Source of the DNA: Halorarum halophilum
Lineage (GTDB): Archaea > Halobacteriota > Halobacteria > Halobacteriales > Haloferacaceae
Direction of reading: 5' to 3'
NCBI RefSeq assembly: GCF_013401515.1
Contig: NZ_CP058529.1
Coordinates: 3,534,001 to 3,598,000 of the forward strand
Length of the DNA: 64,000 nt
Below, in pieces: positions 1 through 64,000 of the stretch. Positions within the stretch are counted from its first letter, which is position 1. Each line of letters starts with the position of its first letter. The notes below the pieces were generated by a model. The model was not told the DNA's origin and did no database searches. It saw nothing but the letters and a program-made list of their open reading frames with translations. The position numbers and the translations under genes are program-made.

Positions 1-147
1 ACCAGCGGCACGATGAGCCCGACCCTCGGCAAGCCCGTCGCGCTCGGCTACCTCCGGACCGACCTCACCGAGCCCGGCACGGCCGTCGACGTCGTCGTCC
101 GGGGCGAGCCGAAGCGCGCGGAAGTAGTGGCCACGCCGTTCGAGTGA
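1..147 (+). CDS. gcvT: Aminomethyltransferase (glycine cleavage T protein), C-terminal end
   Basis: The last 48 codons of a gene that begins before the window. The peptide runs from TSGTMSPTLGKPVALGYL to a short charged tail. It matches the C-terminal barrel of GcvT, where a TSG-xxSP-LxxxIALGY segment is typical. T protein takes the aminomethyl group from lipoyl-GcvH, releases ammonia and gives methylene-tetrahydrofolate (or an archaeal pterin equivalent). gcvH, gcvPA and gcvPB follow on the same strand, which supports the call. The truncation is only the window edge. Confidence 0.88.
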   Translation, partial: TSGTMSPTLGKPVALGYLRTDLTEPGTAVDVVVRGEPKRAEVVATPFE

Positions 148-227
148 CGCCGCTCCCTCGGTGACGTCGCGCCCGCGGTGACGCGGGAAAGCAAACTCGT
201 CATGTACCCGTGCCGAGCACGCCGACC

Positions 228-641
228 ATGGAGTACGACCACGCCGACCCCGAGCATGCGGGACGGCTCCACCACGTCGAACTGTACGCGTCGGACCTCG
301 ACGCGTCGGTCGACTTCTGGGGGTGGCTGCTCGGCGAACTCGGCTACGAACCCAAGAACGAGTGGGACGCCGGCCGCTCGTGGGTCAACGGACCGACGTA
401 CGTCGTGCTCGCGCGGGCCGACGAGTCGGATCTCCCCTTCGACCGGCGGGCCGCCGGGCTGAACCACCTCGCGTTCCACGCCGCCTCGCGCGAGCAGGTC
501 GACGAACTCACCGCGGGCGTCCGCGAGCGCGACGACGCGTCGGTGCTGTACGAGGATCGCCACCCGTTCGCCGGCGGCTACTACGCCCTCTACTGTGAGG
601 ACCCGGAGGGCCTCAAGGTCGAAGTGGTCGGACCAGAGTGA
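228..641 (+). CDS. VOC (glyoxalase/bleomycin resistance) family protein
   Basis: A 137-residue single-domain vicinal oxygen chelate protein. Near the N-terminus GRLHHVELYASDLDASVDFW gives the first beta-alpha-beta unit. GLNHLAFHA and YALYCEDPEGLKVEVV give the second, with metal-ligand candidates His (HHVEL), His (NHLAF) and Glu (VEVV). Substrate cannot be told from sequence; the family covers lyases, dioxygenases and epimerases. It lies between gcvT and gcvH on the same strand, which may only be positional. I start it at ATG 228; an in-frame GTG at 210 would add six residues. Confidence 0.85.
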   Translation: MEYDHADPEHAGRLHHVELYASDLDASVDFWGWLLGELGYEPKNEWDAGRSWVNGPTYVVLARADESDLPFDRRAAGLNHLAFHAASREQVDELTAGVRERDDASVLYEDRHPFAGGYYALYCEDPEGLKVEVVGPE

Positions 642-721
642 CGGGACGCGTCCCGGGCTGACCGTCCGGACAACTCGGGCACCTCCTCCGCGTGCCGTCT
701 GACTCGCCGAAAGGGTGGGGC

Positions 722-726
722 TTTTT
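722..726 (+). terminator. T5 tract between VOC gene and gcvH
   Basis: A run of five T residues follows a GC-rich stretch 81 bases past the VOC stop and 36 bases before gcvH. Archaeal termination often uses such U-tracts. It might separate gcvT-VOC transcription from gcvH. This is weak evidence from composition alone. Confidence 0.25.
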
Positions 727-761
727 GCTCCACTCTCGGTAACCTTCGGCAACACCTCACC

Positions 762-1142
762 ATGAGCTTCGACGTACCCGACGGAAACCGCTACCGCGAG
801 TCGCACGAGTGGATCTCGACCGAGGCGCCCCACCGCGTCGGCATCACCGACTTCGCCCAGGACGAACTCGGCGACGTCGTGTTCGTCGAACTGCCAGACG
901 TCGGCGACACGGTCGAGGCCGGCGAAGAGTTCGGCGTCGTCGAGTCCATCAAGGCCGTCTCGGACCTGTACGCTCCCGTCAGTGGCGAGGTGACGGCCGT
1001 CAACGAGGACCTGTTCGACCGGCCGGAACTGGTGAACGAGGAGCCGTTCGGCGACGGCTGGATGCTGGAGGTCGAACCCTCGGACGAGGACGACCTCGAC
1101 GCGCTCCTCCCTCCGGAGGACTACCGGGACCAAATCGAGTAA
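762..1142 (+). CDS. gcvH: Glycine cleavage system H protein
   Basis: At 126 residues it has the usual H-protein length. It carries the lipoyl-attachment motif [18 protein letters not shown] with the modified lysine near residue 64, preceded by the typical HEW and [15 protein letters not shown] segments. Lipoylated H protein shuttles the aminomethyl arm between P, T and L proteins in the cytoplasm. It sits between gcvT and the split P-protein genes. No lipoate ligase or L protein gene is visible in the window. Confidence 0.97.
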
Positions 1143-1218
1143 CCGCGGACGGACGATTCCATCCGGGGGTCGCCCGCGGATTCTCACGGGGCGTCACCAG
1201 CCCCGTGGCGCGACTGAA

Positions 1219-2274
1219 CTAGTCAGTGTGACCGTCGTCGCGACTCGCCTCCACCGAATCGGGACGGATCGGATCGATCCCCCGCGACGGGCCGTTTCGT
1301 TCGTCGACGAGCGGTAGGGCGCGGAGCTGTTCGGCGTTGAGATCGGAGATGAGCGTGCTGCGCGCGGAGTGTGCTCGCCCCTCGTCGTACGACTCCTCGA
1401 CGTCCGCCCTGGTCGCGGTGGTCCGACACCGCACCGTCGTGCCGGTCAAATCGATCTCCAGCAGGAGGTACGACTGGGGGAACGAGGCGAGCGACGGCGA
1501 GATCAGGCCCCGGACGCCGCGCGGGCGTGTGAGCGACAGCAGGTGGACGTGCCCCGAGAGGTGGAGGGGAACGTCGTGGGCGGCGAGGACGTCCACCAGG
1601 GCGTCGGCGTTCCCGACCGGCGGGTGGGGCGCCCACCCGTCGCTTCCGATGTGCTCCACGAGCCCCGGCAGGTTGTGGTGGGACACGACGATCGGGTCGG
1701 TCGTCCCCGGTAACGTCGCCTCCAGCCAGTCGAGCTGGTCCTCGGAGACGACGTCCAGTTCCGGATCGTCCCCCTCCGTCTCCGCCGGACTCATCGCGCT
1801 GTTCAGGCCGATGACGTCGAGCCCGTCGAGGCGGAGGTGGACGGGGAAGCCGTCGTCGGTGAAACGCTCCGCGAACGCCGAGACGGGGAACTCCTTCACG
1901 TCGTGGTTACCGGGGACCGCGAGAACCGGGATGTCGACGTCATCGAGCGCCGCCTCGATCCAGTCGAGGTTCTCCTCCTCGCCGTCCTTCGTGAGATCGC
2001 CCGAGAGGAGGAGGGCGTCGACCCCCAGCGCCTCGACCTCCGCCAGCGTGGCGCGGAAGCGGTCGCGGGTCCGGTGGAGCATCTTCCACGTCCCGTGCTC
2101 GTCGCCGGCGACGTGTGGATCGGAGACGACGGCGAGACGCAGGGGGACCGCGCTCCGCGGTCGATCGAAGCGCGCGGCGTGCTGTTCGTCGGTCGTGAGG
2201 GCGTCGTAGGCGACGTCGTGGGGCGTTTCGTCCTCGGCGAACGAGTGTCGGTCGGCGAGTTCCCGGGCGTTCAT
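1219..2274 (-). CDS. Metallophosphoesterase (calcineurin-like)
   Basis: 351 residues. The full set of binuclear metal motifs is visible in order: SDPHVAG (about residue 51), SGDLTKDG (about 95), GNHDVKEF (about 121), SHHNLPG (about 197) and GHVHLLS (about 240). This is the 3',5'-cyclic nucleotide phosphodiesterase-like branch of calcineurin-like enzymes; the substrate is unknown. The gene runs against the gcv genes and separates gcvH from gcvPA. Its start faces an A/T-rich promoter zone at 2297-2350. Confidence 0.88.
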   Translation of the reverse strand: MNARELADRHSFAEDETPHDVAYDALTTDEQHAARFDRPRSAVPLRLAVVSDPHVAGDEHGTWKMLHRTRDRFRATLAEVEALGVDALLLSGDLTKDGEEENLDWIEAALDDVDIPVLAVPGNHDVKEFPVSAFAERFTDDGFPVHLRLDGLDVIGLNSAMSPAETEGDDPELDVVSEDQLDWLEATLPGTTDPIVVSHHNLPGLVEHIGSDGWAPHPPVGNADALVDVLAAHDVPLHLSGHVHLLSLTRPRGVRGLISPSLASFPQSYLLLEIDLTGTTVRCRTTATRADVEESYDEGRAHSARSTLISDLNAEQLRALPLVDERNGPSRGIDPIRPDSVEASRDDGHTD

Positions 2275-2294
2275 TCCTACCGTCCTCTTGCCAC

Positions 2295-2350
2295 CGGTGA
2301 GTATATAAGAGCAACGGCAAAAATATTGTTATACTCTATAATCTATATAT
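2295..2350. promoter_or_regulatory. A/T-rich divergent promoter region
   Basis: A sharply A/T-rich island with repeated TATA-like stretches (GTATATAAGAG, ATAATCTATATATTT) lies just upstream of the phosphoesterase start at 2274 on the minus strand. The distance of 25-35 bases fits a TATA box for a near-leaderless transcript. gcvPA starts about 190 bases away on the other side, so a role in its transcription is possible but less clear. Confidence 0.55.
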
Positions 2351-2540
2351 TTCCTGGGCGTCGGGGGCAGACTGACTAGTCGGTCGCCCGGACCCTTCAC
2401 GGAAACCGTCTGCTCTCCGGCACGGCGAACCGGGAGCGAACGACTCTTGACCGCCCGCTCGTTGGCACACTCATGGACAGGCGTGCACGCGATTCGGGTC
2501 TCGGGTGGCACGAACGTGACGATGGAGGGTTCCCCAAGCG

Positions 2541-3875
2541 ATGAGCGGACGGTCCGAGGGCACACCCTTCGCCCCGCACACGGCGGAGACGACCGCGGAG
2601 ATGCTCGCGGCGGTCGGCGTCGACGAGGAGGCCGAACTGTTCGACATCCCCGACGCGGTCGCCTTCGACGGCGAGTTCGGCATCCCGGCCAGGAGCGAAC
2701 GCGAGGTCATCGGTGACCTCCGGGACACGTTCGCGCGCAACGACGACCTCACCGAGTTCCTCGGTCGGGGTCACTACGGCCACTACGTCCCCGCGCTGGT
2801 AGACGACCTCTCGTCGCGTTCCGAGTTCCTCACGAGCTACACGCAGTACCAGCCGGAGATCACCCAGGGGTTCCTCCAGGCGCTGTTCGAGTACCAGTCG
2901 ATGCTCGTCGAACTGACGGGCCTGCCGGTCGCCAACTGTTCGATGTACGACGCGGCGACGGCGCTCGCGGAGGCCGCGCTGCTCGCCGACCGCGTCCGCT
3001 CGACCAGCGGCGAGACGGTGCTCGTCCCCGAGGACCTCCGGGACGGCAAGCGCTCCACGCTCGACAACTACGTCGACGGCTCGTCGCTCTCGGTCGCGAC
3101 GTACCCCTACGACGACGGGGTCGTCGACCTCGACGCGCTCCGCGACCGCGTCGACGACGACGTCTGCTACGTCTACGCCGAGAACCCCACCGTCACGGGC
3201 GCCATCGAGGAAAACCTCGCGACTGTCGGCGACGTCGCGGCCGACAACGACGCGCTGTTCTGCGTCGGTAGCGACGTCGTCGCGCTCGGCCTCCTGCGGG
3301 AACCGGCGTCGGCCGGCGCGGACGTCGTCGTCGGCGAGGCGGGCGCGCTCGGCCTCCCGACGGCCTACGGCATGGGGCTCGGGCTGTTCGCCTGCCGCGA
3401 GGAGTACCTCCGGCAGGTGCCGGGTCGGCTCGTCGGCGCGGGCGAGGACGCCGCCGGGATGCGGGCGTACACCCTGACGCTCCAGACGCGCGAACAGCAC
3501 ATCCGAAAGGAGCGAGCCACGTCCAACATCTGCACGAACCAGGCGTGGGTGGCGCTCCGGACCGCGATGCACGTCGCGATGCTCGGCGCGTCGGGGCTCG
3601 CCGACCTCGCGGAGGACTGCGTGCGGAACGCCCGCGACCTCGCTGCCGACCTCGACGACCTCGACGGCGTGACCGCGCCGCTGCACGACCGCCACCACTT
3701 CCGGGAGTTCGCCGTCGGCGTGGACGACGCGCCCGCCGTCGCGGCTGGCCTCCGCGAGCGCGGCTACGCGGTCCACGTGCTCGACGACGGGACGCTCCAG
3801 GTGTGCGTCACCGACCTGAACGCCGGGGAGAGGGACGGGCTGGTCGCGGCGTTCGCGGAGGTGACGGACCGATGA
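2541..3875 (+). CDS. gcvPA: Glycine dehydrogenase (decarboxylating) subunit 1
   Basis: 444 residues, the standard length for the N-terminal half of a split glycine cleavage P protein. Hallmarks include the N-terminal [13 protein letters not shown] region, [14 protein letters not shown], the [26 protein letters not shown] stretch, and [16 protein letters not shown] near residue 320. Both subunits together decarboxylate glycine using PLP bound to the other subunit. A GGAGGG sequence 11 bases before ATG 2541 could serve as ribosome-binding site. It ends 52 bases before gcvPB. Confidence 0.96.
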
Positions 3876-3927
3876 ACTACGTCGGACCACGTCTGACGAG
3901 CTCACGCTCGCCACGGAGGTGGCTCGC

Positions 3928-5364
3928 GTGAACTACGATCAGGCACGCTACGGCGACGACGAGCGCTACGAGCCGCTGCTCTCCGAGAAGGACGGGAAGG
4001 AGGTCGATCCGGGCGAGGGGTCTGTCCTCCCCGACGACCTGACGCGCGACTCGCTGGAACTGCCGGAGCTGTCGGAGCCGGAACTCGCCCGGCACTACAC
4101 CCGGCTCTCGCAGATGAACTGGAGCGTCGAGGCCGGGCCGTACCCGCTCGGCTCGTGCACGATGAAGTACAACCCCTCGTTCACCGACGTCGTCGCGGCC
4201 GACCCGAACGCCGCCGTCCACCCCGACCGCGACCCAGCGACGGTGCAGGGGAACCTGGAACTCCTTCACGGCCTCCAGGGGTACCTCGCGGACATCGGCG
4301 GGATGGACGCGGTGACGCTCCAGCCGCCGGCGGGCGCTGCCGGCGAGTTCGCCGGCATCACCGTCGCGAAGGCGTACCACGAGGCGAACGGCGACGACCG
4401 GAGCGAGGTCATCGTCCCGGCCTCGGCCCACGGTACCAACTTCGCCACGGCCGCGATGGCCGGCTACGACGTGGTCGAGCTCCCCTCGGACGAGGACGGC
4501 CGCGTCGACGTGGAGGCGCTGGAGGCCGCAGTCTCGGAGGACACGGCAGCGCTGATGCTTACGAACCCGAACACGGTGGGCCTGTTCGAGCGCGACATCG
4601 AGGAGATCGCGACGGTCGTCCACGACGCTGGCGGCCTGCTCTACTACGACGGCGCGAACCTCAACGCGCTGCTCGGCCGCGCCCGTCCCGGCGACATGGG
4701 CTTCGACATCATGCACTACAACGTCCACAAGACGTTCGCCACGCCCCACGGCGGCGGCGGTCCGGGCGCCGGGCCGGTCGGCGTCACCGGGGAACTCGCC
4801 GAGTTCCTCCCCCGGCCGCAAGTGCGGGAAGCCCCCGACGGCGACGGCTACGAGCTTTTCGATCCGGAGCGCTCCGTCGGGAAGGTCCACGGCTTCCTCG
4901 GCAACTGGCTGGTGCTCGTCAGGGCGTACGCGTACATCCACCGCCTCGGCGACCAGGGCCTGCTCGACGCCTCCGCGAAGGCGGTCCTGAACGCGAACTA
5001 CCTCGCGGAGCGGGTCGAGTTCGACGTGCCGTACGGCCCGTTCCACCACGAGTTCGCCGCGACCTCGGGCGACCGCGACGCGGCCGACGTGGCAAAGCGG
5101 ATGCTCGATTACGGCGTCCACCCGCCGACGACGAAGTGGCCCGAGATGGTGCCCGAGGCGATGCTTACCGAGCCCACCGAGGCCGAGAGCAAGTCCTCGC
5201 TCGACGACCTCGCGGCGGCGTTCAATGCGGCGGCCGCCGACTCGGTCGAGGAGCTGGAGACGGCGCCCTCGAAGACCACGGCCCGCCGCATCGACCAGGC
5301 GGACGCCGCCCGGAACCCGCGGCTCTCCTGGCAGGCGCTGGGCGAGTCGCCGGACGACTCGTAG
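3928..5364 (+). CDS. gcvPB: Glycine dehydrogenase (decarboxylating) subunit 2
   Basis: 478 residues carrying the PLP half of the split P protein. PLP lysine is in HYNVHKTFATPHGGGGPGAG, near residue 268. The substrate-pocket segment PLGSCTMKYNP near the N-terminus is also typical. I place the start at GTG 3928 (MNYDQARYGDD) because a good GGAGGT (3915-3920) sits seven bases upstream. An earlier in-frame GTG at 3919 overlaps that site. Transcribed with gcvPA. Confidence 0.96.
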   Translation: MNYDQARYGDDERYEPLLSEKDGKEVDPGEGSVLPDDLTRDSLELPELSEPELARHYTRLSQMNWSVEAGPYPLGSCTMKYNPSFTDVVAADPNAAVHPDRDPATVQGNLELLHGLQGYLADIGGMDAVTLQPPAGAAGEFAGITVAKAYHEANGDDRSEVIVPASAHGTNFATAAMAGYDVVELPSDEDGRVDVEALEAAVSEDTAALMLTNPNTVGLFERDIEEIATVVHDAGGLLYYDGANLNALLGRARPGDMGFDIMHYNVHKTFATPHGGGGPGAGPVGVTGELAEFLPRPQVREAPDGDGYELFDPERSVGKVHGFLGNWLVLVRAYAYIHRLGDQGLLDASAKAVLNANYLAERVEFDVPYGPFHHEFAATSGDRDAADVAKRMLDYGVHPPTTKWPEMVPEAMLTEPTEAESKSSLDDLAAAFNAAAADSVEELETAPSKTTARRIDQADAARNPRLSWQALGESPDDS

Positions 5365-5403
5365 CGAGCGGGACATTCGAGCCCCGCGACCGCCGGGTCG
5401 CGG

Positions 5404-5919
5404 TCACTCCTCCCCCTCGAGCTTCCTCCGCTCGCGCAGCTCGTTCGAGAGCGACGTCGCCGTCTCCCGGTCGGCGTAGAGGTAGTACGCGCGGTCGTCG
5501 GTGGCGAGGCGGAGGCGGACCAGCGGGTCCGTCGCGACCACCTCGTTCGCGTACCGGGAGAGGCCGGAGGGCGGGGCGACGTCGCCGTCGGTCAGCCGAC
5601 GCGCCAGGGCGGCCCCGCCCGATAGCACGATGGTCGCGCCGAGGACGACGAGGTCGACGGCGATGCGGGCCTCCCCGTGCTCGTCGCGGACGGGGACCGA
5701 ATCGACGGCGCGAAGGTCCTCGTATCTGATCGCCGTCCGCCCCTCGTCGCCCGAGAGCGTCAGCCCCCTCGGCCCGAGCGTCGCGCGGGTCCACGGGGTG
5801 CCGAAGGGTCCCGGCGCGGCGAGTCGGTACGACTCGCCGTCCAGGTCCGTCGGCCCGTCGTCGCGGCCGGGTCGGGAGTCGGTCACGCTCGAAACCCGGT
5901 GCGCCATCGCCGTAGGCAT
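5404..5919 (-). CDS. Conserved-looking hypothetical protein
   Basis: 171 residues, or 167 from the second ATG at 5907. I do not recognise the family. A short disordered N-terminus is followed by a beta-rich stretch (TLGPRGLTLSGDEGRTAIRYEDLRAVDSV) that reads like a small PH-like or CheF-like sheet. One hydrophobic segment (AVDLVVLGATIVLSGGAALA) may be a buried helix or a membrane helix. The C-terminus is charged (SLSNELRERRKLEGEE). It is convergent with gcvPB and divergent from the isocitrate lyase operon. Confidence 0.6.
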   Translation of the reverse strand: MPTAMAHRVSSVTDSRPGRDDGPTDLDGESYRLAAPGPFGTPWTRATLGPRGLTLSGDEGRTAIRYEDLRAVDSVPVRDEHGEARIAVDLVVLGATIVLSGGAALARRLTDGDVAPPSGLSRYANEVVATDPLVRLRLATDDRAYYLYADRETATSLSNELRERRKLEGEE

Positions 5920-6034
5920 TGCTCCCGGAGAGCCCGGACGCGACGCGTAGTCGGAACGCGGGTTGCCGACCGCGTCTAACGTCGATTTCGACTGCTTGAC
6001 CGTGGTACGCCATAGCGCCCCATTTTAATGCCCT

Positions 6035-6090
6035 TCGAGCCCGAAAACGAATTAAAGAATATTATCATTATAGTTCATTAACTTTATGTC
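6035..6090 (+). promoter_or_regulatory. A/T-rich promoter region of the isocitrate lyase operon
   Basis: A strikingly A/T-rich block (GAATTAAAGAATATTATCAT, then CATTAACTTTATG) stands out in otherwise GC-rich sequence. It precedes the first mini-gene by about 130 bases, so this transcript probably has a leader, unlike most haloarchaeal messages. The leader (about 6090-6213) shows no clear riboswitch fold that I can recognise by eye. Confidence 0.45.
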
Positions 6091-6213
6091 CCTCTTCCCG
6101 GTTTGCCAGGACGAGGTGCCACAGATGGGCGTACACCACCGATCCGCCGACGGACGCACCGCGCACCCGACCACACGCGAACCACGCGACCCACCGATAC
6201 CACCCACACGAGA

Positions 6214-6342
6214 ATGCAGTTGACCTTCGACCCGAACCCGGACACCGACCTGGACCGCATCGACGACCGAGAGCTGAGCCTATTCGACACGGCTCGAAGC
6301 GGCCGCCGACCCGCCGCTCCGACGCGCGGGGGTTCCCAATGA
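6214..6342 (+). CDS. 42-residue mini-protein, first gene of the isocitrate lyase operon
   Basis: A short gene starting at ATG 6214 with an acidic N-terminal half ([24 protein letters not shown]) and a basic tail. Its stop codon shares bases with the start of the next mini-gene (ATGA at 6339-6342). That coupling, the lack of gaps and the acidic composition argue for real translation. Function unknown. The open frame extends upstream to 6103, but that part is arginine/threonine-rich and lacks haloarchaeal character. Confidence 0.5.
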
Positions 6343-6500
6343 GCCGACGACCCCGCCGGCGCATCGACCCGACGCCCGCTTCCCGCGACGAGACCGACGC
6401 CCCGCTGGTCCCCGATCTCGGCCGCCGCGGGCACACGACCGAGCGCGGTCCGCGCCGCCCGGACCCGTTCGAACTCGAACTCATGGAGGACTCCGAATGA
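6339..6500 (+). CDS. 53-residue mini-protein coupled to isocitrate lyase
   Basis: The frame opens in the ATGA overlap with the preceding mini-gene and closes in a second ATGA overlap (6497-6500) with isocitrate lyase. The product is arginine-rich at its N-terminus and ends in an acidic, helix-prone stretch ([12 protein letters not shown]). I recognise no family. Two successive four-base overlaps make it likely that ribosomes pass through both mini-genes into the enzyme gene. It could set expression stoichiometry or encode a small partner; both are inference. Confidence 0.55.
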
Positions 6501-7561
6501 ACCCCACAGAACTCGACACCGATCCGTACGTCCGCGACATCGACAACCGGAAGGGCCGCGAGCTGCGCGACCTCCTCGACGATCAGGAGTTCGTCTTCGC
6601 GCCCGGCCTGTACCACGCGCTCGACGCCCGCCTCGCCGAGATGGCGGGGCTCGACGCCGCCTACATGAGCGGCTACTCGACCGTGCTCGGCCAGTTTGGC
6701 TTCCCGGACCTCGAGATGGTGACGATGACCGAGATGGTCGAGAACGCCAAGCGCATCGTCGAGGCGACGTCGCTCCCCGTCATCGCCGACTGCGACACCG
6801 GCTACGGCGGGACCCACAACGTCCGCCGGGCCGTGCGCGAGTACGAGAAGGCCGGCGTCGCCGCCGTCCACATCGAGGACCAGACGACGCCCAAGCGCTG
6901 CGGCCACATCGCGGGCAAGAAGATCGTCCCCCGGGAGCAGGCCCGTTCCCGGTTCGAGGCCGCCGTCGACGCCCGGCAGTCCGAGGACACGGTCGTCATC
7001 GCCCGCACCGACGCCTACGGCTCGGCGAACGGCGACTGGGAGGAGCACCTCGAACGCGGCCGCATCTACTCGGACGCCGGCGTCGACCTGGTGTGGCCCG
7101 AGATGCCCGACCCGTCCCGCGATGACGCCGTCGAGTACGCCGAGACGATCCACGAGACGCACCCGGACCAGAAGCTCGCGTTCAACTACTCCTCGTCGTT
7201 CGCGTGGAGCGAGGAGGAGGATCCGCTGACGTTCCGGGAGCTGGGCGATCTGGGGTACAAGTACATCTTCATCACGCTGTTCGGGCTCCACTCGGGCGCC
7301 CACAGCGTGTACGAGGACTTCGCGAAGCTCGCGGAGGCGGACGAGGAGGCGCAGTTCGACCTCGAGGGGCGATACCTCGGCCACGAGACCGAGAGCCACC
7401 ACGAGCTCTCCTTCGTCGACCGCTTCCAGGACATCGAGACGCGGTTCGACCCCGAGGCGCGCGAGCGCATCGAGTCCTCGGAGGGGTTCAGCGAGGACCG
7501 GTCGGACCCCATCTCCTCCGAGAGCGAGGAGGAGCCGGTTCCTTCGGAGACGGACGACTGA
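6497..7561 (+). CDS. aceA: Isocitrate lyase
   Basis: 354 residues of the ICL/PEP mutase TIM-barrel superfamily. Visible marks are the metal-site segment [11 protein letters not shown], the catalytic loop [13 protein letters not shown] around residues 131-143 (K[KR]CGH signature with the active-site cysteine), and FNYSSSFAW near the C-terminal third. Isocitrate lyase splits isocitrate to glyoxylate and succinate in the glyoxylate bypass. Malate synthase is not in the window. The last 50 residues are acidic and probably disordered. A 2-methylisocitrate lyase role cannot be ruled out. Confidence 0.93.
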
Positions 7562-7795
7562 GCCGCGGTCGGAGACGGTGAGGCTCCCACCGGTAACGAG
7601 CGGGCGAGGGCGCCGGCCATCAGGTCGGCGTTCTCGCGCCGGATCACTCCGTTCCGAGAACTCCATTCCGTCACCGCTCCCTTCGAACGTTGACGATCCG
7701 GTTCTTCGTCCGACTCGAGCCTGAAATGCTCGATCGAGTCGGGGAACGGAGTACTGCACCGGTCAGCAATCTACCCAGTACCCGTTAAGAACCGC

Positions 7796-7814
7796 GTGCT
7801 GAATACAGAGAATG
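7796..7814 (+). repeat. Degenerate repeat copy A (GTGCTGAATACAGAGAATG)
   Basis: 19 bases matching the copy at 9227-9245 at 17 positions in the same orientation. They also match the inverted copy at 9175-9189 at 13 of 15 positions. The three copies bracket the lipoprotein gene. Confidence 0.45.
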
Positions 7815-8180
7815 TATGCAGTAGACGGTCGTCGTTCGCTTCCGGCTATCAGCGACGAATCTGCTGCTAAGAAGAAACTGCGAACTTACTGTAGCGAGCT
7901 CAGGGATCATGCTATAGCCAACCGGATGTGACCGAGAGATGGAGTACGAATCTCGGTAGTCCCCATACCGCACGATAACTGGCGTCAGCTCCAGAGGAGA
8001 CAGATCAGGGCAGTATGTTTACATCCCAGTCCTCCCATCCGGTTCCCTTCCTCGCCATCGGAACCTGCATCGTTCCACCGCACGAAGTTCGGCATTCGAA
8101 ACTACTGGGTCGAGCGGGGAGGTGACTCAGAGATTCGGAGAGGGGTTCGGCACAGCCATCTGAGAGTCCTCTTAGGAAGT

Positions 8181-8190
8181 GTATAAGAAA
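8181..8190 (+). promoter_or_regulatory. TATA box of the lipoprotein gene
   Basis: GTATAAGAAA lies 26 bases ahead of about position 8210, where transcription would begin. That makes ATG 8216 the likely leaderless start. The ATG at 8204 would lie upstream of the transcript. Confidence 0.5.
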
Positions 8191-8215
8191 ACGCCGAAGG
8201 TACATGGGTCGGGCA

Positions 8216-8887
8216 ATGGGAGAAGTGCTACGGGCAGTCGGTGTCGTCTGTGTTGTTTTACTCGCGGGGTGTGTTGGCTTCGGTGCCAACTCGGAGTCGA
8301 CCCCCACGACGACCGGGGAATCGCCGACGACCACCGCACAGCCGACGACCGAACCAACGTCGGGACCGACGACGGAGACGACCACCACACAACCGACTAC
8401 CGAAACCGCCACGCAGTCGACGACCGAGGCGTGGTCGACGCCACAGCCGCCGAACAAGCCATTCGAGAACAAACTGGAGGAGGGAGTCACGAACCACATC
8501 GAGTCCGTCGAGGTCAGGGACAGCGGCGAGTCCGTCGAGTTACGGATCGCCGCGAACACGTCGCTGCGGAACATCGATCCCCCGGAACACGGCACCGTGC
8601 GCGGCGAGCCGTTCTTCCTCGTATACGCCAACGGTTCACTCACCAACGAGTCGAGGTACGACCCCCGGTTCTACATCGCCACGGGATCGCCCGTCCAGCG
8701 CTCGTCGGAGCTCCGCTTCGAGCAGAACGGGACGTTCACGCTCACCGTCCCCCAGGCCGCGTTCGAGGCGGCCGATACGGAGGCGGGCGAGGTCGAACTC
8801 CTGGTCGTGTTGTTTGACAAGGATTCACAGTGGGACGACGTCTACGGTACCGCGACGGTGAACGCCACATACACGCCCGATGAGTGA
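8216..8887 (+). CDS. Secreted lipoprotein with Thr/Pro linker
   Basis: 223 residues. The N-terminus is a lipoprotein signal (MGEVLRAVGVVCVVLLAGC) with lipobox LAGC. Next comes a threonine/proline/glutamate-rich tether of about 50 residues with repeated TTE and PTT units, likely O-glycosylated. A beta-rich C-terminal domain of about 130 residues carries several NxT/NxS sequons. The domain is not one I recognise; it may be immunoglobulin-like. ATG 8216 is preferred over 8204 from the TATA position. After the TGA stop the same frame stays open to 9112. Confidence 0.8.
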   Translation: MGEVLRAVGVVCVVLLAGCVGFGANSESTPTTTGESPTTTAQPTTEPTSGPTTETTTTQPTTETATQSTTEAWSTPQPPNKPFENKLEEGVTNHIESVEVRDSGESVELRIAANTSLRNIDPPEHGTVRGEPFFLVYANGSLTNESRYDPRFYIATGSPVQRSSELRFEQNGTFTLTVPQAAFEAADTEAGEVELLVVLFDKDSQWDDVYGTATVNATYTPDE

Positions 8888-8965
8888 CCGAGCAGCATCC
8901 AGCGATCCGCTGGTCGTACTCTGATCGTCGGTTCGCTTGAAGCCCGTCTGTCCAGACCAGCGTCG

Positions 8966-9112
8966 TTGGAATCCCCTTCTCCAGGCACGAACAGGGGCGA
9001 AACAGCCTCAACAGACGTATTACCCCTTCTTGCAGTTCTCCTCGCACTGTTCGCTGTATACGCCGGACTTTCGGTCTACTACTGTCGGAATCCGTACGAA
9101 ATCGAGCAGTAG
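8966..9112 (+). CDS. Possible 48-residue membrane protein or lost C-terminal anchor
   Basis: A frame starting at TTG 8966 encodes a Ser/Thr-rich stretch, one strong hydrophobic helix (DVLPLLAVLLALFAVYAGLS) and a short tail YYCRNPYEIEQ. It is in the same frame as the upstream lipoprotein, with no stop other than the TGA at 8885-8887. It may be a separate small membrane protein, or the former C-terminal anchor of a longer protein cut off by that stop. No good start signal is visible. Confidence 0.3.
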   Translation: MESPSPGTNRGETASTDVLPLLAVLLALFAVYAGLSVYYCRNPYEIEQ

Positions 9113-9174
9113 TCCACCTGTACTTAGCGATACAATCGACCGTCACATCATCTCGTTCTCGTGCCCGATACGCG

Positions 9175-9189
9175 CTCCGTATGCAGCAC
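9175..9189 (-). repeat. Degenerate repeat copy C (inverted)
   Basis: Read on the minus strand it gives GTGCTGCATACGGAG, matching copy A at 13 of 15 positions. Confidence 0.4.
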
Positions 9190-9226
9190 GCTCTCGACGG
9201 TTTACTCGATTCCTGTCAAAAGGAGT

Positions 9227-9245
9227 GTGCTGACTACAGAGGATG
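9227..9245 (+). repeat. Degenerate repeat copy B (GTGCTGACTACAGAGGATG)
   Basis: Same orientation as copy A at 7796 and identical at 17 of 19 positions. The two direct copies are about 1.43 kb apart. Confidence 0.45.
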
Positions 9246-9289
9246 CCTGTACCATGATTGGAGCCACCCCCCGAGCAGCTGAGTGAACG

Positions 9290-9541
9290 TCACCTCCCTT
9301 CGACAGGGGACTGACTCTCGTCAATGTACGCGAGGGCGGCATCGAAGGCGTCGTCGGCCGTATCGAAGGTACCCCTGTGTTTCCATTCTCCGTCGGAAGA
9401 GGTAGTATAGACGTCGAAATCGCCGCCCCGGTACTCGTGCGACTCGACGTACAGTTCCTCCTCGACAGTCCCCTCATCGAGGAGCAACCAGGCACCCAGT
9501 ACCTTTCCGCCTTCCAAGTCGCGCCGTCTTCGCCAGTGCAT
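9290..9541 (-). CDS. Small hypothetical protein
   Basis: 83 residues. A basic N-terminus (MHWRRRRDLEGGK) leads into an acidic alpha/beta stretch ending FDTADDAFDAALAYIDES, typical of small soluble haloarchaeal proteins. No family recognised. It is convergent with the lipoprotein gene. Acidic composition and absence of internal breaks are the only support for translation. Confidence 0.55.
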   Translation of the reverse strand: MHWRRRRDLEGGKVLGAWLLLDEGTVEEELYVESHEYRGGDFDVYTTSSDGEWKHRGTFDTADDAFDAALAYIDESQSPVEGR

Positions 9542-9646
9542 GTGTGACCATTCTCGCCGGTCAACTAAACATCGAGCCAGAACAGATCCGGCTGACCTCC
9601 TCGAACTCGAAAGGACACAAATACTCGCTAGGTACAGGGTGACGGA

Positions 9647-9850
9647 CTATCGGTAGAATCGAACGATGAGGGAGAACAGAAGAAGAACGACGGCGACGAG
9701 GAGCATGACGGCAAGTCCTTGACGTACTCGTGGCGATACCTCCTCACCGAACAGGAATCCTCTGTAGAGAACAGCGATGAGGAGAAGCAAAATGCCGAGT
9801 ACCATCTCGTGCTCGGCGGGGAACGGGGGTCGAGCCGGAAACATCGCCAT
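9647..9850 (-). CDS. Small two-helix membrane protein
   Basis: 67 residues from ATG 9850. There are two predicted transmembrane helices, MVLGILLLLIAVLYRGFLF and LAVMLLVAVVLLLFSLIV, joined by a short charged loop (GEEVSPRVRQ). The C-terminus is RFYR. An earlier ATG at 9868 would add six basic residues. Unknown function. It is transcribed in the same direction as the next two small genes. Confidence 0.55.
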   Translation of the reverse strand: MAMFPARPPFPAEHEMVLGILLLLIAVLYRGFLFGEEVSPRVRQGLAVMLLVAVVLLLFSLIVRFYR

Positions 9851-10002
9851 GCGGGAACGCCGTATCAAGGATTGTAGGTTTGTTGGCGGTCGATACGGAA
9901 GCAGGACTACCTACTACGTCGATCAGCTTCGTTCCGACACGAGGACCGAGTACCGAACCCGTCTTACCGACTGCTGACTTCGGACCCGACCACGGGCCCG
10001 AC

Positions 10003-10164
10003 TCAGTCCTGTCCGGTCTCGACCTCGATTCCCTCGAACGTCGTCTCGACGGTCTCGGCCATGTAGGTGACCGACGTCTGGTACGCCTCGCCTTCGGTGC
10101 GCGCCTGCTGGATCTGGTTCACGTCGACCTCGTCGCTCGATTGCTTCTCGGGGTCATCGGGCAT
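10003..10164 (-). CDS. 53-residue acidic hypothetical protein
   Basis: A short gene from ATG 10164 to TGA 10003. It encodes an acidic protein beginning MPDDPEKQSSDEVDVNQIQQ and ending TTFEGIEVETGQD, with a central helix (QQARTEGEAYQTSVTYMAET). The composition is that of a genuine haloarchaeal soluble protein. The family is unknown to me. It is divergent from the DUF2391-like gene, 89 bases apart. Confidence 0.6.
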   Translation of the reverse strand: MPDDPEKQSSDEVDVNQIQQARTEGEAYQTSVTYMAETVETTFEGIEVETGQD

Positions 10165-10253
10165 CACCCGGAGTTCGGTTCGGAGGGTGGAGGGTCCGAT
10201 GGCCGCTCCGCCGCGACCGGCGGAACTACGTCGGGGGCGGGAGCCGATTGGGT

Positions 10254-10883
10254 ATGAACGGCGGAGCCGACGACCCGGGGGCCGGTCCAGGCCCGAGGAG
10301 GGACGACCCGACGGCGGCCGACGGCGGCGACCGGACGAGGCGGGAGGAACCGACGGTCGACGACCTGCTCGACCAGCTCGAGACGCTCGAGGAGACCGTC
10401 GACGACTCCGAGGAGGTCGAGAAGGTCCGGGACGCCATGCGGACCGCGACGCAGCTCTCGCGGCCGACCGTGTTCGGCCGGGTCGTCCGGGGGTTCGACC
10501 GCGGCGACATCGCCGAGGCGCTCCTCGGGAGCGTCATCTTCGGCGTCCCGATGCTCGTCGAGGGCGGCACGCAGGAGGTCGGCGAGTTCCTCGCCGCCCA
10601 TCCGGCGTACATGGCCGGGACGGCCGCGTTCACCGTTACGGTCGTCGTCGGCATCATCTACGTCGCGGACTTCCAGGACGTGCGCGTCAAGAACCCCATC
10701 CTGGGTGTCGTCCCGCGCCGACTCGTCGGGGTGCTCGGGGTGGCGGTAGTGGTGGCGGTCCTCGGACTGACCGCCTGGGGGCGGATCAGCTGGGCGGAGC
10801 CGACGATCGCGCTCGGCAACGTCGTCGCCGCGCTCGTGCCGATGGCGGTCGGGGCGGCGCTGGGCGACCTGCTGCCGGGGTGA
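10254..10883 (+). CDS. DUF2391-like integral membrane protein
   Basis: 209 residues. A disordered acidic N-terminus of about 35 residues is followed by a coiled-coil-prone segment (VDDLLDQLETLEETVDDSEEVEKV) and four hydrophobic helices: ALLGSVIFGVPMLVEGG, MAGTAAFTVTVVVGIIYVAD, LVGVLGVAVVVAVLGLTAWG and IALGNVVAALVPMAVGAALG. The pattern recalls the DUF2391 putative membrane protein family, whose role is unknown. ATG 10254 is preferred; TTG 10248 lies two codons upstream. Confidence 0.75.
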   Translation: MNGGADDPGAGPGPRRDDPTAADGGDRTRREEPTVDDLLDQLETLEETVDDSEEVEKVRDAMRTATQLSRPTVFGRVVRGFDRGDIAEALLGSVIFGVPMLVEGGTQEVGEFLAAHPAYMAGTAAFTVTVVVGIIYVADFQDVRVKNPILGVVPRRLVGVLGVAVVVAVLGLTAWGRISWAEPTIALGNVVAALVPMAVGAALGDLLPG

Positions 10884-10932
10884 CGGACGGTCGCACCGGA
10901 GAGCCGGGAAGTGCCGCGAGAAACGTGGGCGT

Positions 10933-11112
10933 CTACGCGTCGATGCGGGAGGAGTCGATGTCCGCCTCGTCGTTGATGCGGATGAACCCGTAGTCGCACT
11001 CCGGGCAGCGCCACTTCGTCTTCTCACCGAGGTGGAGTTCCATGCTGGCGGTCCGCCAGAACGTCTGCTTCCCCTCACACCGCGGACACTCGTGTTCCAG
11101 CTCGAGACTCAT
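10933..11112 (-). CDS. Small zinc beta-ribbon protein
   Basis: 59 residues with two CxxC knuckles, CPRCEGKQTFW and CPECDYGFIRIND, separated by a 24-residue acidic/aromatic hairpin. The four cysteines form a probable single zinc site. The ribbon suggests binding to nucleic acid or to a partner protein; no direct evidence. Start chosen at ATG 11112 (MSLELEHECP), which removes a 33-base upstream extension with no similarity to the domain. Confidence 0.78.
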   Translation of the reverse strand: MSLELEHECPRCEGKQTFWRTASMELHLGEKTKWRCPECDYGFIRINDEADIDSSRIDA

Positions 11113-11156
11113 GCTCTGCGTTCGGGCCGGCGGACCTTTCAACACACCGATTGTGG

Positions 11157-11277
11157 GCGGGAGCTAGGTTTCCCGAATCGTTCGGTTCCGATACGGACGA
11201 CGCTCACCCTCCCGCTCGGCCTGTTCCCGACGAGCGTGGATGCGCTCGACATCGTGGTCGGCAAACCTAGCTCACGC
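11157..11277. repeat. Imperfect inverted repeat in a divergent intergenic region
   Basis: GAGCTAGGTTT at 11161-11171 is mirrored exactly by AAACCTAGCTC at 11263-11273, and flanking bases continue with mismatches (GCGG/GCGT and CCC/GCC). It lies between the divergent zinc-ribbon and thioesterase genes. It could be a small non-autonomous element end pair or paired binding sites. Confidence 0.4.
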
Positions 11278-11357
11278 CGTGTCGGCCGTCGCCGAGCGTG
11301 TCGGGCCGGCGTCGACGTAGCGGTACGCAAAAGCCCCCGCCGGACGAGGCACGTACG

Positions 11358-11747
11358 ATGACCTTCGAGACGACCGTTGAGCCGCGGTATCGCGACCTGG
11401 ACCCGATGCGCCACGTCAACAACGCGGTGTACGCCACCTACCTCGAACACGCCCGGACGGCGTTCTTCAGGGAGGAGGTGGGCGTGGAACTCCACGACTC
11501 GAACGCCGCACTCGCGGCGCTCTCGATCGAGTTCCGCCGGCCGATCGAGGGGCTCGACGACGTGACGGTCGAGCTCCGGGTAACGGATCTCGGGACGACG
11601 AGCGCCACGCTCGCGTACGAACTCCGACGCGACGGCGAGACGGTCGCGACGGCCGAGTCGGTGCAGGTGATGCTGGACGAGGAGGGGGACCCGACCCCGC
11701 TCCCCGAGGACGTCCGCGCGGCGTTCGAACGCCACCTCGACGGCTGA
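11358..11747 (+). CDS. Acyl-CoA thioesterase, hotdog fold (4HBT family)
   Basis: 129 residues. The N-terminal signature YRDLDPMRHVNNAVYATYLEHAR is the classic 4-hydroxybenzoyl-CoA thioesterase/YbgC active-site helix with the catalytic Asp. The central SIEFRRPIEGLDDVTVEL strand pair and the final helix complete a single hotdog domain. It hydrolyses acyl-CoA thioesters in the cytoplasm; chain preference is not readable. ATG 11358 was chosen because it gives the usual family N-terminus. Confidence 0.88.
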   Translation: MTFETTVEPRYRDLDPMRHVNNAVYATYLEHARTAFFREEVGVELHDSNAALAALSIEFRRPIEGLDDVTVELRVTDLGTTSATLAYELRRDGETVATAESVQVMLDEEGDPTPLPEDVRAAFERHLDG

Positions 11748-11782
11748 GCCCGCCGGCCAGCATTGCCCCCTGCCCCGAGGTT

Positions 11783-12994
11783 ATGCTGCTGGTGGGCGGA
11801 CGGGTGACCGTGAGCGACGACGAGGGTCCGAGGGGCTCGCGGCGCGTCCTGGCCGTGGTCGCGGGTGCGAACTTCAGCCAGCTCGGGGTTCGGCTTCTCC
11901 TCGGTGCCGTCGTCCCGTTCGTGCTGCTCGAACTCGACACGACGAAGTCGGTCGTCGGGTTCGCGCTGACCGGGATGTGGGCCGCCTACGCGCTGTTGCA
12001 GTTCCCGAGCGGCGTGCTCGCCGACCGCTACGGGGAGCGACCGATCATGCTGGCGGGCGTGGGCGGGGCCGCCGTCGGAACCGGCTTGGTCGCGCTCGCG
12101 CCCACCGTCGCGCTGTTCGGCGTCGCCGCGGTGTTGCTCGGCGCCGGCGCCGGCCTGTTCTTCGCCCCCGCGTCGTCGCTGCTCTCCCGCCTCTTCGAGG
12201 CGCGCGGCGGCGCGCTCGGCGCGCTGACGGCCGGCGGGGCGCTCGCGGGCGTCGCCTTCCCGGCGGTCGGCGGCTTCCTCGCGGAGGCGCTCGGCTGGCG
12301 GATCGCGGTCGGCCTCGGCGCGATCGTGACGGTCCCCGCGTTCGGCGCGATCCTCGTCGTGCTCCCACGCCTCCCGCCGGCGAACTCGGAACGCGACCTC
12401 GTGGCTGCGGGCGATCCGGCCCGCCTCGCCGGCCTCCTCACGCGCCCCGACCTCGCGTACACTACCATCGTCGCCGTCTGCACGGGGTTCACGTTCCAGG
12501 CGTTCTCGTCGTTCTTCCCGACGTTCCTCGTCCAGCACCGCGGGCTCGATCCGGGCACCGCCGGGCTCGCGTTCGGCGCCGCGTTCGCGCTCTCGTCGGT
12601 GGCGCAACCGTTGGCCGGCCGGGCCTCGGACGCGTACACGCGCGACGCCGCCATCGCGGGCAGCGCGGCGCTCACGGCCGTCGGGCTGAGCACGCTCGTC
12701 TGGGGGTCGGGAACCGTCGCCCTCGTCGCGGGGACCGCGGTGGTCGGCGCGGGCATCTCCTGGCCCGGCACCGTCCAGGCGCGGATCATGGACCGACTCG
12801 ACGCTGCCGAGCGCGGCTACGGTTTCGGCCTGATCCGCACGACGTACATGTTCCTCGCGGCGAGCGGCAGCGTGGTGGTCGGCGTGCTGGCGGACGTCGG
12901 CGGGTGGCCGCTGGCGTTCGGCACCGTCATCGGCCTGCTCGGCTGTTGTCTGCTTCTGCTCGGCGCGAACCGGGCGTTACGGCTCGGACTGTAG
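11783..12994 (+). CDS. Major facilitator superfamily transporter
   Basis: About 400 residues with 12 hydrophobic helices. The MFS loop 2-3 motif is present as SGVLADRYGERPIM (about residues 74-87), and a second, degenerate copy (PLAGRASDAYTRDAAI) begins the C-terminal half. Substrate unknown; the pattern fits a drug/sugar-type exporter or uptake carrier. Two starts are possible: ATG 11783, or GTG 11810, which gives MSDDEGPRGSRR and a more typical cytosolic N-terminus. Confidence 0.88.
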   Translation: MLLVGGRVTVSDDEGPRGSRRVLAVVAGANFSQLGVRLLLGAVVPFVLLELDTTKSVVGFALTGMWAAYALLQFPSGVLADRYGERPIMLAGVGGAAVGTGLVALAPTVALFGVAAVLLGAGAGLFFAPASSLLSRLFEARGGALGALTAGGALAGVAFPAVGGFLAEALGWRIAVGLGAIVTVPAFGAILVVLPRLPPANSERDLVAAGDPARLAGLLTRPDLAYTTIVAVCTGFTFQAFSSFFPTFLVQHRGLDPGTAGLAFGAAFALSSVAQPLAGRASDAYTRDAAIAGSAALTAVGLSTLVWGSGTVALVAGTAVVGAGISWPGTVQARIMDRLDAAERGYGFGLIRTTYMFLAASGSVVVGVLADVGGWPLAFGTVIGLLGCCLLLLGANRALRLGL

Positions 12995-13146
12995 GCTCGG
13001 ACGTCACGGACCCGGCGCGGTCGACTGCCAGGGCGGTTTCCCGTGCCGGAAGAATCCCCGAACCGGATTACGCAACCTGCGCCGGCTCGGACTCGTCGGC
13101 TGGAATCCCGGCCGTCGTCACGTCACCCCGCCCGAGTGCGACGGGA

Positions 13147-13671
13147 CTACTCCTCGGAGAACGGCGCTTCCATCGAACTGACGTCGAGGACCACGTGGTT
13201 CGTCGTCCCGTCGATCTCCTCAATCTCGCCGACGAGGACGAGTTCCGAGATGGGCGTCGGCCCGACCACGATCGGGTCCCCGACCCCGAACCCCTCGATG
13301 GGCTCTTGAAAGTGGACCCGCGCCTGGCACTGCTCCGGTTCCCTGACGGTGAGCAGGTCGATCTGGTCGACCGTCGCGGTGACGCGCTCGTAGTCGTGGG
13401 CGACGATGAGCCGCTCTGGGTCGTCGAGGTTCTGGTAATCGAGGACGTTGAATGCACTCGCGGTGGGCTTGTACCCGCCCTTCGGCCCGGGAATCCCCTC
13501 GACCAGACCGAGCGCCTTCAGGCTCTGGAACTGGTTCCGGATGCTCCCAGCCGAGCGGCCGACCTCGTCCGCGACGAACTCCCCCTTCACCGGTGACTCT
13601 CTCGACTGGTACTCCTCGACCAGGATGGCGAGTATCCGGTTCTGTACGTCGTTCAGTTCGATCTGGCTCAT
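13147..13671 (-). CDS. Winged-helix transcriptional regulator with C-terminal sensor-like domain
   Basis: 174 residues from ATG 13671. The N-terminal winged helix has LNDVQNRILAILVEEY, then recognition-helix region RSAGSIRNQFQSLKALGLVEGIPGPKGGYKPT, of Rrf2/TrmB-like type. From about residue 85 a beta-rich domain (RVTATVDQIDLLTV, CQARVHFQEPIEGFGVGDPIVVGP) resembles a small-ligand or oligomerisation module. Targets unknown. It is convergent with the MFS gene. An ATG at 13695 would add eight residues. Confidence 0.78.
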   Translation of the reverse strand: MSQIELNDVQNRILAILVEEYQSRESPVKGEFVADEVGRSAGSIRNQFQSLKALGLVEGIPGPKGGYKPTASAFNVLDYQNLDDPERLIVAHDYERVTATVDQIDLLTVREPEQCQARVHFQEPIEGFGVGDPIVVGPTPISELVLVGEIEEIDGTTNHVVLDVSSMEAPFSEE

Positions 13672-14112
13672 ACAGTCGGTGGTCGTCGTTCGCATAAAGG
13701 TCCGAGGAAAAGTACTCTCCTTCCATATCCGACTCCGGGAACGGGTGACCGAACGTCCCGTTCGAGTTCCGTGAGGCGAATGTTCACGTATTCGAACGGT
13801 TCCTCACGCCTCCTCCGAACTCGCCTCGGCCCGCCCGGGGTGTCGGGGCCGATGTCGATTGTGTCGCGTGCCAGCGTGGCGAGCGGTCACGCGTTCGACG
13901 AGTTCCGGGTCGACACCGAGCGCCGCCGTCACGGTCGATCCGACGTCACCCCCGGAGTCGCACGACGACGCCGTCCGCCCCACTCCGGTCGACGGCCGCC
14001 CGGAGGAAGGCGGTGGTCGGCTCGCAAACCGATCCGAGTTCGTCCGGGTCAGTTCGGAACGAGTGCCGTGGCTCCGCCTGCTCGGCGCTCGGGCAGTCCG
14101 TCCTGCTGCCCG
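13672..14112. other. Intergenic stretch with a possible decayed minus-strand frame
   Basis: About 440 bases. On the minus strand, 13860-14070 reads as protein-like sequence in two adjacent frames (TDPDELGSVCEPTTAFLRAA, then STVTAALGVDPELVERVTAR). The break lies near 13945. This could be a frameshifted gene remnant. I do not recognise the family. Confidence 0.3.
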
Positions 14113-14289
14113 TCACCCGCTCCAGTCCCCCTGGATGTCGTCCCCGATCCGGTCGCGCCAAAGCCCGAAGCGCGACGCGCAGTCGGACGCCTCCTCGATG
14201 TGGTCGATGAACCCGTCCCCGGGGTTGCGCAGGCCGGCGCCGCAGAACGGACAACGGTTCGGGTCGCTCCACACGTCGCTCGCTGCCAT
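14113..14289 (-). CDS. Small zinc-binding protein (C2HC-like)
   Basis: 58 residues from ATG 14289. CPFCGAGL is followed after about 11 residues by FIDHIEEASDC, giving a Cys-Cys-His-Cys set that could hold one zinc ion. The C-terminus is a conserved-looking helix SRFGLWRDRIGDDIQGDWSG. Haloarchaea encode many such single-knuckle proteins of unknown role, and this seems to be one of them. An A/T-rich TATA-like stretch (about 14345-14358) lies upstream. Confidence 0.78.
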   Translation of the reverse strand: MAASDVWSDPNRCPFCGAGLRNPGDGFIDHIEEASDCASRFGLWRDRIGDDIQGDWSG

Positions 14290-14601
14290 GGGAGCCCATC
14301 GTGTCCGATCGACAAAAAGAGTACTGGTGAAATAGGACGAATGGGGTGATATACCTTTAATCACTGGAATCCTACTAGGTCTGTCGATGAGATGTGGACG
14401 AACAGTTGGATTGAGGAGATGGAAATAGACATGTGGATGTCGTGGATGCTGTTTCGCGTAGTTGGATTGAACGCTCGTGGAGATCGAGTGCGGATGGCGG
14501 GACGGCGACTGCTCGAACGGACGAGTGGTCCGAATCCGAATTCGCCGCCGGTTCGCTTCGACGCCATCACCGACCGGGGATCTCGCCTCACCGCACCCGG
14601 C
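14290..14601. other. Intergenic region
   Basis: 312 bases between the divergent small zinc protein and the end of the S9 peptidase. Apart from the promoter of the former near 14345-14358, I see a purine-rich, ATG-dense block at 14385-14450 with no credible gene or fold. Confidence 0.4.
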
Positions 14602-16734
14602 TCACGCCTCGCCTGGATCGTGCGACTCGAACCACTCCGTCAATACCTCCAGCCGATGGGTCGCCCGTGAGGGGTCGCCGATGTCGTGGTGCTCGTTCGG
14701 GTAGACGACCAGTTTGGCGTCGATGCCGCGCTTGCGGACGCTGACGTAGAGCTGTTCGGCCTGCGTGGGCGGACAGCGCCAGTCCTCCTCGCCCGCCGTG
14801 ACGAGCAGCGGCGTGTCGATCTCCCCGACGCGCGAGATGGAGGAGATGTCGCGGTACGTCTCCGGGTTCTCCCAGGGCATCCCGAACTCCCACTCGTGCC
14901 AGTTGTGGTTGTCGTCGGTGCCGAAGTTCGAGTGGAAGTCGTAGATGCCGTGCTCGGGGGCCGCGGCCGCGAACTCGTCGGTCCGCGTGACGACGTGGGC
15001 GGTCGTGATGCCGCCGTAGCTGAAGCCGGTGCAGAACAGCCGGTCCGGGTCGGCGACGCCGTCGGCGACGAGGCGGTCCATCGCGGAGATCACGTCGTCG
15101 GACTCGAGGTCGCCCCGGCTTCCCTTCAGCGCCTCCGAGAAGTCGCGGCCGTAGGAGGTCGAGCCGCGGTAGTTCGGCTTGACGACGACGTACCCTCGGC
15201 TCGTCCAGTACGCGACGGTGAAGCGGAACTCTGGCGCGTCGTAGCTCATCGGGCCGCCGTGGATGGAGCAGATGGCTGGCGCAGGGCCGTCCGCGTCGGC
15301 GTCGAAGCCGTCCGGGTAATAAACGATCGCCTCCACCTCCTCGAGGTCAGCGTTCTCGTAGCTCACCACCTCGCAGTCCGGGAGCGGCGCGTCCGCGACC
15401 CAGTCGGCGTTGAGGTCGGTGAGCCGGCGGATCGGCCCGCCCGTGTCGTCCTCCCGGAGTTCGCCGGCGTCGAGCGAGAACGCCTGCGGGGTGTCGTCGG
15501 GCGTCGTCAACCCGAGCGCGACGGTGTCGCCGGCGAGGTCGAACGCGCAGATGGTTCGCTGGCGTCCCTGGCGCTCGTACGACCGGCGGGGCTCCCCATC
15601 GAGCGGCAGGACCGCGAGCCTGGTCCACGCCTCGTCGGCGATGGGCGCCACGACCGTCTCCCCGTCCAGCCACGCCAGCCCGCCGCCGCGGGCGAGGGTT
15701 CGGTCGAGGCCGGCCGAGAGCGACTCGTACTCCGCGTCCGCGTCGTCGGGGGCGACGTACGCGTCGGTGGGCTCGTACCAGTTCTCGTGGTTCCCGCCCG
15801 CGAAGGCGAGGCGGTCGCCGTCGGGCGACCACGTCGGAACCATACAGCGCATCGAGCCGTCGGTCAGCCGCCGGAGGTCGGCGCCGTCGGGCGCGATCGT
15901 GAACACGTCGACGCTCCCGTCGTCGTCCGGGTGCTCCGCGTTCGACCGGCAGAACGCGATGCGGTTCGAGGAACCCCACGACGGCTGGAGGCCCATGAGC
16001 GGCTCGGCGGAGCCGGCGCCGTAGGCGTCGTCGAGGCGGTCGGTCTCGCCCGATTCGCGGTCGACGACGAACAGGTACGTCGTCACGTCGTCGAGCCAGC
16101 CGGCGCCGTCCATCTTGTGCTGGAGCCTGGTGACCTCGATCGGCCCGTCGTCCCGCCGCCGGTCGAGGTACTCCCCCTCCTCCTCGGTCGGGTCGCGCGC
16201 GGAGACGACGAGACGGTCGCCGTCCGGGCCGAAGTCGAACTCGCCGAGACGGTCGCCGTCCGGGCCGAAGTCGAACTCGCGGACGCCGTGTTCGAAGTCG
16301 GTCTCCTGGCGAGCGTCGCCGCCGAGCGCGAGGTCGAAGGTCCACACCTGCGGCTTCGGCCCCTCGCCGCCGTCGCTTCCGTTTCCGCCGCCTCCGCCGT
16401 CTCCACCGTTCCTACCGTCCTCATCGCCACCGTCGTCGGATTCGTCCCGGCGCCGGCCCGCCCGCCTGTCGAGGTCGCCGTCCCGGGCGGCGAGGAAGCC
16501 GAGCGTGTCGCCGTCGGGTCCCCAGGCCGGCGCGGAGGCCGTCGAGGCACGGGTGAGCCGGTGGGGGTCGCGCGAGCCGTCGGACGGCACGACGTACAGG
16601 CCGGTCCTGGACTCGTCGTCGTCCGGGTCGGACTCGCTAGCGACGAACGCGACGCGCTCGCCGTCGGGCGAGAGGGTAACGTCGGTAAGGAGGCGGAGGT
16701 CGTAGAACTTCTCTGGATCGATGCCGTCGTCCAT
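14602..16734 (-). CDS. S9 family prolyl oligopeptidase/acylaminoacyl peptidase
   Basis: 710 residues. The N-terminal half is a WD/PD40-like beta-propeller (repeated SPDGERVAF, WGPDGDTLGF, SPDGDRLAF blades). The C-terminal alpha/beta-hydrolase has Ser in GFSYGG (about 570), Asp in AGEEDWRCPP (about 645) and His in NEHHDIGDP (about 680). It cleaves short peptides or releases N-acylated residues. Two oddities lie in the propeller: a Gly/Asp-rich insert (DDGGDEDGRNGGDGGGGGNG) and a perfect 36-bp tandem duplication at 16209-16280. Start at ATG 16734 (MDDGIDPEKFYDLRLL). Confidence 0.93.
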   Translation of the reverse strand: MDDGIDPEKFYDLRLLTDVTLSPDGERVAFVASESDPDDDESRTGLYVVPSDGSRDPHRLTRASTASAPAWGPDGDTLGFLAARDGDLDRRAGRRRDESDDGGDEDGRNGGDGGGGGNGSDGGEGPKPQVWTFDLALGGDARQETDFEHGVREFDFGPDGDRLGEFDFGPDGDRLVVSARDPTEEEGEYLDRRRDDGPIEVTRLQHKMDGAGWLDDVTTYLFVVDRESGETDRLDDAYGAGSAEPLMGLQPSWGSSNRIAFCRSNAEHPDDDGSVDVFTIAPDGADLRRLTDGSMRCMVPTWSPDGDRLAFAGGNHENWYEPTDAYVAPDDADAEYESLSAGLDRTLARGGGLAWLDGETVVAPIADEAWTRLAVLPLDGEPRRSYERQGRQRTICAFDLAGDTVALGLTTPDDTPQAFSLDAGELREDDTGGPIRRLTDLNADWVADAPLPDCEVVSYENADLEEVEAIVYYPDGFDADADGPAPAICSIHGGPMSYDAPEFRFTVAYWTSRGYVVVKPNYRGSTSYGRDFSEALKGSRGDLESDDVISAMDRLVADGVADPDRLFCTGFSYGGITTAHVVTRTDEFAAAAPEHGIYDFHSNFGTDDNHNWHEWEFGMPWENPETYRDISSISRVGEIDTPLLVTAGEEDWRCPPTQAEQLYVSVRKRGIDAKLVVYPNEHHDIGDPSRATHRLEVLTEWFESHDPGEA
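16209..16280. repeat. Perfect 36-bp tandem duplication inside the S9 peptidase gene
   Basis: Units 16209-16244 and 16245-16280 are identical and in frame, duplicating 12 residues (EFDFGPDGDRLG) of a propeller blade. Confidence 0.9.
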
Positions 16735-16796
16735 GGGGTGGGCTGGGAGAGCGCCCACTTCACCGTTCGGGAACGGGAACCCCCGTGGCTCGGGCG

Positions 16797-17765
16797 CTAC
16801 TTGCGTCCGCGACTGGCCTCGTGTCGGCTTCGGACGCCCGCCATCGCCGCCAGGAACGCGTCCAGGTCGACCGTCTCCGCGTTCCAGTCCTGGGCGAGCG
16901 CGCGGTCGTACCGGCGCCGCCAGTCGCTGTCCACGGCCAGTTCGACGCCGGCCTCACGGACCCGGCGGCGGAACGCGGGACGCACGGTCGGCTCGACCCG
17001 CGCTCGACGGACCGCCTCGGGGGAGACGGCGTCGTCCTCGACGGCCTTCACGACGATGCCGTTGGCGAGGTCCCCCTCCTCGAGCTCCCGCTCCCACGTC
17101 GTCAGCCAGTTGCCGATGCGACCGAGCGGCTCCGCGAGCCCGACGGCCTCCCTGACGGCCGGCTCCTCGCGGGGGTCGAACGTTGGCGAGTACATCAGGT
17201 CCACCGACGCGAGCGCGTCCATGCACATCGTCGGCGACTGCTCCAGCAGGCACTCCTCGTAGGTGGTCTTCGCGGGGTGTTCGGCCGACCACGCGGCGTG
17301 GCGCTGGGCCCGTGCCGTCCACCGGAGGGAGAGCCGGAGCGAGTCCAGGTAGGTCTCGAAACGCGGTGCCCCCTCCAGCCGGTCGACGACGGCGTCCCAG
17401 GCGTCGCCGGCCAGGCGGACGCCGGGGTCGTTCGACTCGGCCGGATCCGTCCTCCCCTCGGGGATACCCGCTGCGGTCTCGAACGCCGCGTCGTCCTCGC
17501 GCCGGTCGGAGAGGTCGTTGAGCGCCGTCACGAACACCGAGACGAGCAGGCGACCCTCGTCGGCCCGCGGTCGATGACGGGGGGCGACGGAACTCAGGCG
17601 GAACGTCGGGAGGGTCTCGGCGAGCCAGGTCCAGACGTACCGACCGCGTTCGGGGATGATTCGGTCGTAGCGCTCGGCCAGCCGCTCCACGCTCGCGGGG
17701 AGCGCCCCCTCGCCGAGGGTCTCGCTGCCCCGGTCCACTTCCCGCGTTCCGTCGCCCCGCTCCAT
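16797..17765 (-). CDS. Class I terpene synthase-like protein
   Basis: 322 residues, largely helical. NDLSD (83-87) resembles the aspartate-rich metal motif, with DD at 91-92 just after. NWLTTWERE (219-227) fits the NSE/DTE pattern with Asn, Thr and Glu at positions 1, 5 and 9. An RRRY (283-286) follows about 60 residues later, like the RY pair of bacterial cyclases. The 136-residue spacing of the two metal motifs is right for this fold. Known members ionise prenyl diphosphates and cyclise the cation. Substrate, and even activity, are inference. No prenyltransferase gene is adjacent. Confidence 0.6.
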   Translation of the reverse strand: MERGDGTREVDRGSETLGEGALPASVERLAERYDRIIPERGRYVWTWLAETLPTFRLSSVAPRHRPRADEGRLLVSVFVTALNDLSDRREDDAAFETAAGIPEGRTDPAESNDPGVRLAGDAWDAVVDRLEGAPRFETYLDSLRLSLRWTARAQRHAAWSAEHPAKTTYEECLLEQSPTMCMDALASVDLMYSPTFDPREEPAVREAVGLAEPLGRIGNWLTTWERELEEGDLANGIVVKAVEDDAVSPEAVRRARVEPTVRPAFRRRVREAGVELAVDSDWRRRYDRALAQDWNAETVDLDAFLAAMAGVRSRHEASRGRK

Positions 17766-17990
17766 GCTGTGGCCGGTGCCTTCTTTCAGCGATATTAAAC
17801 GACTCGAAAAGTCAGACGAACGTCATGCGCGGGGCGTACTGTTCTCCCGTTCGATACCCCGAGACGACATTCTGAGACCGATTTCCGACCGATAGGGACA
17901 TCTTGGTGACAGTATTTCGCTTCGCCGGCCGATTCGGAGTTCTCGCGCGACGGGCGAAGCTACTTCCCTGACCTGGCCCTACCCCGCGAC

Positions 17991-18230
17991 ATGTCCATCA
18001 CGCTGTACGCGCTGGACGGCTGTCCGTGGTGCGAGAAGGTTCACGACGCGCTCTCTGAGGAGGGGCTCGAGTACGAGACGGTGTGGACCGACGGGCTCCA
18101 CTCCGAACGCGACGAGGTCAAGCGCGTGAGCGGCCAGCGCGCCGTGCCGGTGCTCGTGGACGAGGAGCACGGCGTGACGATGAACGAGTCGGCGAACATC
18201 CTCGAGTACATCGACCGGACGCTCGCGTAA
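17991..18230 (+). CDS. Glutaredoxin-like thioredoxin-fold protein
   Basis: 79 residues. It has an N-terminal beta strand and the CPWC redox motif (LDGCPWCEKVH, Cys 11 and 14), a cis-proline segment RAVPVLVDEEHG, and a final helix ILEYIDRTL like the N-terminal domain of glutathione transferases. Probably a thiol-disulfide oxidoreductase; haloarchaea use gamma-glutamylcysteine rather than glutathione. The next gene begins two bases after its stop codon, so both are likely co-transcribed. Confidence 0.87.
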   Translation: MSITLYALDGCPWCEKVHDALSEEGLEYETVWTDGLHSERDEVKRVSGQRAVPVLVDEEHGVTMNESANILEYIDRTLA

Positions 18231-18232
18231 TC

Positions 18233-18766
18233 ATGCCCGTGTACACGGGGCGGGGCGACGAGGGGAAGACCGACCTGCGCGACATGTCGCGAGTGTCGAA
18301 GACGTCGCCGCGGATCGAGGCGTACGGCACCGTCGACGAGGCGAACGCGCTCGTCGGCACGGTCCGACCGACCGGGTACGACGACGTCGACGAGATGCTG
18401 CGGACGGTCCAGAACCATCTCCACGTCGTCCAGGCCGACTTCGCGAACCCGGACCCGGACGAGGACGACCCGGCCGTGCGCGAGGCCCACACCGAACAGC
18501 TCGAGGACTGGATCGACGAACTCGACGAGGAACTGGAGCCGTTGCGGCACTTCGTGCTCCCGTCGGGGAGCGACGCTGGAGCGAAGCTCCACCACGCCCG
18601 GACGGTCTCCCGGCGGGCCGAGCGCCGCGCGGTCGCGCTGGCGAACGACGAGCCGGTGAACGAGGAGGCGATCGCGTACCTCAACCGGCTCTCGGACGCG
18701 CTGTTCACCTTCGCGCGGGTCGTGAACCAGCGCGACGGCGAACCCGAAGACCGGCCGACGTACTGA
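18233..18766 (+). CDS. Cob(I)yrinic acid a,c-diamide adenosyltransferase, PduO type
   Basis: 177 residues. The PduO/CobO-type five-helix-bundle marks are present: MPVYTGRGDEGKTDL at the N-terminus (ATP-binding loop TGxGDxG), RIEAYGTVDEANA, the central HFVLPSGS, and HHARTVSRRAERR with FTFARVVN near the end. The enzyme transfers the 5'-deoxyadenosyl group of ATP to cob(I)alamin. ATG 18233 gives exactly the family N-terminus and follows the glutaredoxin-like gene directly. Confidence 0.95.
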   Translation: MPVYTGRGDEGKTDLRDMSRVSKTSPRIEAYGTVDEANALVGTVRPTGYDDVDEMLRTVQNHLHVVQADFANPDPDEDDPAVREAHTEQLEDWIDELDEELEPLRHFVLPSGSDAGAKLHHARTVSRRAERRAVALANDEPVNEEAIAYLNRLSDALFTFARVVNQRDGEPEDRPTY

Positions 18767-18848
18767 GCTGCGGGGTGCCGGTCGTCGGGTGGTCGCCCCG
18801 TGGCGAGAGGTAAGGGTTAAGTCTCCCACTGGGGTAGTTCGGGGTGCC

Positions 18849-18923
18849 GGGTCGGTGGTCTAGTCCGGTTATGACGGCTCCTTCACACGGAGCAGGCCGG
18901 CGGTTCGAATCCGCCCCGACCCA
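18849..18923 (+). tRNA. tRNA-Val (anticodon CAC)
   Basis: 75 bases. Acceptor strands GGGTCGG and CCGACCC pair fully, with discriminator A. The anticodon stem GCTCC/GGAGC holds loop TTCACAC, anticodon CAC. The T arm is GGCGG-TTCGAAT-CCGCC. There is no intron and CCA is not encoded. A T5 tract follows at 18926-18930. Confidence 0.96.
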
Positions 18924-18925
18924 TG

Positions 18926-18930
18926 TTTTT
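18926..18930 (+). terminator. T5 tract after tRNA-Val
   Basis: Five T residues three bases past the tRNA 3' end are suited to archaeal RNA polymerase termination. Just beyond lies the CGACGAGCGGAGCGA motif also found after tRNA-Arg. Confidence 0.4.
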
Positions 18931-19127
18931 GCGGCGTATTGCGACGAGCGGAGCGAGGAGCCACGCCGCCGGAGAACTGTGGAAAAATCCCGTCCCTGCG
19001 CTCCGGACGCATTCATATCTGTGGGCCGAGCTGACTTCCCCGATCGAACTTCGGTGGAAACCGCTCCGAGCGGCTCGAACCGTTTACGTCGGCTATAACA
19101 ACTCCAAGCTCGACGTGTCGGACATCG

Positions 19128-20246
19128 ATGGCAGCGCCCTCCGACGACGATTCGTCCGCCGATTCACGACGCCGATTCCTCGCACTCGCCACGGCCGTCG
19201 GGTTGACCGGCTGTACGGGTTTCGAGGGGCACTCCAGCTCCGCCGCCGAGGCATCGACTCCGACGCCGTCCCCACCCTCGACGCCGTCCCCGACCCCCAC
19301 GCCGTCACAGCCACGGATCGGCAACGTCCCCGTCCAGCGTCGACGGTACTCGCTGCGGGAACTCCCGTACGAGAAGCGTCCGCAGTTCTTCGGACCGTAC
19401 CGACAGTCCGAGCCCAAGTGCTCGTACCCTGTAGAGGCCGTCCAGGATATCGACAACCTGCGGATGGCCGAAGTCGACGGTCAGACGGGCCACTTCCCGC
19501 TCCGGACGGCGCGCTGGCTCCTCCGACTGCTCCACTGCTATCGGGTCACGGGGGACGACGGCTTTCTCTCGAAGGCCGAGGAGATGTCGGGGGCGTTCCT
19601 CGCGGACGCCACGAAGGTCGAGGACGGCGGGATCTACTTCCCGTACGGGATCGACAAGAGCGGGTCGAGCGCCTCCATGGAGGCGCCGTGGTACTCGGGG
19701 ATGTGCCAGGGCGTCGCGCTGTCGGCGTACACCTACTTCCACGAACTGACCGATGACGACGAGCACCTCGAGACAGCCGATCGCGTGCTGGAGACGTTCA
19801 CCACGCTCGCGCGCGACACGGACGGTCCGTGGACGTCGATGGTCGACCCGGACGGCCACTACTGGGTGGAGGAGTACCCGGCCGACCCGCCGACGCACGT
19901 CTTCAACGGCTACTGCGTCGGCCTCTGGGGGCTCTACGATTACTGGATGCACGTGCGCTCCGAGCGGAGCCGATTGCTGCTGGAGGCCGCCCTCACGACG
20001 CTGGAACACTCCCTCGAGTACATCCGGGCCCCGAACGACGTGAGCTACTACGGGCTCGACGGGTACTTCTACTGGGAGCGCGGCATGACGGAGACGTATC
20101 CGGCCAGGCCGTACCGCGGAAACGCCGCGTACCACGAGGTTCACGTCGCGCAGATCGACAAGCTCTACGAGATCTCCGGCGCCGAGCACTTCCGGGAGAT
20201 GCGGGAGACGTTCGAGTCCGACCACCCGGTGGACGAGCGGGAGTAA
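19128..20246 (+). CDS. Tat lipoprotein with D-glucuronyl C5-epimerase-like domain
   Basis: 372 residues. Twin-arginine lipoprotein signal: SRRRFLALATAVGLTGCTG, with lipobox LTGC. A Pro/Ser/Thr-rich tether of about 30 residues follows. The rest is an (alpha/alpha) barrel-like domain with GIYFPYGID, APWYSGMCQGVALSAYTYF and HVFNGYCVGLWGLYDYW, the pattern of the C-terminal domain of D-glucuronyl C5-epimerases. Those enzymes invert uronic acids in polysaccharides. A role on exopolysaccharide or S-layer glycans is plausible, but only the fold is supported. A hairpin follows the stop codon. Confidence 0.82.
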   Translation: MAAPSDDDSSADSRRRFLALATAVGLTGCTGFEGHSSSAAEASTPTPSPPSTPSPTPTPSQPRIGNVPVQRRRYSLRELPYEKRPQFFGPYRQSEPKCSYPVEAVQDIDNLRMAEVDGQTGHFPLRTARWLLRLLHCYRVTGDDGFLSKAEEMSGAFLADATKVEDGGIYFPYGIDKSGSSASMEAPWYSGMCQGVALSAYTYFHELTDDDEHLETADRVLETFTTLARDTDGPWTSMVDPDGHYWVEEYPADPPTHVFNGYCVGLWGLYDYWMHVRSERSRLLLEAALTTLEHSLEYIRAPNDVSYYGLDGYFYWERGMTETYPARPYRGNAAYHEVHVAQIDKLYEISGAEHFREMRETFESDHPVDERE

Positions 20247-20259
20247 CGGCGAGCACGAG

Positions 20260-20289
20260 TCGTCCGGCTCGTGGAGTTGAGCCGGACGA
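20260..20289 (+). terminator. Hairpin after the C5-epimerase-like gene
   Basis: TCGTCCGGCTC pairs with GAGCCGGACGA over 11 base pairs around an eight-base loop, 14 bases past the stop codon. No U-tract follows, so it may be a processing or stability hairpin rather than a terminator. Confidence 0.5.
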
Positions 20290-20300
20290 GCTAGCGGAAG

Positions 20301-20477
20301 ATGCAGGTCGAGATCGCACGGACCATCGGCGAGCACAACGTACGGCTCCCGGTGGTCGACGACGACGGGAAGCTGGAGAGCATCGCCACGGTCGACGACC
20401 ACGTCAGCACCGTCGGCGAGCAACTCGACGAGGTCGCGGACACGATCGAGGCGCAGTCGCTCGACTACAGTCCCTGA
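20301..20477 (+). pseudogene. CBS-domain protein, C-terminal fragment
   Basis: A 58-codon frame that reads like the last half of a CBS domain: MQVEIARTIGEHNVRLPVVD, then a short TVDDHVSTVGEQL helix and ADTIEAQSLDYSP. The ending (VIEAQSPxYxP) is typical of haloarchaeal CBS proteins. Everything upstream of the domain is missing, and the expected Arg-Arg before the LPVVD strand is reduced to a single Arg. It is best read as a gene remnant directly behind the hairpin of the preceding gene. Confidence 0.6.
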
Positions 20478-20649
20478 TCTCGGGAACGAAGGGGGCGGCT
20501 CCCTCTCCTCCCCGACGACCTCCTTCCTCGGACGTTTTTCCCCTGCCACATTAGTGATATGATGGAAACAGGTTCGGGCTCGTTCGACGGAACATCCCCG
20601 GCTTATAGAGATAATAGTTAATCACGGGTCGGACGAGGCTCTTCCCGCT

Positions 20650-21774
20650 ATGCCATCAAATACGGGGCGGAGGCCGTTTCTCGCAGCGGTCGGAGGGATC
20701 GCCCTCGCCGGTGCGGGGATCGCCGCCACGTCCGAACGCGCGAACGCCGCACAGGCCGACGAAAAGGTCACTCTTCTGGAAGGAACTGAGTACGAGACGA
20801 CCGGCTACGTCCAGACCGCGGACGCGGACGGGCCGACCGTCCTGGTCGTCGGGGGCCTCCACGGGAACGAGGTCGCCGGCTACGAGGCGGCGGCGAACGT
20901 GTCCGACATGGAGCTCGAACGCGGGCGTCTCGTGACCGTCCCGCGGGCGAACGCCACGGCCATCGAGAGCGGAACTCGGATCGGCGCCGACGGGACCGAC
21001 CTGAACCGCCAGTTCCCGACCGACGAGGAGCCGAGCACCGAGCTCGCACGTGCGCTCTGGGGCGTCGTCGAGGAGTACGAACCGGACGTCGTCATCGACC
21101 TCCACGAGTCGCAGGAGCTGTACGAGGGGGACGTCGAGGACGGCGTCGGCCAGGCCATCTTCCACTCGCGCGACGTCCGGGCCGAGGAGGAGGCCCAGGA
21201 GGCGGCCGAGACGCTGAACGAGGACTACGTCGACGACTCGACGTACGACTTCACCGTGGCCCCGTTCTCCCTGCCGCCGAGCGAGACGCCCAACATGTTC
21301 GTCCACAAGGCGGCCCGGGACACCGACGCCACGGCGTTCCTCGCCGAGACCGTATCGGACGGGCCGGAGCTCTCGACCCGGATTCACTGGCACGCCAGGG
21401 TGGTCCGGAGCCTCGTCTGGGAGGAGCTCCTCACCCCCGGTGAGGGTGACCCGGAGGACCCGGACGACGGGGGAGACGCTCCGGAGGAGGAGAACGAGAT
21501 CCCCGTGGCCCGAATCGAGACCGACCCGGAGAACGCCGAGGAGACGGTGTTCTCGAAGGGTGAGACGGTCAACCTCGACGCCTCCGCCTCCGAGGACCCG
21601 GACGGCGAGATCGTGACGTACGAGTGGGACGTCAACGGGACGAACGAGTTCGAGGAGGGCGACGAGACCGCGGAGGTGACGCTCTCGTTCTGCGGCGAAC
21701 TCCCCGTGGCGCTCCGCGTCACCGACGACGAGGGGGCGACCGCGACCGAGGAGCTCGTCCTCTCGACGGTGTAG
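20650..21774 (+). CDS. Secreted succinylglutamate desuccinylase/aspartoacylase-like M14 protein with PKD domain
   Basis: 374 residues. The twin-arginine-like signal is GRRPFLAAVGGIALAGAG, with cleavage near ANAAQA. The zinc-carboxypeptidase fold shows GGLHGNEVAG (ligands His and Glu, about 70-74), DLNRQFP (substrate Arg) and DLHES (third ligand, about 150). An acidic linker is followed by a PKD-like beta-sandwich (VARIETDPENAE, LDASASEDPDGEIVTYEWDV, LRVTDDEGAT). It is probably a cell-surface deacylase or amidase. The PKD domain suggests binding to polymer or to other surface proteins. Confidence 0.85.
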   Translation: MPSNTGRRPFLAAVGGIALAGAGIAATSERANAAQADEKVTLLEGTEYETTGYVQTADADGPTVLVVGGLHGNEVAGYEAAANVSDMELERGRLVTVPRANATAIESGTRIGADGTDLNRQFPTDEEPSTELARALWGVVEEYEPDVVIDLHESQELYEGDVEDGVGQAIFHSRDVRAEEEAQEAAETLNEDYVDDSTYDFTVAPFSLPPSETPNMFVHKAARDTDATAFLAETVSDGPELSTRIHWHARVVRSLVWEELLTPGEGDPEDPDDGGDAPEEENEIPVARIETDPENAEETVFSKGETVNLDASASEDPDGEIVTYEWDVNGTNEFEEGDETAEVTLSFCGELPVALRVTDDEGATATEELVLSTV

Positions 21775-21864
21775 CGCGGACCCGGCCGACTCGCTCCGCC
21801 CGGACGGTCGACGGCGAGCGAATCGCCCGTGTCCGTTTTCCGTTCCTCTCCCGAACTCCACTGC

Positions 21865-22947
21865 ATGGTCAGTCTCTCCGGCGTCGTGGGAACGGGGAAA
21901 CGGATCTTCTCCGAGTTCTCGGGGAAGAACGTGACGTTCATGGCCGCGGGCATCGCGTACAACGCGTTCATCTCGCTCGCGCCGCTGCTGCTCGTGCTCC
22001 TGTTGACGGTCACCGCCTTCGGGGGCGGGCTGGAGGGCCGCATCGTCGAACTCGCCCGGGGCGCCCTGCCCGGCCCCATCGCCGACGTCATCGCGGAGGT
22101 GTTCGAGGGGAACGACGTGGCGGCGGGCGCGTCGGCCGTCGGGCTCCTCACGCTGCTGTGGGGGACGCTGAAGATTTTCCGCGGGCTCGACACCGCCTTC
22201 TCGGAGATCTACGAGACGGAGGGACAGAACTCACTCCCCGACCAGCTTGTCGACGGGCTGGTCGTGCTCGTGGCCATCCTCGTGGCCGTCACCGCTACCG
22301 TGGGGGTCACCGTCGTCTTCGCGAGACTCTCGGATACGATCCCGTTCGTCGGGGTCCTGACGCCGCTCGTTCTCGTCGCCGGCCTCGTCGTCGCGTTCCT
22401 CCCCATCTACTACCGCTTCCCGGACACCGACGTGAGTTGGGGCGACGTCCTCCCGGGCGTCGTGTTCGCGGCGGTCGGCTGGGCAGTCCTCCAGGCGCTG
22501 TTCCAGGTGTACATCGCGTCCACGGGCGGGGGCACGGGGAGCTTCTTCGGCGGCGTCATCGTCGTCATCACGTGGCTGTACTTCTCTGGCCTCGTCCTCC
22601 TCCTCGGGGCGGTCATCAACGCGGTGCTCGGCGGGCACGCGTCGGGTAAGGCGGGCGGCGTCGGGCAGGGGGCCGCCGGGTTCGACACGACGCACGAGGA
22701 GGGGATGAGCCGCGACGAGTTCGCCCAGTACCTGCGCGGGCTCCGCGAGGGGCTCACCGGTCACTACGAGGGGATGCGACCGATGGAGGACGCGGGCGGT
22801 GACGGTCGGTACCCCCGACCCGTGGGCGACGTCGAGGTGATCGAACAGACCTCGCGTGAGGGCGACCACGACGAGTGGGCGGTGTCGTTCCGCTGGCGGG
22901 CCGAACCCGACGAGTCGGACGACCGGACCGATACCGGGGGGAGTTGA
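21865..22947 (+). CDS. YihY/virulence factor BrkB family membrane protein
   Basis: 360 residues. About six transmembrane helices. The family pattern begins FMAAGIAYNAFISLAPLLLVLLL and continues with LLTLLWGTLKIFRGLDTAFSEIYE and VITWLYFSGLVLLLGAVINAVL. The last 90 residues are hydrophilic and acidic, beyond the usual family end. Function of the family is unsettled; it is not RNase BN. Start at ATG 21865 removes a 12-residue GTG extension. Confidence 0.92.
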   Translation: MVSLSGVVGTGKRIFSEFSGKNVTFMAAGIAYNAFISLAPLLLVLLLTVTAFGGGLEGRIVELARGALPGPIADVIAEVFEGNDVAAGASAVGLLTLLWGTLKIFRGLDTAFSEIYETEGQNSLPDQLVDGLVVLVAILVAVTATVGVTVVFARLSDTIPFVGVLTPLVLVAGLVVAFLPIYYRFPDTDVSWGDVLPGVVFAAVGWAVLQALFQVYIASTGGGTGSFFGGVIVVITWLYFSGLVLLLGAVINAVLGGHASGKAGGVGQGAAGFDTTHEEGMSRDEFAQYLRGLREGLTGHYEGMRPMEDAGGDGRYPRPVGDVEVIEQTSREGDHDEWAVSFRWRAEPDESDDRTDTGGS

Positions 22948-23036
22948 GGGGGGCTCGCAGGGGCCGACGAGCTGGCGGGTGGCTCCTCCCCCGGACAACC
23001 TTTTCGACGTTCCCTGTGGTACTGTTTCACGCACCT

Positions 23037-23936
23037 ATGGGAGACATCGACATCGCGATCGGCGTCGACGTCGACGCCGTCGCTGGCTGGCTGGGATCGT
23101 ACGGTGGCGAGGACTCCCGGGCGGACCTCTCGCGCGGGCTCTCGGCCGGAAACGAGGGCGTTCCGCGGATGCTCACCGTGTTCGAGAACGAGGGAATCGA
23201 CACCTCCTGGTACGTTCCGGGTCACACCATCGAGACGTTCCGGGAGGAGATCGAAGCGGTCGCGGACGCGGGCCACGAACTCGGTATTCACGGCTACTCC
23301 CACGAGAACCCGACCGACCTCTCACGTGACCAGGAGGCAGCCATCATCGAGGCGTCGATCGACCTCGTCGAGGACGTGACCGGCTCCCGGCCGGTCGGAC
23401 ACCGGGCCAGCTGGTGGGAGTTCAGCGAGAACACCGCCGAACTCCTCGACGAGTACGACTTCCTCTACGACAGCAGCCTGATGGAGAGCGAGTTCGAACC
23501 ACGACAGGTCCGGAAGGGCGATAGCTGGGAGAAGATCGACTACGAGGAGGACCCCGAGACGTGGATGGAGCCGTACGGATACGGCGAGGAACTCGACGTC
23601 GTGGAGGTCCCCATCAGCTGGTATCGCGACGACATCCCGCCCATGATGTTCATCAAACACCCCTACTACAACATGGGGTACGCGAGCCCGGAGATGATCC
23701 ACGAGGAGCTGTACAAGGCGCAGTTCGACTTCCTGTACGACCGGCGCGGGGCCGGCGTCTACACGCTCACCATCCATCCCGACGTCCACGGCAAGCCGCA
23801 CATGATCCCGCTGCTCGAGGAGTTCATCCAGTACGTGATGGGTCACTCCGGCGTCGAGTTCCTGACGCTCGAAGCGATCGCCAACAAGTACCGGGACGAC
23901 CCCTCGGTGTACGAGCCGGAGGGCGAGTTCGTCTGA
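23037..23936 (+). CDS. Polysaccharide deacetylase (NodB homology, PuuE-like)
   Basis: 299 residues, no signal peptide. The NodB-type barrel has the N-terminal metal Asp pair in IGVDVDAVAGWL, the HxxxH zinc ligands in GIHGYSHENP, the arginine motif GHRASWWEFSENT, and the C-terminal TIHPDVHG. This is the arrangement of allantoinase PuuE and peptidoglycan deacetylase-like members. It hydrolyses N-acyl or formyl/amide bonds; the substrate may be an amide rather than a sugar. Start at ATG 23037. Confidence 0.9.
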   Translation: MGDIDIAIGVDVDAVAGWLGSYGGEDSRADLSRGLSAGNEGVPRMLTVFENEGIDTSWYVPGHTIETFREEIEAVADAGHELGIHGYSHENPTDLSRDQEAAIIEASIDLVEDVTGSRPVGHRASWWEFSENTAELLDEYDFLYDSSLMESEFEPRQVRKGDSWEKIDYEEDPETWMEPYGYGEELDVVEVPISWYRDDIPPMMFIKHPYYNMGYASPEMIHEELYKAQFDFLYDRRGAGVYTLTIHPDVHGKPHMIPLLEEFIQYVMGHSGVEFLTLEAIANKYRDDPSVYEPEGEFV

Positions 23937-24042
23937 GGCGGTCGTCGTCCCTACCGAGGTTGTCACGGCGTACCTCCGGTGGGGCGGGTTCTGAGGCGAC
24001 CGACTCAACCCTTTCGTACGTTCGTCCCGTAGACTCTATCGA

Positions 24043-25752
24043 ATGGATCCCCCAGCCTCGGCGAGTGCTACGGAATCGGAGGAGGTCGATCGGCAGTGGT
24101 GGAAGGAGGCGACCGCCTACGAGATATACCCCCGGAGCTTCTACGACTCCACCGGCAACGGCGTCGGTGACCTCCCCGGCATCTACGAGAAACTCGACTA
24201 CCTCGACGACCTCGGCGTCGACCTCCTGTGGCTGACGCCGGTGTACGACTCCCCGCTCGCGGACTTCGGCTACGACATCCGGGACTACCGCTCCATCCTC
24301 CCCGAGTACGGCACGATGGACGACTGGGAGCGGGTGCGCGACGGCCTCCACGACCGGGACATCCGCCTCGTCATGGACCTCGTCGTGAACCACACGTCCG
24401 ACGAACACACGTGGTTCCAGCAGTCCCGCCGCGAGGTCGACCCCTACACCGACTACTACATCTGGCGGGAGGGAGAGTCGGGCGACCCACCGAACAACTG
24501 GGAGTCGCTGTTCGGCGGCTCGGCCTGGACCTACGACGAGGTCCGCGGGGAGTACTACCTCCACCTGTTCGACGAGAAACAGCCCGACCTGGACTGGCGG
24601 AACCCCGCGGTTCGCGAGGACGTCTACGAGATGATGCGCTGGTGGCTCGACCGGGACGTCGACGGCTTCCGAATGGACGTCGTCAACCTGCTGTCGAAGA
24701 CCGAGGGGTTCCCCGACGGCGACGCCGGGTCCGTGGTCACCGGCAGCGAGCACTTCATCAACGGTCCCCGGATGCACGAGTACCTCCGCGAGATGGACGA
24801 GCGGGTGCTCTCGAACTACGACGACATCGTCACGGTCGGGGAGATGCCGGGGGTCTCCGTGGACGGCGCGCGCGAGTACGTCAGCGACGGGCCGCTCGAC
24901 ATGGTGTTCCACTTCGAGCACATGCGCCTCGACGCCGGGGAGGGGGACGCGTGGGACTTCCGCGACTGGGAGCTCTCCGACCTCAAGGAGACGTTCACGC
25001 GCTGGCAGACCGGGCTCGCCGAGGACGGGTGGAACGCGCTGTACCTCAACAACCACGACCAGCCACGGATGGTCTCCCGCTTCGGCGACGAGGAGTACCG
25101 CGTCACGTCGGCGAAGCTGCTCGGGACCCTGCTCCACACGCTTCGGGGGACGCCGTTCGTCTACCAGGGCGAGGAGATCGGCATGACGAACGTCCCGTTC
25201 GAGAGCGCCGGGCAGTTCGCCGACGTGGAGACGCTCCGGTACGTCGAACGGATGCTGGAGCGCGATGACGTCGAGGGGTTCGCGGACATCAGCGAGGCCG
25301 TCAGGTACGGGAGTCGCGACAACGCCCGCACGCCGATGCAGTGGTCCGACGAGCCCAACGGCGGGTTCACCACCGGCGAGCCGTGGCTGGCGGTCAACCC
25401 CAACTACCCCGAGGTGAACGTCGAGGACGCGCGCGCCGACCCGAACTCCGTCTGGCACTACTACCGTCGACTCGCCGACCTCCGCGAGGAACACGACGTG
25501 CTGGTGTACGGCCGCTACGACCTCGTCGCGCCGGAGCATCCGCAGATCTACTCGTACCTCCGGAGCCTCGGCGACGAGCGGGCGCTCGTCGTCCTGAACT
25601 TCTTCGGCGACGAGCCCCGGTTCGACCTCCCGGAGTCGATCGAGTACGGGGAGGCCGACCTCCTGCTCGCGAACTACGACGTCGAACGGCCGGCCCCGCC
25701 CGACGCGTTCGACCTGCGTCCCTACGAGGCCCGGGTCTACCGGCTCGACTGA
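24043..25752 (+). CDS. Alpha-glucosidase, GH13 (oligo-1,6-glucosidase type)
   Basis: 569 residues. Canonical GH13 regions: I DLVVNHTSDEH, II DGFRMDVVN (nucleophile Asp, about 207), III TVGEMPG (acid/base Glu, about 265), IV NNHDQPRMVSR (about 336). The QPR after region IV and the N-terminal EIYPRSFYDS-GVGDLPG are typical of subfamily 31/oligo-1,6-glucosidases. Cytoplasmic, since no signal is visible. It faces a second GH13 gene end to end, 14 bases apart. Confidence 0.94.
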   Translation: MDPPASASATESEEVDRQWWKEATAYEIYPRSFYDSTGNGVGDLPGIYEKLDYLDDLGVDLLWLTPVYDSPLADFGYDIRDYRSILPEYGTMDDWERVRDGLHDRDIRLVMDLVVNHTSDEHTWFQQSRREVDPYTDYYIWREGESGDPPNNWESLFGGSAWTYDEVRGEYYLHLFDEKQPDLDWRNPAVREDVYEMMRWWLDRDVDGFRMDVVNLLSKTEGFPDGDAGSVVTGSEHFINGPRMHEYLREMDERVLSNYDDIVTVGEMPGVSVDGAREYVSDGPLDMVFHFEHMRLDAGEGDAWDFRDWELSDLKETFTRWQTGLAEDGWNALYLNNHDQPRMVSRFGDEEYRVTSAKLLGTLLHTLRGTPFVYQGEEIGMTNVPFESAGQFADVETLRYVERMLERDDVEGFADISEAVRYGSRDNARTPMQWSDEPNGGFTTGEPWLAVNPNYPEVNVEDARADPNSVWHYYRRLADLREEHDVLVYGRYDLVAPEHPQIYSYLRSLGDERALVVLNFFGDEPRFDLPESIEYGEADLLLANYDVERPAPPDAFDLRPYEARVYRLD

Positions 25753-25766
25753 CTCCCCGATCGACC

Positions 25767-27500
25767 CTACCGACTTTCCGACTGAGCCCGCGGGCCCTCC
25801 GGTCGACTCTGCTGGCCGCTCTCCGAGGCCGACCGCCTGCTCGCACCCGCGCCGGTTCGGTGGAGTCGGAGCCAGATGTAGCCGTAGTCGTCGAGGGTGA
25901 TCTCGCAGCTACCGTCGTCGTGGCGCGTATGGTCGGCGTTCCCGAGCAGGGGGTAGAGCGCGTCCCCCTGGACCAGATCCAGGTCGAACTCGAGCGAGCA
26001 CTTCCCGTCCGACAGGTTGTGCACGCAGACGACGGCGTTCCCGTTGAAGTCGTACCGGTGGGCGAACGCGCACGGGTGGTCCACGTCGATGACGCTGAAG
26101 GACCCCTCGCCGATCTCCCTGCTCTCCCGGCGGGTCGCGATGAGCCGCTCCATCCAGTTGAGCAGCGACTCCGCGTCGGCGCGCTGGGCGGCGACGTTCA
26201 CCTCCTCGTGGCCGAACCGGCCGCCGGAGACGACCGGGAGCACGAGGTCGTCCTCGGACGCCGTCGAGAAGCCGGCGTTCTCCTCGTCGGTCCACTGCAT
26301 CGGCGTCCGCACGGACGTCCGGCCGGGGAGCGAGAGGTCCTCGCCCATCCCGATCTCGTCGCCGTACAGCAGCATCGGCGTCCCGGGCATCGAGAACAGC
26401 AGGCTGAACGCGAGCTTGACCCGCCGCTCGTCGCCGTCGAGCATCGGCGCGAGGCGGCGGCGGATTCCCCGACCGTAGATGCGCATGTCCGTGTCGGGAG
26501 CGAACCGCTCGAACACCTCGTCCTGGAGGTCCTTCGGAAGCCGGCCGATGTTGAGCTCGTCGTAGTTGCGCAGGAAGTTCATCCACTGGCCGACGTCCGC
26601 CGGCGGGAGGCGTTCGAGCCCCTCGGCGAGCGGCGCCGCGCGTTCGGTCGCGAGCGCGGCGACGAGGTGGGCGTTCAGGACGAAGTTCATCAGCAGGTCC
26701 ATCTCGGCGCCGTCCCCGAAGTACGACTCCAGCTCACCCGGCGCGTCGTCGGCCTCCGCGAGCAGGACCGCGTCGCTCCGGCGCGCGACGGCGTGGCGCT
26801 TGAGGCTCCGAAGCACCTCGTGCGGGTCGTCGAGCTGCTCGGCGTCGGGGTGTTTCGGCTGGATCATGAGCGTCGCCGCGTCGACCCGGAAGCCCGCCAC
26901 GCCGAGTTCGAGCCAGAACTTCATGATCCGGTAGATCTCGGCGCGGACGTCCGGGTTCGCCAGGTTCAGATCGGGCTGGAACGGGTAGAACCGATGGTAG
27001 TAGTACGCGTCCGCCTCCTCGTCGTACGTCCACACGCGCTCGTCCTCGACCTCCCCGGGGAACACCGTGGCGCGCTCGGGGTCCGGCGGCGGTCGCTCGT
27101 CCACCCAGACGTAGTAGTCGCGGTACTTCGAGTCGGGGTCCTCCTGGGCCGCCTTGAACCAGGGGTGCTGGTCGGACGTGTGGTTCACCACGAGGTCGAT
27201 GATGACCCGGATCCCGCGGGCCTCGGCCTCGTCCATGAACTCGACGAAGTCGCCCAGCGTGCCGAGCCGCGGGTCGACGCCGTAGTAGTCGCTTACGTCG
27301 TACCCGTTGTCGCGGTTAGGCGTCGGATAGAACGGGAGGAGCCACAGCGCGGAGACACCCAGCCGATCGAGGTAGTCGAGCTTCTGGGTCAGTCCCTGGA
27401 AGTCGCCGACTCCGTCGCCGTCAGAGTCGTTGAACGCCTCCACATCCACCGCGTACACGACGGCGTTTTTGAACCAGGTTTCGGGTGATACGGAGACCAT
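25767..27500 (-). CDS. GH13 protein related to trehalose synthase
   Basis: 577 residues. Region I DLVVNHTSDQHPWF, region II GFRVDAATLM (Asp, about 207), region III LAEADD (Glu, about 248) and the trehalose synthase-like run GIRRRLAPMLDGDERR ... YGDEIGMGEDL ... RTSVRTPMQWT. These point to TreS, which interconverts maltose and trehalose, an osmolyte in some halophiles. Region IV reads FLRNYDELN, with Tyr in place of the nearly invariant His. The C-terminal tail is low complexity. Start at ATG 27500. Confidence 0.87.
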   Translation of the reverse strand: MVSVSPETWFKNAVVYAVDVEAFNDSDGDGVGDFQGLTQKLDYLDRLGVSALWLLPFYPTPNRDNGYDVSDYYGVDPRLGTLGDFVEFMDEAEARGIRVIIDLVVNHTSDQHPWFKAAQEDPDSKYRDYYVWVDERPPPDPERATVFPGEVEDERVWTYDEEADAYYYHRFYPFQPDLNLANPDVRAEIYRIMKFWLELGVAGFRVDAATLMIQPKHPDAEQLDDPHEVLRSLKRHAVARRSDAVLLAEADDAPGELESYFGDGAEMDLLMNFVLNAHLVAALATERAAPLAEGLERLPPADVGQWMNFLRNYDELNIGRLPKDLQDEVFERFAPDTDMRIYGRGIRRRLAPMLDGDERRVKLAFSLLFSMPGTPMLLYGDEIGMGEDLSLPGRTSVRTPMQWTDEENAGFSTASEDDLVLPVVSGGRFGHEEVNVAAQRADAESLLNWMERLIATRRESREIGEGSFSVIDVDHPCAFAHRYDFNGNAVVCVHNLSDGKCSLEFDLDLVQGDALYPLLGNADHTRHDDGSCEITLDDYGYIWLRLHRTGAGASRRSASESGQQSRPEGPRAQSESR

Positions 27501-27657
27501 TCCCAGCGGTGCTTGGGCACCCACGCCGTTAATCGTTCGTGCCGATCCTGATTGTTATGAATCAATTACCCCGCCGTCGACGGGCGGAAACGGTTACGAA
27601 CGTAATACTTGGCCGGTTCTCGCGATCTCGGAGCCGGTCCGGGTCGGCTCGAGGTCG

Positions 27658-29322
27658 TCACGCGTCGTCGTCGCGAACGCGATAGATGACCACGCCGTCG
27701 TTCGCGTACACCCGTTCGTACCGCCCGGTGAGTTCGAGCGACCGCTCGAGCGTGCCGAACTGGACGTACCGGAACCCCCGAACCGTGTACCCGCCGCGCG
27801 GGACGTAGAGGTAGTCCGGGTCGGGGTCGACGGGGGCGAGCGACGCGTCGAGACACCCGGCGGTCCCACAGGCCGAGGCGTTCTTGAACGCGCCGAGGTG
27901 GCGCGCGTACGTCTCGGGCGTCCGCCACTCCGACCCCCAGGGGGCGACCAGGATGGTGCGATCGGCCACCGCCGGGAACCACTCGGCCGCGTCGCCGAGC
28001 ACGACGAACGTGGAGTCCGGCTCGGTCTCCGCGGCGGCCCACTCCATCGCGGCCACGTCGTCGTCGTCGACGAACGCCGGGGTCGTCCTGTCGGTCGTGG
28101 ACGCGAACGAGTAGCCGAGCTGGCCCACCCCGGCGATCGCGCCGGTGACGAGGATCGCCGCCACGAGGACCCGACGGGCCCCCGGTCGGTCGGGGACGAT
28201 TCTCGGGAACCGGCGGGCGAGTTCGACCGCCACGCCGACGACCGCGAACGAGCCGACGGTGTACACGAACCGCGGCTGGGCGAACGCGATCTCCGCGACG
28301 ACGACCCAGGCGGGCAGCACGCGACGCCCCGCGAGCGCGAGGATGACGGCGGCCGTGAGGGGGACGAACGTCCAGATGGACACGCCCGAGAACAGCCCGC
28401 CGCCGACGCCGCCGTGGGTGCCGGCGGCGGCGGCGAACACGGTCGGGCCATGGATCGTGGCGACGGTCACCCACCACGGAGCGGTCACCGCCGCGCCGCC
28501 GAGCCCCATCGCCGTCCCCCGGAGCAGTCCGGACAGCGTCCGGTCGAAGCCGATCCAGAACAGCACGGCGGTGAGGACGGCGAACAGCGTGTAGGTCGGG
28601 TGCGTGAGCACCGTGAGCGCGAACAGGACGACGGCGGCCGGGAGCCACGTCGAGTCGCGGTCCCGGAACAGGCGGAGCGCCGCGTACGAACTCGAGAGCG
28701 CGAACAGGAACGCGGGGGCGCGGACCACCCCGCCGGCCGAGATGTGCCACTGCAGCACCTGCGGGTTCACCCCGAGCAGGAGCGCGGCAGCACAGCCCTG
28801 CGCCCGTCCGTCGAGCAGGTCGCGCCCGAGCAGGTACGCCGGGACGAGCGCGGCGGCGGTGACCAGCGGCGGGAGGAACCGCGCGGCGGCGAACGTGCCG
28901 ACCCCGAGATCGCGGAGGACGGCGAGCACGTAGAAGCCGAGCGGCGGGTACGCGACCGGCACAGGTTCGGTCGTGTAGCCGGAGACGCCCGCGGGGAGCC
29001 CGTACCCGGACGCCCGGATGCCGTCGGCGATGACGGTGTAGAGCCCGGCGCCGAACGCCGGGTACGGGTTCGTGAGGACGTACGTCGCCGCGACCGCGAG
29101 GCCGACCGCCAGCACACCACCGACCCACGGCGCGTCTGCGCGGGAGAACGGCGCGTCCGGCCAGGCGCGTGCGCCCGCGAACGCCCGAGTGAACGCGCCG
29201 GATTGCTCCCGGTTCGATACGACCGACGAGCCGGGCTCCCCCGTCGACGTGCTGCGCTTTCCGGTCGCGTCCCCGGGGTTCCCGGTCGAATCGTCGCTCC
29301 CGCCCGCCGAGTCGCCGCTCAT
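27658..29322 (-). CDS. Glycosyltransferase family 39-like membrane protein
   Basis: 554 residues. A disordered Ser/Gly/Asp-rich N-terminus of about 65 residues leads to about ten transmembrane helices beginning WVGGVLAVGLAVAATYVLTN. The first extracytoplasmic loop has TEPVPVAYPPLGFYVLAVL, the position where GT39/ArnT-type enzymes carry acidic catalytic residues. The C-terminal soluble domain ends VYANDGVVIYRVRDDDA. It probably moves a sugar from a dolichyl-phosphate donor outside the membrane. Its start overlaps the stop of the upstream gene (ATGA, 29319-29322). Confidence 0.78.
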   Translation of the reverse strand: MSGDSAGGSDDSTGNPGDATGKRSTSTGEPGSSVVSNREQSGAFTRAFAGARAWPDAPFSRADAPWVGGVLAVGLAVAATYVLTNPYPAFGAGLYTVIADGIRASGYGLPAGVSGYTTEPVPVAYPPLGFYVLAVLRDLGVGTFAAARFLPPLVTAAALVPAYLLGRDLLDGRAQGCAAALLLGVNPQVLQWHISAGGVVRAPAFLFALSSSYAALRLFRDRDSTWLPAAVVLFALTVLTHPTYTLFAVLTAVLFWIGFDRTLSGLLRGTAMGLGGAAVTAPWWVTVATIHGPTVFAAAAGTHGGVGGGLFSGVSIWTFVPLTAAVILALAGRRVLPAWVVVAEIAFAQPRFVYTVGSFAVVGVAVELARRFPRIVPDRPGARRVLVAAILVTGAIAGVGQLGYSFASTTDRTTPAFVDDDDVAAMEWAAAETEPDSTFVVLGDAAEWFPAVADRTILVAPWGSEWRTPETYARHLGAFKNASACGTAGCLDASLAPVDPDPDYLYVPRGGYTVRGFRYVQFGTLERSLELTGRYERVYANDGVVIYRVRDDDA

Positions 29323-30707
29323 CGTCTCCCCAGCGTGAACGGCGTCCGGAGTGACAGTCGGTACGAACTCAGGCGGTATTCCACCAGGAGCCACCACGGC
29401 GCGACCACGAGGAGCGTCAGGGCCGCGAGGATCTCGGGAATGCCCATCCAGGGCGGCAGGACGTACGCGATGGCGTTCACGACCGAGGGCGGGAGGTTCG
29501 CGGCGAGCCGGGAGATCAGGTCGCCCTCCCCGCTCGCTGCCGGCGGTTCGTTCGACTCCAACCCGAGCGAGTCGGCGCTCTCCCCGCCCTCGCTCTCGTC
29601 GCCCGTGCCGAGCCTTTCGGACTCGTACGGGAAGCCGACGTCGGCGGTCCAGACGATCTCGCCCTCCTGATCGATCTCGAACACGCGGTCGCCGTTCGAG
29701 TCGGTGATCAGCGTGTGCCCGTTCGGCAGGCGGTCGGCGTCACGGGGCCACGTCATGCGCTGGTCGGCCCACACCCAGCTCCGCTCCCAGCCGCCGTCCA
29801 CGCGCTGGTACTCGACGACACGACCGCGCTCGGAGTCGGCGACCAGCACCGCGGGGCCGCCCCGCTCGGCGGGGATGAAGTCGGGATTGTGTTGCTCGTA
29901 CAGCACGCTGTGGTCGTCGTCGGCGCCGAGCGTCCAGTCCTCCATGTACCCCCGTTCGAGGTCGATGAACGCCACCTGGTCGTGGTTCCGGATGCTCACC
30001 ATCACGGCCTCGCGGCCGTCGATCTCGACGGCCTCGACGTCGTTGATGTGCGTCCAGTCGTCGGGGTACGGGCCGCCGCTCTCGGGGTCGAACTGGCTCT
30101 GTGCGTCCCACTCCCACTCGACGATCCCGGTGGTCGCGTTCACGATGTACGTGCGATCCCGGTCGATGTCCGCGACGAGGAGGCGCTCGTCGTCGATCCG
30201 GTCGACGTCGTGCCACCGGGTCGAGTGCTTGCCGGGCGTGATGCGGCTGTACACGTGCGTCGTCTCGCCCGTGGTGAGGTTCACCCGCTCGACGCCGTTC
30301 CGGGTGCACACCGACTCGGAGCCGCAGTCCTCGGGGGTGAGGTGGTCGGCGTAGACGTACTCGACGGTGGCGTTCGTCCCCTCCACGGGGTCGACGTCCC
30401 AGTACCGCGTGTGGGTGTTGTCGTAGTAGTAGATGCTTCCGTCCGGAGCGAACGCGACGAGTTCGGCGAGCTGACGGGCTCCCGACCCCTCGTCGCCCAC
30501 GAACGCCGTCGAGTCGGTGCCGACGATGGTGATGTTGTCACGCTCGCCGACCACCTGCCCGGTGTCACCCGAGCGGAACGCCTGTTCGACCGACGGGTCG
30601 CCCCGCACGCTGTCGCCGGCGAACTGGGCCGACGCGAAGCCACCGGCGAGGACGGCCGCTGCCAACAGTGTGAGCACTCCGAGCGTGACGCGGCGCCGAT
30701 TCCCCAT
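29319..30707 (-). CDS. Arylsulfotransferase (ASST)-like membrane-anchored propeller protein
   Basis: 462 residues. N-terminal membrane helix or signal (VTLGVLTLLAAAVLAGGFASA). A beta-propeller of ASST type shows TRWHDVDRIDDERLLVADID, DWTHINDVEAV, EQHNPDFIP, WPRDADRLPNGHTLITDSNG and GEIVWTADVGFPY. A second helix near the C-terminus (IPEILAALTLLVVAPWWLLV) is followed by a basic tail. The propeller faces outside. Sulfate-ester transfer is known for some ASST relatives, but many have no assigned activity. Translationally coupled to the GT39-like gene. Start ATG 30707. Confidence 0.82.
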   Translation of the reverse strand: MGNRRRVTLGVLTLLAAAVLAGGFASAQFAGDSVRGDPSVEQAFRSGDTGQVVGERDNITIVGTDSTAFVGDEGSGARQLAELVAFAPDGSIYYYDNTHTRYWDVDPVEGTNATVEYVYADHLTPEDCGSESVCTRNGVERVNLTTGETTHVYSRITPGKHSTRWHDVDRIDDERLLVADIDRDRTYIVNATTGIVEWEWDAQSQFDPESGGPYPDDWTHINDVEAVEIDGREAVMVSIRNHDQVAFIDLERGYMEDWTLGADDDHSVLYEQHNPDFIPAERGGPAVLVADSERGRVVEYQRVDGGWERSWVWADQRMTWPRDADRLPNGHTLITDSNGDRVFEIDQEGEIVWTADVGFPYESERLGTGDESEGGESADSLGLESNEPPAASGEGDLISRLAANLPPSVVNAIAYVLPPWMGIPEILAALTLLVVAPWWLLVEYRLSSYRLSLRTPFTLGRR

Positions 30708-30887
30708 GTTCACCCGCGTACAATGGCGAACGAGCGGAAAAACGCTTCTCATCCAGTCCGGGCGTCCCGATCGTCGCCCGAGTCGGCGCCCGTCAGCAAT
30801 GGCCCGGATCGGCCCCGCTGACGGCCGATCGCCCCGCAATCGGAGCCTCGGTCCCCGTCCGGCGCGATGCAATCCGCGTCGCGGAAC

Positions 30888-30895
30888 GATTAAAC
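30888..30895 (+). promoter_or_regulatory. TATA-like box of the solute-binding lipoprotein gene
   Basis: GATTAAAC lies 30 bases ahead of ATG 30925, the usual distance for a leaderless haloarchaeal transcript. It is embedded in a small dyad, GAAC ... GTTC (30884-30900). Confidence 0.5.
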
Positions 30896-30924
30896 GGTTC
30901 TGCAGCGAATTATCCGAGGAGTCG

Positions 30925-32976
30925 ATGGCTACACCGTCCCCAGTCGCCACGCGCCGACGAACGCTCGCCGCGCTCGGTGCTACCGCCGGAACTGCCCTCA
31001 CCGGCGGCTGTCTCGATCAGCTCCGGAGCGTGGCCAGCCGGAACACGAGCCAGCGGGTCTCGCTCGACATCAAGGCCCCCCCGGCCGACGAGGACCCGAT
31101 GGCGATCGCGATCGCACGCACGCTGGCCGAGAACCTCCACGCGGTCGGTATCGCCTCCCAGGTGACCCCCGTCGCCATCGAGGAACTGTACCGGCAGGTG
31201 CTCATCAACAACGACTTCGACGTCTACGTCGGTCGCTACCCCACGACGTCCGTCATCGGGCCGGACGAGTTCTACCCGCTGTTACACTCCCGGTTCACGG
31301 GCGAGGCGGGGTGGCAGAACCCGTTCGGCTGTACCGACCTGACGATCGACGAACTGCTCGACCGGCAGCGCACGACGACGGGCGAGGAACGGAACGCGGC
31401 CGTCACGGACCTCCAGGGCGCGATCGACGACGTGCGCCCGTTCTCCGTGCTCGCGTTCCCGGACGACCTCTCGGCCGTCCGCGAGGGGCGCTACGAGGGG
31501 TGGATCGGCACAGCTGAGGGCTTCGACACGCCCCTCGGCCTGCTGGGTCTCGACAAGGTAACGACGACCGTGGACGCGTCGGAGGGGGACGAGGCGGCCG
31601 CCCCCGACCGGCTCCGGCTGGCGACGACAGACGTGCGAGTCACGGAGAACCGCAATCCAGTCGCCGTCGAGTTCCGGAACACCGGCGCGTTCACCGGCCT
31701 CGTGTACGACTCGCTCGCGAGGCAGTTCACCGACGAGATCCGCCCGTGGCTCGCGACCAGCTGGGAGTGGCCAGGCGAGGACGAGACGGAGGGTCGGCGG
31801 ACCGTACGCACGGACGGCACCGAGTCCGGCGGGGGGACGCCGGGGAACGGGACGGCCGCCGGAACACCGGGCAACGAGACCGCGGCGACCCCGGCTAGCA
31901 CGGGGACCCCGACGGGTACCGGGGTCGCCGAACCCACGGCGGGCAACGGGACCGAGACGGGAACCGAGCGAACAGAGGAGGCGGACGGGACCGTGACGAT
32001 CGAGGCCGGGGAGGGCGAGCTGTCGGCGATCGTCCGACTCCGCGAGGGGCTGACCTGGCACGACGGCGAGCCGCTCACCGCCGCCGACGTCGCGTTCACC
32101 TACGAGTTCCTGACCGACACGTCGATGGGCGAACTGGAGTCGCCGGTCCCGGCCCCTCGGTTCCGGGGCCAGTCCTCGCTGGTCACGTCGGCCCGGGCGA
32201 TCGACGACCGGACGCTGGCGCTGCGGTTCAACACGACGAACCGGCGGGTGGCGGCCGGCGCCCTCACGGTCCCGATACTGCCCGAGCACGTCTGGACCGA
32301 ACGGACCGGCAAGGTTGACGTCCCCGGGCTCGGCACCGAGGGGGTCACCGAGGCGCTCGTCTGGGCGAACCCCGAACCCGTGGGAAGCGGCCCGCTCGAG
32401 TTCGAGCGCGCGACGGCGGGGGAGTCGGTGCTGTTCTCGCGCTTCGAGGAGCACTTCCTCGCCTCCGACGAACCTCCGGAGGGCCTCCCCGAGCGGCTCC
32501 ACGGCAAGCCGGCGTTCGACGAACTGTTCGTCCAGGCGGCCCCGTCCGACTCGACCGCGGTCGAGCTCGCGACGGCGGGCGACGTCGACGCGACCATCTC
32601 GCAGCTGAACCCGTCGACGGTGCCGCGGATCGGCCGCACGAACGAACTGCGGCTCGTCTCCTCCCGGTCGTGGTCGTTCTACCACCTCGGGTTCAACATG
32701 CGGCGCTCGCCGCTGTCGAACCCGCACTTCCGGGGGGCGATCTCCCGGCTGCTCGACGCGGAGCGGGTCGCGAACGAGCAGTTCGGTGGCTACGCGCGGC
32801 CGGCCGCGACGCCGCTTGCCGGAAGCAAGTGGGAAGCGCCCGAACTCCGGTGGGACCAGGAGACGCGCAACGAGCGCTTCCACGGCCGGAACGGCGAACT
32901 CGACGTGGAGCGCGCCCGGACGGCCTTCCGCGAGGCGGGGTATCGATACGATGAGGAGGGCCGACTCCGCCACTGA
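30925..32976 (+). CDS. ABC-type solute-binding lipoprotein (family 5) with permuted domain order
   Basis: 683 residues. Tat-type signal TRRRTLAALGATAGTALTGGC. Residues about 45-205 resemble the C-terminal portion of family 5 binding proteins: IARTLAENLHAVGIASQVTP, NNDFDVYVGRYPTTS, LTIDELLDRQRTTTGEER, FSVLAFPDDLSAVREG. Residues about 225-683 then resemble the N-terminal portion: LVYDSLARQF, REGLTWHDGEPLTAADVAFT, VGSGPLEFERATAGESVLF, and FYHLGFNMRRSPLSNPHFRG. An Asn/Gly/Thr-rich linker (about 293-352) interrupts the second part. It should bind peptides or a similar solute; no permease gene is adjacent. Confidence 0.85.
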   Translation: MATPSPVATRRRTLAALGATAGTALTGGCLDQLRSVASRNTSQRVSLDIKAPPADEDPMAIAIARTLAENLHAVGIASQVTPVAIEELYRQVLINNDFDVYVGRYPTTSVIGPDEFYPLLHSRFTGEAGWQNPFGCTDLTIDELLDRQRTTTGEERNAAVTDLQGAIDDVRPFSVLAFPDDLSAVREGRYEGWIGTAEGFDTPLGLLGLDKVTTTVDASEGDEAAAPDRLRLATTDVRVTENRNPVAVEFRNTGAFTGLVYDSLARQFTDEIRPWLATSWEWPGEDETEGRRTVRTDGTESGGGTPGNGTAAGTPGNETAATPASTGTPTGTGVAEPTAGNGTETGTERTEEADGTVTIEAGEGELSAIVRLREGLTWHDGEPLTAADVAFTYEFLTDTSMGELESPVPAPRFRGQSSLVTSARAIDDRTLALRFNTTNRRVAAGALTVPILPEHVWTERTGKVDVPGLGTEGVTEALVWANPEPVGSGPLEFERATAGESVLFSRFEEHFLASDEPPEGLPERLHGKPAFDELFVQAAPSDSTAVELATAGDVDATISQLNPSTVPRIGRTNELRLVSSRSWSFYHLGFNMRRSPLSNPHFRGAISRLLDAERVANEQFGGYARPAATPLAGSKWEAPELRWDQETRNERFHGRNGELDVERARTAFREAGYRYDEEGRLRH

Positions 32977-33815
32977 TGAGCACGCTCGTCGCCGTCCTGG
33001 TCCAGGTGTTCGTCGTCGTCACGGCGCTCTGTCTGGCCGGCGCCATCGTGCTCGCCCGCGAGGGCCGTGTCGCGCTGCTCCGAACGGACGGCCGTCGCCG
33101 GATCAGGGAGGTCGGGCCGGCGATGCTCGCGCTCGGCGCCATGCTCCTCCTCAACGGCCTCGTTCGCGAGCGCGTTCCCGACGTCTCGTGGCTGATCGGC
33201 GTGAACATCACCGGCTACATCCACGCGCTGGAGGGCGGGTTCGTCCCGTGGGTCCAGTCGTTCGCCACGCCGGCGGCGACGGCGTACTTCTCGTTCGTGT
33301 ACGTGTTCGGCTACACCTTCCTCCTCGTGTTCCCGCTGCTCGCGTACCTGCTCCACCCCGACCCCGACCACCTCCGCGAACTCGCGGTGGCCTACGGGCT
33401 GAACTACGCCATCGGGCTGGTCTGTTACGCCGTCTTCGTCGCCTATGGCCCGCGGAACCTGCTCGTGGACCAGGTGGAACCGCTGCTGTACTCGACCTAC
33501 CCGGAGTACCAGACGCTGGTCAGCCACGTGAACACGAACACGAACGTCTTCCCCTCGCTGCACACGTCGCTGTCCCTCACGACCGCGGCGTTCGCGGTGC
33601 GAACGCGCCGGACGTACCCGGCCTGGGGGGTGATCGCACCCGCCCTCGCCGCGAGCGTCGTCGTCGCGACGATGTACCTCGGCATCCACTGGGCGACCGA
33701 CGTCGTCGCGGGGGCGTTGCTCGCGGCGCTGTGCGTGACGCTCGCGCGTCGTTCGGACACCGAGGCGCTGCTCGGCCGCATCCGCGCGGCCGGCGACTGG
33801 CGCGTTCGGGGATAA
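32976..33815 (+). CDS. PAP2-family membrane phosphatase
   Basis: 279 residues with about six transmembrane helices. The phosphatase motifs are FPSLHTSLSLTTAAF (motif 2, His) and GIHWATDVVAG (motif 3, catalytic His and Asp). Motif 1 is weak. The layout resembles the inositolphosphotransferase/Aur1-like PAP2 branch. The ATG shares one base with the stop of the solute-binding gene (TGATG), so the two are translationally coupled. Substrate is probably a lipid phosphate or sugar-phosphate lipid. Confidence 0.87.
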   Translation: MSTLVAVLVQVFVVVTALCLAGAIVLAREGRVALLRTDGRRRIREVGPAMLALGAMLLLNGLVRERVPDVSWLIGVNITGYIHALEGGFVPWVQSFATPAATAYFSFVYVFGYTFLLVFPLLAYLLHPDPDHLRELAVAYGLNYAIGLVCYAVFVAYGPRNLLVDQVEPLLYSTYPEYQTLVSHVNTNTNVFPSLHTSLSLTTAAFAVRTRRTYPAWGVIAPALAASVVVATMYLGIHWATDVVAGALLAALCVTLARRSDTEALLGRIRAAGDWRVRG

Positions 33816-33939
33816 GTCCCCTGGCTGGACGACAACGGCCCCGGTCGGGGGCGTCCGCGACCGCGTCGCCCACCGGAACGACCCTGTCGCGTGGAACCAA
33901 CCTTCAAGACGCGAGGCGGCGTACCTCCGCAACGGAGTT

Positions 33940-35085
33940 ATGGATATCGAAGACATCGCCGTGCCGGAGTTCGTCGAGGTGGAGTCGGACGAGCGACTCG
34001 GAAAGATCCGCTCCCTCTTCGAACGCGAGAACCCGAAGGGCATCATCGTGGTCGAGGACGGCGAGTACGCGGGGGTCATCGGCGAGCGGGACCTCGTCCG
34101 GTCCCGCGTCGAGGACGACACCAAGGCGGCGGCGCTGATGAACCACGCGCCGGAGGTCGACCGCCGGGAGGACGTGCGGGAGGTGGCGCGCGTGCTCGTC
34201 GAGGGGAACGTGAAGGTGGCGCCGGTGTACGAGGGGAGCAAGCTCTACGGCATCGTCACCGCCGACGCGATCCTCCACGCGGTGCTCGAGAACCTGGACG
34301 CGCTCACCGTGGAGGACATCTACACCACCGACGTGGTCTCCATCGGCGATGGGGCTGGGGTCGGCCAGGCGATCAACCGCCTGCGGGAACACGGCATCTC
34401 CCGGCTACCCGTCGTCACCGACGACGGCCGGCTGACCGGCGTCCTCACCACGCACGACATCGTCGACTTCGTCGTCCGCGAGGACGAACGACAGGGGAAG
34501 GGCGACCGAAGCGGCGACCTCGACCGGATGCTCGACCTCCCGGTGTACGACCTGATGTCGAGCCCGGTGTTCACGACCACCCCCGGCACCACCGTCCGCG
34601 CGGCCGTGGAGTCGATGATGGACAACGACGTGAACGGGCTCGTCGTCACGCCCGCCGACGACGACGGCTTCGTCTCCGGCGTCGTCACCAAGACGGACGT
34701 GCTCCGCGCGCTCACGTTCACCCAGGAGGAGGCGATGGACGTCCAAATCACCAACGTGGAGCTGATGGACAGCACCATCACGCGCGAGGACGTCCGCGAG
34801 TCGATCGGCCAGGTGGCCGAGAAGTACCAGGAGATGCAGGTCATGCACGCGCACGTCCGCTTCCACGAGCACAAGGAGAAGCTCCGCGGCACCCCGCTCA
34901 TCCAGGCCCAGATCCGCCTGCGCACGACGCACGGGCAGGTCGCCGGATCCGGGGAGGGGTACGGCGCCGAGCACGCGTTCCACGTCGCGCTCGACAAACT
35001 GGAGCGGAACGTCCTCGAGCTGAAGGGCGTCGTCGCCGACGAGCGGTACCGCGGGCAGCTCCTCCGGAAACTCGGCGAGCTCTGA
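33940..35085 (+). CDS. CBS-domain protein fused to a ribosome-hibernation (HPF/RaiA)-like domain
   Basis: 381 residues. Four CBS repeats fill about 1-270: VIGERDLV, YGIVTADAIL, RLPVVTDDGRLTGVLTTHDIV and GLVVTPADDDGFVSGVVTKTDVL. The last 110 residues (VAEKYQEMQVMHAHVRFHEH, IQAQIRLRTTHGQVAGSGEG, AFHVALDKLERNVLELKG) read like the beta-alpha-beta-beta-beta-alpha HPF fold, including its DKLERQL-type helix. CBS pairs bind adenine nucleotides. A nucleotide-gated ribosome inactivator is a reasonable inference. Confidence 0.88.
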   Translation: MDIEDIAVPEFVEVESDERLGKIRSLFERENPKGIIVVEDGEYAGVIGERDLVRSRVEDDTKAAALMNHAPEVDRREDVREVARVLVEGNVKVAPVYEGSKLYGIVTADAILHAVLENLDALTVEDIYTTDVVSIGDGAGVGQAINRLREHGISRLPVVTDDGRLTGVLTTHDIVDFVVREDERQGKGDRSGDLDRMLDLPVYDLMSSPVFTTTPGTTVRAAVESMMDNDVNGLVVTPADDDGFVSGVVTKTDVLRALTFTQEEAMDVQITNVELMDSTITREDVRESIGQVAEKYQEMQVMHAHVRFHEHKEKLRGTPLIQAQIRLRTTHGQVAGSGEGYGAEHAFHVALDKLERNVLELKGVVADERYRGQLLRKLGEL

Positions 35086-35132
35086 GGCCCGGCGGAACAC
35101 GGCGAACAGTCCGTACCTCGGCGACGTCCCGG

Positions 35133-35933
35133 CTACGACTCCGGCACGAGTCGAGCGACATCGCCCTCCGCGACGTCCGCCGCCGACACGCGGAGGTCCT
35201 CGTCGCCCGCGACCGACACCACGATCTCCCGTTTTCGCGACCGCAGATACAGCCCGAGCAGCGCGACCCCGACGAGCAGGGCGAGCGCGCCGACCACCCG
35301 GAGGACGTCGTCCAGCAGCGCGATCGCGGAGAGCAGGCTCCCCAGCAGCGCGACCGTTCCGCCCATCCCGGTCGCGCCCGCGCCGCTCGCGGAGGGGGCC
35401 ACGTCGGCCATCCCGTCCAGCGGCACGGTCGCGCCGGCGGCGACGAGGACTCCACCGACGAGGATCGCCTTCAGCGCCGGCGCGACGTACCCGCCGCGCC
35501 CGGACGCGACGACGCGAATCCCCTCGACGTTCGGACGCTGCACGACGGCGAGCGTCCGACCGTCGGTCCCGGGCGTGTGGACGAGCAGCCGGTGGCTCGT
35601 CCGCACGAGGCGACCGCCGTCGACCGGGACGCTCGCCTCGACGACCTCACCGTCGTACAACAGCTTCGTCAGTTCGGGGTCGTCGGCCGCGGGGTCGGCG
35701 TTCGCCGAGGCAGTACTGGTGGTCGCTCGATTCGAATCCACCGCAGGGTCGGACGTCGCTCCCGGCTCCGCCTCGGCGATGAGGTCGGTGGGAGCGACCG
35801 ATTCCGAGTCCGTGCCGTGGTGGGTGTCGACCGACGCGTTCGCGGCGTCGTCGCCGTCGCTCGCGGTCGGATCCAGTCGAGAACCGAGCGTGTCGTCGGG
35901 GGAGTCCGCGCCGAACTCGAAACCCCCGGTCAT
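35133..35933 (-). CDS. Membrane protein with split PH-like domain, third gene of the salactin operon
   Basis: 266 residues. An acidic, Ser/Thr/Ala-rich disordered N-terminus (about 1-85) is followed by a PH-like beta stretch (LTKLLYDGEVVEASVPVDGG, RLVRTSHRLLVHTPG). Three hydrophobic helices come next (VAPALKAILVGGVLVAAGATV, GTVALLGSLLSAIALL, VVGALALLVGVALLGLYL). A final short beta segment (REIVVSVAGDEDLRVSAAD) may complete the PH-like sheet. The gene starts four bases past the stop of the actin-like gene. It could anchor that filament to the membrane; this is inference from context. Confidence 0.62.
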   Translation of the reverse strand: MTGGFEFGADSPDDTLGSRLDPTASDGDDAANASVDTHHGTDSESVAPTDLIAEAEPGATSDPAVDSNRATTSTASANADPAADDPELTKLLYDGEVVEASVPVDGGRLVRTSHRLLVHTPGTDGRTLAVVQRPNVEGIRVVASGRGGYVAPALKAILVGGVLVAAGATVPLDGMADVAPSASGAGATGMGGTVALLGSLLSAIALLDDVLRVVGALALLVGVALLGLYLRSRKREIVVSVAGDEDLRVSAADVAEGDVARLVPES

Positions 35934-35937
35934 GCGT

Positions 35938-37002
35938 CTACCGGCCCGCGAGGCGTTCCGCGATGCGGTGGGCGCCCTCGGCGGCGGCGAGGTCCGGTTC
36001 GTCCGGCGAGACGGCCTCGACGTCGCGGTCGAGCTCCGCCGAGAGCCGCTTCTCGAACTCCTCGGTCATCCCGGGGATGCACGCCATCCCGCCGGTGAGC
36101 GCGATGGGGTTCGCCAGCGCGAGCTGGTACGGCTTCATGTAGTCGTTCGCGAGTTCGGGGAGGAACTCGTTGGCCACCGCGTCGACCGCGGCGTCGAGGT
36201 ACCAGTTCAGCGCCTCCTGGACGCTGTCCTCGATGGTGAACTCGTGGGAGCCGCCGCCGGGCTGCTGGACCACGTCCGAGAACGGCTCGAACGCGTCGAA
36301 GTCGCCGTGCTCCTCCTTGTACTCGCGGGCGGTCGTCAGGTCCACGTGGACGCGGCCCTGCGTCTCCTCCTCGACGTTGGAGACGATGCGCCGGTCCACG
36401 TCGTTGCCCGTGACCGACCCGGTCGAGAACGGGACGAGCTGGTCGCCGCGGCGGTACGCCGAGGCCTCGAGGTTCGTCGAGCCCATGTTCACCGCGATGA
36501 ACACCTCGTCCACCGCCTCGACGCCGTCGCCGAGCGCGGGGATGGCCCCGCACAGCGACTCGGGGTACGAGCGCATCTCGACGCCGCCGATGGCGGAGGA
36601 CTCGATGACGTCGGTGAGGTTCTCCAGCCCGGCGTCGTTCTCCATCGTCGGGACGGCGTACACCACCGTGCTCTCCTCGGGGACGCCGTTCGCGGCGATG
36701 AGTTCGCGGAAGTAGCGGTCCGCGAGCTCCGCGCGCTCGTCGTCCTCGGGGAGCCCCGAGCGGAGCATGTACTCCACGCGGTCGGGGTACTCCGCGGCGG
36801 CGCGTTCGCCGAACAGCGCCTTCTCGCTCCCCGTGATCGCGTCCTCGTACGTCGCGAGGCAGGTGAGCGAGCGGACCGTCGTGAGCTCGCCGTTCTGGTC
36901 GGGGTATTTCAGTACCGTTCGGGTCGAGCCGAGCTTGACGCCGACCGGGGTCGCTTCTCCGGGTTCGAAACTGTCGTCGTTCGCGTCTGATTCTGCTGCC
37001 AT
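35938..37002 (-). CDS. Actin-superfamily ATPase, probable salactin
   Basis: 354 residues. Actin/MreB/Hsp70 nucleotide motifs are in order: phosphate 1 VGVKLGSTRTVL (about 20), phosphate 2 VFIAVNMGSTNLEASAY (about 165), adenosine motif IALTGGMACIPGM (about 305). ENLTDVIESSAIGGVEM sits where the connect region is expected. Length and pattern agree with the haloarchaeal actin homologue salactin, reported to form dynamically unstable filaments in Halobacterium; that match is from memory. It starts two bases after a FlaD/E-like gene and ends four bases before a membrane protein gene. Confidence 0.82.
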   Translation of the reverse strand: MAAESDANDDSFEPGEATPVGVKLGSTRTVLKYPDQNGELTTVRSLTCLATYEDAITGSEKALFGERAAAEYPDRVEYMLRSGLPEDDERAELADRYFRELIAANGVPEESTVVYAVPTMENDAGLENLTDVIESSAIGGVEMRSYPESLCGAIPALGDGVEAVDEVFIAVNMGSTNLEASAYRRGDQLVPFSTGSVTGNDVDRRIVSNVEEETQGRVHVDLTTAREYKEEHGDFDAFEPFSDVVQQPGGGSHEFTIEDSVQEALNWYLDAAVDAVANEFLPELANDYMKPYQLALANPIALTGGMACIPGMTEEFEKRLSAELDRDVEAVSPDEPDLAAAEGAHRIAERLAGR

Positions 37003-37004
37003 GG

Positions 37005-37463
37005 TTATCGGAGCGCGGCGAGGCGGGCGACGAACAACAGGCTCGTCCGGTGGTGACCGGGGCCCACCCGGCGGTTCTCCGCGTCGGAGAACGTCTCGAG
37101 GTGGGCGGCGAGCGCCTCCTCGGCGTCCGCCCCGAGCCACTCGACCCGTCCGTAGTAGGCGATGGCGTCGCGGGCGCCCTCGCACCCGCCGACGCCGACG
37201 AGGAATCGCAACCAGTCGAGCACGAGTCGCGTGCCGACCCCCGAGTCGGGGAGACTCGGGAGGTACGGTCTGCTCGTGCCGTCGGTCGCAGCGCCGAGGA
37301 CGAACGCGTCCTCGACCTGCGCCGATCGGACGCGCGCCTCGGCCCGCACGAGGAAATCGTCCGGCGTCACCCACCGGTCCCCCTCCGGGCCCGCACGCGT
37401 CGGCGCTGCCGCTCCCGCCAGCGCCCGCAACTCCTCCGGGTCGTAATCGCTCGGATTGAGCAT
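37005..37463 (-). CDS. FlaD/FlaE archaellum-accessory-like domain protein
   Basis: 152 residues. An N-terminal MLNPSDYDPEELRALAG is followed by a short linker and a C-terminal domain: RPYLPSLPDSGVGTRLVLDW, LRFLVGVGGCEGARDAIAYY, GRVEWLGADAEEALAAHLET. This matches the FlaD/E pattern (KPYLxxIPxxYxxDLLVMEWLEFLV, then AIxYYxxIGWI). In archaellated species that domain belongs to the cytosolic ring under the motor. No other archaellum gene is here; instead the next gene, two bases away, encodes an actin homologue. Start at ATG 37463, about 50 bases from a TATA box. Confidence 0.72.
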   Translation of the reverse strand: MLNPSDYDPEELRALAGAAAPTRAGPEGDRWVTPDDFLVRAEARVRSAQVEDAFVLGAATDGTSRPYLPSLPDSGVGTRLVLDWLRFLVGVGGCEGARDAIAYYGRVEWLGADAEEALAAHLETFSDAENRRVGPGHHRTSLLFVARLAALR

Positions 37464-37513
37464 ATTCGTTCGTCCGCACTCCCTGTGCCGCTACTCGTCG
37501 GATTCGCCAGCCG

Positions 37514-37522
37514 ACATATAGG
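37514..37522 (-). promoter_or_regulatory. TATA box of the FlaD/E-salactin operon
   Basis: On the minus strand CCTATATGT lies about 53 bases before the ATG at 37463. Transcription from about 37490 would leave a short leader of some 27 bases containing GGGAG. Confidence 0.5.
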
Positions 37523-37581
37523 GGTTCGCCCCCGCGTATCAGCCGTGAAAACGGTCTGCGGGACGGGAACCGCGCGTCCGC

Positions 37582-38298
37582 CTACCCGAGCGTGAACTCG
37601 ACCCGCTCGGTCTCGCTCCCCTGTGTCGTCCGCCCCGTCACGGTCACCTCGCCCACCTCGTCTGTGCCGGCGACGTGGGTACCGGCGCACGCGGTGCGGT
37701 CGAAGGGGTCCGACTCGTCGCCTACCTCGACGATGCGGAGTTCCGAGATCGAGGACGGGAGCAGGTCGATGCGGGTCCGCTCCGTGTCGAGTTCGGCCTC
37801 GGCGACCTCGCGGTCCATGGTGTAGTGGCGCACCGGGAGGTCGTCGTCGACGAGTTCGTTAAGCCGTGCCTCCACGTCCGCGAGGTCCGTCTCGGAGAAC
37901 TTCGGGTGGCTCGCGTCGAGCCGCGCGCGGTCCGCGTACAGCTGGTTCCCCACCGTCGGCGCGTCGAACTCCTCGAGGAGCACGGCCGAGAGCAGGTGCT
38001 GGGCTGTGTGGTACCGCATGTGGGCGTACCGTCGGTCCCAGTCGATCTCGCCGGTCACGGTCGCCCCCTCCGCCGGAACCGGTCCATCGACGTGGTGGTA
38101 GACGGTGTCCTTCTTCGCCACGTCGGTCACGGTCGTCTCCCCATCGTCGAACCGCAGGGTTCCGGTGTCGTTCGGCTGGCCGCCGCCCGTCGGGTAGAAG
38201 TGCGTCCGGTCGAGCACCACCCGGTCGTCGAGCGCGCGCTCGACGGTCGCCTCGAACCCCCGGACGGTGCTGTCCGCGAGGTACAGTTGCTCGGTCAC
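37582..38298 (-). CDS. alaX: Alanyl-tRNA editing protein AlaX
   Basis: 238 residues. Zinc ligands HTAQHLLSAVL (HxxxH, about 97-101) and CAGTHVAGTDEVG (Cys and His, about 209-213) are intact. The N-terminal THFYPTGGGQPNDTG loop is typical of the trans-editing domain of AlaRS. The protein hydrolyses Ser-tRNA(Ala) or Gly-tRNA(Ala). With the extra N-terminal beta barrel it is of the AlaX-M type. Divergent from the HD-domain gene. Confidence 0.94.
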   Translation of the reverse strand: MTEQLYLADSTVRGFEATVERALDDRVVLDRTHFYPTGGGQPNDTGTLRFDDGETTVTDVAKKDTVYHHVDGPVPAEGATVTGEIDWDRRYAHMRYHTAQHLLSAVLLEEFDAPTVGNQLYADRARLDASHPKFSETDLADVEARLNELVDDDLPVRHYTMDREVAEAELDTERTRIDLLPSSISELRIVEVGDESDPFDRTACAGTHVAGTDEVGEVTVTGRTTQGSETERVEFTLG

Positions 38299-38471
38299 GC
38301 CGGAGGGAAGCCGGCCCGCCTATTTAGCGGTTCGCCCGCCGGCAGCCGCCTCCCGGGCATCCGCGCGCAGTAGTACGGGTGTCGTAACGCCTAAGAACGA
38401 AACACACCTCACATACCCGTAATGAGAACTACGCACGTCTCTCGTACGTATCGTCATCGGGGGTGGTCCAT

Positions 38472-39170
38472 GTGGGAGTCGAGATAAAGGGCTCGAGCGT
38501 CGCCGACGAGGAGTTCGCGGACATGAAGCAGTTCGTCCGCGAGTACCTCACGGCGTCCGTCGAGTCGGAGGACGACGGGGGCCGGATGCGCTGGTACCCC
38601 TGGCACTCCGCGGAGTACCGCTTCAACCACATCCTGAACGTCGTGTCCCTCGCGGAGCGCATCGCCGAGCGGGAGGGCGCCGACACGGACGTGGTCCGCG
38701 TCGCCGCGCTGTTCCACGACGTCTCGAAGCTCGAGGCCGACCAGGACGTCCACGCCGAGGAGGGGGCGCGCGTCGCCCGCGAGTACCTGCTCAGCCGCGG
38801 CGAGTACCCCGAGTCGTTCGTCGACGAGGTGTGCGCGTCGATCACCGAGCATTCGTACCAGGGGCCGCTCACCGACCTCTCGCTGGAGACGCAGTGTCTC
38901 ATCGAGGCCGACCTGCTCGACAAGGTCGGCGCGAACGGGACGGCGCTGATGCTCCTGCGGATGGGGTACGAGGCCCGGACGCACATGGACGCCGCCCAGA
39001 TGGTCCAGCGCGTGCTGGAGCGCGGCGAGGACCACATCGCCCGCATCGAGTCCGACACGGCCGAGTCCATCGCCCACGAGCGGCTCAAGCGCGTGCGCTG
39101 GTTCCGCGAGTGGCTGGAGGACGAGGTGACGGAGATGGAGTGGGACCGCGAGGACCCGACCGGGGTCTGA
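38472..39170 (+). CDS. HD-domain phosphohydrolase-like protein
   Basis: 232 residues. The HD superfamily set is complete: FNHILNVV (His), ALFHDVSKLE (His-Asp), SITEHSYQG (His) and IEADLLDKVG (Asp). It resembles metal-dependent nucleotidases/phosphodiesterases of the YedJ type. Substrate unknown. Start GTG 38472 (MGVEIKGSS) follows a GGGGGTGG purine-rich site at suitable distance. A GTG three codons earlier is possible. A 21-codon frame (38421-38486) overlaps the start and might be a leader peptide. Confidence 0.87.
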   Translation: MGVEIKGSSVADEEFADMKQFVREYLTASVESEDDGGRMRWYPWHSAEYRFNHILNVVSLAERIAEREGADTDVVRVAALFHDVSKLEADQDVHAEEGARVAREYLLSRGEYPESFVDEVCASITEHSYQGPLTDLSLETQCLIEADLLDKVGANGTALMLLRMGYEARTHMDAAQMVQRVLERGEDHIARIESDTAESIAHERLKRVRWFREWLEDEVTEMEWDREDPTGV

Positions 39171-39289
39171 CCTGGACGGTCCCGCGCTGTTAGGTCGCTC
39201 GAGGAGCGGTCGCGAGCGGCGGTTTCCGACGTCGAGCCAGGCAGAGCGGTTGCGCCCGAGTGTCCAGTCAACCGCCGCGAGGGCTCGGC

Positions 39290-39325
39290 TTACACCGTGT
39301 CGAGTACCTACACCGTATCGAGCAC
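39290..39325. repeat. 18-bp imperfect tandem duplication at the end of an epimerase gene
   Basis: Units 39290-39307 and 39308-39325 match at 15 of 18 positions. On the minus strand each unit encodes VLDTV plus a stop, so the gene tail and its stop codon are doubled. Confidence 0.7.
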
Positions 39326-40300
39326 GCCGATGACGCGCTCCTCGGCCTCGCGGCCGGGGTCGTGCTCGCTCCCGTCGCGGTCCGACTCCCGGTGCTCCGC
39401 CAGCGTCCGGGCCATCGCCTCCGACAGCGGGGTGGAATCCCAGCCGAGCGCCGCGAGCTTGGCCGTGCCGAGCACGTGGGGGTACTCGCGGTAGAGGACG
39501 AAGTCCGAGGTCGAGAGCCCCCCGGTCGAGAGTTCTCGTTCGCTCGCCCGGACGACATCGCACTCGGTGTCGGCCGCGTCGGCGACGAGGTCCACCATCT
39601 CCTCGATCGTGACGAGCCGCCGGTCGCCGACGTTGTACGCCTCACCGGGATCGCCCTCCTCGGCCACGATCCGCAGCGCCGACGCCACGTCCTCGACGTA
39701 CGCGCGGTGCCAGACGTGCTGACCGTCGCCGGGGACGACCACGCGGTCGTAGTTCAGCACGCGGTCGAGCCAGTAGTCCATACGCTCGGTGTAGTCGTGG
39801 GGACCGTAGACGATGCACGGCCTGACGGACATCACGTTGACGCCGTCCTTGGCGGCCCGGTCCACGATGCGGTCGCCCTCGGCCTTCCGCGCGCCGTAGC
39901 TGTCCATCGAGTCGTCCTCGGCCTGCTCGGGCGTGCAGCCGCACAGCTCCGTCTCGCCCTCGCGCTTGGGGATCTCCTCGGCGGCGTACGCAGACCCCGA
40001 GGAGACGTACACGTAGCCATCAACGTCCGAGAATATCTCCACGGCCGCCTCGACGTCGGCCGGCCTGTACGCCACGCAGTCGACGACGATGTCCGGTTTC
40101 ACAGAGAGCGCGGCCGCCCGCAGGTCGGTGTCGTTCGTGCGGTCGCCCTCGACGCGTGCGACGTCGTCGTTCCCGGAGAACGGGTTGTCGTGGTTCCCGC
40201 GGTTGAAGATGGTCACCTCGTAACCGTTGTCGAGCAGGTCCTCGACGACGTGCCGGCCGATGAAGCGCGTGCCGCCGACGACGAGCGCGGAGTCGGTCAT
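39308..40300 (-). CDS. NAD-dependent epimerase/dehydratase, extended SDR (copy 2)
   Basis: 330 residues. The Rossmann start VVGGTRFIGRHVVEDLL deviates from GxxGxxG in the way seen in the CSP41/mRNA-binding-like SDR branch. Catalytic YGARKAEGD (Tyr, Lys) and VRPCIVYGPHDYTER are intact. Substrate probably a nucleotide sugar or related compound. It is a close paralogue of the next gene (40389-41393), same strand, 88 bases apart, so the pair probably arose by tandem duplication. Start ATG 40300 (MTDSALVVGG). Confidence 0.88.
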   Translation of the reverse strand: MTDSALVVGGTRFIGRHVVEDLLDNGYEVTIFNRGNHDNPFSGNDDVARVEGDRTNDTDLRAAALSVKPDIVVDCVAYRPADVEAAVEIFSDVDGYVYVSSGSAYAAEEIPKREGETELCGCTPEQAEDDSMDSYGARKAEGDRIVDRAAKDGVNVMSVRPCIVYGPHDYTERMDYWLDRVLNYDRVVVPGDGQHVWHRAYVEDVASALRIVAEEGDPGEAYNVGDRRLVTIEEMVDLVADAADTECDVVRASERELSTGGLSTSDFVLYREYPHVLGTAKLAALGWDSTPLSEAMARTLAEHRESDRDGSEHDPGREAEERVIGVLDTV

Positions 40301-40388
40301 ACGAGCCGAGTCGGCTGCGGCGGGGAAAACAGCCGCGGTCACCGGCCCGGTTGCCGGTTCGTCCGGTGGTTGCGGGTGCCCTTTCCGG

Positions 40389-41393
40389 TTACCGGGTGCG
40401 CTCGCCCAGCGCATCGAGCACCTGCTCCTCCGTCTCGCGGTCCAGCGCGTCCTCCGGCCCGGTCACGCCGGCGTCGACGTGGGCCTCGGCGGTGCGCGCG
40501 ACCGCCTCCGCTGGTGGGGTCGACTCCCAGCCGAGCGCCGCGAGTTTCCCCGTCGACACCACCGCCGGCCGCGGCGTGTACAGCGGGAAGTCCGTCGGCT
40601 CGACGCCGAACTCCGCCAGTTCGCGCTCGCTCGCGTGGACCGGCTCCACATTGGTGTCCAGCGCGTCCGCGATCAGTTCGAGCGAGCGCCCCAGCGAGAA
40701 CGTGTTCCGGTCCGCGGCGTTGTACGCCTCGCCCGGTGCGCCGTTCTCGGCGACCCGGAGGAGCGCCGCGGCGACGTCCTCGACGTACGCCCGGTGGAGC
40801 AGCGACCCGCCGTCGCCCGGGACCAGGACGCGGTCGTACGTCGCCACGCGGTTCACCCAGTAGCCGAACCGTTCGGTGTAGTCATGCGGGCCGTACACCA
40901 GCATCGGGCGGACGGCCATCGCCTCGACGCCGTCCTCGGCGGCCCGCGCCACGACGCGGTCGCCCTCGGCCTTCCGCGGGCCGTACGTTTCCACGGAGTC
41001 GTCGTCCTCCTGATCGGGCCCGCACGGGTGCAGCTGCGTCGCGTCCTCGCGCATCGGCACGTCCACCGCGTCGTACGCGCTCCCCGAGGAGACGTACACG
41101 TAGCGGGCGTCGGAAAACACCTCGGTCGCAGTGCGGACCTCGCCGGGGTGCATCGCGACCATGTCGACGACGACGTCCGGGTCGGCCGCGTCGCGGGCGC
41201 GGATCAGGTCCTCGCGGTTCGTGCGGTCGCCCTCGACGTGCGAGACGGCCCCGTCGAAGGGGAACCCGTGCGTTCCGCGGCTCATCGTCGTCACGTCGTA
41301 GCCGGTTTCCCGGAACAGGTCGACGGCGTGCCGGCCGATGAAGCGCGTGCCGCCGACGAACAGGGCGTTTCCACCGGGAGACGAACTGGACAT
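40389..41393 (-). CDS. NAD-dependent epimerase/dehydratase, extended SDR (copy 1)
   Basis: 334 residues. LFVGGTRFIGRHAVDLFRETG at the N-terminus, YVYVSSGSAYDAVDVP, catalytic YGPRKAEGD, and MAVRPMLVYGPHDYTERFGYW. The same order and spacing occur in the downstream paralogue; the two differ mainly in the C-terminal substrate-binding third. That suggests different substrates. Probable role in surface-sugar metabolism, by family only. Confidence 0.88.
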   Translation of the reverse strand: MSSSSPGGNALFVGGTRFIGRHAVDLFRETGYDVTTMSRGTHGFPFDGAVSHVEGDRTNREDLIRARDAADPDVVVDMVAMHPGEVRTATEVFSDARYVYVSSGSAYDAVDVPMREDATQLHPCGPDQEDDDSVETYGPRKAEGDRVVARAAEDGVEAMAVRPMLVYGPHDYTERFGYWVNRVATYDRVLVPGDGGSLLHRAYVEDVAAALLRVAENGAPGEAYNAADRNTFSLGRSLELIADALDTNVEPVHASERELAEFGVEPTDFPLYTPRPAVVSTGKLAALGWESTPPAEAVARTAEAHVDAGVTGPEDALDRETEEQVLDALGERTR

Positions 41394-41448
41394 ACGGGGG
41401 CGTCGGCGAGAAACGTGAAGAACGTGAGGGTCGGCCCGACCGGTCGGC

Positions 41449-41907
41449 TCAGATGACCTGGCCCCAGTAGGGCTCGATGAGGAAGAACAGCGCCTGGAAG
41501 CCGGCGTACAGCACCACCAGGCCCGAGGCGAAGATGGCGCTGTTCGGCCGTTCGATCTCCATCCCGTTGCGGACCTCGACGCAGCGCGCCTCGAACTCGA
41601 AGAAGTCCGAGATGAACAGGCCGACGACCAGCGTCGCCAGCACGAGTCCGCCGTGGGGCTGGACGATCGTCATCGCGAACGTCAGCAGGACGAGCACGAC
41701 GTTCATGATCTCGTGGGGAAGGTACCGCGAGAGGGGGGCATCGTCGTCGACGTCCTCCTCCTCGGCCTGCCGGGCGTAGTTGCGCTGGGCGAGGATCCGG
41801 GTCACGAGGTTCGCCAGCACCACCACGAGGATGACGTACGGAAGCACGCCCGCGACGGCCTCGAGCGCCCCGACCGGAAGGGCGAACTGCAGCGGTAGCG
41901 GTTGCAT
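41449..41907 (-). CDS. Membrane protein with three to four helices, unknown family
   Basis: 152 residues from ATG 41907. Hydrophobic helices are AGVLPYVILVVVLANLVTRIL, IMNVVLVLLTFAMTIVQ, GLVLATLVVGLFISDFFEFEA and ASGLVVLYAGFQALFFLI, with a charged loop (AEEEDVDDDAPLSRYLPHE) between the first two. The tidy helix pattern and acidic loop suggest a conserved haloarchaeal protein. I do not know its function. Confidence 0.7.
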   Translation of the reverse strand: MQPLPLQFALPVGALEAVAGVLPYVILVVVLANLVTRILAQRNYARQAEEEDVDDDAPLSRYLPHEIMNVVLVLLTFAMTIVQPHGGLVLATLVVGLFISDFFEFEARCVEVRNGMEIERPNSAIFASGLVVLYAGFQALFFLIEPYWGQVI

Positions 41908-42025
41908 GCGGGGTACTCCGTCCACGACTCATTAGAAGGTTTCCAATCCGCGCGAGTCGTCCCGCTGCGCCGTCGAGCAACCGCCCCGTCGGCGGTACCC
42001 TCTCGCGTCACCCTTGCGGCGTCAC

Positions 42026-42730
42026 CTACCGCGTCGCCGCGACGCCGGGCACCCGCAGGAACTCGACGCGTCCGTCGCGAGCAACCTCGATGGGCGTCCC
42101 GGCCGGCGCGGACCCGACGACCCGGCCGTCGGCGACGAGGTCGACGTCGCTGTCGTCGCGCTTGACCACCAGCGTCAGGTCGGCGTCGAGGACCCACGTG
42201 TCCGGCATCGTCTCGAACGGCGCCACCGGCACGACGCTGAGCCCCCCTCCGGGGACGACCACGGACCCGCCGGCAGCGCGCGCGTAGCCCGCCGACCCGG
42301 CGGGCGTGGCGACGACGACGCCGTCCGCGCGGAAGCGGTCGACCTCCTCGGCGCCGGCGCGGACGGAGTACTCGGAGATGCGTGCCGGCTCCCTCGTCAT
42401 CAGGCTCACGTCCAGCAGCGCGCGGGCGGCCCGCTCGTCGCCGACCGCCACCGAGAAGATCGCGTGGGGCTCCAACCAGCCCTCGCCGGACGCCAGCGCG
42501 TCGAGCGCCTCGTCCACCCGCTGCTTCGGGACGGAGTGGTTCCCCGGCCCGGCGTCGACGGGGAGCAACGGGACTTCCGGGTCCGCGAGCGCAGTATCCA
42601 CGAGCGCGTCCTCGCCGAACGTGACCAGGGCGTCCGCCTCGCTCGCGGGGACGACCGCCCCCCCGACCGCCTCGACGGCGGCGCCGACCGTCCCGTCGTC
42701 GCCCGCCGTGGCGACCCGGAGTTCGCTCAT
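42026..42730 (-). CDS. NAD kinase-like protein with degenerate catalytic motif
   Basis: 234 residues. The C-terminal NAD kinase half is clear: ATPAGSAGYARAAGGSVVVPG corresponds to the TPTGSTAYxxSAGG motif. The N-terminal GGDGT motif is replaced by FGEDAL (about residue 39), and the NE motif that should precede TPTGS is not recognisable. It is probably a paralogue that binds dinucleotides or sugars without normal kinase activity, or with altered chemistry. Divergently placed near the M28 peptidase gene end. Start ATG 42730. Confidence 0.72.
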   Translation of the reverse strand: MSELRVATAGDDGTVGAAVEAVGGAVVPASEADALVTFGEDALVDTALADPEVPLLPVDAGPGNHSVPKQRVDEALDALASGEGWLEPHAIFSVAVGDERAARALLDVSLMTREPARISEYSVRAGAEEVDRFRADGVVVATPAGSAGYARAAGGSVVVPGGGLSVVPVAPFETMPDTWVLDADLTLVVKRDDSDVDLVADGRVVGSAPAGTPIEVARDGRVEFLRVPGVAATR

Positions 42731-43031
42731 CGTCGGTCGTTTCACGGGGCGGGACTTAATCGGCGTGGGTCGATCATCGGTCGTCGGGAGGCTCGGTGCT
42801 TCCTTCGGCACTGCATTCACGACAGCGACCGCGAGGACCACCGTGGAAGCCCCCGATCGCTCGGCTCCCGCGGCTCGTTGCGCGCGCTCGGTCGCTTTCG
42901 CTCCCTCGCGTGCTTACGGCGCCGGGGTTCGCCGAGCGATCGGCCCCTTCCATTCCCACCCGGAGCGCTGTCTGGCCGAGCGTCGTTCGGCGGATGGACG
43001 AGTCGACGTCGCCCTAGTGGTCGAGTCGCCG
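42731..43031. other. Intergenic region with palindrome-rich sequence
   Basis: 301 bases. The middle (about 42825-42925) is rich in short complementary blocks built on GCTCGGTCGC, GCTCCC and CGAGCGATCGG. That is how non-coding dispersed repeats of haloarchaea look to me. I see no gene in either strand. Confidence 0.35.
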
Positions 43032-44378
43032 CTACTCCGCCAGGTTTCCGTCGTCGTCGTAGGGCCAGTCGCCGGTCACCTTCATCCCCTCGGCGAGGTC
43101 CTGTGCCTCGACGGCGGCGGCGATGTCGGCCGGGTCCCGGCGGGCGACGTCGGTGTCGTCGTCCGCGAGGTCCGCCACGAGCGCCGCGAGGAGGACGGCC
43201 TGCTCGCGGAGGTTCCGGACCTCGAGCTTCTCGAACGTGTCGGCGAAGGTGTGGCCCCAGCCGCGCCCGCGGCCCTCGGTCTTCCCCGAGACCATGTACC
43301 CCGGCACGCCGGTCTGCACGAACGGCCAGTGGTCGCTGTGGGGGTTCTGCTCGGGGATGGTCGCGACGGGGTGGTCGAACCGCTCGCCGACCCGGTCGGC
43401 CGCCGCTGTGAGGTCCTCGAACCCGTGGGTGTGGAGCTTGAGGGTGCGACCGAAGACGTTCGAGTCGACGTTGACGATCGCCTTCACGGCGTCGCGGTCG
43501 GTGCGGTCAGCTTCGACGGAGGAGCCGACGAGGCCGACCTCCTCGGCGCCGAAGGCGACGAACCTGACCCGCGTGTCGAGCGCGTCCTCGTTCGCCGCGA
43601 GCGCGTTGGCGACCTCGACGATCGTGGCCGTCCCGGCGCCGTTGTCCATCGCGCCCTCGGCGATGTCGTGGGCGTCGGCGTGGGAGGTGACGAGCAGTTC
43701 CTCGTCGGTGTCGGGACCCAGTTCGGCCATCGTGTTCCCGCTCGTCGCGTCGGGCGTCTCGCACTCGACCTCGACGGTGATCTCGTCGCCCTCGGCCCGC
43801 CGCGCGAGTCGTGCGCCGACCTCCGCGGAGACGCCGACCGCCGGGATGTCCCCGATCGGCGCCCCGGGGGTCCCGACCGACCCCGTCGGGGGGAGACACC
43901 CCTCGACGTGGTTCCGGAACACGAACCCAGCCGCCCCCTCCTGGACCGCGTAGTAGTACTTCTCGCGTCGGTGGATGAAGCGCTCGTAGTGGTCCGGCAC
44001 GGTCGAGGAGACCATTACGACGGCCCCCTCCACGTCCGCGTTCTCGAAGTCCTCCGGGAGCCCGTAGCCGAGGTCGAGCAGGTCGCCCGTCGCCGTCCCC
44101 GACGGCGAGCGCGGGAGCGCGATACAGTCCTGCTCGCCGCCCGGCGCGTCGATCCGGGAGGAGCCCCGGACCCAGCCCTGGAGGTCGAACTCCTCGATCC
44201 GGGCGTTCCGGCAGCCGGCCTCCGCGAGCGCGTCCCGGACGCGTTCGAGCGCCTCGCGCTCGCCGGGTTGGCCGGCCATCCTGTTCCCGATGTCGACGAG
44301 GTCCTCCAGCAGGTCCCAGCCCGCGGTGCTGGTGAACGTCTCGCCGATCCAGTCGGTCCGCTCCGTGAGGTCGGTCAT
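43032..44378 (-). CDS. M28 family zinc aminopeptidase with PA-domain insert
   Basis: 448 residues. Metal ligands are in order: SHADAHDIAEG (His, Asp), MDNGAG (bridging Asp), FGAEEVGLVGS (catalytic Glu and ligand Glu), NVDSNV (Asp) and HSDHWPF (His). An inserted protease-associated-like domain spans roughly 95-215 (GAVVMVSSTVPDHYERFIHR, GAAGFVFRNH). No signal peptide, so it appears cytosolic. It would release N-terminal residues from peptides. Start ATG 44378. Confidence 0.92.
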   Translation of the reverse strand: MTDLTERTDWIGETFTSTAGWDLLEDLVDIGNRMAGQPGEREALERVRDALAEAGCRNARIEEFDLQGWVRGSSRIDAPGGEQDCIALPRSPSGTATGDLLDLGYGLPEDFENADVEGAVVMVSSTVPDHYERFIHRREKYYYAVQEGAAGFVFRNHVEGCLPPTGSVGTPGAPIGDIPAVGVSAEVGARLARRAEGDEITVEVECETPDATSGNTMAELGPDTDEELLVTSHADAHDIAEGAMDNGAGTATIVEVANALAANEDALDTRVRFVAFGAEEVGLVGSSVEADRTDRDAVKAIVNVDSNVFGRTLKLHTHGFEDLTAAADRVGERFDHPVATIPEQNPHSDHWPFVQTGVPGYMVSGKTEGRGRGWGHTFADTFEKLEVRNLREQAVLLAALVADLADDDTDVARRDPADIAAAVEAQDLAEGMKVTGDWPYDDDGNLAE

Positions 44379-44564
44379 CGGGTGTGGCTCCGCGCCACGG
44401 GAGAAAGCGTTTCGGGAGTCGGTCCGTTCGTCCGGGTCGGTGTCGGTGGTCCTCCGCGAAGGGAACTTCCCGTGAAACAGGCGGAGAACGGCTGCCACTT
44501 CGTTTTCTCTGACCAACTTGGGGTTAATCCATCAGTTCAAGTGCCTCAGTGGAGAGTGGGTACT

Positions 44565-45292
44565 GTGACCGACGAGGACTCGTCCGGGGACGCGGAGCGT
44601 ACGTCGGAGGCTTCGAGAGAGCCATCCGCGGAGCCTGACGATTCTGTGGTCCTCCACACGTCCATGAGGGCGTACGAGGAGGTCAAATCCGCGGACGCTG
44701 GCCCGCTACTTCTCGTCAGGAGTTCGCGACCAGCGTCGGGTACGTGATGCTCTTCGGACTGGTTCTCCTCGCAGTTACGGGGGTGTGGCCCCCGATGGTC
44801 GCCGTCGAAAGTGGGAGTATGCAGCCGCACATGACGCGAGGTGACCTGGTCGTCATAAGCGAGCCCGGAAGATTCGCCTCGGATGCCGAGTACGGCTCGA
44901 CTGGAATCAGCACCTATCGAACGGCAAAGGGGATGGGGGTTCGAAACTTCGGTTCCTATGGGTCCGTGATCGTCTACCAGCCACCCGGTCGCAGCGGGTC
45001 CCCGATCATCCATCGGTCGCGTTTCTGGGTCGAAGCGGGTGAGAATTGGTACGGGAAGACGGACCCCGGGTACGTGGACGCCGAGAACTGTTCCGAACTC
45101 CGGAACTGTGCGGCCCCGAACTCGGGGTTCGTAACGAAAGGGGACGACAATCGAGCCTACGACCAGGCGACGGGACTCGCCCCTCCAGTCAAACCGGAGT
45201 GAATCCGTGGCACCGCCGAGATCAGAGTCCCATATCTCGGGTGTGTGCGGCTCGAGTTCGCGGGCTCAGGATGTATCGACGGTGTCCCCTAA
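44565..45292 (+). pseudogene. Signal peptidase I (S26, archaeal type), broken by a frameshift and a nonsense codon
   Basis: The N-terminal part (GTG 44565, acidic, to LLLVR) loses frame near 44718-44720. There one G seems missing from an expected AGGGAG, and the frame would otherwise continue EFATSVGYVMLFGLVLLAVT. The core VESGSMQPHMTRGDLVV (catalytic Ser), PIIHRSRFWVEAGENWY (His) and GFVTKGDDN are intact. At 45200-45202 a TGA stands where haloarchaeal homologues have Trp; translation past it gives RGTAEIRVPYLGCVRLEF and ends at 45292. Two separate lesions argue for a dead gene rather than a read error. Confidence 0.78.
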
Positions 45293-45319
45293 CAGTTCCT
45301 GCCTGACCGGCGTTTATTC

Positions 45320-45958
45320 CTAATAGGAGACGCGCACGAACTCGTATCCGTACACCCAGTTGAGCAGGAAGTACGTCACGACGCCGAGCACGAGCGAGAG
45401 GATCCACGCCGTCGCGGCGACCCGCCCGACGCGGGCGTGGGGCGTCCGACGGAGTTCCGCCGGCGTGTGGGTCACCCCGAGCGTGATGGCGTACAGCACC
45501 ACCGGCACGGAGACGACCGAGAGGAAGATGTGGACCACGAGCATGAGGAGGTAGCCCAGTTCGACGGCGCCCGCGTACTGGCCGAGGAACATCCCCGACT
45601 CGACGACGATGCGCTTCTCGCCCGGCCCGCCGCCCACCTTCGAGAGGTACATGACGAGGAACACCATGATGAGCCCGAACGCGGCGCTCATCGCGGCGGC
45701 GTGCTTGCGGACTTCGTCCGCCCGGATCCACCTCCAGCCGAGGAGCAGGAGGGCTGTCGTCACCGTGTTGACGGCGGCGATGGCGTGGCTGAGGACGTTC
45801 ACCTCCGCCTCGGTGAGCGACGGGAACACGGACTGGGGTACGACCCCGGCGAACGTCCCGATGACCAGCCCGTACCCGACGACCGACACCGCGGCGACGA
45901 AGGCGCGCGGGTGGGACTTGACCGCCCCGCGGAGCCCACCCACGTCGGAAGTTGCCAT
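45320..45958 (-). CDS. DUF420 family membrane protein
   Basis: 212 residues, five to six transmembrane helices, including AFVAAVSVVGYGLVIGTFAG, VNTVTTALLLLGW, FGLIMVFLVMYLSKVGGG and VVLYAITLGVTHTP. Conserved histidines in LSHAIAAVNT, EVRKHAAAM and LVVHIFLSVVSVP match the DUF420/YozB pattern, a family linked to respiratory oxidases by gene neighbourhood elsewhere. No oxidase genes are here. Start ATG 45958. Confidence 0.87.
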   Translation of the reverse strand: MATSDVGGLRGAVKSHPRAFVAAVSVVGYGLVIGTFAGVVPQSVFPSLTEAEVNVLSHAIAAVNTVTTALLLLGWRWIRADEVRKHAAAMSAAFGLIMVFLVMYLSKVGGGPGEKRIVVESGMFLGQYAGAVELGYLLMLVVHIFLSVVSVPVVLYAITLGVTHTPAELRRTPHARVGRVAATAWILSLVLGVVTYFLLNWVYGYEFVRVSY

Positions 45959-46146
45959 ACGCGGGCGTATGGAACGGGGCGCCTTTCGTCTTCGGGTTCT
46001 GGTCTCCCGGCGACGAGTCACGTGCCGCGCGTCCCCGTTGGGGACCGGTTCGACCGTGCAGGTCCCGGGGAAAAACCTACAACCACCCTCGCGCGACTCA
46101 CGCATGTGCCGTTCCGTCGACCCCTCCACCCTTCCGTCCTCCACCG

Positions 46147-46866
46147 ATGAGCGAGGTCCACGCCACGCTCGCCGCATGGGTGCTCGACTGGTGGGAGCTC
46201 TGGGCGGTCGTACTCGCCGGCGTCGTCGGGACCGGACTTGCGCCCGCCGTCGTCGGTCGAACCGAATCGACCCGGCCGCTCGACCCCGCCCTCGCCGAGG
46301 CGGTCGCGCGCGCCGGCGTGCCGGCCGAGCGCGTTCGAGTGTTAGCGGGCGGTCGCGGCCCCGTCGCCTTCGCGGCCGGGCTCTCGCCGACCCGCGGCCG
46401 GGTGTTCGTCTCCGAGCGACTCGTCGCGGACCTCGCGCCGGAGGAGGTCGCGGCCGTGGTCTGTCACGAGTACGGTCACCTCGCGCGCCGACACGTCCCG
46501 GTGCGCGTCGTCGTCCCCGTCGCGTTCGCGCTCGCCTGGGCGGTCGGCGCGACGCTCTCGCCCGACCCGGGGTTCCTCGTCGGCGCCGCGCTCGTCCTCC
46601 CGGCCGCGTTCCTCACGGTTCGCGTCTCGCGCTGGACCGAGCACGACGCGGACCAATTCGCACGCGCGTCCGGGTCGGGGCCCTCGCTCGCCGCCGCGCT
46701 CGTCGCCCTGGCGGACGCCGGGCACGTGACCGAAGGCGGGTGGTTCTCCAGACACCCGTCGCTCGTCTCGCGGATCGAACGCCTCGACGAACACGACGTT
46801 GCGGGAACGGGATCCGAACCGATCGAGAACTCGACCGCGGCAGAGCCCCTCAGACGACGCCGGTGA
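46147..46866 (+). CDS. M48 family zinc metallopeptidase
   Basis: 239 residues. N-terminal helix (LWAVVLAGVVGTGLAPAVVG). A gluzincin motif HEYGHLARRH sits near 115, and the third ligand is in SRWTEHDADQFARASG. Two hydrophobic helices between them suggest a membrane-embedded HtpX/Ste24-like protease, shorter than HtpX. It probably degrades misfolded membrane proteins. The 3' end overlaps the convergent egsA gene by 17 bases. Start ATG 46147. Confidence 0.87.
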   Translation: MSEVHATLAAWVLDWWELWAVVLAGVVGTGLAPAVVGRTESTRPLDPALAEAVARAGVPAERVRVLAGGRGPVAFAAGLSPTRGRVFVSERLVADLAPEEVAAVVCHEYGHLARRHVPVRVVVPVAFALAWAVGATLSPDPGFLVGAALVLPAAFLTVRVSRWTEHDADQFARASGSGPSLAAALVALADAGHVTEGGWFSRHPSLVSRIERLDEHDVAGTGSEPIENSTAAEPLRRRR

Positions 46867-47896
46867 AGGACGCGACCTCACGGGCGGCCTCCTCGCTGAC
46901 GCCCCCGGCGAGGATGGTGTACCGGTCGCGGATCTCGTGAGCGGTGGTGAGCGCTTGGACGACGGTCTCGTCGTCGATGCCGAGCCCGGCGGCCGTCGTC
47001 GGCGCGCCGATTGCCCGGAGCGCGTCGCGGATGTCGCGCCAGGCGCCCTTCTCGCCGGTGTGGAGGTACTCGGTCATGATGGAGCCGACGCCGACCTGGT
47101 GGCCGTGGAGTGCTTCGCCCGGGGCGATTCGGTCCAGCTGGTGCGAGAAGAGGTGCTCCGCGCCCGAGGCGGGCCGGGAGGAGTCGGCGATGGACATCGC
47201 CACGCCGGAGGAGACGAGCGCCTTCGAGACGATCCAGGCGGACTCCTCGAGCCCCTGCTTGATGGAGCCCGCGTTGTCCACGAGCATCTCCGCGGTCATC
47301 TCCGAGAGCGCGCCGGCGTACTCGGAGTACTCGACGTTCTTCAGCCGACGGGCGAGCCGCCAGTCCTTCACGGCGGTGTAGTTCGAGATGATGTCCGCAC
47401 AGCCCGCGGTCGTCAGCTCCCACGGCGCGTTCGCCATCAGCTCCGTGTCGGCGATGACAGCGAGCGGCGGATCGGCGGCGACCGAGTGACGGGTGTCGCC
47501 CTCGGGGATCGAGGACCGCCCGGAGACGATGCCGTCGTGGCTCGCCGCCGTGGGAACCGAGACGAAGCCGAGCCCCAGTTCGTCGGCGGCCATCTTCGAG
47601 ATGTCGATGGGCTTGCCCCCGCCGAGCGCGACGAGGAACGTCGCCTCGGCCGCCTCGGCCGCCTCGATCACCTCGCCGACCGCCGAGAAGCTCGCGTCGC
47701 TCACCGTCGTCGTCGCGACGTCGTCGAACTGGTCGCGGACGCGGTCGCCGGCGATGTCATCCGGCGAGGGGCTCGTCACCAGCAGGGGGCGCCCGGCGAG
47801 CGAGAGCTCCTCGACGGCCGCGCCCACCTGGTCCACGACGCCGTGGCCGACGAGCACGTTCCGCGGGAGCTTGATCCACGTCGATTTCCCGAACAT
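46850..47896 (-). CDS. egsA: sn-glycerol-1-phosphate dehydrogenase
   Basis: 348 residues. NAD-binding segment ATFLVALGGGKPIDISK; zinc ligands in TAASHDGIVSG (Asp), LFSHQLDR (His) and LHGHQVGVG (His). The N-terminus MFGKSTWIKLPRNVLVGHG is the archaeal EgsA start. The enzyme reduces dihydroxyacetone phosphate to sn-glycerol-1-phosphate, the stereochemical root of archaeal ether lipids, so the gene should be essential. Start ATG 47896; an ATG three codons upstream is possible. Confidence 0.96.
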   Translation of the reverse strand: MFGKSTWIKLPRNVLVGHGVVDQVGAAVEELSLAGRPLLVTSPSPDDIAGDRVRDQFDDVATTTVSDASFSAVGEVIEAAEAAEATFLVALGGGKPIDISKMAADELGLGFVSVPTAASHDGIVSGRSSIPEGDTRHSVAADPPLAVIADTELMANAPWELTTAGCADIISNYTAVKDWRLARRLKNVEYSEYAGALSEMTAEMLVDNAGSIKQGLEESAWIVSKALVSSGVAMSIADSSRPASGAEHLFSHQLDRIAPGEALHGHQVGVGSIMTEYLHTGEKGAWRDIRDALRAIGAPTTAAGLGIDDETVVQALTTAHEIRDRYTILAGGVSEEAAREVASFTGVV

Positions 47897-48047
47897 ACCG
47901 CGCATCTCGGGACACCGGGCCAAAGGGTTTCCCGTGTCGTGTCGCCCCTGCGACATCGTCCCCTGCGGCGCGTCGACGGCCGACGACGTCCCGTGGCCAC
48001 GAACTGTCGATGGAACTAACGCGCTGCCGGACGAACCCTCCCGGGCC

Positions 48048-48806
48048 ATGGTCGCGACTTATCCCGTCCTCTCGTTGCTAGTGATCTTCGCGCTGTCGAT
48101 GCTCGTCGTCCGGATCGGATCGGTGGCGCTGCAGTTGACCGGACTCTCGCCCGACGTAGCCTCGTTCCAGTCGGCGTCCGCGTTTTCCGGGGCCGGCTAC
48201 ACCACGGAGGAGGCCGAACACGTCGTATCGACGCCCGAACGACGGGCGGTGGTCAAGACCCTCATCCGCCTCGGCAGCGTGGGACTCGTGAGCGTCATCC
48301 CGTCGATCGTCCTGTCGTTCAACGATGGCGGGGAAGCGAACCTACTGAACCTGATATACATCGTCAGCGGGGTAGTCCTGCTCGTCCTCCTCGCACGCAG
48401 CCGGTGGTTCAACCGACTGGTCACGCCCGCGATCACGTGGTCGCTCAGACGAACGACCGACCTCGGCATCAGGGATTACACGAAGATCATCGGGCTCCAG
48501 CGGGAGTATCGGATCGCGGAGATCGACGTCCGTTCGGGTGACTGGCTCGCGAACGCGACCCCGAGTGGACTGGGTCTCGGCGACGAGGGCGTGTTGATCC
48601 TCGGGATCGTACGCAGGGACATATACGTCGGCGCGCCCGACTCCGACACCCGGATCGAACCCGGGGATACCGTCGTCCTCTACGGGAAAGAGGACCGGTT
48701 GCAGGAACTGGCAGGTCGCGAGGCGGGGGACGATCGGGCGCACGCGGACGCCGTCGAGGAACACGAACGCGTCCTCGCGGAGCAGGAGCGGCTCGTCGAG
48801 CAGTGA
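48048..48806 (+). CDS. Membrane protein with TrkA-C (RCK-C) domain
   Basis: 252 residues. Three membrane segments (LSLLVIFALSMLVVRIGSVAL, IRLGSVGLVSVIPSIVLSF, LIYIVSGVVLLVLLA) precede a cytosolic RCK-C domain (IAEIDVRSGDWLANATPSGL, EGVLILGIVRRDIYVGAPDS, IEPGDTVVLYGKEDRL). A charged coiled tail ends the protein. RCK-C domains gate potassium or anion transport by ligand binding. The missing pore suggests a regulatory or partner subunit. Start ATG 48048. Confidence 0.87.
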   Translation: MVATYPVLSLLVIFALSMLVVRIGSVALQLTGLSPDVASFQSASAFSGAGYTTEEAEHVVSTPERRAVVKTLIRLGSVGLVSVIPSIVLSFNDGGEANLLNLIYIVSGVVLLVLLARSRWFNRLVTPAITWSLRRTTDLGIRDYTKIIGLQREYRIAEIDVRSGDWLANATPSGLGLGDEGVLILGIVRRDIYVGAPDSDTRIEPGDTVVLYGKEDRLQELAGREAGDDRAHADAVEEHERVLAEQERLVEQ

Positions 48807-48996
48807 CCGCACGCGACGGGTCTCGGATCGGATCCACCGTCGAGGCGAACGTTTACCTGGGAAGCCGGGACCAGACGCCGCGTGACCTGAGAATCGCCGG
48901 ACGCGCCGCCAGCGATCGCGCGGCCGAGGCGCGTCCGGGACGGCACCCCCGCCGCCTGCCAGCCAGAACCGTGACTCCCCAGCCGCGCCGCGACCC

Positions 48997-49683
48997 TCAG
49001 CCCGCGAACCGACCGAGCGTCCCCGCCGCGTCGAGGAGGAAGGCCACGCCGAACCCGGCGAGCACCAGGGCCGAGAGCCCGGCGACGACCGGCGCGAGCG
49101 TCTCGACCCGTCGGCGCGCGGCCACCAGTGCGGCGGGAAAGCCGGTGACCCAGAGCCCGATCCCGCCGAAGAAGCCGACGACGAGCGCCGGGCTCCCGGT
49201 CTCCACGACGACCGACCCGGCGAGCGACGCGACGCCGGCCTCGGCGAACACGTCCACGGCTCCCGGTTCGAGCAGCCCGACGCCGACGGTGAGCCAGAAC
49301 AGGACCTGGTAGGGGTTCGTCAGGGCGAGCACGAACGCCTTCCGGAACCCCGCCGACTCCTCGGGCGCCGAGTCGGCGGCGACGAAGGAGGTCCGGAGCG
49401 ACCGCGCCGCGCCCACGGCGTAGTAGCACATCAACACGCCGCCGACGCCCACCATGACGCCGCGGAGCAGCGGATATCGCTCGACGACGCCTACGACGCC
49501 GAGGAGCGCGAGGAGGAAGAAGACGAGGTCCGCCGACGCCGCGCCGAGGCCCGCCTTCGCGCCGGCGGTCCACCCGCGGACGACGCTCTCCTCGGCGATG
49601 ACGGCGTTCATCGGCCCCGGCGGCGCTGCCAGCGCCAGGCCGAAGAGGATCCCGGCGAGCAGGGAGAGGAGGGTCGCCGACAC
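48997..49683 (-). CDS. LysE family translocator
   Basis: 228 residues with six hydrophobic helices. The family signature near the N-terminus is FGLALAAPPGPMNAVIAEESV (PGP), followed by GWTAGAKAGLGAASADLVFF. LTNPYQVLFWLTVG in helix 4 is also characteristic. It probably exports amino acids or similar small molecules. Substrate not readable. Located just downstream of, and co-directional with, the Gdt1-like and DtxR genes, 45 bases away. Confidence 0.9.
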   Translation of the reverse strand: MSATLLSLLAGILFGLALAAPPGPMNAVIAEESVVRGWTAGAKAGLGAASADLVFFLLALLGVVGVVERYPLLRGVMVGVGGVLMCYYAVGAARSLRTSFVAADSAPEESAGFRKAFVLALTNPYQVLFWLTVGVGLLEPGAVDVFAEAGVASLAGSVVVETGSPALVVGFFGGIGLWVTGFPAALVAARRRVETLAPVVAGLSALVLAGFGVAFLLDAAGTLGRFAG

Positions 49684-49728
49684 GTCCCGGCGAAGGAGAA
49701 CACCCGACTTAAACGGCGCGACACGCGC

Positions 49729-50436
49729 TCAGAACAGGCCGAGGACGACCTGCGATGCGGCGCCGACCAGACTCTCCCAGACGGAGAAGCCGACGACCAT
49801 CGACAGAACCGTGTCGAGCCCGAAGAACGCGAACAGCGCGGCCCCAGCGAGGTGGGCTTTGCGAACGTCGAACCGCCGCGACGAGCGGTGGAACAGGTAG
49901 GCGTTCGCGAGGCTCACCGGGATGATGACGAGCATCTCGCCGACCCAGATGGCCGACGTGGCGCCGTACTGCGCGGCGAGTCCGATGGTGACGAGCTGCG
50001 TCTTGTCGCCGAACTCGCCCGCGGCCATCATCGCGAAGATCGAGAGGAAGCTCCCGAACCGCCCGGAGAACTCCTTTCCGAGCAGCGTCACCTCGCCGTC
50101 GATGGCGCCGAGCAGCGAGGTCCCGCCGTCCGTCTCGGCGGGGCGCCCGTCCGTACCCGGTGACGGGGTCGAGTGGAGTAGCAGGACCGCGAACAGGAGG
50201 AACATCCCGGCGGTGAACGCGTCGAGGAGGAACTGCGAGAGGACTCCCTGGATCGCCGCGCCGAAGGTGATCTCGACGGCCGTCCAGCCCGCGAACGCGG
50301 TTCCGGCGGCGGCGACGACGATGGCCGGCCGGTATCTGGTGGACAGTCCGGCGATAATGAACTGCACCTTCTCACCGGGGAGGACGGCCAACTGGGCGAC
50401 CGCCGCGACGACCACGAGTTCGAGGTAGCCGGTCAC
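49729..50436 (-). CDS. TMEM165/GDT1 (UPF0016) family cation transporter
   Basis: 235 residues, two repeats of three helices. The second repeat has the intact motif AAGEFGDKTQLVTIGLAAQYG. The first has a degenerate version, LPGEKVQFIIAGLSTRY, in place of ELGDKTQ. Family members export manganese or exchange Ca/Mn for protons. Its GTG start overlaps the stop of the DtxR regulator (50433-50436), which points to metal-controlled manganese efflux. The degenerate first motif may alter ion selectivity. Confidence 0.88.
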   Translation of the reverse strand: MTGYLELVVVAAVAQLAVLPGEKVQFIIAGLSTRYRPAIVVAAAGTAFAGWTAVEITFGAAIQGVLSQFLLDAFTAGMFLLFAVLLLHSTPSPGTDGRPAETDGGTSLLGAIDGEVTLLGKEFSGRFGSFLSIFAMMAAGEFGDKTQLVTIGLAAQYGATSAIWVGEMLVIIPVSLANAYLFHRSSRRFDVRKAHLAGAALFAFFGLDTVLSMVVGFSVWESLVGAASQVVLGLF

Positions 50437-51125
50437 GCGTCGCTGGGTTTCAGGGAGGCCTCGTCGCCGGACTCGGACCGAACGCGCACGGACGCGGCGA
50501 CCGAGTCGGGAAGGCTCTGCTCCTCGCCGGCGACCCGGACGGTAACCATCCCGAACGGCGCAACGTCGACGATGGTCGCGGCGGTTCCGGGCGTGATACC
50601 CGCGCGTTCGAGGTACTCGAGCTCCTCGTCGTCGCGGTCGCTCACGCGGGCGATGACGATGTCGTCACCCACCTCGAAGTCGGTGAGTGGTCGGGTGTCC
50701 GAGTCGGACGGGGGTTCGAGATCCGCGCCCGGAATGGGGTCGCCGTGGGGGTCGATCGTCGGGTTTCCGAGCACCTCGGCAACGCGCCGCTCGAACTCCT
50801 CGCTGATGTGGTGTTCGAGGATGTCGGCCTCCTCGTGCACCTCGCTCCACGAGTAGTCGAGCTGCTCGGCGAGGTACGCCTCGAGCAGTCGGTGGTGCCG
50901 GATGACCTCCAGCGCGACGGTCCGCCCCTCCGGCGTCAGCTCCGCGCCCTTGTACTTCTCGCGCTCGACGAGGCCACGTTCCGTGAGCGTGTCGAGCATG
51001 CTCGTCACGGTCGGGGGCGTCTTGTCCAGCCGTTCCGCGATAGCGGAGGTTGAGACGGGGGGACCGTCCTCGGTCTGGAGGACGTAGATCGCCTTCAGGT
51101 AGTCCTCCATCACGTCGCTCAGCAT
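50433..51125 (-). CDS. DtxR/MntR family metal-dependent regulator
   Basis: 230 residues. N-terminal winged helix (MEDYLKAIYVLQTEDGPPVS, SAIAERLDKTPPTVTSMLDTL). The dimerisation/metal domain follows, with RHHRLLEAYLAEQL and EVHEEADILEHHISEEFERR. An acidic linker leads to a C-terminal SH3-like FeoA domain (DIVIARVSDRDDEELEYLER onward). It binds Mn(II) or Fe(II) and represses by dimer binding to a palindrome. One lies 8-23 bases upstream of its own start. It overlaps the exporter gene, so it probably controls it. Confidence 0.92.
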   Translation of the reverse strand: MLSDVMEDYLKAIYVLQTEDGPPVSTSAIAERLDKTPPTVTSMLDTLTERGLVEREKYKGAELTPEGRTVALEVIRHHRLLEAYLAEQLDYSWSEVHEEADILEHHISEEFERRVAEVLGNPTIDPHGDPIPGADLEPPSDSDTRPLTDFEVGDDIVIARVSDRDDEELEYLERAGITPGTAATIVDVAPFGMVTVRVAGEEQSLPDSVAASVRVRSESGDEASLKPSDA

Positions 51126-51132
51126 GTCCCGA

Positions 51133-51148
51133 ATTAGTTGCGTCTAAT
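51133..51148 (-). promoter_or_regulatory. Palindromic operator candidate for the DtxR-type regulator
   Basis: ATTAG-6 bases-CTAAT forms a perfect dyad between a TATA-like AGCATAAGG and the ATG at 51125. Position over the likely transcription start suits autorepression. DtxR-family sites commonly carry TTAG/CTAA arms. Confidence 0.55.
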
Positions 51149-51173
51149 CCTTATGCTTGGCGGACCGAACGGG

Positions 51174-52370
51174 TCAGATCCCCTGTCCCATGAGGTGGCT
51201 CCGGAGCACGTCCGGCGTCTTCGCGCCGGCGTCGGGGTTGACGACGACGACCTCGTCGTCCTCGTCCAGTTCGCTGTCCTCGGCCAGCGCCCACGCGCCC
51301 GCGAGCGCGACGCCGCCCGGGCCGCCGACTTCGAGCACCTCGGACTGGCAGACGGTCACGGCGCTCTCCAGGGCGTCGCCGTCCGGGACGGTGAGCGCGT
51401 CCCCGTCCACCTCCGCGAGCGCGTCGAGCGCTCGGTCACCGCCAGCCGGGTCCTCGATCTCCAGTTCGCCGACGATGGTGTCCGGACCCTCCCACGGTTC
51501 AACCGCGTCGGCATCCGCCCGCCACGCCGCGGCGATCGGCGCACACCCCTCCGGCTGGACGGCGTACACCGAGGGGAGTGCGTCCGCGGCCCCGACCGTC
51601 CGGAGTTCCCCGAACCCCTTCACGAGCCCCACGAGCAGTTCGCCGGTGCCGACCGGAACGACGACCGCGTCGGGAACACCGACGTCCGCGAACAGTTCGA
51701 ACGCGACGGTCTTCGCGCCCTCGTGCCGGTACGGCGTGGTGAACTCCTGGAGCGAGTAGTACTCCGTCTGGAGCTGGTCGTCGACCGCCGCCGCGGCGTC
51801 GCCGTAGCGGCCGCCAACCACGCGCATGTCGCCGCCGTGGACGTTGACCATCGCCTTGTTCGAGAACGCCGTCCGCGACGGGACGAACGCGTACGAACGG
51901 AGGTCCGCCCGACCGGCGTACGCGGCGGCCGACTGGCCGGCGTTGCCGGCGGCCGCGAGCGCGAGCGGTTCGACCCCCCGGTCTGCGGCGGCGGTCACGG
52001 CGAGGCTCGTTCCGCGGTCGATGAACGTTCCGGTGGGATTGCGTCCCTCGTCCTTCACGTAAGCGGCAGCGACGCCGAGTTCGCCGGCGAGTCGGTCGGT
52101 CCGGACGAGCGGCGTGTCGCCCTCGCTCGCCGACAGTCCCGCCGAGGCGGGAAACGGGAGCAGCGCGTCGAAGCGCCAGTGGCCCGGCCGATCGTCCGCG
52201 CGGCCGACCCCTCCGCCGTCGCCAGTGAACTCCCTGGCGTCGACCGTGTCGTAGTCGTACGCCGGGTCGAGCGATCCCCCGCACTCCGGACACCGGCCGT
52301 GTTCGTCGGCGTCGAACGACGCGCCACAGCCCGTACAGCCGAGCCCGCGGAACGCATCCGTCGTTTCCAT
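51174..52370 (-). CDS. Threonine synthase-like fold-type II protein lacking the PLP lysine
   Basis: 398 residues. An N-terminal zinc-ribbon-like motif (LGCTGCGASF, GRCPECGGSL) is typical of archaeal ThrC. The PLP fold follows with EGDTPLVRTDRL, AAAGNAGQSAAAYAG and VVVPVGTGELLVGL. The cofactor motif reads NPTGTFIDRG, where active enzymes have NPTGSFKDRG; the codon is ATC, not a one-step change from Lys. It should therefore not form the normal internal aldimine. It may be a pseudoenzyme, a regulator or an enzyme with new chemistry. Confidence 0.8.
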   Translation of the reverse strand: METTDAFRGLGCTGCGASFDADEHGRCPECGGSLDPAYDYDTVDAREFTGDGGGVGRADDRPGHWRFDALLPFPASAGLSASEGDTPLVRTDRLAGELGVAAAYVKDEGRNPTGTFIDRGTSLAVTAAADRGVEPLALAAAGNAGQSAAAYAGRADLRSYAFVPSRTAFSNKAMVNVHGGDMRVVGGRYGDAAAAVDDQLQTEYYSLQEFTTPYRHEGAKTVAFELFADVGVPDAVVVPVGTGELLVGLVKGFGELRTVGAADALPSVYAVQPEGCAPIAAAWRADADAVEPWEGPDTIVGELEIEDPAGGDRALDALAEVDGDALTVPDGDALESAVTVCQSEVLEVGGPGGVALAGAWALAEDSELDEDDEVVVVNPDAGAKTPDVLRSHLMGQGI

Positions 52371-52478
52371 GCCCGCGGCTTCGACTCGGCGGGCATAGTG
52401 GCTTCCGTTCGGCCGTGAGGCCCCGCCGCCCGCGCATGGAACGTTCCCGCTTGCTTTCCGGTCGCTCCCGCCGCCTGC

Positions 52479-53666
52479 TCACTCCTCGCGGTCGAACGCC
52501 TCGTGGCCGTGTCGCTGGATGGAGTCGAGCAGCGCGTCCCGCTGCTCCCGGAGCTCCGGCGTCGGCCGGTCGTAGACGTGCTCGAACATCGACGCGGGGT
52601 CGGGTTCGACCCCCTCGCCCGCCTCGATCACCTCGGCCACACGTTCCTCGACCTCGTCGGCGATCGCGTCGATCCGTTCGTCGTCGAGCAACCCCCGCCC
52701 GCGCAGGAACGCCTCGAACCGCGGAAGCGGGTCCCAGCGCCGCCACCGCTCGAGTTCCGCCTCGTCGCGGTACACCGACGGGTCGTCGGCGGTCGTGTGG
52801 GCGCCGAAGCGGTATGCCACGGTCTCGATCAGGGTCGGCCGGTGGTCGACGCCGTCGTCCGCTCCCTCGTGGGGGGTCCCGCCCTCACGGGCCTTCGCCG
52901 CCGCCCGGCGAGCGGCGTCGTACACTGCCAGCGGGTCCATCCCGTCGACGCGGACGCCCTCGAAGCCGTACGCCTCGGCCTTCGCCGCGTACGACTCCGA
53001 GGCGGTCTGGCGGTCGCTCGGGACCGAGATGGCCCACTGGTTGTTGGTGCAGAAGAAGACGCTCGGCGTGTCGAACACCCCCGCGAAGTTGAGCGCCTCG
53101 TGGAAGTCGCCCTCGGAGGTCGCGCCGTCGCCGAAGAACGTCGCGGAGACGCGGTCCTCACCCCGGTAGTCGAAGGCCATCGCCGCACCGACGGCGTGCG
53201 GGATGTGGGACGCGATGCCGATGGCCAGCGGGAACACGTCGATGTCGGCGAGCGCGGCGGTCCCCTCCTCGTGACCCATCCAGAACGAGAGGTAGCCCGG
53301 GGGGAACCCCCGCGCGATGACGGCGCCGTGCTCGCGGTACTGGTAGAACACCGGGTCGTCCTCGCGCAGCGCGTGGGTGGCTGCGACGGAGACGGCCTCC
53401 TGGCCGGCGATGGAGGCGAACGTCCCGATCCGGCCCTGGCGCTGGAGGCTCACCGCCCGCTCGTCGAACCGCCGCGCCGTCCGCATGTCGCGGTAGATGT
53501 CGAGCAGAACGCCGTCCACGATGTCCGGTACGGTGCGGACCGGGACCCCGTCCGCGTCGAGCACGCGGTACACCTCGCCCATCGGGTCGTCCGCGTCGGC
53601 TGCCGTCTGCCCTGACGTGTCGGCTCTACGGTCCTCCGGCGCGTCAGCTCCGTCCCGACCTGTCAT
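52479..53666 (-). CDS. 2-oxoacid dehydrogenase E1 component, alpha subunit
   Basis: 395 residues. ThDP/Mg site: FFGDGATSEGDFHEALNFAGVFDTPSVFFCTNNQWAIS. Also QGRIGTFASIAGQEA and YQYREHGAVIARGFP. Phosphorylation-loop-like YRFGAHTTADDPSVYR follows. E1 alpha works as a heterotetramer with E1 beta in pyruvate or branched-chain oxoacid dehydrogenase complexes. Neither E1 beta, E2 nor E3 is adjacent, so it is an orphan here. The first 30 residues are an acidic disordered extension. Start ATG 53666. Confidence 0.9.
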   Translation of the reverse strand: MTGRDGADAPEDRRADTSGQTAADADDPMGEVYRVLDADGVPVRTVPDIVDGVLLDIYRDMRTARRFDERAVSLQRQGRIGTFASIAGQEAVSVAATHALREDDPVFYQYREHGAVIARGFPPGYLSFWMGHEEGTAALADIDVFPLAIGIASHIPHAVGAAMAFDYRGEDRVSATFFGDGATSEGDFHEALNFAGVFDTPSVFFCTNNQWAISVPSDRQTASESYAAKAEAYGFEGVRVDGMDPLAVYDAARRAAAKAREGGTPHEGADDGVDHRPTLIETVAYRFGAHTTADDPSVYRDEAELERWRRWDPLPRFEAFLRGRGLLDDERIDAIADEVEERVAEVIEAGEGVEPDPASMFEHVYDRPTPELREQRDALLDSIQRHGHEAFDREE

Positions 53667-53752
53667 GTGGGCAGGTGTCGCTCGAACGGCGTATCGGTTC
53701 CGGTCGGACAGCCGGTTTCCCGCCGAACGGGGGAACGGTCGAACGCCCTCGA

Positions 53753-54460
53753 TCAGAGCAGCCGTCGGAACTCCCCCAGCGGCGGGAACTCCAGCGTCTC
53801 GTCCGCGTCGTCGTCGCGGACGACCGGGCGGAGCGCGTTCGCGTCGGTCACGAACGGCGAGTCGAAGTCGCGCGTCCCCATGCCGTTCACCGTCACGCCG
53901 GCGGCGAGTCGGGTGAACGACGGGAGCATCAGCACGTCGGTCCCCCTGAACTGACCCGGCCCGTAGAGGAAACACGGCCGGCGCTGCCCCTCGATGTCGA
54001 TTGTCGGGTGGTCGTGGCCGACGACGTAGCAGTCAGCGTCCTCGTCCCGCGGCGGCGCCTCGTGGCCGTGGCGGACGACGACTCGTTCCCCGCCCGCGTC
54101 GAGCGCGTAGGCGTCGTGGATCGTCCCGTCCCACACCTCCGAGAGCAGGGTGTCGTGGTTGCCGGCGACGACGACGGGCGTCGCTCCCTCGTCGCGGCAG
54201 ACGTCGGCGAGGCCGGCGAGCGACCGGTCGCTCGCGAGTGAGACACGGCCGAACTCGTGGAGCACGTCGCCGGCGAACACCACCTCGGTCGGCGACCACT
54301 CCGCGAGCAGGGCGCGGAGTCGCCCCTCCAGGTCCGCGCCCTCGCCGAGCGGGTACTCGACGTCGGAGGCCTCGGCTCGACCGACGTGGAGGTCGGCACA
54401 GACGAGCGCATCCGCCTCCGGGAGGTGGACTGCGCGGTCGCGAAAGCGGAACGTCGGCAC
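53753..54460 (-). CDS. Metallophosphoesterase (YfcE/archaeal MPE type)
   Basis: 235 residues. Motifs: CADLHVGRAEA, VFAGDVLHEFGRVS, VVAGNHDTLLSE, RHGHEAPP and GHDHPTIDIEG. The short form with HxHP at the end resembles archaeal DNA-repair-associated phosphoesterases found beside Lhr-like helicases, but no helicase gene is adjacent here. Substrate unknown. It is divergent from the next gene, with 165 bases between. Confidence 0.9.
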   Translation of the reverse strand: MPTFRFRDRAVHLPEADALVCADLHVGRAEASDVEYPLGEGADLEGRLRALLAEWSPTEVVFAGDVLHEFGRVSLASDRSLAGLADVCRDEGATPVVVAGNHDTLLSEVWDGTIHDAYALDAGGERVVVRHGHEAPPRDEDADCYVVGHDHPTIDIEGQRRPCFLYGPGQFRGTDVLMLPSFTRLAAGVTVNGMGTRDFDSPFVTDANALRPVVRDDDADETLEFPPLGEFRRLL

Positions 54461-54625
54461 GGGTCGCGAGTGGCGCCCGAGGGGCTAAGGGATGTCGCCG
54501 GGGGCCGAGTCGTCGGAGGGGTCGGTGACGGACCCCGCGCTGAGGCGGCGGAGCCGGCGGTGCAACCCGTGGACCGGGGCGAGGGAAGCGACACGGGCTT
54601 GTGCCCCCGGTTACTCCTCGGGGAC

Positions 54626-55282
54626 ATGGAGGTGACCACCGACGGGCGGTTCCGGGTCCTGTCCCGCGAGGGGGACGCGTACGTGCTCGTCGATCTCGCG
54701 CCCACGGAGGACCCGGCGGACGCGTACGAACCGATGCGCGTGGCCGCCGAGGGCTACGAGGGGGAACTCGGCGAGGCGGTCGCGGCACTCGAACCGGGGT
54801 TCGTCGTCGACGCGGAACTCGCCTGGACCGAGGGGGACGCGCGGTTCGCGTCGCTCTCGGTCCGTCGGCGTGGCCGGTTCCTGTTCGCCGACGACGTCGA
54901 GAACCTCTTCGAGGCCGCACGCGACACCTGGCAGGACGCCCGGGCGGCCGGCGACGGGATGGCCTCGCGGGTCACGCACGACACCGACGGGGAGCCGAAC
55001 GGCGCCCTGTACGTCTTCGCCGACGCGGGGGCGCGGGACCTCCTCGCCGAGTTCCGGAACGGAACGACCCCGGTCGAACCGCTCGTCCAGCGGGTGAACG
55101 AGCAAACCGGGGACGTGGAGGGGGAGAGCGGGAGCGGGGAGACCGCGAACGACGAGGGCGACGACCCTCCCGAGCGCGAGGTGTTCGTCCTCCGGCCCGC
55201 CGACGGCGCGTTCGTCGTCGTCTACGTCGCCTTCGCGAAGGACGGGTTGCTGGCCCGGACGGTCCGGGACACCTACTTCTGA
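54626..55282 (+). CDS. Haloarchaeal hypothetical protein
   Basis: 218 residues from ATG 54626. An N-terminal OB/SH3-like beta stretch (FRVLSREGDAYVLVDLAP, VDAELAWTEGDARFASLSVR) is followed by a helix with FLFADDVENLFEAARDTWQD. A low-complexity acidic linker precedes a C-terminal beta pair (EVFVLRPADGAFVVVYVAF). The acidic composition and clean frame make it a real gene. I do not recognise a function. Its last 10 bases overlap a small gene on the other strand. Confidence 0.75.
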   Translation: MEVTTDGRFRVLSREGDAYVLVDLAPTEDPADAYEPMRVAAEGYEGELGEAVAALEPGFVVDAELAWTEGDARFASLSVRRRGRFLFADDVENLFEAARDTWQDARAAGDGMASRVTHDTDGEPNGALYVFADAGARDLLAEFRNGTTPVEPLVQRVNEQTGDVEGESGSGETANDEGDDPPEREVFVLRPADGAFVVVYVAFAKDGLLARTVRDTYF

Positions 55283-55467
55283 GCTGACGCTCCCGCCTCG
55301 ATCCAGGCGACGAGCATCTCGCGCCCGGCGGTCGCGCCGGTTGCCACGTACCGGGACGCGCAGGCGTTGCCCAGGGCGAGCGCGTCGTCCCAGTTCCTGG
55401 GCGGGTAGGGCTCTGGTCCCGTGTACCAGCCAGCCGATGCCCACCTCGTAAATCTTGAATAGGTCAC
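55273..55467 (-). CDS. Possible 64-residue small protein
   Basis: Frame from GTG 55467 to TAG 55273. The product has TRWASAGWYTGPEPYPPRNW followed by an amphipathic helix DDALALGNACASRYVATGAT and REMLVAWIEAG. Such an ordered, aromatic-rich sequence is unlike a shadow frame. It starts 17 bases from the divergent membrane-protein gene and ends inside the preceding gene. No clear promoter of its own is visible. Confidence 0.45.
   Translation of the reverse strand: MTYSRFTRWASAGWYTGPEPYPPRNWDDALALGNACASRYVATGATAGREMLVAWIEAGASAQK
55448..55456 (+). promoter_or_regulatory. TATA-like box of the membrane protein at 55485
   Basis: GTAAATCTT lies about 33 bases ahead of ATG 55485, fitting a short-leader transcript. 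Confidence 0.35.
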
Positions 55468-55484
55468 TCGCCCAACTGGATTAC

Positions 55485-56066
55485 ATGGGTCTCCCCGCCT
55501 CCCTCCGGCCCCGACGTACCCTCGCGCTCCCGTTCGTGCTCGTCTCGTTCCCGCTCCTGTGGTTCGTGATGCGGGAGGCCGGTATCGGCGCGGCCGGTCG
55601 ACCGGTGACCGACGTCCTCCCCCGCGTCGTCGCGCTCGCCACCGTGGCGCTGGCCGTGAGCGGCGTCGTCGCGATCCTCGTGGACGCGGCACTCGACATC
55701 GAGTCCGAGTCCGTACCCTCGTGGGTGCGCCCCCTGGTCAGCCCCTCGAACGGGGCGCTCGCGACGTTCACCGCCGTCTCGCTGGCGCTCGCCGTCTACA
55801 TCGTCGCCGGTTCGCTGGTCGCGCTCCCGGGTTGGTTCGACGCGCTGGCGAGCGCCATCGGCGTCGTGATCGGGTGGCCGCTGTTGCTGGTCGTGCTCGG
55901 AACCTACGCCGTCGGAAACGCCGTTCCGACACTGCAGGACGCGTTCGCGATCCAGGTCGCCCTCGTCGCGGCCGGCGTCGCCCTCTCCGCCGCGTGGATG
56001 CTCCTCCTTTCCGGCTGGCTCGCTGGGCTGATCGTTCCGGGCGACGCAGTCAGAACTGGGCCCTGA
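55485..56066 (+). CDS. Membrane protein of unknown family
   Basis: 193 residues from ATG 55485, four or five helices: LALPFVLVSFPLLWFVMREA, VVALATVALAVSGVVAILVD, LATFTAVSLALAVYIVAGSL, LASAIGVVIGWPLLLVVLGT, FAIQVALVAAGVALSAAWML. No family recognised. Its last five codons and stop lie inside a duplicated tRNA 3' end (56052-56078), so the present C-terminus (VRTGP) is probably an accident of that duplication. Confidence 0.75.
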   Translation: MGLPASLRPRRTLALPFVLVSFPLLWFVMREAGIGAAGRPVTDVLPRVVALATVALAVSGVVAILVDAALDIESESVPSWVRPLVSPSNGALATFTAVSLALAVYIVAGSLVALPGWFDALASAIGVVIGWPLLLVVLGTYAVGNAVPTLQDAFAIQVALVAAGVALSAAWMLLLSGWLAGLIVPGDAVRTGP

Positions 56067-56078
56067 GGGATTCGAACC
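56052..56078 (-). repeat. 27-bp copy of the tRNA-CAT 3' end (att-like)
   Basis: Identical to 56165-56191, which spans the T loop, the 3' acceptor strand and five flanking bases of the tRNA at 56170-56245. The copies are direct repeats offset by 113 bases. Confidence 0.85.
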
Positions 56079-56164
56079 TCGATCGTTCCACTCCCTGCTC
56101 CGAATCCCTCGCTCCCGATCACGCGGCGCCGACTCGTCGCTAAACTCCTCGCCGTGGCGTCGCG

Positions 56165-56191
56165 AGAACTGGGCCCTGAGGGATTCGAACC
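56165..56191 (-). repeat. 27-bp repeat partner at the intact tRNA 3' end
   Basis: This is the resident copy within and next to the functional tRNA. It is the usual attB position of archaeal integrases, which recombine at tRNA 3' ends. Confidence 0.85.
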
Positions 56192-56245
56192 CTCGGCCAC
56201 CCCGTTATGAGCAGGGCGCTCTGGACCAGACTGAGCTAAGGGCCC
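56170..56245 (-). tRNA. tRNA-Met (anticodon CAT), possibly tRNA-Ile2
   Basis: 76 bases. Acceptor GGGCCCT/AGGGCCC, discriminator A. Anticodon stem CCCTG/CGGGG with loop CTCATAA, anticodon CAT. T arm GAGGG-TTCGAAT-CCCTC. It lacks the intron that I recall for haloarchaeal elongator tRNA-Met, and the GGGC acceptor start is isoleucine-like. An agmatidine-modified tRNA-Ile2 is therefore a real alternative. Not the initiator, which begins AGC in archaea. Confidence 0.9.
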
Positions 56246-56333
56246 TCAGCCGGGTGTTTCCCCGGAGACGGTGAAGTACCTTACCCTCTTCAATACGTCC
56301 GCACGGCTCTGGACGATAGGGTCCGTAGAGAAG

Positions 56334-56406
56334 CGCCGAAGCCAGGACTCGAACCTGGGACAACCTCGTTAACAGCGAGGTGCTCTACCAGCTGAGCTAC
56401 TTCGGC
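56334..56406 (-). tRNA. tRNA-Asn (anticodon GTT)
   Basis: 73 bases. Acceptor GCCGAAG/CTTCGGC, discriminator G. Anticodon stem CCTCG/CGAGG with loop CTGTTAA, anticodon GTT. T arm CCAGG-TTCGAGT-CCTGG. No intron. Same strand as tRNA-CAT, 88 bases apart. Confidence 0.96.
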
Positions 56407-56502
56407 ACGCAGTACTGGATACCGGACTGTATTTGATAGGGCTTTCGTTTCCCCCCGACGGGACCGACACGCTCGTTACGGGTCGGCCAGAACGAGGGGT
56501 CA

Positions 56503-57933
56503 ATGACCGAGACGGACCTCGACGCGCTCCTCGCCCGCGTTCGCGAGCGGGTGACGCCCGACGCGGCCGAGCGCGACCGGCTCCGGGCGGCGGCGACCGA
56601 CCTCGCGGAACGCGCCGCCGCCGCGGTCGCGGAGCTCCCCGCACCCGCCGACGAGGCCGACGTGTTGCAGGTCGGCTCCACCGCCCGCGGGACGTGGCTC
56701 GCCGGGGACCGGGACATCGACCTCTTCGTGCGCTTCCCGACGGAGCTCTCCAACGCGGACCTTGAGGAGTACGGCCTCCGCGTCGGCCACGCTACGCTCC
56801 CCGACGGCCGGGAGGAGTACGCCGAGCACCCGTACGTGAAGGGTGAATACGACGGGTTCGACGTCGATCTCGTCCCCTGCTACGACGTGCCCGACGCCAC
56901 GGCGATCCGCTCGTCCGTGGACCGCACGCCGTTCCACAACGCCTACCTCGACGCCCGACTGGACGACGACCTCACGGGCGAGGTCCGGGTCTTCAAGCGG
57001 TTCCTGAAGGGGGTGGGCGTGTACGGGAGCGACCTCCGGACGGAGGGGTTCTCGGGATACCTCGCGGAGTTACTCGTCCTGGAACACGGGAGTGCCCGCG
57101 GGACGATGGAGGCAGCCGCCGAGTGGACGCCGCAGGTCCGCTTCGACCCCGAGGACCACGGTGTGGGCTCCTTCGACGACCCGCTCGTCGTGGTGGACCC
57201 GACGGACCTGGAGCGAAACGTCGCCGCCGTCCTCTCGGCGGACAACCTCGCACGGTTCCAGCACCACGCGCGCGATCTGCTCGCGGAGCCCCGAGCGGAC
57301 GTGTTCTTCCCGCCCGAGCCCAAGCCGATCGGCGCCGACGAGGTGCGCGAACACGTCCGACGGCGCGGCACCGCGCCCGTCGCCGTCGCCTTCGACGCGC
57401 CGGACATCGTCGACGACCAGCTGTACCCCCAGCTCCGACGCTCGATCGACGGGGTTGAGCGCGCGCTCACCGGTCGGGGGTTCGAAGTACTCAGGTCGAC
57501 GACCGCCGCGACCGACGCGAACGGCGACGAGGACGGCGGTGGCGGGGAGCGAGGTGACGCGGGCGACTCCGGACGGAGCCGCCGCGCGGCGCTCCTCCTC
57601 GAACTGTCCCACCGCACGCTCCCCGGCGTCGAGCGCCACGAGGGGCCGCCGGTCCACGTCCACGACCACGCCGCTGGCTTCTACGGGAAGTACGCGGGGA
57701 CGGACGCCTACGGACCCTTCGTCGACGACGGCCGGTACGTGGTCGAGCGCGAACGGGAGGAGCGCGACGCGGTGGCGCTGCTCGACTCGGACCTCCTGTT
57801 CGAGGCCGCGCTGGGTGCCCGGGTGGAGACCGCGCTCCGGGAGGGGTACGAGGTGCTCGCCGGCGAGGACGTCGGGGAACTGGCCGAGAGCTTCGGGGAG
57901 GAACTGCGCGAGTACTTCGAGCCGCGCGTCTAG
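56503..57933 (+). CDS. cca: CCA tRNA nucleotidyltransferase (archaeal class I)
   Basis: 476 residues. The nucleotidyltransferase signature is GSTARGTWLAGDRDIDLFVR (about 52-71), with third carboxylate in YDGFDVDLVPCY. The central RFLKGVGVYGSDLRTEGFSG and the C-terminal arm with HVHDHAAGFYGKYAG are class I archaeal features. It builds or repairs the CCA end of tRNAs, and the tRNAs in this window do not encode CCA. An extra acidic Asp/Gly-rich insert (DANGDEDGGGGERGDAGD) lies near 345. Its stop overlaps the convergent deacetylase gene in a shared CTAG. Confidence 0.95.
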   Translation: MTETDLDALLARVRERVTPDAAERDRLRAAATDLAERAAAAVAELPAPADEADVLQVGSTARGTWLAGDRDIDLFVRFPTELSNADLEEYGLRVGHATLPDGREEYAEHPYVKGEYDGFDVDLVPCYDVPDATAIRSSVDRTPFHNAYLDARLDDDLTGEVRVFKRFLKGVGVYGSDLRTEGFSGYLAELLVLEHGSARGTMEAAAEWTPQVRFDPEDHGVGSFDDPLVVVDPTDLERNVAAVLSADNLARFQHHARDLLAEPRADVFFPPEPKPIGADEVREHVRRRGTAPVAVAFDAPDIVDDQLYPQLRRSIDGVERALTGRGFEVLRSTTAATDANGDEDGGGGERGDAGDSGRSRRAALLLELSHRTLPGVERHEGPPVHVHDHAAGFYGKYAGTDAYGPFVDDGRYVVEREREERDAVALLDSDLLFEAALGARVETALREGYEVLAGEDVGELAESFGEELREYFEPRV

Positions 57934-58949
57934 AGGTCGAACCGGTCGCGAAGGTCGTCGACGACCGCCACGGTGTCGTCCTTCGGGTCCTCGTCGGGTT
58001 CGATCGGCGGCCGGCCGTCGAACGTCTCGTGGACGACCGCGACGCCCTCGGAGAGCGTGTCGAGACCGTAGCCGCCCTCCAGGACGAACGCGAGGCCGGC
58101 GTCGGTCCGGTCAGCGAGACTTCGCATCCGGTCGGTCATGAGGGCGTACCCCTCGGTCGAGACGCGCATCCGCGAGATGGGGTCGTGGCGGTGGGCGTCG
58201 AAGCCGGCGCTCACGAGCACCAGGTCGGGGTCGAAGCGCTCGATGGCGGGCGAGACGGCGCGTTCCAGAACGGCGAGGTAGTCGGCGTCGCCGGCGCCAG
58301 CGCCCAGCGAGGCGTTCAGGGTGGTGCCCGCGCCGTCACCGAGTCCAGTCTCGGCCGCGTCGCCGGTGCCGGGGTAGAGGCCGTCCTCGTGGACGGACGC
58401 GTAGAACACGTCGCCGCGCTCGTAGAAGATGTCCTGCGTGCCGTTGCCGTGGTGGACGTCCCAGTCGAAGATCGCGACCCGGTCCGCTCCGAGCCCGTCG
58501 TCCTCGCTCGAATCGAGGGCCGACTGGGCCGCGACGGCGGCGTTGTTCACGAAGCAGAAGCCCATCGCGTCGTCGGCCACGGCGTGGTGGCCCGGCGGGC
58601 GACTGAGTGCGAACGGCGTGTCCCGGCCGTCCTCGCCGGCGAGGGCGCGCTCCGCGGCCCACTGGGCCTGCCCCGCGGCGGCCAGCGCGGCGGCCCAAGT
58701 GCCGTCGCTGGCGACGGTGTCCGGGTCCCAGTTGCCGCCGCCGGACTCGCAGAACGACTCGATCTCGTCGACGTAGTCGTCGTCGTGGACGGCGGCGACC
58801 GCCTCGCGGGAGGCCGGGTCGGCCTCGACGTACTCGACGCCGTGTTTGCGCTTGAGGCCCTCCTTGATCGCCCTGAGGCGGTCGGGGTTCTCCGGGTGCC
58901 GGGTACCGGTGTCGTGGTCGAGACAGGTCTCGCTGTAGCCGAAGCGCAT
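57930..58949 (-). CDS. Histone deacetylase-family amidohydrolase
   Basis: 339 residues. Arginase/deacetylase fold: SRPPGHHAVADDAMGFCFVN (His pair), FDWDVHHGNGTQDIFY (zinc Asp and His), SAGFDAHRHDP (zinc Asp) and LEGGYGLD (transition-state Gly; Tyr position conserved). Relatives remove acetyl groups from lysine or polyamines. The gene begins on the base after the histone gene's stop, so the pair is surely co-transcribed and probably translationally coupled. Corresponds to what is called HdaI in Haloferax, from memory. Confidence 0.92.
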   Translation of the reverse strand: MRFGYSETCLDHDTGTRHPENPDRLRAIKEGLKRKHGVEYVEADPASREAVAAVHDDDYVDEIESFCESGGGNWDPDTVASDGTWAAALAAAGQAQWAAERALAGEDGRDTPFALSRPPGHHAVADDAMGFCFVNNAAVAAQSALDSSEDDGLGADRVAIFDWDVHHGNGTQDIFYERGDVFYASVHEDGLYPGTGDAAETGLGDGAGTTLNASLGAGAGDADYLAVLERAVSPAIERFDPDLVLVSAGFDAHRHDPISRMRVSTEGYALMTDRMRSLADRTDAGLAFVLEGGYGLDTLSEGVAVVHETFDGRPPIEPDEDPKDDTVAVVDDLRDRFDL

Positions 58950-59381
58950 CTACTCGAAGAGGGCGAAGTACGTCTCGATGTCCTCGGCCTGTACGGTGCG
59001 TCGGTCGGCGTGGTGCGCGAGGATGGCCGCCGCGTGGGCGACGTTGTCGGCGTAGTCCTCGAGGATGTCCGCGAGCGCGACCCGGGCGTCCATCGAGACG
59101 CGGTAGGTGTCGTCGATGTCGAGGCGCGCGATGCGGTCGACCGGGGCGATCGGGAGCGTGAGATCCGCCCGATCGACCAGCTGCTCCACCCCGAAGTCCG
59201 ACGGCATCAGGGTCTTGCGGCCGTCCTCGTCCGCCCGTTCCGCGGCGTCTGCTGCGAGTTCCGCCCCGCGGATCTGGATGCGCCGGGCCAGTTCCTCGGC
59301 GGCGTCGGCGCTCACCCGGAGGTCGCCCGCATTCCGACGGATGACCTCGTCCACGGGCGCGAACGGAAGCTCGACACTCAT
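58950..59381 (-). CDS. Archaeal histone with two fused histone folds
   Basis: 143 residues: two tandem histone-fold units. First: LPFAPVDEVIRRNAGDLRVS, AAEELARRIQIRGAELAADA, RKTLMPSDFGVEQLV. Second: LPIAPVDRIARLDIDDTYRV, ARVALADILEDYADNVAHAA, RRTVQAEDIETYFALFE. Haloarchaeal histones are such head-to-tail dimers (HpyA). They are acidic, and chromatin wrapping is debated; a regulatory role has been reported. Directly followed by the deacetylase-family gene. Start ATG 59381. Confidence 0.94.
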   Translation of the reverse strand: MSVELPFAPVDEVIRRNAGDLRVSADAAEELARRIQIRGAELAADAAERADEDGRKTLMPSDFGVEQLVDRADLTLPIAPVDRIARLDIDDTYRVSMDARVALADILEDYADNVAHAAAILAHHADRRTVQAEDIETYFALFE

Positions 59382-59531
59382 ACACATACGCCGGTCTGTG
59401 GGCTGTATAACGCTTTCCGTTGCCGGGATAGGTCCGTTCGGTCGGGGTGGGGCGGTCCGACCGGTCCGACACACGTGGCTCGATCCGCCTAATTCTGACG
59501 TTGCAGACCACAGCGTTCCGAATCGGGTCCC

Positions 59532-60974
59532 TCAGAACACGTCGTCGGCGTCGATGGAGCCGTCGTGCTCGACGCCTCGGACCGTCACTTCCTCGCCGAG
59601 GCGGAGCTTCGCGCCGGTCTCGACGCTTCGGGTCTCCGTCCCGTTGTCGAGGATGATCGGATCGCCGGCCTGCACGACGGTCCCGGTGAACTCCACGACG
59701 CCGCCGCCGTCGTCCGCATCTGACCTGTCCTGGTCGTCCGTCGAGCCGCCCGCGTCGTCGTCCGCCGTTACCGCAGCCGCCTCGTCGCCGAACGACGAGA
59801 GGCCGCCCTGTCCGGCGTCGCGCTCGTCGGAACCGTCGCCGGCCCCCGTTCCGGTCGATCCGGTCGGCCCGTCGCCCTCGAGCACCGAGACGGTGGAGCG
59901 CCAGCCCGCGGAGGCTTCGAGGTCGTCCTGCCAGCCCTCCTGGACCTCCACGTCGGTGAAGACGACGCGGTCCGCGAGGTCGATGTCCTTGTCGGCCTTC
60001 TCACCCCAGAGCGCGACGCGGATCTCGCCCGTCCCGTCCTTGATGCGGACGTTCCGGACCTGGCCCTCCGAGCCGTCGTCGCGGTCGAAGGTCCGCTTCT
60101 CGTTCGTCTCGATGACGCCGCCCGCGATGTCGACCGTTTCGTCGAGTTCGAGCGCCGCGATGTCGGTCGTCTCGGGGACGTACTCCACGTCGGCGTCGAC
60201 CTCCTCGACCGCGCCGCGATTGCCGACGTGGAGTTCGAGTGAGCCGTCGCGCTCGCGGACGTAGCCGTCGACGACCTCGACCGTGTCGCCGGCCTCCAGC
60301 TCCTCCGCCCGCTCGGTCTGTTCGTCCCAGAGGGTGACCCGGATGCGCCCCGTCTCGTCGCCGAGCGTGAGGTTCGCGACGCGGCCCTCCGAGCCGTCGT
60401 CGCGCGAGAAGGTCCGGACGGAGTCAGTGTCGAGCACCTTCCCGAGGAGGTTGACGTCGGAGGCCCCGAGCGTCAGGTCCTCGACGCGGTACTCCTCGAT
60501 CGCCTCCACGTCGACCTCGGCGTCGTCGTCCGGTTCGGCCTTGTCGACGGCGACCTCCAGGCCGTTGTACCCCTCCTTCGGCCGACCCATGATCCGGAGC
60601 ACGTCGCCCGCGGACAGTCGCTCCGCGGCGTCGACGGCCATCCCGTCCCACATCGAGATGGTGATCCGGCCGGACTCGTCGGCCACCTCGACGTTGAGCA
60701 CGTGCCCGTCCTCGTCCTCGCCGTCGCGCTCGAAGGTCCGGACCTCGCCGACCTTCATCACCTTCGCGAGGAACTTCACGTCGTCCATCCCCGGCTTGAT
60801 GTCGGCGACGGAGTTCACCTCCTCGTCGCGGAGTTCGTGCGCGATGAGCATGGCGGCCGTCTCCTCGTCCGCGAGTCCGCCCATCTGCTCCACCTTGTCC
60901 TCGACCGCGGCCTCGAACTCCTCGAACGGGACGTCGGTCTCCACGTCGTCGTAGACGTCCTCGATCACGCCCAT
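59532..60974 (-). CDS. Replication protein A-like single-stranded DNA-binding protein
   Basis: 480 residues. After a helical N-terminal part (1-60) come OB folds with a repeated signature: DVKFLAKVMKVGEVRTFERD, DVNLLGKVLDTDSVRTFSRD and TVDIAGGVIETNEKRTFDRD, each followed by GRITISMWDG, GRIRVTLWDE or GEIRVALWGE. A disordered acidic linker (about 385-430) leads to a fourth short OB-like C-terminus. This is the solo Rpa2-type protein of haloarchaea rather than an operon with Rpa-associated protein. It coats single-stranded DNA in replication and repair. Start ATG 60974. Confidence 0.92.
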   Translation of the reverse strand: MGVIEDVYDDVETDVPFEEFEAAVEDKVEQMGGLADEETAAMLIAHELRDEEVNSVADIKPGMDDVKFLAKVMKVGEVRTFERDGEDEDGHVLNVEVADESGRITISMWDGMAVDAAERLSAGDVLRIMGRPKEGYNGLEVAVDKAEPDDDAEVDVEAIEEYRVEDLTLGASDVNLLGKVLDTDSVRTFSRDDGSEGRVANLTLGDETGRIRVTLWDEQTERAEELEAGDTVEVVDGYVRERDGSLELHVGNRGAVEEVDADVEYVPETTDIAALELDETVDIAGGVIETNEKRTFDRDDGSEGQVRNVRIKDGTGEIRVALWGEKADKDIDLADRVVFTDVEVQEGWQDDLEASAGWRSTVSVLEGDGPTGSTGTGAGDGSDERDAGQGGLSSFGDEAAAVTADDDAGGSTDDQDRSDADDGGGVVEFTGTVVQAGDPIILDNGTETRSVETGAKLRLGEEVTVRGVEHDGSIDADDVF

Positions 60975-61192
60975 AATCCTGTTGCGTTCTCGGCGGACGC
61001 GTCGCTTAAGGGTTGTCGTTCGGTCGGTACGGCGGGACTATCGGGCGGTTGGCGCGGTCGAGCGCCCGGCCGGTCGCGAGCGCGGACGCGGCGGACCACT
61101 CCACCGCGAGGGAGGGGAAACATGGTACGCCCTGCTCCCGTCCTCGCCAATAAACTCTGGCTTCGTCCCCCGGGCTGTCGTCACGCTTGTCG

Positions 61193-61774
61193 TCACTCGC
61201 GCGTGGCGTGGGCGGCCTCGCTCTGCTCGCCCATCGACTCGTGGACGACGCTGACCTCGGTCGGGAGGCCGCCCTCGAAGGTGAAGGTCGATTCGTAGCC
61301 GCGGTGGACGATCTGCTGGGTGCACGACTCCGGCGTGTCCCCGCCGGCGGTCGTCGTCACCTCGATGGTGAGGAGGTCGTCCCCAGCGTCGTACTCCGCG
61401 TTCGCCAGGGTCGCCTGCTGGCAGCCGTTCTTGCCCGTGATACAGCCGGTGCAGGTCACGGCGTCGGAGCCGAAGGAGATGCCGGCGGTGCCGGCCTCCT
61501 CGGCGGCGCAGTCACCCGTCGTCTCGAACGCACTGTCCGAGAGCACGGGCGACGATCCGGGCGTCCCGGTGGTGTCGTCCGGCGTCCCGGTGCCGCTCGG
61601 CGTCCCGTCCGGGTCCTCCGAGGGCGTCTCGCTTCGCGTGTCGGTCGGTGCATCCGTCGGCGTGTCGGTGTCGCCGCCTCCGTCGCCACCCCCGCCGCCC
61701 GCGCCGAGACAGCCGGCCGTGACGCCGAGCCCGGTCGTCGCGACGAGTCCGGAGAGGAACCCTCGTCTTTCCAT
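61193..61774 (-). CDS. Tat lipoprotein with cysteine-rich domain
   Basis: 193 residues. Signal MERRGFLSGLVATTGLGVTAGC (twin Arg, lipobox TAGC). A Gly/Asp/Thr/Pro-rich tether of about 65 residues precedes a beta-rich domain. That domain holds five cysteines (TGDCAAEEAG, VTCTGCITGKNGCQQ, ESCTQQIVHRG), suggesting disulfides or a metal site outside the cell. Function unknown. It lies between RPA and tRNA-Arg. Start ATG 61774. Confidence 0.82.
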   Translation of the reverse strand: MERRGFLSGLVATTGLGVTAGCLGAGGGGGDGGGDTDTPTDAPTDTRSETPSEDPDGTPSGTGTPDDTTGTPGSSPVLSDSAFETTGDCAAEEAGTAGISFGSDAVTCTGCITGKNGCQQATLANAEYDAGDDLLTIEVTTTAGGDTPESCTQQIVHRGYESTFTFEGGLPTEVSVVHESMGEQSEAAHATRE

Positions 61775-61898
61775 GTCGATTCCATGGGGTGGGTGGAAGA
61801 AAAGAACGGGGTAGACACAAAGTGCCGTTTGTGCCTCCGGCGCAGGGGGGTCGGCGTATCGTAACAGTCTTACGTGGTTCGGCTGTACGCTTTGATGA

Positions 61899-61971
61899 GT
61901 CCCGGTAGGGTAGTGGACCATCCTATTGGCTTGCGGAGCCAGTGACCGGAGTTCAAATCTCCGTCGGGACG
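61899..61971 (+). tRNA. tRNA-Arg (anticodon GCG)
   Basis: 73 bases. Acceptor GTCCCGG/TCGGGAC (one G-T pair), discriminator G. D arm GGGT/ATCC. Anticodon stem TTGGC/GCCAG with loop TTGCGGA, anticodon GCG (reads CGC). T arm CGGAG-TTCAAAT-CTCCG. CCA not encoded. Confidence 0.95.
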
Positions 61972-62104
61972 TTTCTGACGCCGCAACTTCGACGAGCGGA
62001 GCGAAGGTCTGCTCCGTTCGGCCGGACGTACACTGAGGTTCTAGCGGACGCTGTCCTCGCGACGAGAGACACACGTTTTACCGGACAAACCCGAACTCCG
62101 CACA

Positions 62105-62743
62105 GTGACCGAGTTCCGTGCCGCGCTCCGGGCCGGCGTCGCGCTGTACGACGCCGGGGAGTTCCACGCCGCACACGACCCGTGGGAGTCGGCGTGGCTG
62201 CCGCTCGAATCCGGGACCGACGACGAGCGGCTGCTCCACGGGCTCATCCAGTTCACGGCGGCGCTCCACCACGCACACGGACGGAACTGGAGCGGCGCCG
62301 TCGGCCTCGCGGGGAGCGCCCTCGGCTACCTCGCCGACCTCCCCGCGGAGTACCGCGGTGTCGACGTGGCGGCCGTTCGGACGTCCCTCGGAGCGCTGGA
62401 ACGCGACCCGGAACGCGTCGAGCGCGCGCCGCCGCCCGTCCTGACCCACGAGGGCGAGGCGCTGGCGTACGCCGACCTGGATCTCGAGGCGGCGTCCGTC
62501 GCCGCGGAGGTGCTCGCCGAGGAGTACGGCTTCGACGAGGAGGTGATCGCCGACGCGGTCGACTACGCCGGGGAGGAGTTCGGAACGGGCCGATCACGGT
62601 TCGCGGCGATGCTGTTCGATTTCCTCGACGGGGAGCCGACGCGGGCGTTCGTGTTCGACCGGCTGGAGAAACACGTGGAGCGGAAGCGGCGCGAGGAGGA
62701 GGACGTGGCCGGGCTGTTCGAGGAGCGCGAGGCCGAGCGATAG
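62105..62743 (+). CDS. DUF309 family protein
   Basis: 212 residues from GTG 62105. The DUF309 signature is AGEFHAAHDPWESAWLPLES, then LLHGLIQFTAALHHAHGRNW and AVGLAGSALGYLADLP, a helical bundle with buried histidines. The last 70 residues are acidic/basic helices not seen in short bacterial members. Function of the family is unknown. Confidence 0.88.
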   Translation: MTEFRAALRAGVALYDAGEFHAAHDPWESAWLPLESGTDDERLLHGLIQFTAALHHAHGRNWSGAVGLAGSALGYLADLPAEYRGVDVAAVRTSLGALERDPERVERAPPPVLTHEGEALAYADLDLEAASVAAEVLAEEYGFDEEVIADAVDYAGEEFGTGRSRFAAMLFDFLDGEPTRAFVFDRLEKHVERKRREEEDVAGLFEEREAER

Positions 62744-62835
62744 CGAGGCCTCGGGAGACGACTGCGGGCTCGTGGGCGGGCCGCCGAACTGTTGTGTAAC
62801 ATGAGACGGGGCGGCGTTCCGCAGGAGAAGCTGAC

Positions 62836-63624
62836 TCAGACGCCGTCCTTCGGGTCGCCCTCGAAGGTGAACTCGGCGGAGTTGTCCTGGGGCTCGTAGC
62901 CGAGGACTTCACGGGCGCGGTCGATGGAGTAGTACTTCCGGTCGTTGTCGGAGATGCCGAAGACGATCTCGTAGCCGTACTCCGCGCGGAGGCAGCGGTC
63001 GAACAGGTGCGCGCAGTCCCGGTGTGAGAGCCACATCGCCTGCCCGCGCTCGTACTCCTTCGGCGGGTGGCCCTTTGTGAGGTTCCCGATGCGGACGCAG
63101 GCGACGGAGATGCCGTGCTCGTCGTGGTAGAACCGCCCGATGATCTCGCCCGAGGCCTTCGAGACGCCGTAGAGGTTCGACGGGCGCGGGAGTTCGCTCC
63201 CGTTCAGTTGGTACTCGTCGTCCGCCCGGTACATGTCCGGCGTGCGCTCGTCGGTCTCGTAGGCGCCGACGGCGTGGTTCGAGGACGCGAACGCGACGCG
63301 CTCGACGCCGGAGTCGGCGGCCGCGTCGAACACCGTGTGCGCGCCGTCGATGTTGTTCCGGAGGACGGAGTCCCACGGGGCGGTCGGGCGGGGGTCGCCG
63401 GCGAGGTGGATGACCGCGCCGACGCCGTCGACCGCCTCCCGGACGGCCTCCTCGTCGGTCACGTCGCCGATCACCACGTCGTCGTCGGAGACGCCGTCCG
63501 GGATGTCCTCCTCGGCCAGGGGCTCGCGGTCGAGCAGTCGCCAGTCGTACTCGGAGCCGATGCCCCCGAGGATGGCCTGCCCCACGCGGCCGCCCGCACC
63601 CGTTAGAAGCACCGGATCGTCCAT
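62836..63624 (-). CDS. azf: NAD-dependent glucose-6-phosphate dehydrogenase (extended SDR)
   Basis: 262 residues. TGAGGRVGQAIL nucleotide loop, VIHLAGDPRPTAPWDSVLRN, catalytic NLYGVSKASGE (Tyr, Lys) and the end GISDNDRKYYSIDRAREVLG. From memory it is very close to the Haloferax enzyme called Azf, which starts the oxidative pentose phosphate route with NAD. The related uronate dehydrogenase is the main alternative. Start ATG 63624. Confidence 0.87.
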   Translation of the reverse strand: MDDPVLLTGAGGRVGQAILGGIGSEYDWRLLDREPLAEEDIPDGVSDDDVVIGDVTDEEAVREAVDGVGAVIHLAGDPRPTAPWDSVLRNNIDGAHTVFDAAADSGVERVAFASSNHAVGAYETDERTPDMYRADDEYQLNGSELPRPSNLYGVSKASGEIIGRFYHDEHGISVACVRIGNLTKGHPPKEYERGQAMWLSHRDCAHLFDRCLRAEYGYEIVFGISDNDRKYYSIDRAREVLGYEPQDNSAEFTFEGDPKDGV

Positions 63625-63759
63625 TCGGCCGGGAGTGGGTCGGGCGGGGGTAAATATGGGTCGGTCGCTATCGGGAGTCGGAACCGGGCATCGCGGCATG
63701 CGGCGTCGTCCGTCGTGGCGGCCCGGTACGCCTTTGGCGCCCGATACGTAGGGCGACCC

Positions 63760-64000
63760 ATGGTCACGGACGCCCAGCAGGCGTGCTTCGAGGCGGGGAT
63801 CAAGTTCGGGTCGCTGTACCACCAGTTCGCCGGGACGCCCGTCTCGCCCGACAGCGCCAGGTCGCTGGAGCGGGCGATGGCCGAGGCCATCGAGAACCAG
63901 CCGCACTGCGAGTCGGTCGTCGTCCGCATCGACGACGTGGCCGTCGCGGACGCGATCGACCACGAGAACGGATACACGGAGCTGACGGGCCGCCTGATGG
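63760..64000 (+). CDS. Archaeal dihydroneopterin aldolase (MptD family), N-terminal part
   Basis: The first 80 codons of a gene running off the window. MVTDAQQACFEAGIKFGSLY, HQFAGTPVSPDSARSLERAM and AIENQPHCESVVVRIDD match the small archaeal family that replaces FolB. It cleaves 7,8-dihydroneopterin to 6-hydroxymethyl-dihydropterin in tetrahydromethanopterin or folate synthesis. Divergent from azf, 135 bases apart. Confidence 0.85.
   Translation, partial: MVTDAQQACFEAGIKFGSLYHQFAGTPVSPDSARSLERAMAEAIENQPHCESVVVRIDDVAVADAIDHENGYTELTGRLM

Follow-up and report, generated by a model that had tools for sequence, protein, structure and literature searches.

The window, the whole 64,000-nucleotide stretch analysed here, carries on its forward strand (positions 30925–32976) the gene for a 683-residue, circularly permuted solute-binding lipoprotein of family 5 (hereafter the window SBP). 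Its product begins with a Tat-type signal peptide and lipobox (30925–31011; MATPSPVATRRRTLAALGATAGTALTGGC), in which residues 10–12 are RRR and the motif TGGC ends at the Cys of residue 29. Two conserved parts follow. Part A (residues ~45–207; 31057–31545) corresponds to the canonical C-terminal part of the family (AppA chain ~359–497), and part B (residues ~228–683; 31606–32973) to the first two thirds of a canonical protein (AppA chain ~35–348); between them lies a new junction of variable length that bridges the original C- and N-termini (residues 208–227; 31546–31605). Part B, which closes the protein with ...FREAGYRYDEEGRLRH, is interrupted by a disordered, genus-specific Gly/Thr/Asn insert (residues ~290–357; 31792–31995). 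The SBP stop codon overlaps the start codon of the next gene within the sequence TGATG (32974–32978, forward strand), and this second gene (32976–33815, forward strand) encodes a 279-residue membrane phosphatase/phosphotransferase of the PAP2_3 family (PF14378, E 2e-17; motifs PSLH and TMYLGIHWxxD). On the reverse strand, divergent genes encode an arylsulfotransferase-like protein (29319–30677) and a PMT_2-like membrane glycosyltransferase of GT-C type (27658–29322), found in 21 and 25, respectively, of 106 homologous loci; these neighbours hint at lipid-linked glycans, a lead only.

The original prediction held that the two halves of a family 5 protein stand here in swapped order, as in a circular permutation, and suggested aligning each part separately to the family. 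The window SBP matches Pfam SBP_bac_5 (PF00496) at 151 bits against a curated cut-off of 32.4, with residues 272–678 covering positions 2–283 of the 368-position profile (E 6e-44); the N-terminal half alone aligns to profile positions 296–362 (E 0.04, weak by itself), and an NCBIfam search returned partial matches only, far below the cut-offs. We assembled a family alignment from homologues of related genomes and compared it, using hhalign, with a reference set of five aligned canonical family 5 proteins. Part A (~45–207) matched columns 401–545 of 567 (E 4e-19) and the remainder of the protein matched columns 76–400 (E 5e-45), identifying part A as the canonical C-terminal part and part B as the N-terminal one. 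A search of the sequences of solved structures gave the same inversion within a single protein: positions 202–551 of the family profile matched AppA (1xoc) chain residues 35–348 (1e-52), and positions 16–158 matched residues 359–497 (2e-16), so that the cut can be located to within ~10 residues of the canonical protein. In a profile search, part A alone matched over 50 SBP_5 chains of known structure in their C-terminal parts. Since parts A and B are each present once, the window SBP does not comprise two complete domains; its inverted N-to-C order leads us to class it as a permuted variant rather than as a canonical SBP family 5 member.

Structure prediction accords with this reading. The AlphaFold model of the window SBP is one compact body (mean pLDDT 86.8, pTM 0.85), and a Foldseek search with it placed SBP_5-type proteins at the top (TM ~0.5), with all 50 of the 50 PDB matches listed being SBP_5-type (Cluster C) binding proteins. 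Foldseek aligns in chain order and reports no residue ranges, and the value of ~0.5 is therefore a sequential TM and not that of a permuted superposition; the fold matches agree with permutation rather than proving it by superposition. Part A, submitted alone, again matched SBP_5 proteins, including AppA at TM 0.63. The model displays a predicted two-lobed SBP fold. The first strand after the lipid-anchored Cys would belong to the second lobe, and the chain would finish with the helix that comes before this strand in canonical proteins, the short junction connecting the old termini. From profiles and prediction together, we expect the permuted protein to form a normal two-lobed ligand-binding body whose membrane tether is attached elsewhere. 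The ~60-residue Gly/Thr/Asn stretch, which the original prediction had listed as a linker accompanying the permutation, is real but lineage-specific: its pLDDT lies below 50 over most of its length, and most homologues in the family alignment lack it and are joined directly at that position. As judged from this alignment, the insert is confined to the window's genus and is no part of the permutation; as a component of it we rule it out.

The gene that overlaps the SBP stop codon is the SBP's most constant neighbour. Its product scores 64 bits against PF14378 (cut-off 27) and resembles PAP2_3 proteins in keeping the PSLH and HxxxD (GIHWxxD) motifs with their catalytic histidines, both found in nearly all copies, while the usual Arg of the third PAP2 motif is not conserved. 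A PAP2 gene lies no more than 400 bp downstream of the SBP in 114 of 128 frames, overlapping it in 69, and 68 of the 114 adjacent pairs have an overlap of −1 or −4. Counted by locus, PAP2 is found at 102 of 106 non-redundant SBP loci; a few loci (L066, L069 and L110) have none nearby. Both genes occur together in 105 of 170 genomes, with PAP2 alone in two and the SBP alone in none (Fisher p 7e-45, without correction for kinship), and three genera (g5, g28 and g25) contain genomes with both genes alongside others with neither. To our knowledge, PAP2_3 proteins have not been described as partners of a binding protein. Co-inheritance and gene adjacency make a partnership between SBP and PAP2 probable, though they are no proof of contact. 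In two Natrinema-type loci (L064 and L067), a single PAP2 gene is flanked by two permuted SBP genes in one operon. A further recurrent neighbour, the cluster c7 membrane protein (~400–480 residues; L061:7927–9360, L057:10810–12186 and others), occurs at 52 of the 106 SBP–PAP2 loci; a Pfam scan of it gave no match, and a suspected resemblance to LssY_C was not supported.

As an ordinary importer subunit, the window SBP could in principle use a Dpp/Opp permease whose gene lies at another site of the genome. A DppB profile finds matches in 159 of the 170 genomes, most genomes have several DppB-type permeases, and most of those with the SBP–PAP2 pair also carry Dpp-type permeases, so shared use is possible there. 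In a second, more divergent permuted subfamily (L075–L087, L089, L092 and L093; 557–654 residues), 13 of 16 loci have a DppB-type permease gene beside that of the SBP. Against this, no Dpp/Opp permease gene adjoins the window SBP, and throughout its subfamily the SBP adjoins PAP2 rather than permeases. The DppB profile also detected no DppB-type permease in six genomes from three genera (G022, G129, G130 and G131 from one genus, G141 and G163), all of which retain both SBP and PAP2. One of these, G022, is a single contig and 99% complete; the DppB profile recovers none of its 24 BPD_transp_1 matches, and its sole SBP_5 protein belongs to the window subfamily. Pfam alone reveals the permuted order of this protein, with profile positions 288–363 placed ahead of 1–139 and 140–266. 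We consider service as an ordinary importer subunit unlikely, and these distributions suggest that the window subfamily is not an importer component, at least not always. The original prediction, that the protein may act alone or as a receptor, is only partly right: no permease is adjacent, but the gene is coupled to that of a PAP2_3 phosphatase (the 114 frames described above), a neighbour which the prediction did not mention.

The window genome itself holds members of both permuted subfamilies. Three of its 14 SBP_5 matches are permuted, namely the window SBP, a paralogue on C2 (164–166 kb) and a second-subfamily member, also on C2 (42 kb). The last of these (L075, G000:C2:33001–53000, at ~8.7–10.4 kb) shares its operon with genes for DppB, DppC and two ATPases.

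A role as a receptor, feeding a chemotaxis transducer or other sensor, would suit an orphan SBP lipoprotein, and haloarchaea do possess receptor lipoproteins (BasB and CosB). It is a distinctly improbable role for the window SBP, as there is no transducer among the recurrent neighbours scanned (PAP2, c5, c6 and c7) and the recurrent partner is an enzyme.

That the order of the parts might be an artefact, either a gene fragment fused to the gene beside it or an error of assembly or reading frame, was a concern for an arrangement first met as a single ORF and with one homologue (Salinigranum, G028) broken by a frameshift, yet we regard it as having next to no probability, given that the junctions, anchor spacing and C-terminus are common to 120 non-redundant proteins from independent assemblies, that each protein has each part only once and that a single confident fold is predicted. 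Conservation of this kind rules out a fusion or frame artefact. The survey of haloarchaeal homologues that had been proposed covered 80 named loci, whose 93 frames are all permuted. Within the window's taxonomic family, 105 of 170 genomes yield matches to the family model, nearly always in one colinear full-length pass. Among the 120 non-redundant homologues, 118 have an RR motif and lipobox, the Cys lies 16 residues ahead of the first model residue, and the gap between parts A and B has a median of 17 residues; in the 117 that are complete, the C-terminus falls 1–6 residues past the end of the model. With the swapped halves borne out by profile comparisons, by the predicted structure and by conservation across more than 100 species, the window SBP is almost certainly a genuine circular permutant of a Cluster C protein (SBP family 5, DppA/OppA). 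At the Salinigranum locus (L070, G028:C2:35001–55000, 8767–10559), the frameshift splits the SBP gene, possibly a recent pseudogene, beside an intact PAP2 gene.

Among the SBP_5 matches in non-haloarchaeal genomes sampled from the phylum, no permuted protein was found: 27 were canonical and two were left undecided by profile, both of the latter being full length in Pfam. Matches on bacterial plasmids that seemed to span the junction (S. meliloti L204 and Pseudosulfitobacter L205) proved to be canonical, with the C-terminal part behind part B. In a tree of re-ordered sequences, holding the 31 permuted rows as one clade gave a log-likelihood 8.4 above that of the free tree (AU p 0.65); the one-clade tree fits better than the free search and is hence compatible with a single origin. 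The most probable history is a single permutation event in a forerunner of present-day haloarchaea, through duplication and trimming, with one descendant subfamily still serving Dpp-type importers. One haloarchaeal chain (L209, G038:C1:2360001–2368000, minus strand, 1582 codons) carries two canonical SBP_5 domains in tandem after a single signal peptide, the kind of intermediate required for permutation by duplication. It shows that the duplication step exists in haloarchaea, although we do not claim it as the ancestor.

The window subfamily, by comparison, appears to have left the transporter, becoming translationally coupled to PAP2 and inherited with it. We favor, with reasonable though not full confidence, a role in which the permuted binding protein works with PAP2 rather than as an importer subunit. 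The active site of PAP2_3 is expected to face the cell exterior, where the lipoprotein would also reside and could capture an external ligand or lipid head group; contact between the two would then allow the captured ligand to be presented to PAP2, or PAP2 to be switched on or off in the manner of LpqW. This presenting or regulating mechanism we state only tentatively, and the same caution extends to the broader proposal, a new haloarchaeal two-protein surface system in which a permuted Cluster C lipoprotein may sense a ligand for, or hand it to, a PAP2_3 lipid phosphatase/phosphotransferase, the anchor having moved so that an enzyme of the membrane, and not an ABC permease, would be within reach of the lobes. 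As to the ligand, an Asp holds the peptide N-terminus in DppA and OppA, and a conserved counterpart of this residue is missing from the family alignment, which argues, not strongly, against a DppA-like peptide. The pair on Haloferax gibbonsii pHG2 carries the annotations ABC transporter substrate-binding protein and phosphatase PAP2 family protein. All permuted proteins are annotated as plain ABC substrate-binding proteins, a label that probably misstates the function of the PAP2-linked branch.

Binding proteins that are naturally circularly permuted are rare, and we found one described class, in Cluster B. Its representative, Tp0684 (TpMglB-2), is a lipid-tethered, naturally permuted and clade-conserved protein, reported to bind D-glucose with a conformational change and proposed as a Type Ic/Cluster Bc class of binding protein (PMC4990184). 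The window SBP shares with it the natural permutation of a binding protein; however, Tp0684 is a bacterial protein with the Type I fold of Cluster B sugar-binding proteins, broken in the N-lobe and encoded in a cluster with permease and ATPase genes (PMC4990184), whereas the window SBP is archaeal, of Cluster C and coupled to PAP2, matching only SBP_bac_5 in Pfam and lacking the Cluster B fold. Our search of the open-access literature turned up no permuted Cluster C (DppA/OppA-type) protein, and the class is apparently unreported so far. It occurs in more than 100 haloarchaeal genomes and, with one branch in importer operons and another tied to an enzyme, offers a natural test of the effects of anchor position and topology, and of how a binding protein leaves its transporter.

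Compared with DppA, OppA and AppA (1dpp, 1xoc), the window SBP is homologous over its whole length once re-ordered and is predicted to adopt the same fold class, but its parts are inverted, its anchor sits elsewhere on the body and it has no permease operon. LpqW of mycobacteria (2grv), which was recovered as a Foldseek match, is likewise a lipoprotein of this fold class; it differs in being actinobacterial and canonical in order (profile positions 3–62 matching chain residues 410–469). LpqW is described as steering mannolipid synthesis rather than serving in transport, and these descriptions mention no PAP2 partner (PMC3229680, PMC12421883). By analogy, LpqW offers the best model for how the window SBP might work.

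Follow-up and report, generated by a model that had tools for sequence, protein, structure and literature searches.

A Threonine Synthase-Like Protein of Haloarchaea without the Schiff-Base Lysine: Family-Wide Retention and a Putatively Remodeled Cofactor Site

Results

The Gene and Its Neighborhood

The window, a 64,000-nucleotide stretch of the Halorarum halophilum genome, contains on its minus strand a gene for a threonine synthase-like protein, whose features are collected in Table 1 together with two downstream genes. The open reading frame begins with ATG, and its product matches the Pfam PALP family. The best NCBIfam model, PRK08197 "threonine synthase," scores 250.9 bits, below the cut-off of 303, and the TIGR00260 thrC score of 131.1 bits is below its cut-off of 167.1. 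In an alignment with three threonine synthases of solved structure, residue 117 stands opposite the lysine of NPTGSFKDRG; in place of the Schiff-base lysine that follows NPTG(S/T)F, the window protein has isoleucine, confirming the absence of the PLP-binding lysine reported in a first-pass annotation. Its codon is two base changes away from AAA or AAG. Two other genomes of the genus read isoleucine and leucine at this position, and a motif without lysine occurs in 150 of 151 family genomes, ruling out both a sequencing error, already judged unlikely in that annotation, and a single-strain oddity.

Table 1. Coordinates within the window of the lysine-less gene, its notable residues, and two neighboring genes
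Feature	Position	Strand	Detail or basis
Lysine-less threonine synthase-like protein, 398 aa	51174..52370	-	Pfam PF00291, 7e-63; NCBIfam PRK08197, 250.9 bits
Zinc-ribbon-like four-cysteine N-terminal segment (C12, C15, C27, C30)	52281..52337	-	Sequence
NPTGTFIDRG motif, residues 111-120	52011..52040	-	Phe116 kept here, gone in most relatives
Codon ATC, Ile117, Schiff-base lysine position	52020..52022	-	
Former phosphate-binding loop VGTGEL, residues 240-245	51636..51653	-	Glu244 at 51639-51641
Glu302 in place of an invariant Gly	51465..51467	-	Loop presumably facing the PLP ring
Pro379-Asp380 in place of Thr-Gly	51231..51236	-	Presumed pyridine-nitrogen contact
Conserved C-terminal LRSHLMG	51186..51206	-	Row comparison
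DtxR/MntR-type metal-dependent repressor	50433..51125	-	48 bp downstream of the lysine-less gene, same strand
GDT1-type cation/proton antiporter	49729..50436	-	4-base overlap with the repressor gene

The repressor, the antiporter, and a LysE-type exporter (48997-51125, minus strand) form an apparent operon downstream of the lysine-less gene that is common to many relatives, and a divergent flavin amine-oxidase-like gene upstream is shared by several loci. Lysine-bearing orthologs occupy the same neighborhood in other haloarchaea. In Halostella (L104), Halorussus (L105), Haloarchaeobius (L118), and Halobacterium (L086), the next gene encodes an MntR-type repressor, as in Haloferax and the window, and downstream of some lysine-bearing orthologs the GDT1-type antiporter and LysE-type exporter are found as well; in Natrialbaceae, a zincin-like neighbor is common to lysine-bearing and lysine-less copies. 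Hence, the lysine was lost in situ, from a gene that still sits where the lysine-bearing ortholog sits. In 36 of 102 lysine-less and 4 of 44 lysine-bearing rows, a same-strand gene for an MntR-type repressor lies no more than 1.5 kb downstream, a comparison between loci of greatly differing length in which 30 of the 44 lysine-bearing loci are short. Given these lengths, and given that Halorubrum copies adjoin an iron/cobalamin-type transporter instead, the neighborhood offers only a hint of a link to metals, and since lysine-bearing orthologs can have the same metal-related neighbors, it does not explain the change.

Threonine Synthases Elsewhere in the Genome

Twelve PALP genes are present in the H. 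halophilum genome. Seven of them, counting the lysine-less gene itself, are matches to the protein at E ≤ 0.001, and the other six all carry the lysine. Two of these paralogs score above the TIGR00260 threshold, with 294.9 and 186.7 bits versus 167.1, so that a search for a second, complete thrC, suggested in the first-pass annotation, finds intact genes; two further ones exceed the PRK08197 cut-off. The lysine-bearing, PRK08197-type genes L007 and L008 of this genome fall within the clade of lysine-bearing copies from other haloarchaea, away from the lysine-less gene, and would be either old paralogs or transfers. Such a PRK08197-type paralog was found at E ≤ 1e-40 in 13 of 35 family relatives and not in the other 22, on which ground we rejected it as an obligate partner.

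At positions 209-210, the lysine-bearing ortholog has Thr-Phe, in contrast to the Asn-Ser of two canonical own-genome copies, which we take to be the substrate-phosphate contacts of Thermus threonine synthase. Because of this difference, even the lysine-bearing ortholog might be something other than a true threonine synthase. In Haloferax volcanii, glycine, serine, and threonine reportedly restored the growth of a transposon mutant in thrC3 (HVO_2969) (PMC4300041).

Distribution of the Lysine-Less State

Relatives were drawn from 60 related genomes and from a contig scan with one genome per species (best 80 of 181). The resulting alignment of 160 rows holds the window protein and 159 of 164 loci (L001, L003, L006, L119, and L121 gave no match), a tally that includes duplicates from the window's own genome. 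Removing 7 of these duplicates and 6 identical rows leaves 147 distinct rows: 86 in a lysine-less main clade, 36 lysine-bearing, and, set aside, 13 of a mixed Natrialbaceae type and 12 distant. At position 117, where the first-pass annotation had proposed aligning haloarchaeal homologs, 103 of the 147 rows have a residue other than lysine and 44 have lysine, with the contig-scan part again limited to the best 80 of 181.

Within the 60-genome set, 33 of the 35 other members of the window's family gave a copy readable at position 117, every one without lysine; the other two, both incomplete assemblies, gave a partial copy (G014) and no copy (G032). Among the 151 family genomes with a completeness of 90% or more, which include that of H. 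halophilum, 135 match a degenerate form of the motif whose codon excludes lysine, four of them with a second match, possibly by chance, and 15 of the remaining 16 have a His/Tyr version, for a total of 150, where matches were counted as patterns, not each read as protein. The last genome (G126) yielded no relative at the threshold of E ≤ 1e-80, and a reversed-pattern control gave 0 matches in both family scans. Of 145 genomes drawn evenly from the order, 52 match the pattern (matches not individually read), namely 23 of 25 in the window's family and 29 of 120 elsewhere, in families f4, f5, f6, f7, and f12. The feature is thus not peculiar to the gene in which it was first noticed; lysine loss is family-wide and recurrent.

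The residue that replaces lysine in the 86 main-clade rows is varied (Leu 73, Val 3, His 3, Tyr 3, Ile 2, Thr 1, Phe 1), as would be expected were position 117 no longer engaged in chemistry. Two copies, from Halospeciosus flavus (L098) and genome G056 (L038), have Ala117 and carry Glu or Ala in place of Asn143, unlike most other lysine-less copies; L098 is placed among lysine-bearing rows in the tree described below and possibly represents a separate loss. The copy in a record titled Halobellus captivus (L044) falls inside Halorubrum and has Halorubrum-type neighbors, suggesting gene transfer or a mislabeled record. In the N-terminal segment, cysteines 15, 27, and 30 are each present in 30 of the 86 lysine-less rows versus all 36 lysine-bearing rows, and the window protein has all four.

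Recurrent Loss and Purifying Selection

For tree building, 83 of the 147 rows were hand-picked without most long branches and the trait columns were removed; all trees were quick ones. The 83-row tree needs six state changes, at least four of them forced by well-supported branches, and the Natrialbaceae losses fall among lysine-bearing rows. A single lysine-less clade is rejected at a cost of 122 log-likelihood units (p-AU 0.000292), with the caveats that the lysine-less group is defined by the residue itself and that the position of the root is uncertain; under the chosen outgroup, the lysine-bearing rows branch off inside the lysine-less ones. We read these trees as indicating that the change at position 117 is recurrent, the lysine having been lost more than once, and claim no exact count.

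The lysine-less gene is under purifying selection. Nei-Gojobori dN/dS ranges from 0.07 to 0.26 in 20 lysine-less pairs versus 0.125 to 0.22 in 10 lysine-bearing pairs, all hand-chosen among close relatives. Family copies from the 60-genome set have no internal stops, and 114 columns are at least 95% conserved among the 86 lysine-less rows, new invariant residues included. These dN/dS values and the retention across the family led us to reject a relic gene. Loss of a catalytic residue is here combined with purifying selection, a combination expected of pseudoenzymes.

Changes in the Cofactor Site

Comparing the 86 lysine-less main-clade rows with the 36 lysine-bearing rows, we find that residues expected to contact PLP are replaced in correlation with the loss of the lysine and that new acidic residues are fixed. 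The contact roles of positions 116, 244, 302, and 379 were assigned from alignment together with general knowledge of the fold, not from coordinates. The PTGGGVG stretch of the lysine-bearing orthologs, which on the same basis we take to be the phosphate-binding loop, reads PVGTGEL in the window protein (TGGGV to TGTGE), where GTGEL thus stands for the glycine-rich GGGVG. Position 244 is Glu in 86 of 86 lysine-less and Val in 36 of 36 lysine rows, position 302 is Glu and Gly in the same proportions, and Thr or Ser replaces Gly at position 242 in all 86. Glu or Asp occupies position 380 in 84 of 86, compared with mostly Gly in lysine rows; Phe116 is universal in the lysine rows (36 of 36) and persists in 19 of 86 lysine-less ones; and Glu209 is found in 75 of 86. 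Both glutamate codons are used at position 244 (GAG 53, GAA 33) and at position 302 (GAA 57, GAG 29), indicating that the residue is held and not the codon. A similar association is seen in the 83-row set for Glu/Asp302 (41 of 44 non-Lys versus 2 of 39 Lys rows), non-Gly242 (43 of 44 versus 2 of 37), and non-Phe116 (38 of 44 versus 2 of 39), the 3-4 independent pairs on well-supported branches being too few for a sign test of the paired changes to reach significance.

The first-pass annotation had regarded the glycine-rich phosphate loop as preserved, and had argued from the conserved fold for selection on a role other than PLP catalysis. The statement about the loop was wrong, and the change in the loop argues that remodeling affected the cofactor site as a whole and went beyond a single residue; selection on the gene and conservation of the fold both stand. 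Part of the PLP site remains, as judged from Asn143 (83 of 86 lysine-less rows), Asp118-Arg119-Gly120 (86 of 86), and Thr/Ser379 (71 of 86). In fold-type II PLP enzymes, the pyridine nitrogen is contacted by Ser/Thr (or Cys) (PMC6411801); the corresponding residue of the window protein, mapped by alignment, is Pro379. A substitute lysine, which would have spoken against the annotation's reading, did not appear: no new conserved lysine is found in the lysine-less rows, since the lysine-bearing rows share those at 106, 172, 220, 251, and 384 (Lys172 in 35 of 36, the other four each in 36 of 36).

Two Natrinema copies, from N. salsiterrestre (L093) and N. gelatinilyticum (L114), combine Lys117 (NPTGTSKDRG and NSTGTSKDRG) with Ser116, a changed phosphate loop, and Glu302, all three of which recall their lysine-less sisters. 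The sisters have Thr at position 117 (ACG), one base from AAG, and Lys117 in the two copies may be a regain in an already remodeled protein or a remnant.

Overall Fold

The AlphaFold model of the window protein (pLDDT 90.6, pTM 0.91, from a 42-sequence alignment) retrieves threonine synthase 2c2b at Foldseek rank 1, and VIA-align superimposes the two with Z 45.6 and an rmsd of 2.6 over 393 residues (1v7c, Z 42.9). Together with the Pfam PALP match, these results place the protein in fold type II, and the view that the rest of the fold is kept holds. The helix after the phosphate loop begins in the model at residue 244, presumably where the PLP phosphate would sit in this fold. In L002, a threonine-dehydratase-like paralog from the same genome, the counterpart of position 302 in the alignment is the Gly of the ADG loop; we take this Gly to face the PLP ring in serine racemase, a contact on which the literature searches gave nothing. 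The model fits ligand-bound, closed threonine synthase structures best (2c2b, 6nmx, 1v7c). A control model of a lysine-bearing ortholog matches closed threonine synthase equally (2c2b, Z 46.2 versus 45.6), so that the models show no conformational difference and lend no support to a "locked closed" mechanism.

Discussion

What might a threonine synthase fold be doing without its lysine? We favor, as the probable answer, a conserved haloarchaeal pseudoenzyme that descends from a threonine synthase-like PLP enzyme and acts through binding, not PLP catalysis. The Schiff-base lysine was lost in place several times, and the phosphate loop, positions 302 and 380, and mostly Phe116 changed along with it. 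In the model that we envisage, the carboxylates of Glu244 and Glu302 would occupy the sites of the PLP phosphate and ring, or repel these groups, such that PLP would no longer be held. The pocket may be either sealed by internal salt bridges or able to bind another ligand, probably cationic or an amine, and the protein would work by binding, as a regulatory subunit or a ligand sensor in amino-acid or metal homeostasis. An apo pseudoenzyme with an acidic pocket that does not bind PLP, and with a regulatory or ligand-binding role, is our best reading of the sequences. More specifically, repeated in-place conversion may have produced a cofactor-free protein whose acidic pocket binds a cationic ligand (an amine or a metal ion) and which serves as a sensor or regulatory subunit; we put this forward tentatively, as a possibility with the odds against it. 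If true, the fold-type II scaffold would have acquired a new class of function.

Could the former cofactor pocket have become a catalytic site of another kind, acidic or metal-dependent and working without PLP? Acidic residues in or near the old active site (Glu209 in 75 of 86 rows, Glu244 and Glu302 in 86 each, Glu/Asp380 in 84) would suit such a new enzyme, as would the position of the gene ahead of a DtxR/MntR-type repressor and a GDT1-type antiporter in many genomes. However, lysine-bearing orthologs can share these metal-related neighbors, and no metal-site motif was recognized in the protein, so that we regard a new enzyme as unlikely.

Lysine-independent PLP chemistry has precedent in the fold-type I dehydratase ColD, which employs a histidine. 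The lysine-less protein might, by analogy, bind PLP non-covalently, for example to hold an external aldimine; it retains Asn143 and Asp118-Arg119-Gly120, with Thr/Ser379 in 71 of 86 rows, and entry 2tys is a structure of tryptophan synthase beta that carries a Lys-to-Thr mutation and has its active sites occupied by ligands. Yet seven different residues occur at position 117 (Leu in 73 of 86), with no fixed acid-base replacement, and PLP would fit poorly with a phosphate loop and a ring site that carry the invariant Glu244 and Glu302, respectively, making non-covalent binding quite improbable.

A redundant gene decaying under relaxed selection, with other threonine synthases in the cell and a functionless product, would be in keeping with 12 PALP genes, two of them over the thrC cut-off of TIGR00260, and with the disappearance of the zinc-ribbon cysteines from most relatives; it is strongly disfavored by a motif kept in 150 of 151 family genomes, by copies without internal stops in the 60-genome set, by dN/dS of 0.07-0.26, and by the 114 conserved columns. 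The least probable of the alternatives, to which we give almost no credence, is an ordinary PLP enzyme in which another lysine forms the aldimine: Lys106 and Lys172 are invariant in lysine-less rows, but the same lysines are conserved alongside Lys117 in the lysine-bearing orthologs and none arose upon its loss.

The pseudoenzyme reading that we prefer bears on annotation and on experiment. Threonine synthase models are the top NCBIfam matches of the protein although their cut-offs are failed, and annotation by best match would therefore add a false threonine synthase to haloarchaeal metabolic models. Loss of the lysine more than once in one gene, with near-universal retention of that gene in a large family, is an unusual natural experiment in the passage from enzyme to non-enzyme, and the lysine-bearing orthologs at the same locus offer clean before-and-after pairs for work in the genetically tractable Haloferax.

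How does the protein compare with known systems? With ThrC (TIGR00260, PF00291) it shares the fold, the NPTG-x-x-x-DRG framework, the Asn loop, and, in the window copy, the N-terminal Cys ribbon; unlike ThrC, it lacks the Schiff-base lysine, has a TGTGE loop, Glu302, and Pro-Asp for Thr-Gly, and scores below the TIGR00260 cut-off. The haloarchaeal threonine synthase-like proteins of PRK08197 (NF006050) are its orthologs at the same locus, and a lysine-bearing Halostella copy reaches 374 bits with this model, whereas the window protein (250.9) and the Haloferax copy with its Leu117 (294) both fall below the cut-off of 303 and have residues of the cofactor site replaced.

No paper recognized as dealing with the lysine-less threonine synthase-like group emerged from our literature searches. 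The nearest precedent is TSB-like, a eudicot pseudoenzyme of tryptophan synthase beta that activates the alpha subunit. There, the change is ascribed to E190A and D386E in a duplicated gene, and the protein is modeled with PLP (PMC12727527). Both descend from fold-type II PLP enzymes and are kept by selection, the haloarchaeal one, like TSB-like, probably as a non-catalytic protein; unlike TSB-like, the haloarchaeal protein has lost the lysine itself as well as putative PLP-binding sites, at the original locus and recurrently. Pseudoenzymes are a known phenomenon, and what the haloarchaeal family would add is recurrent lysine loss with a rebuilt pocket on a fold-type II scaffold.
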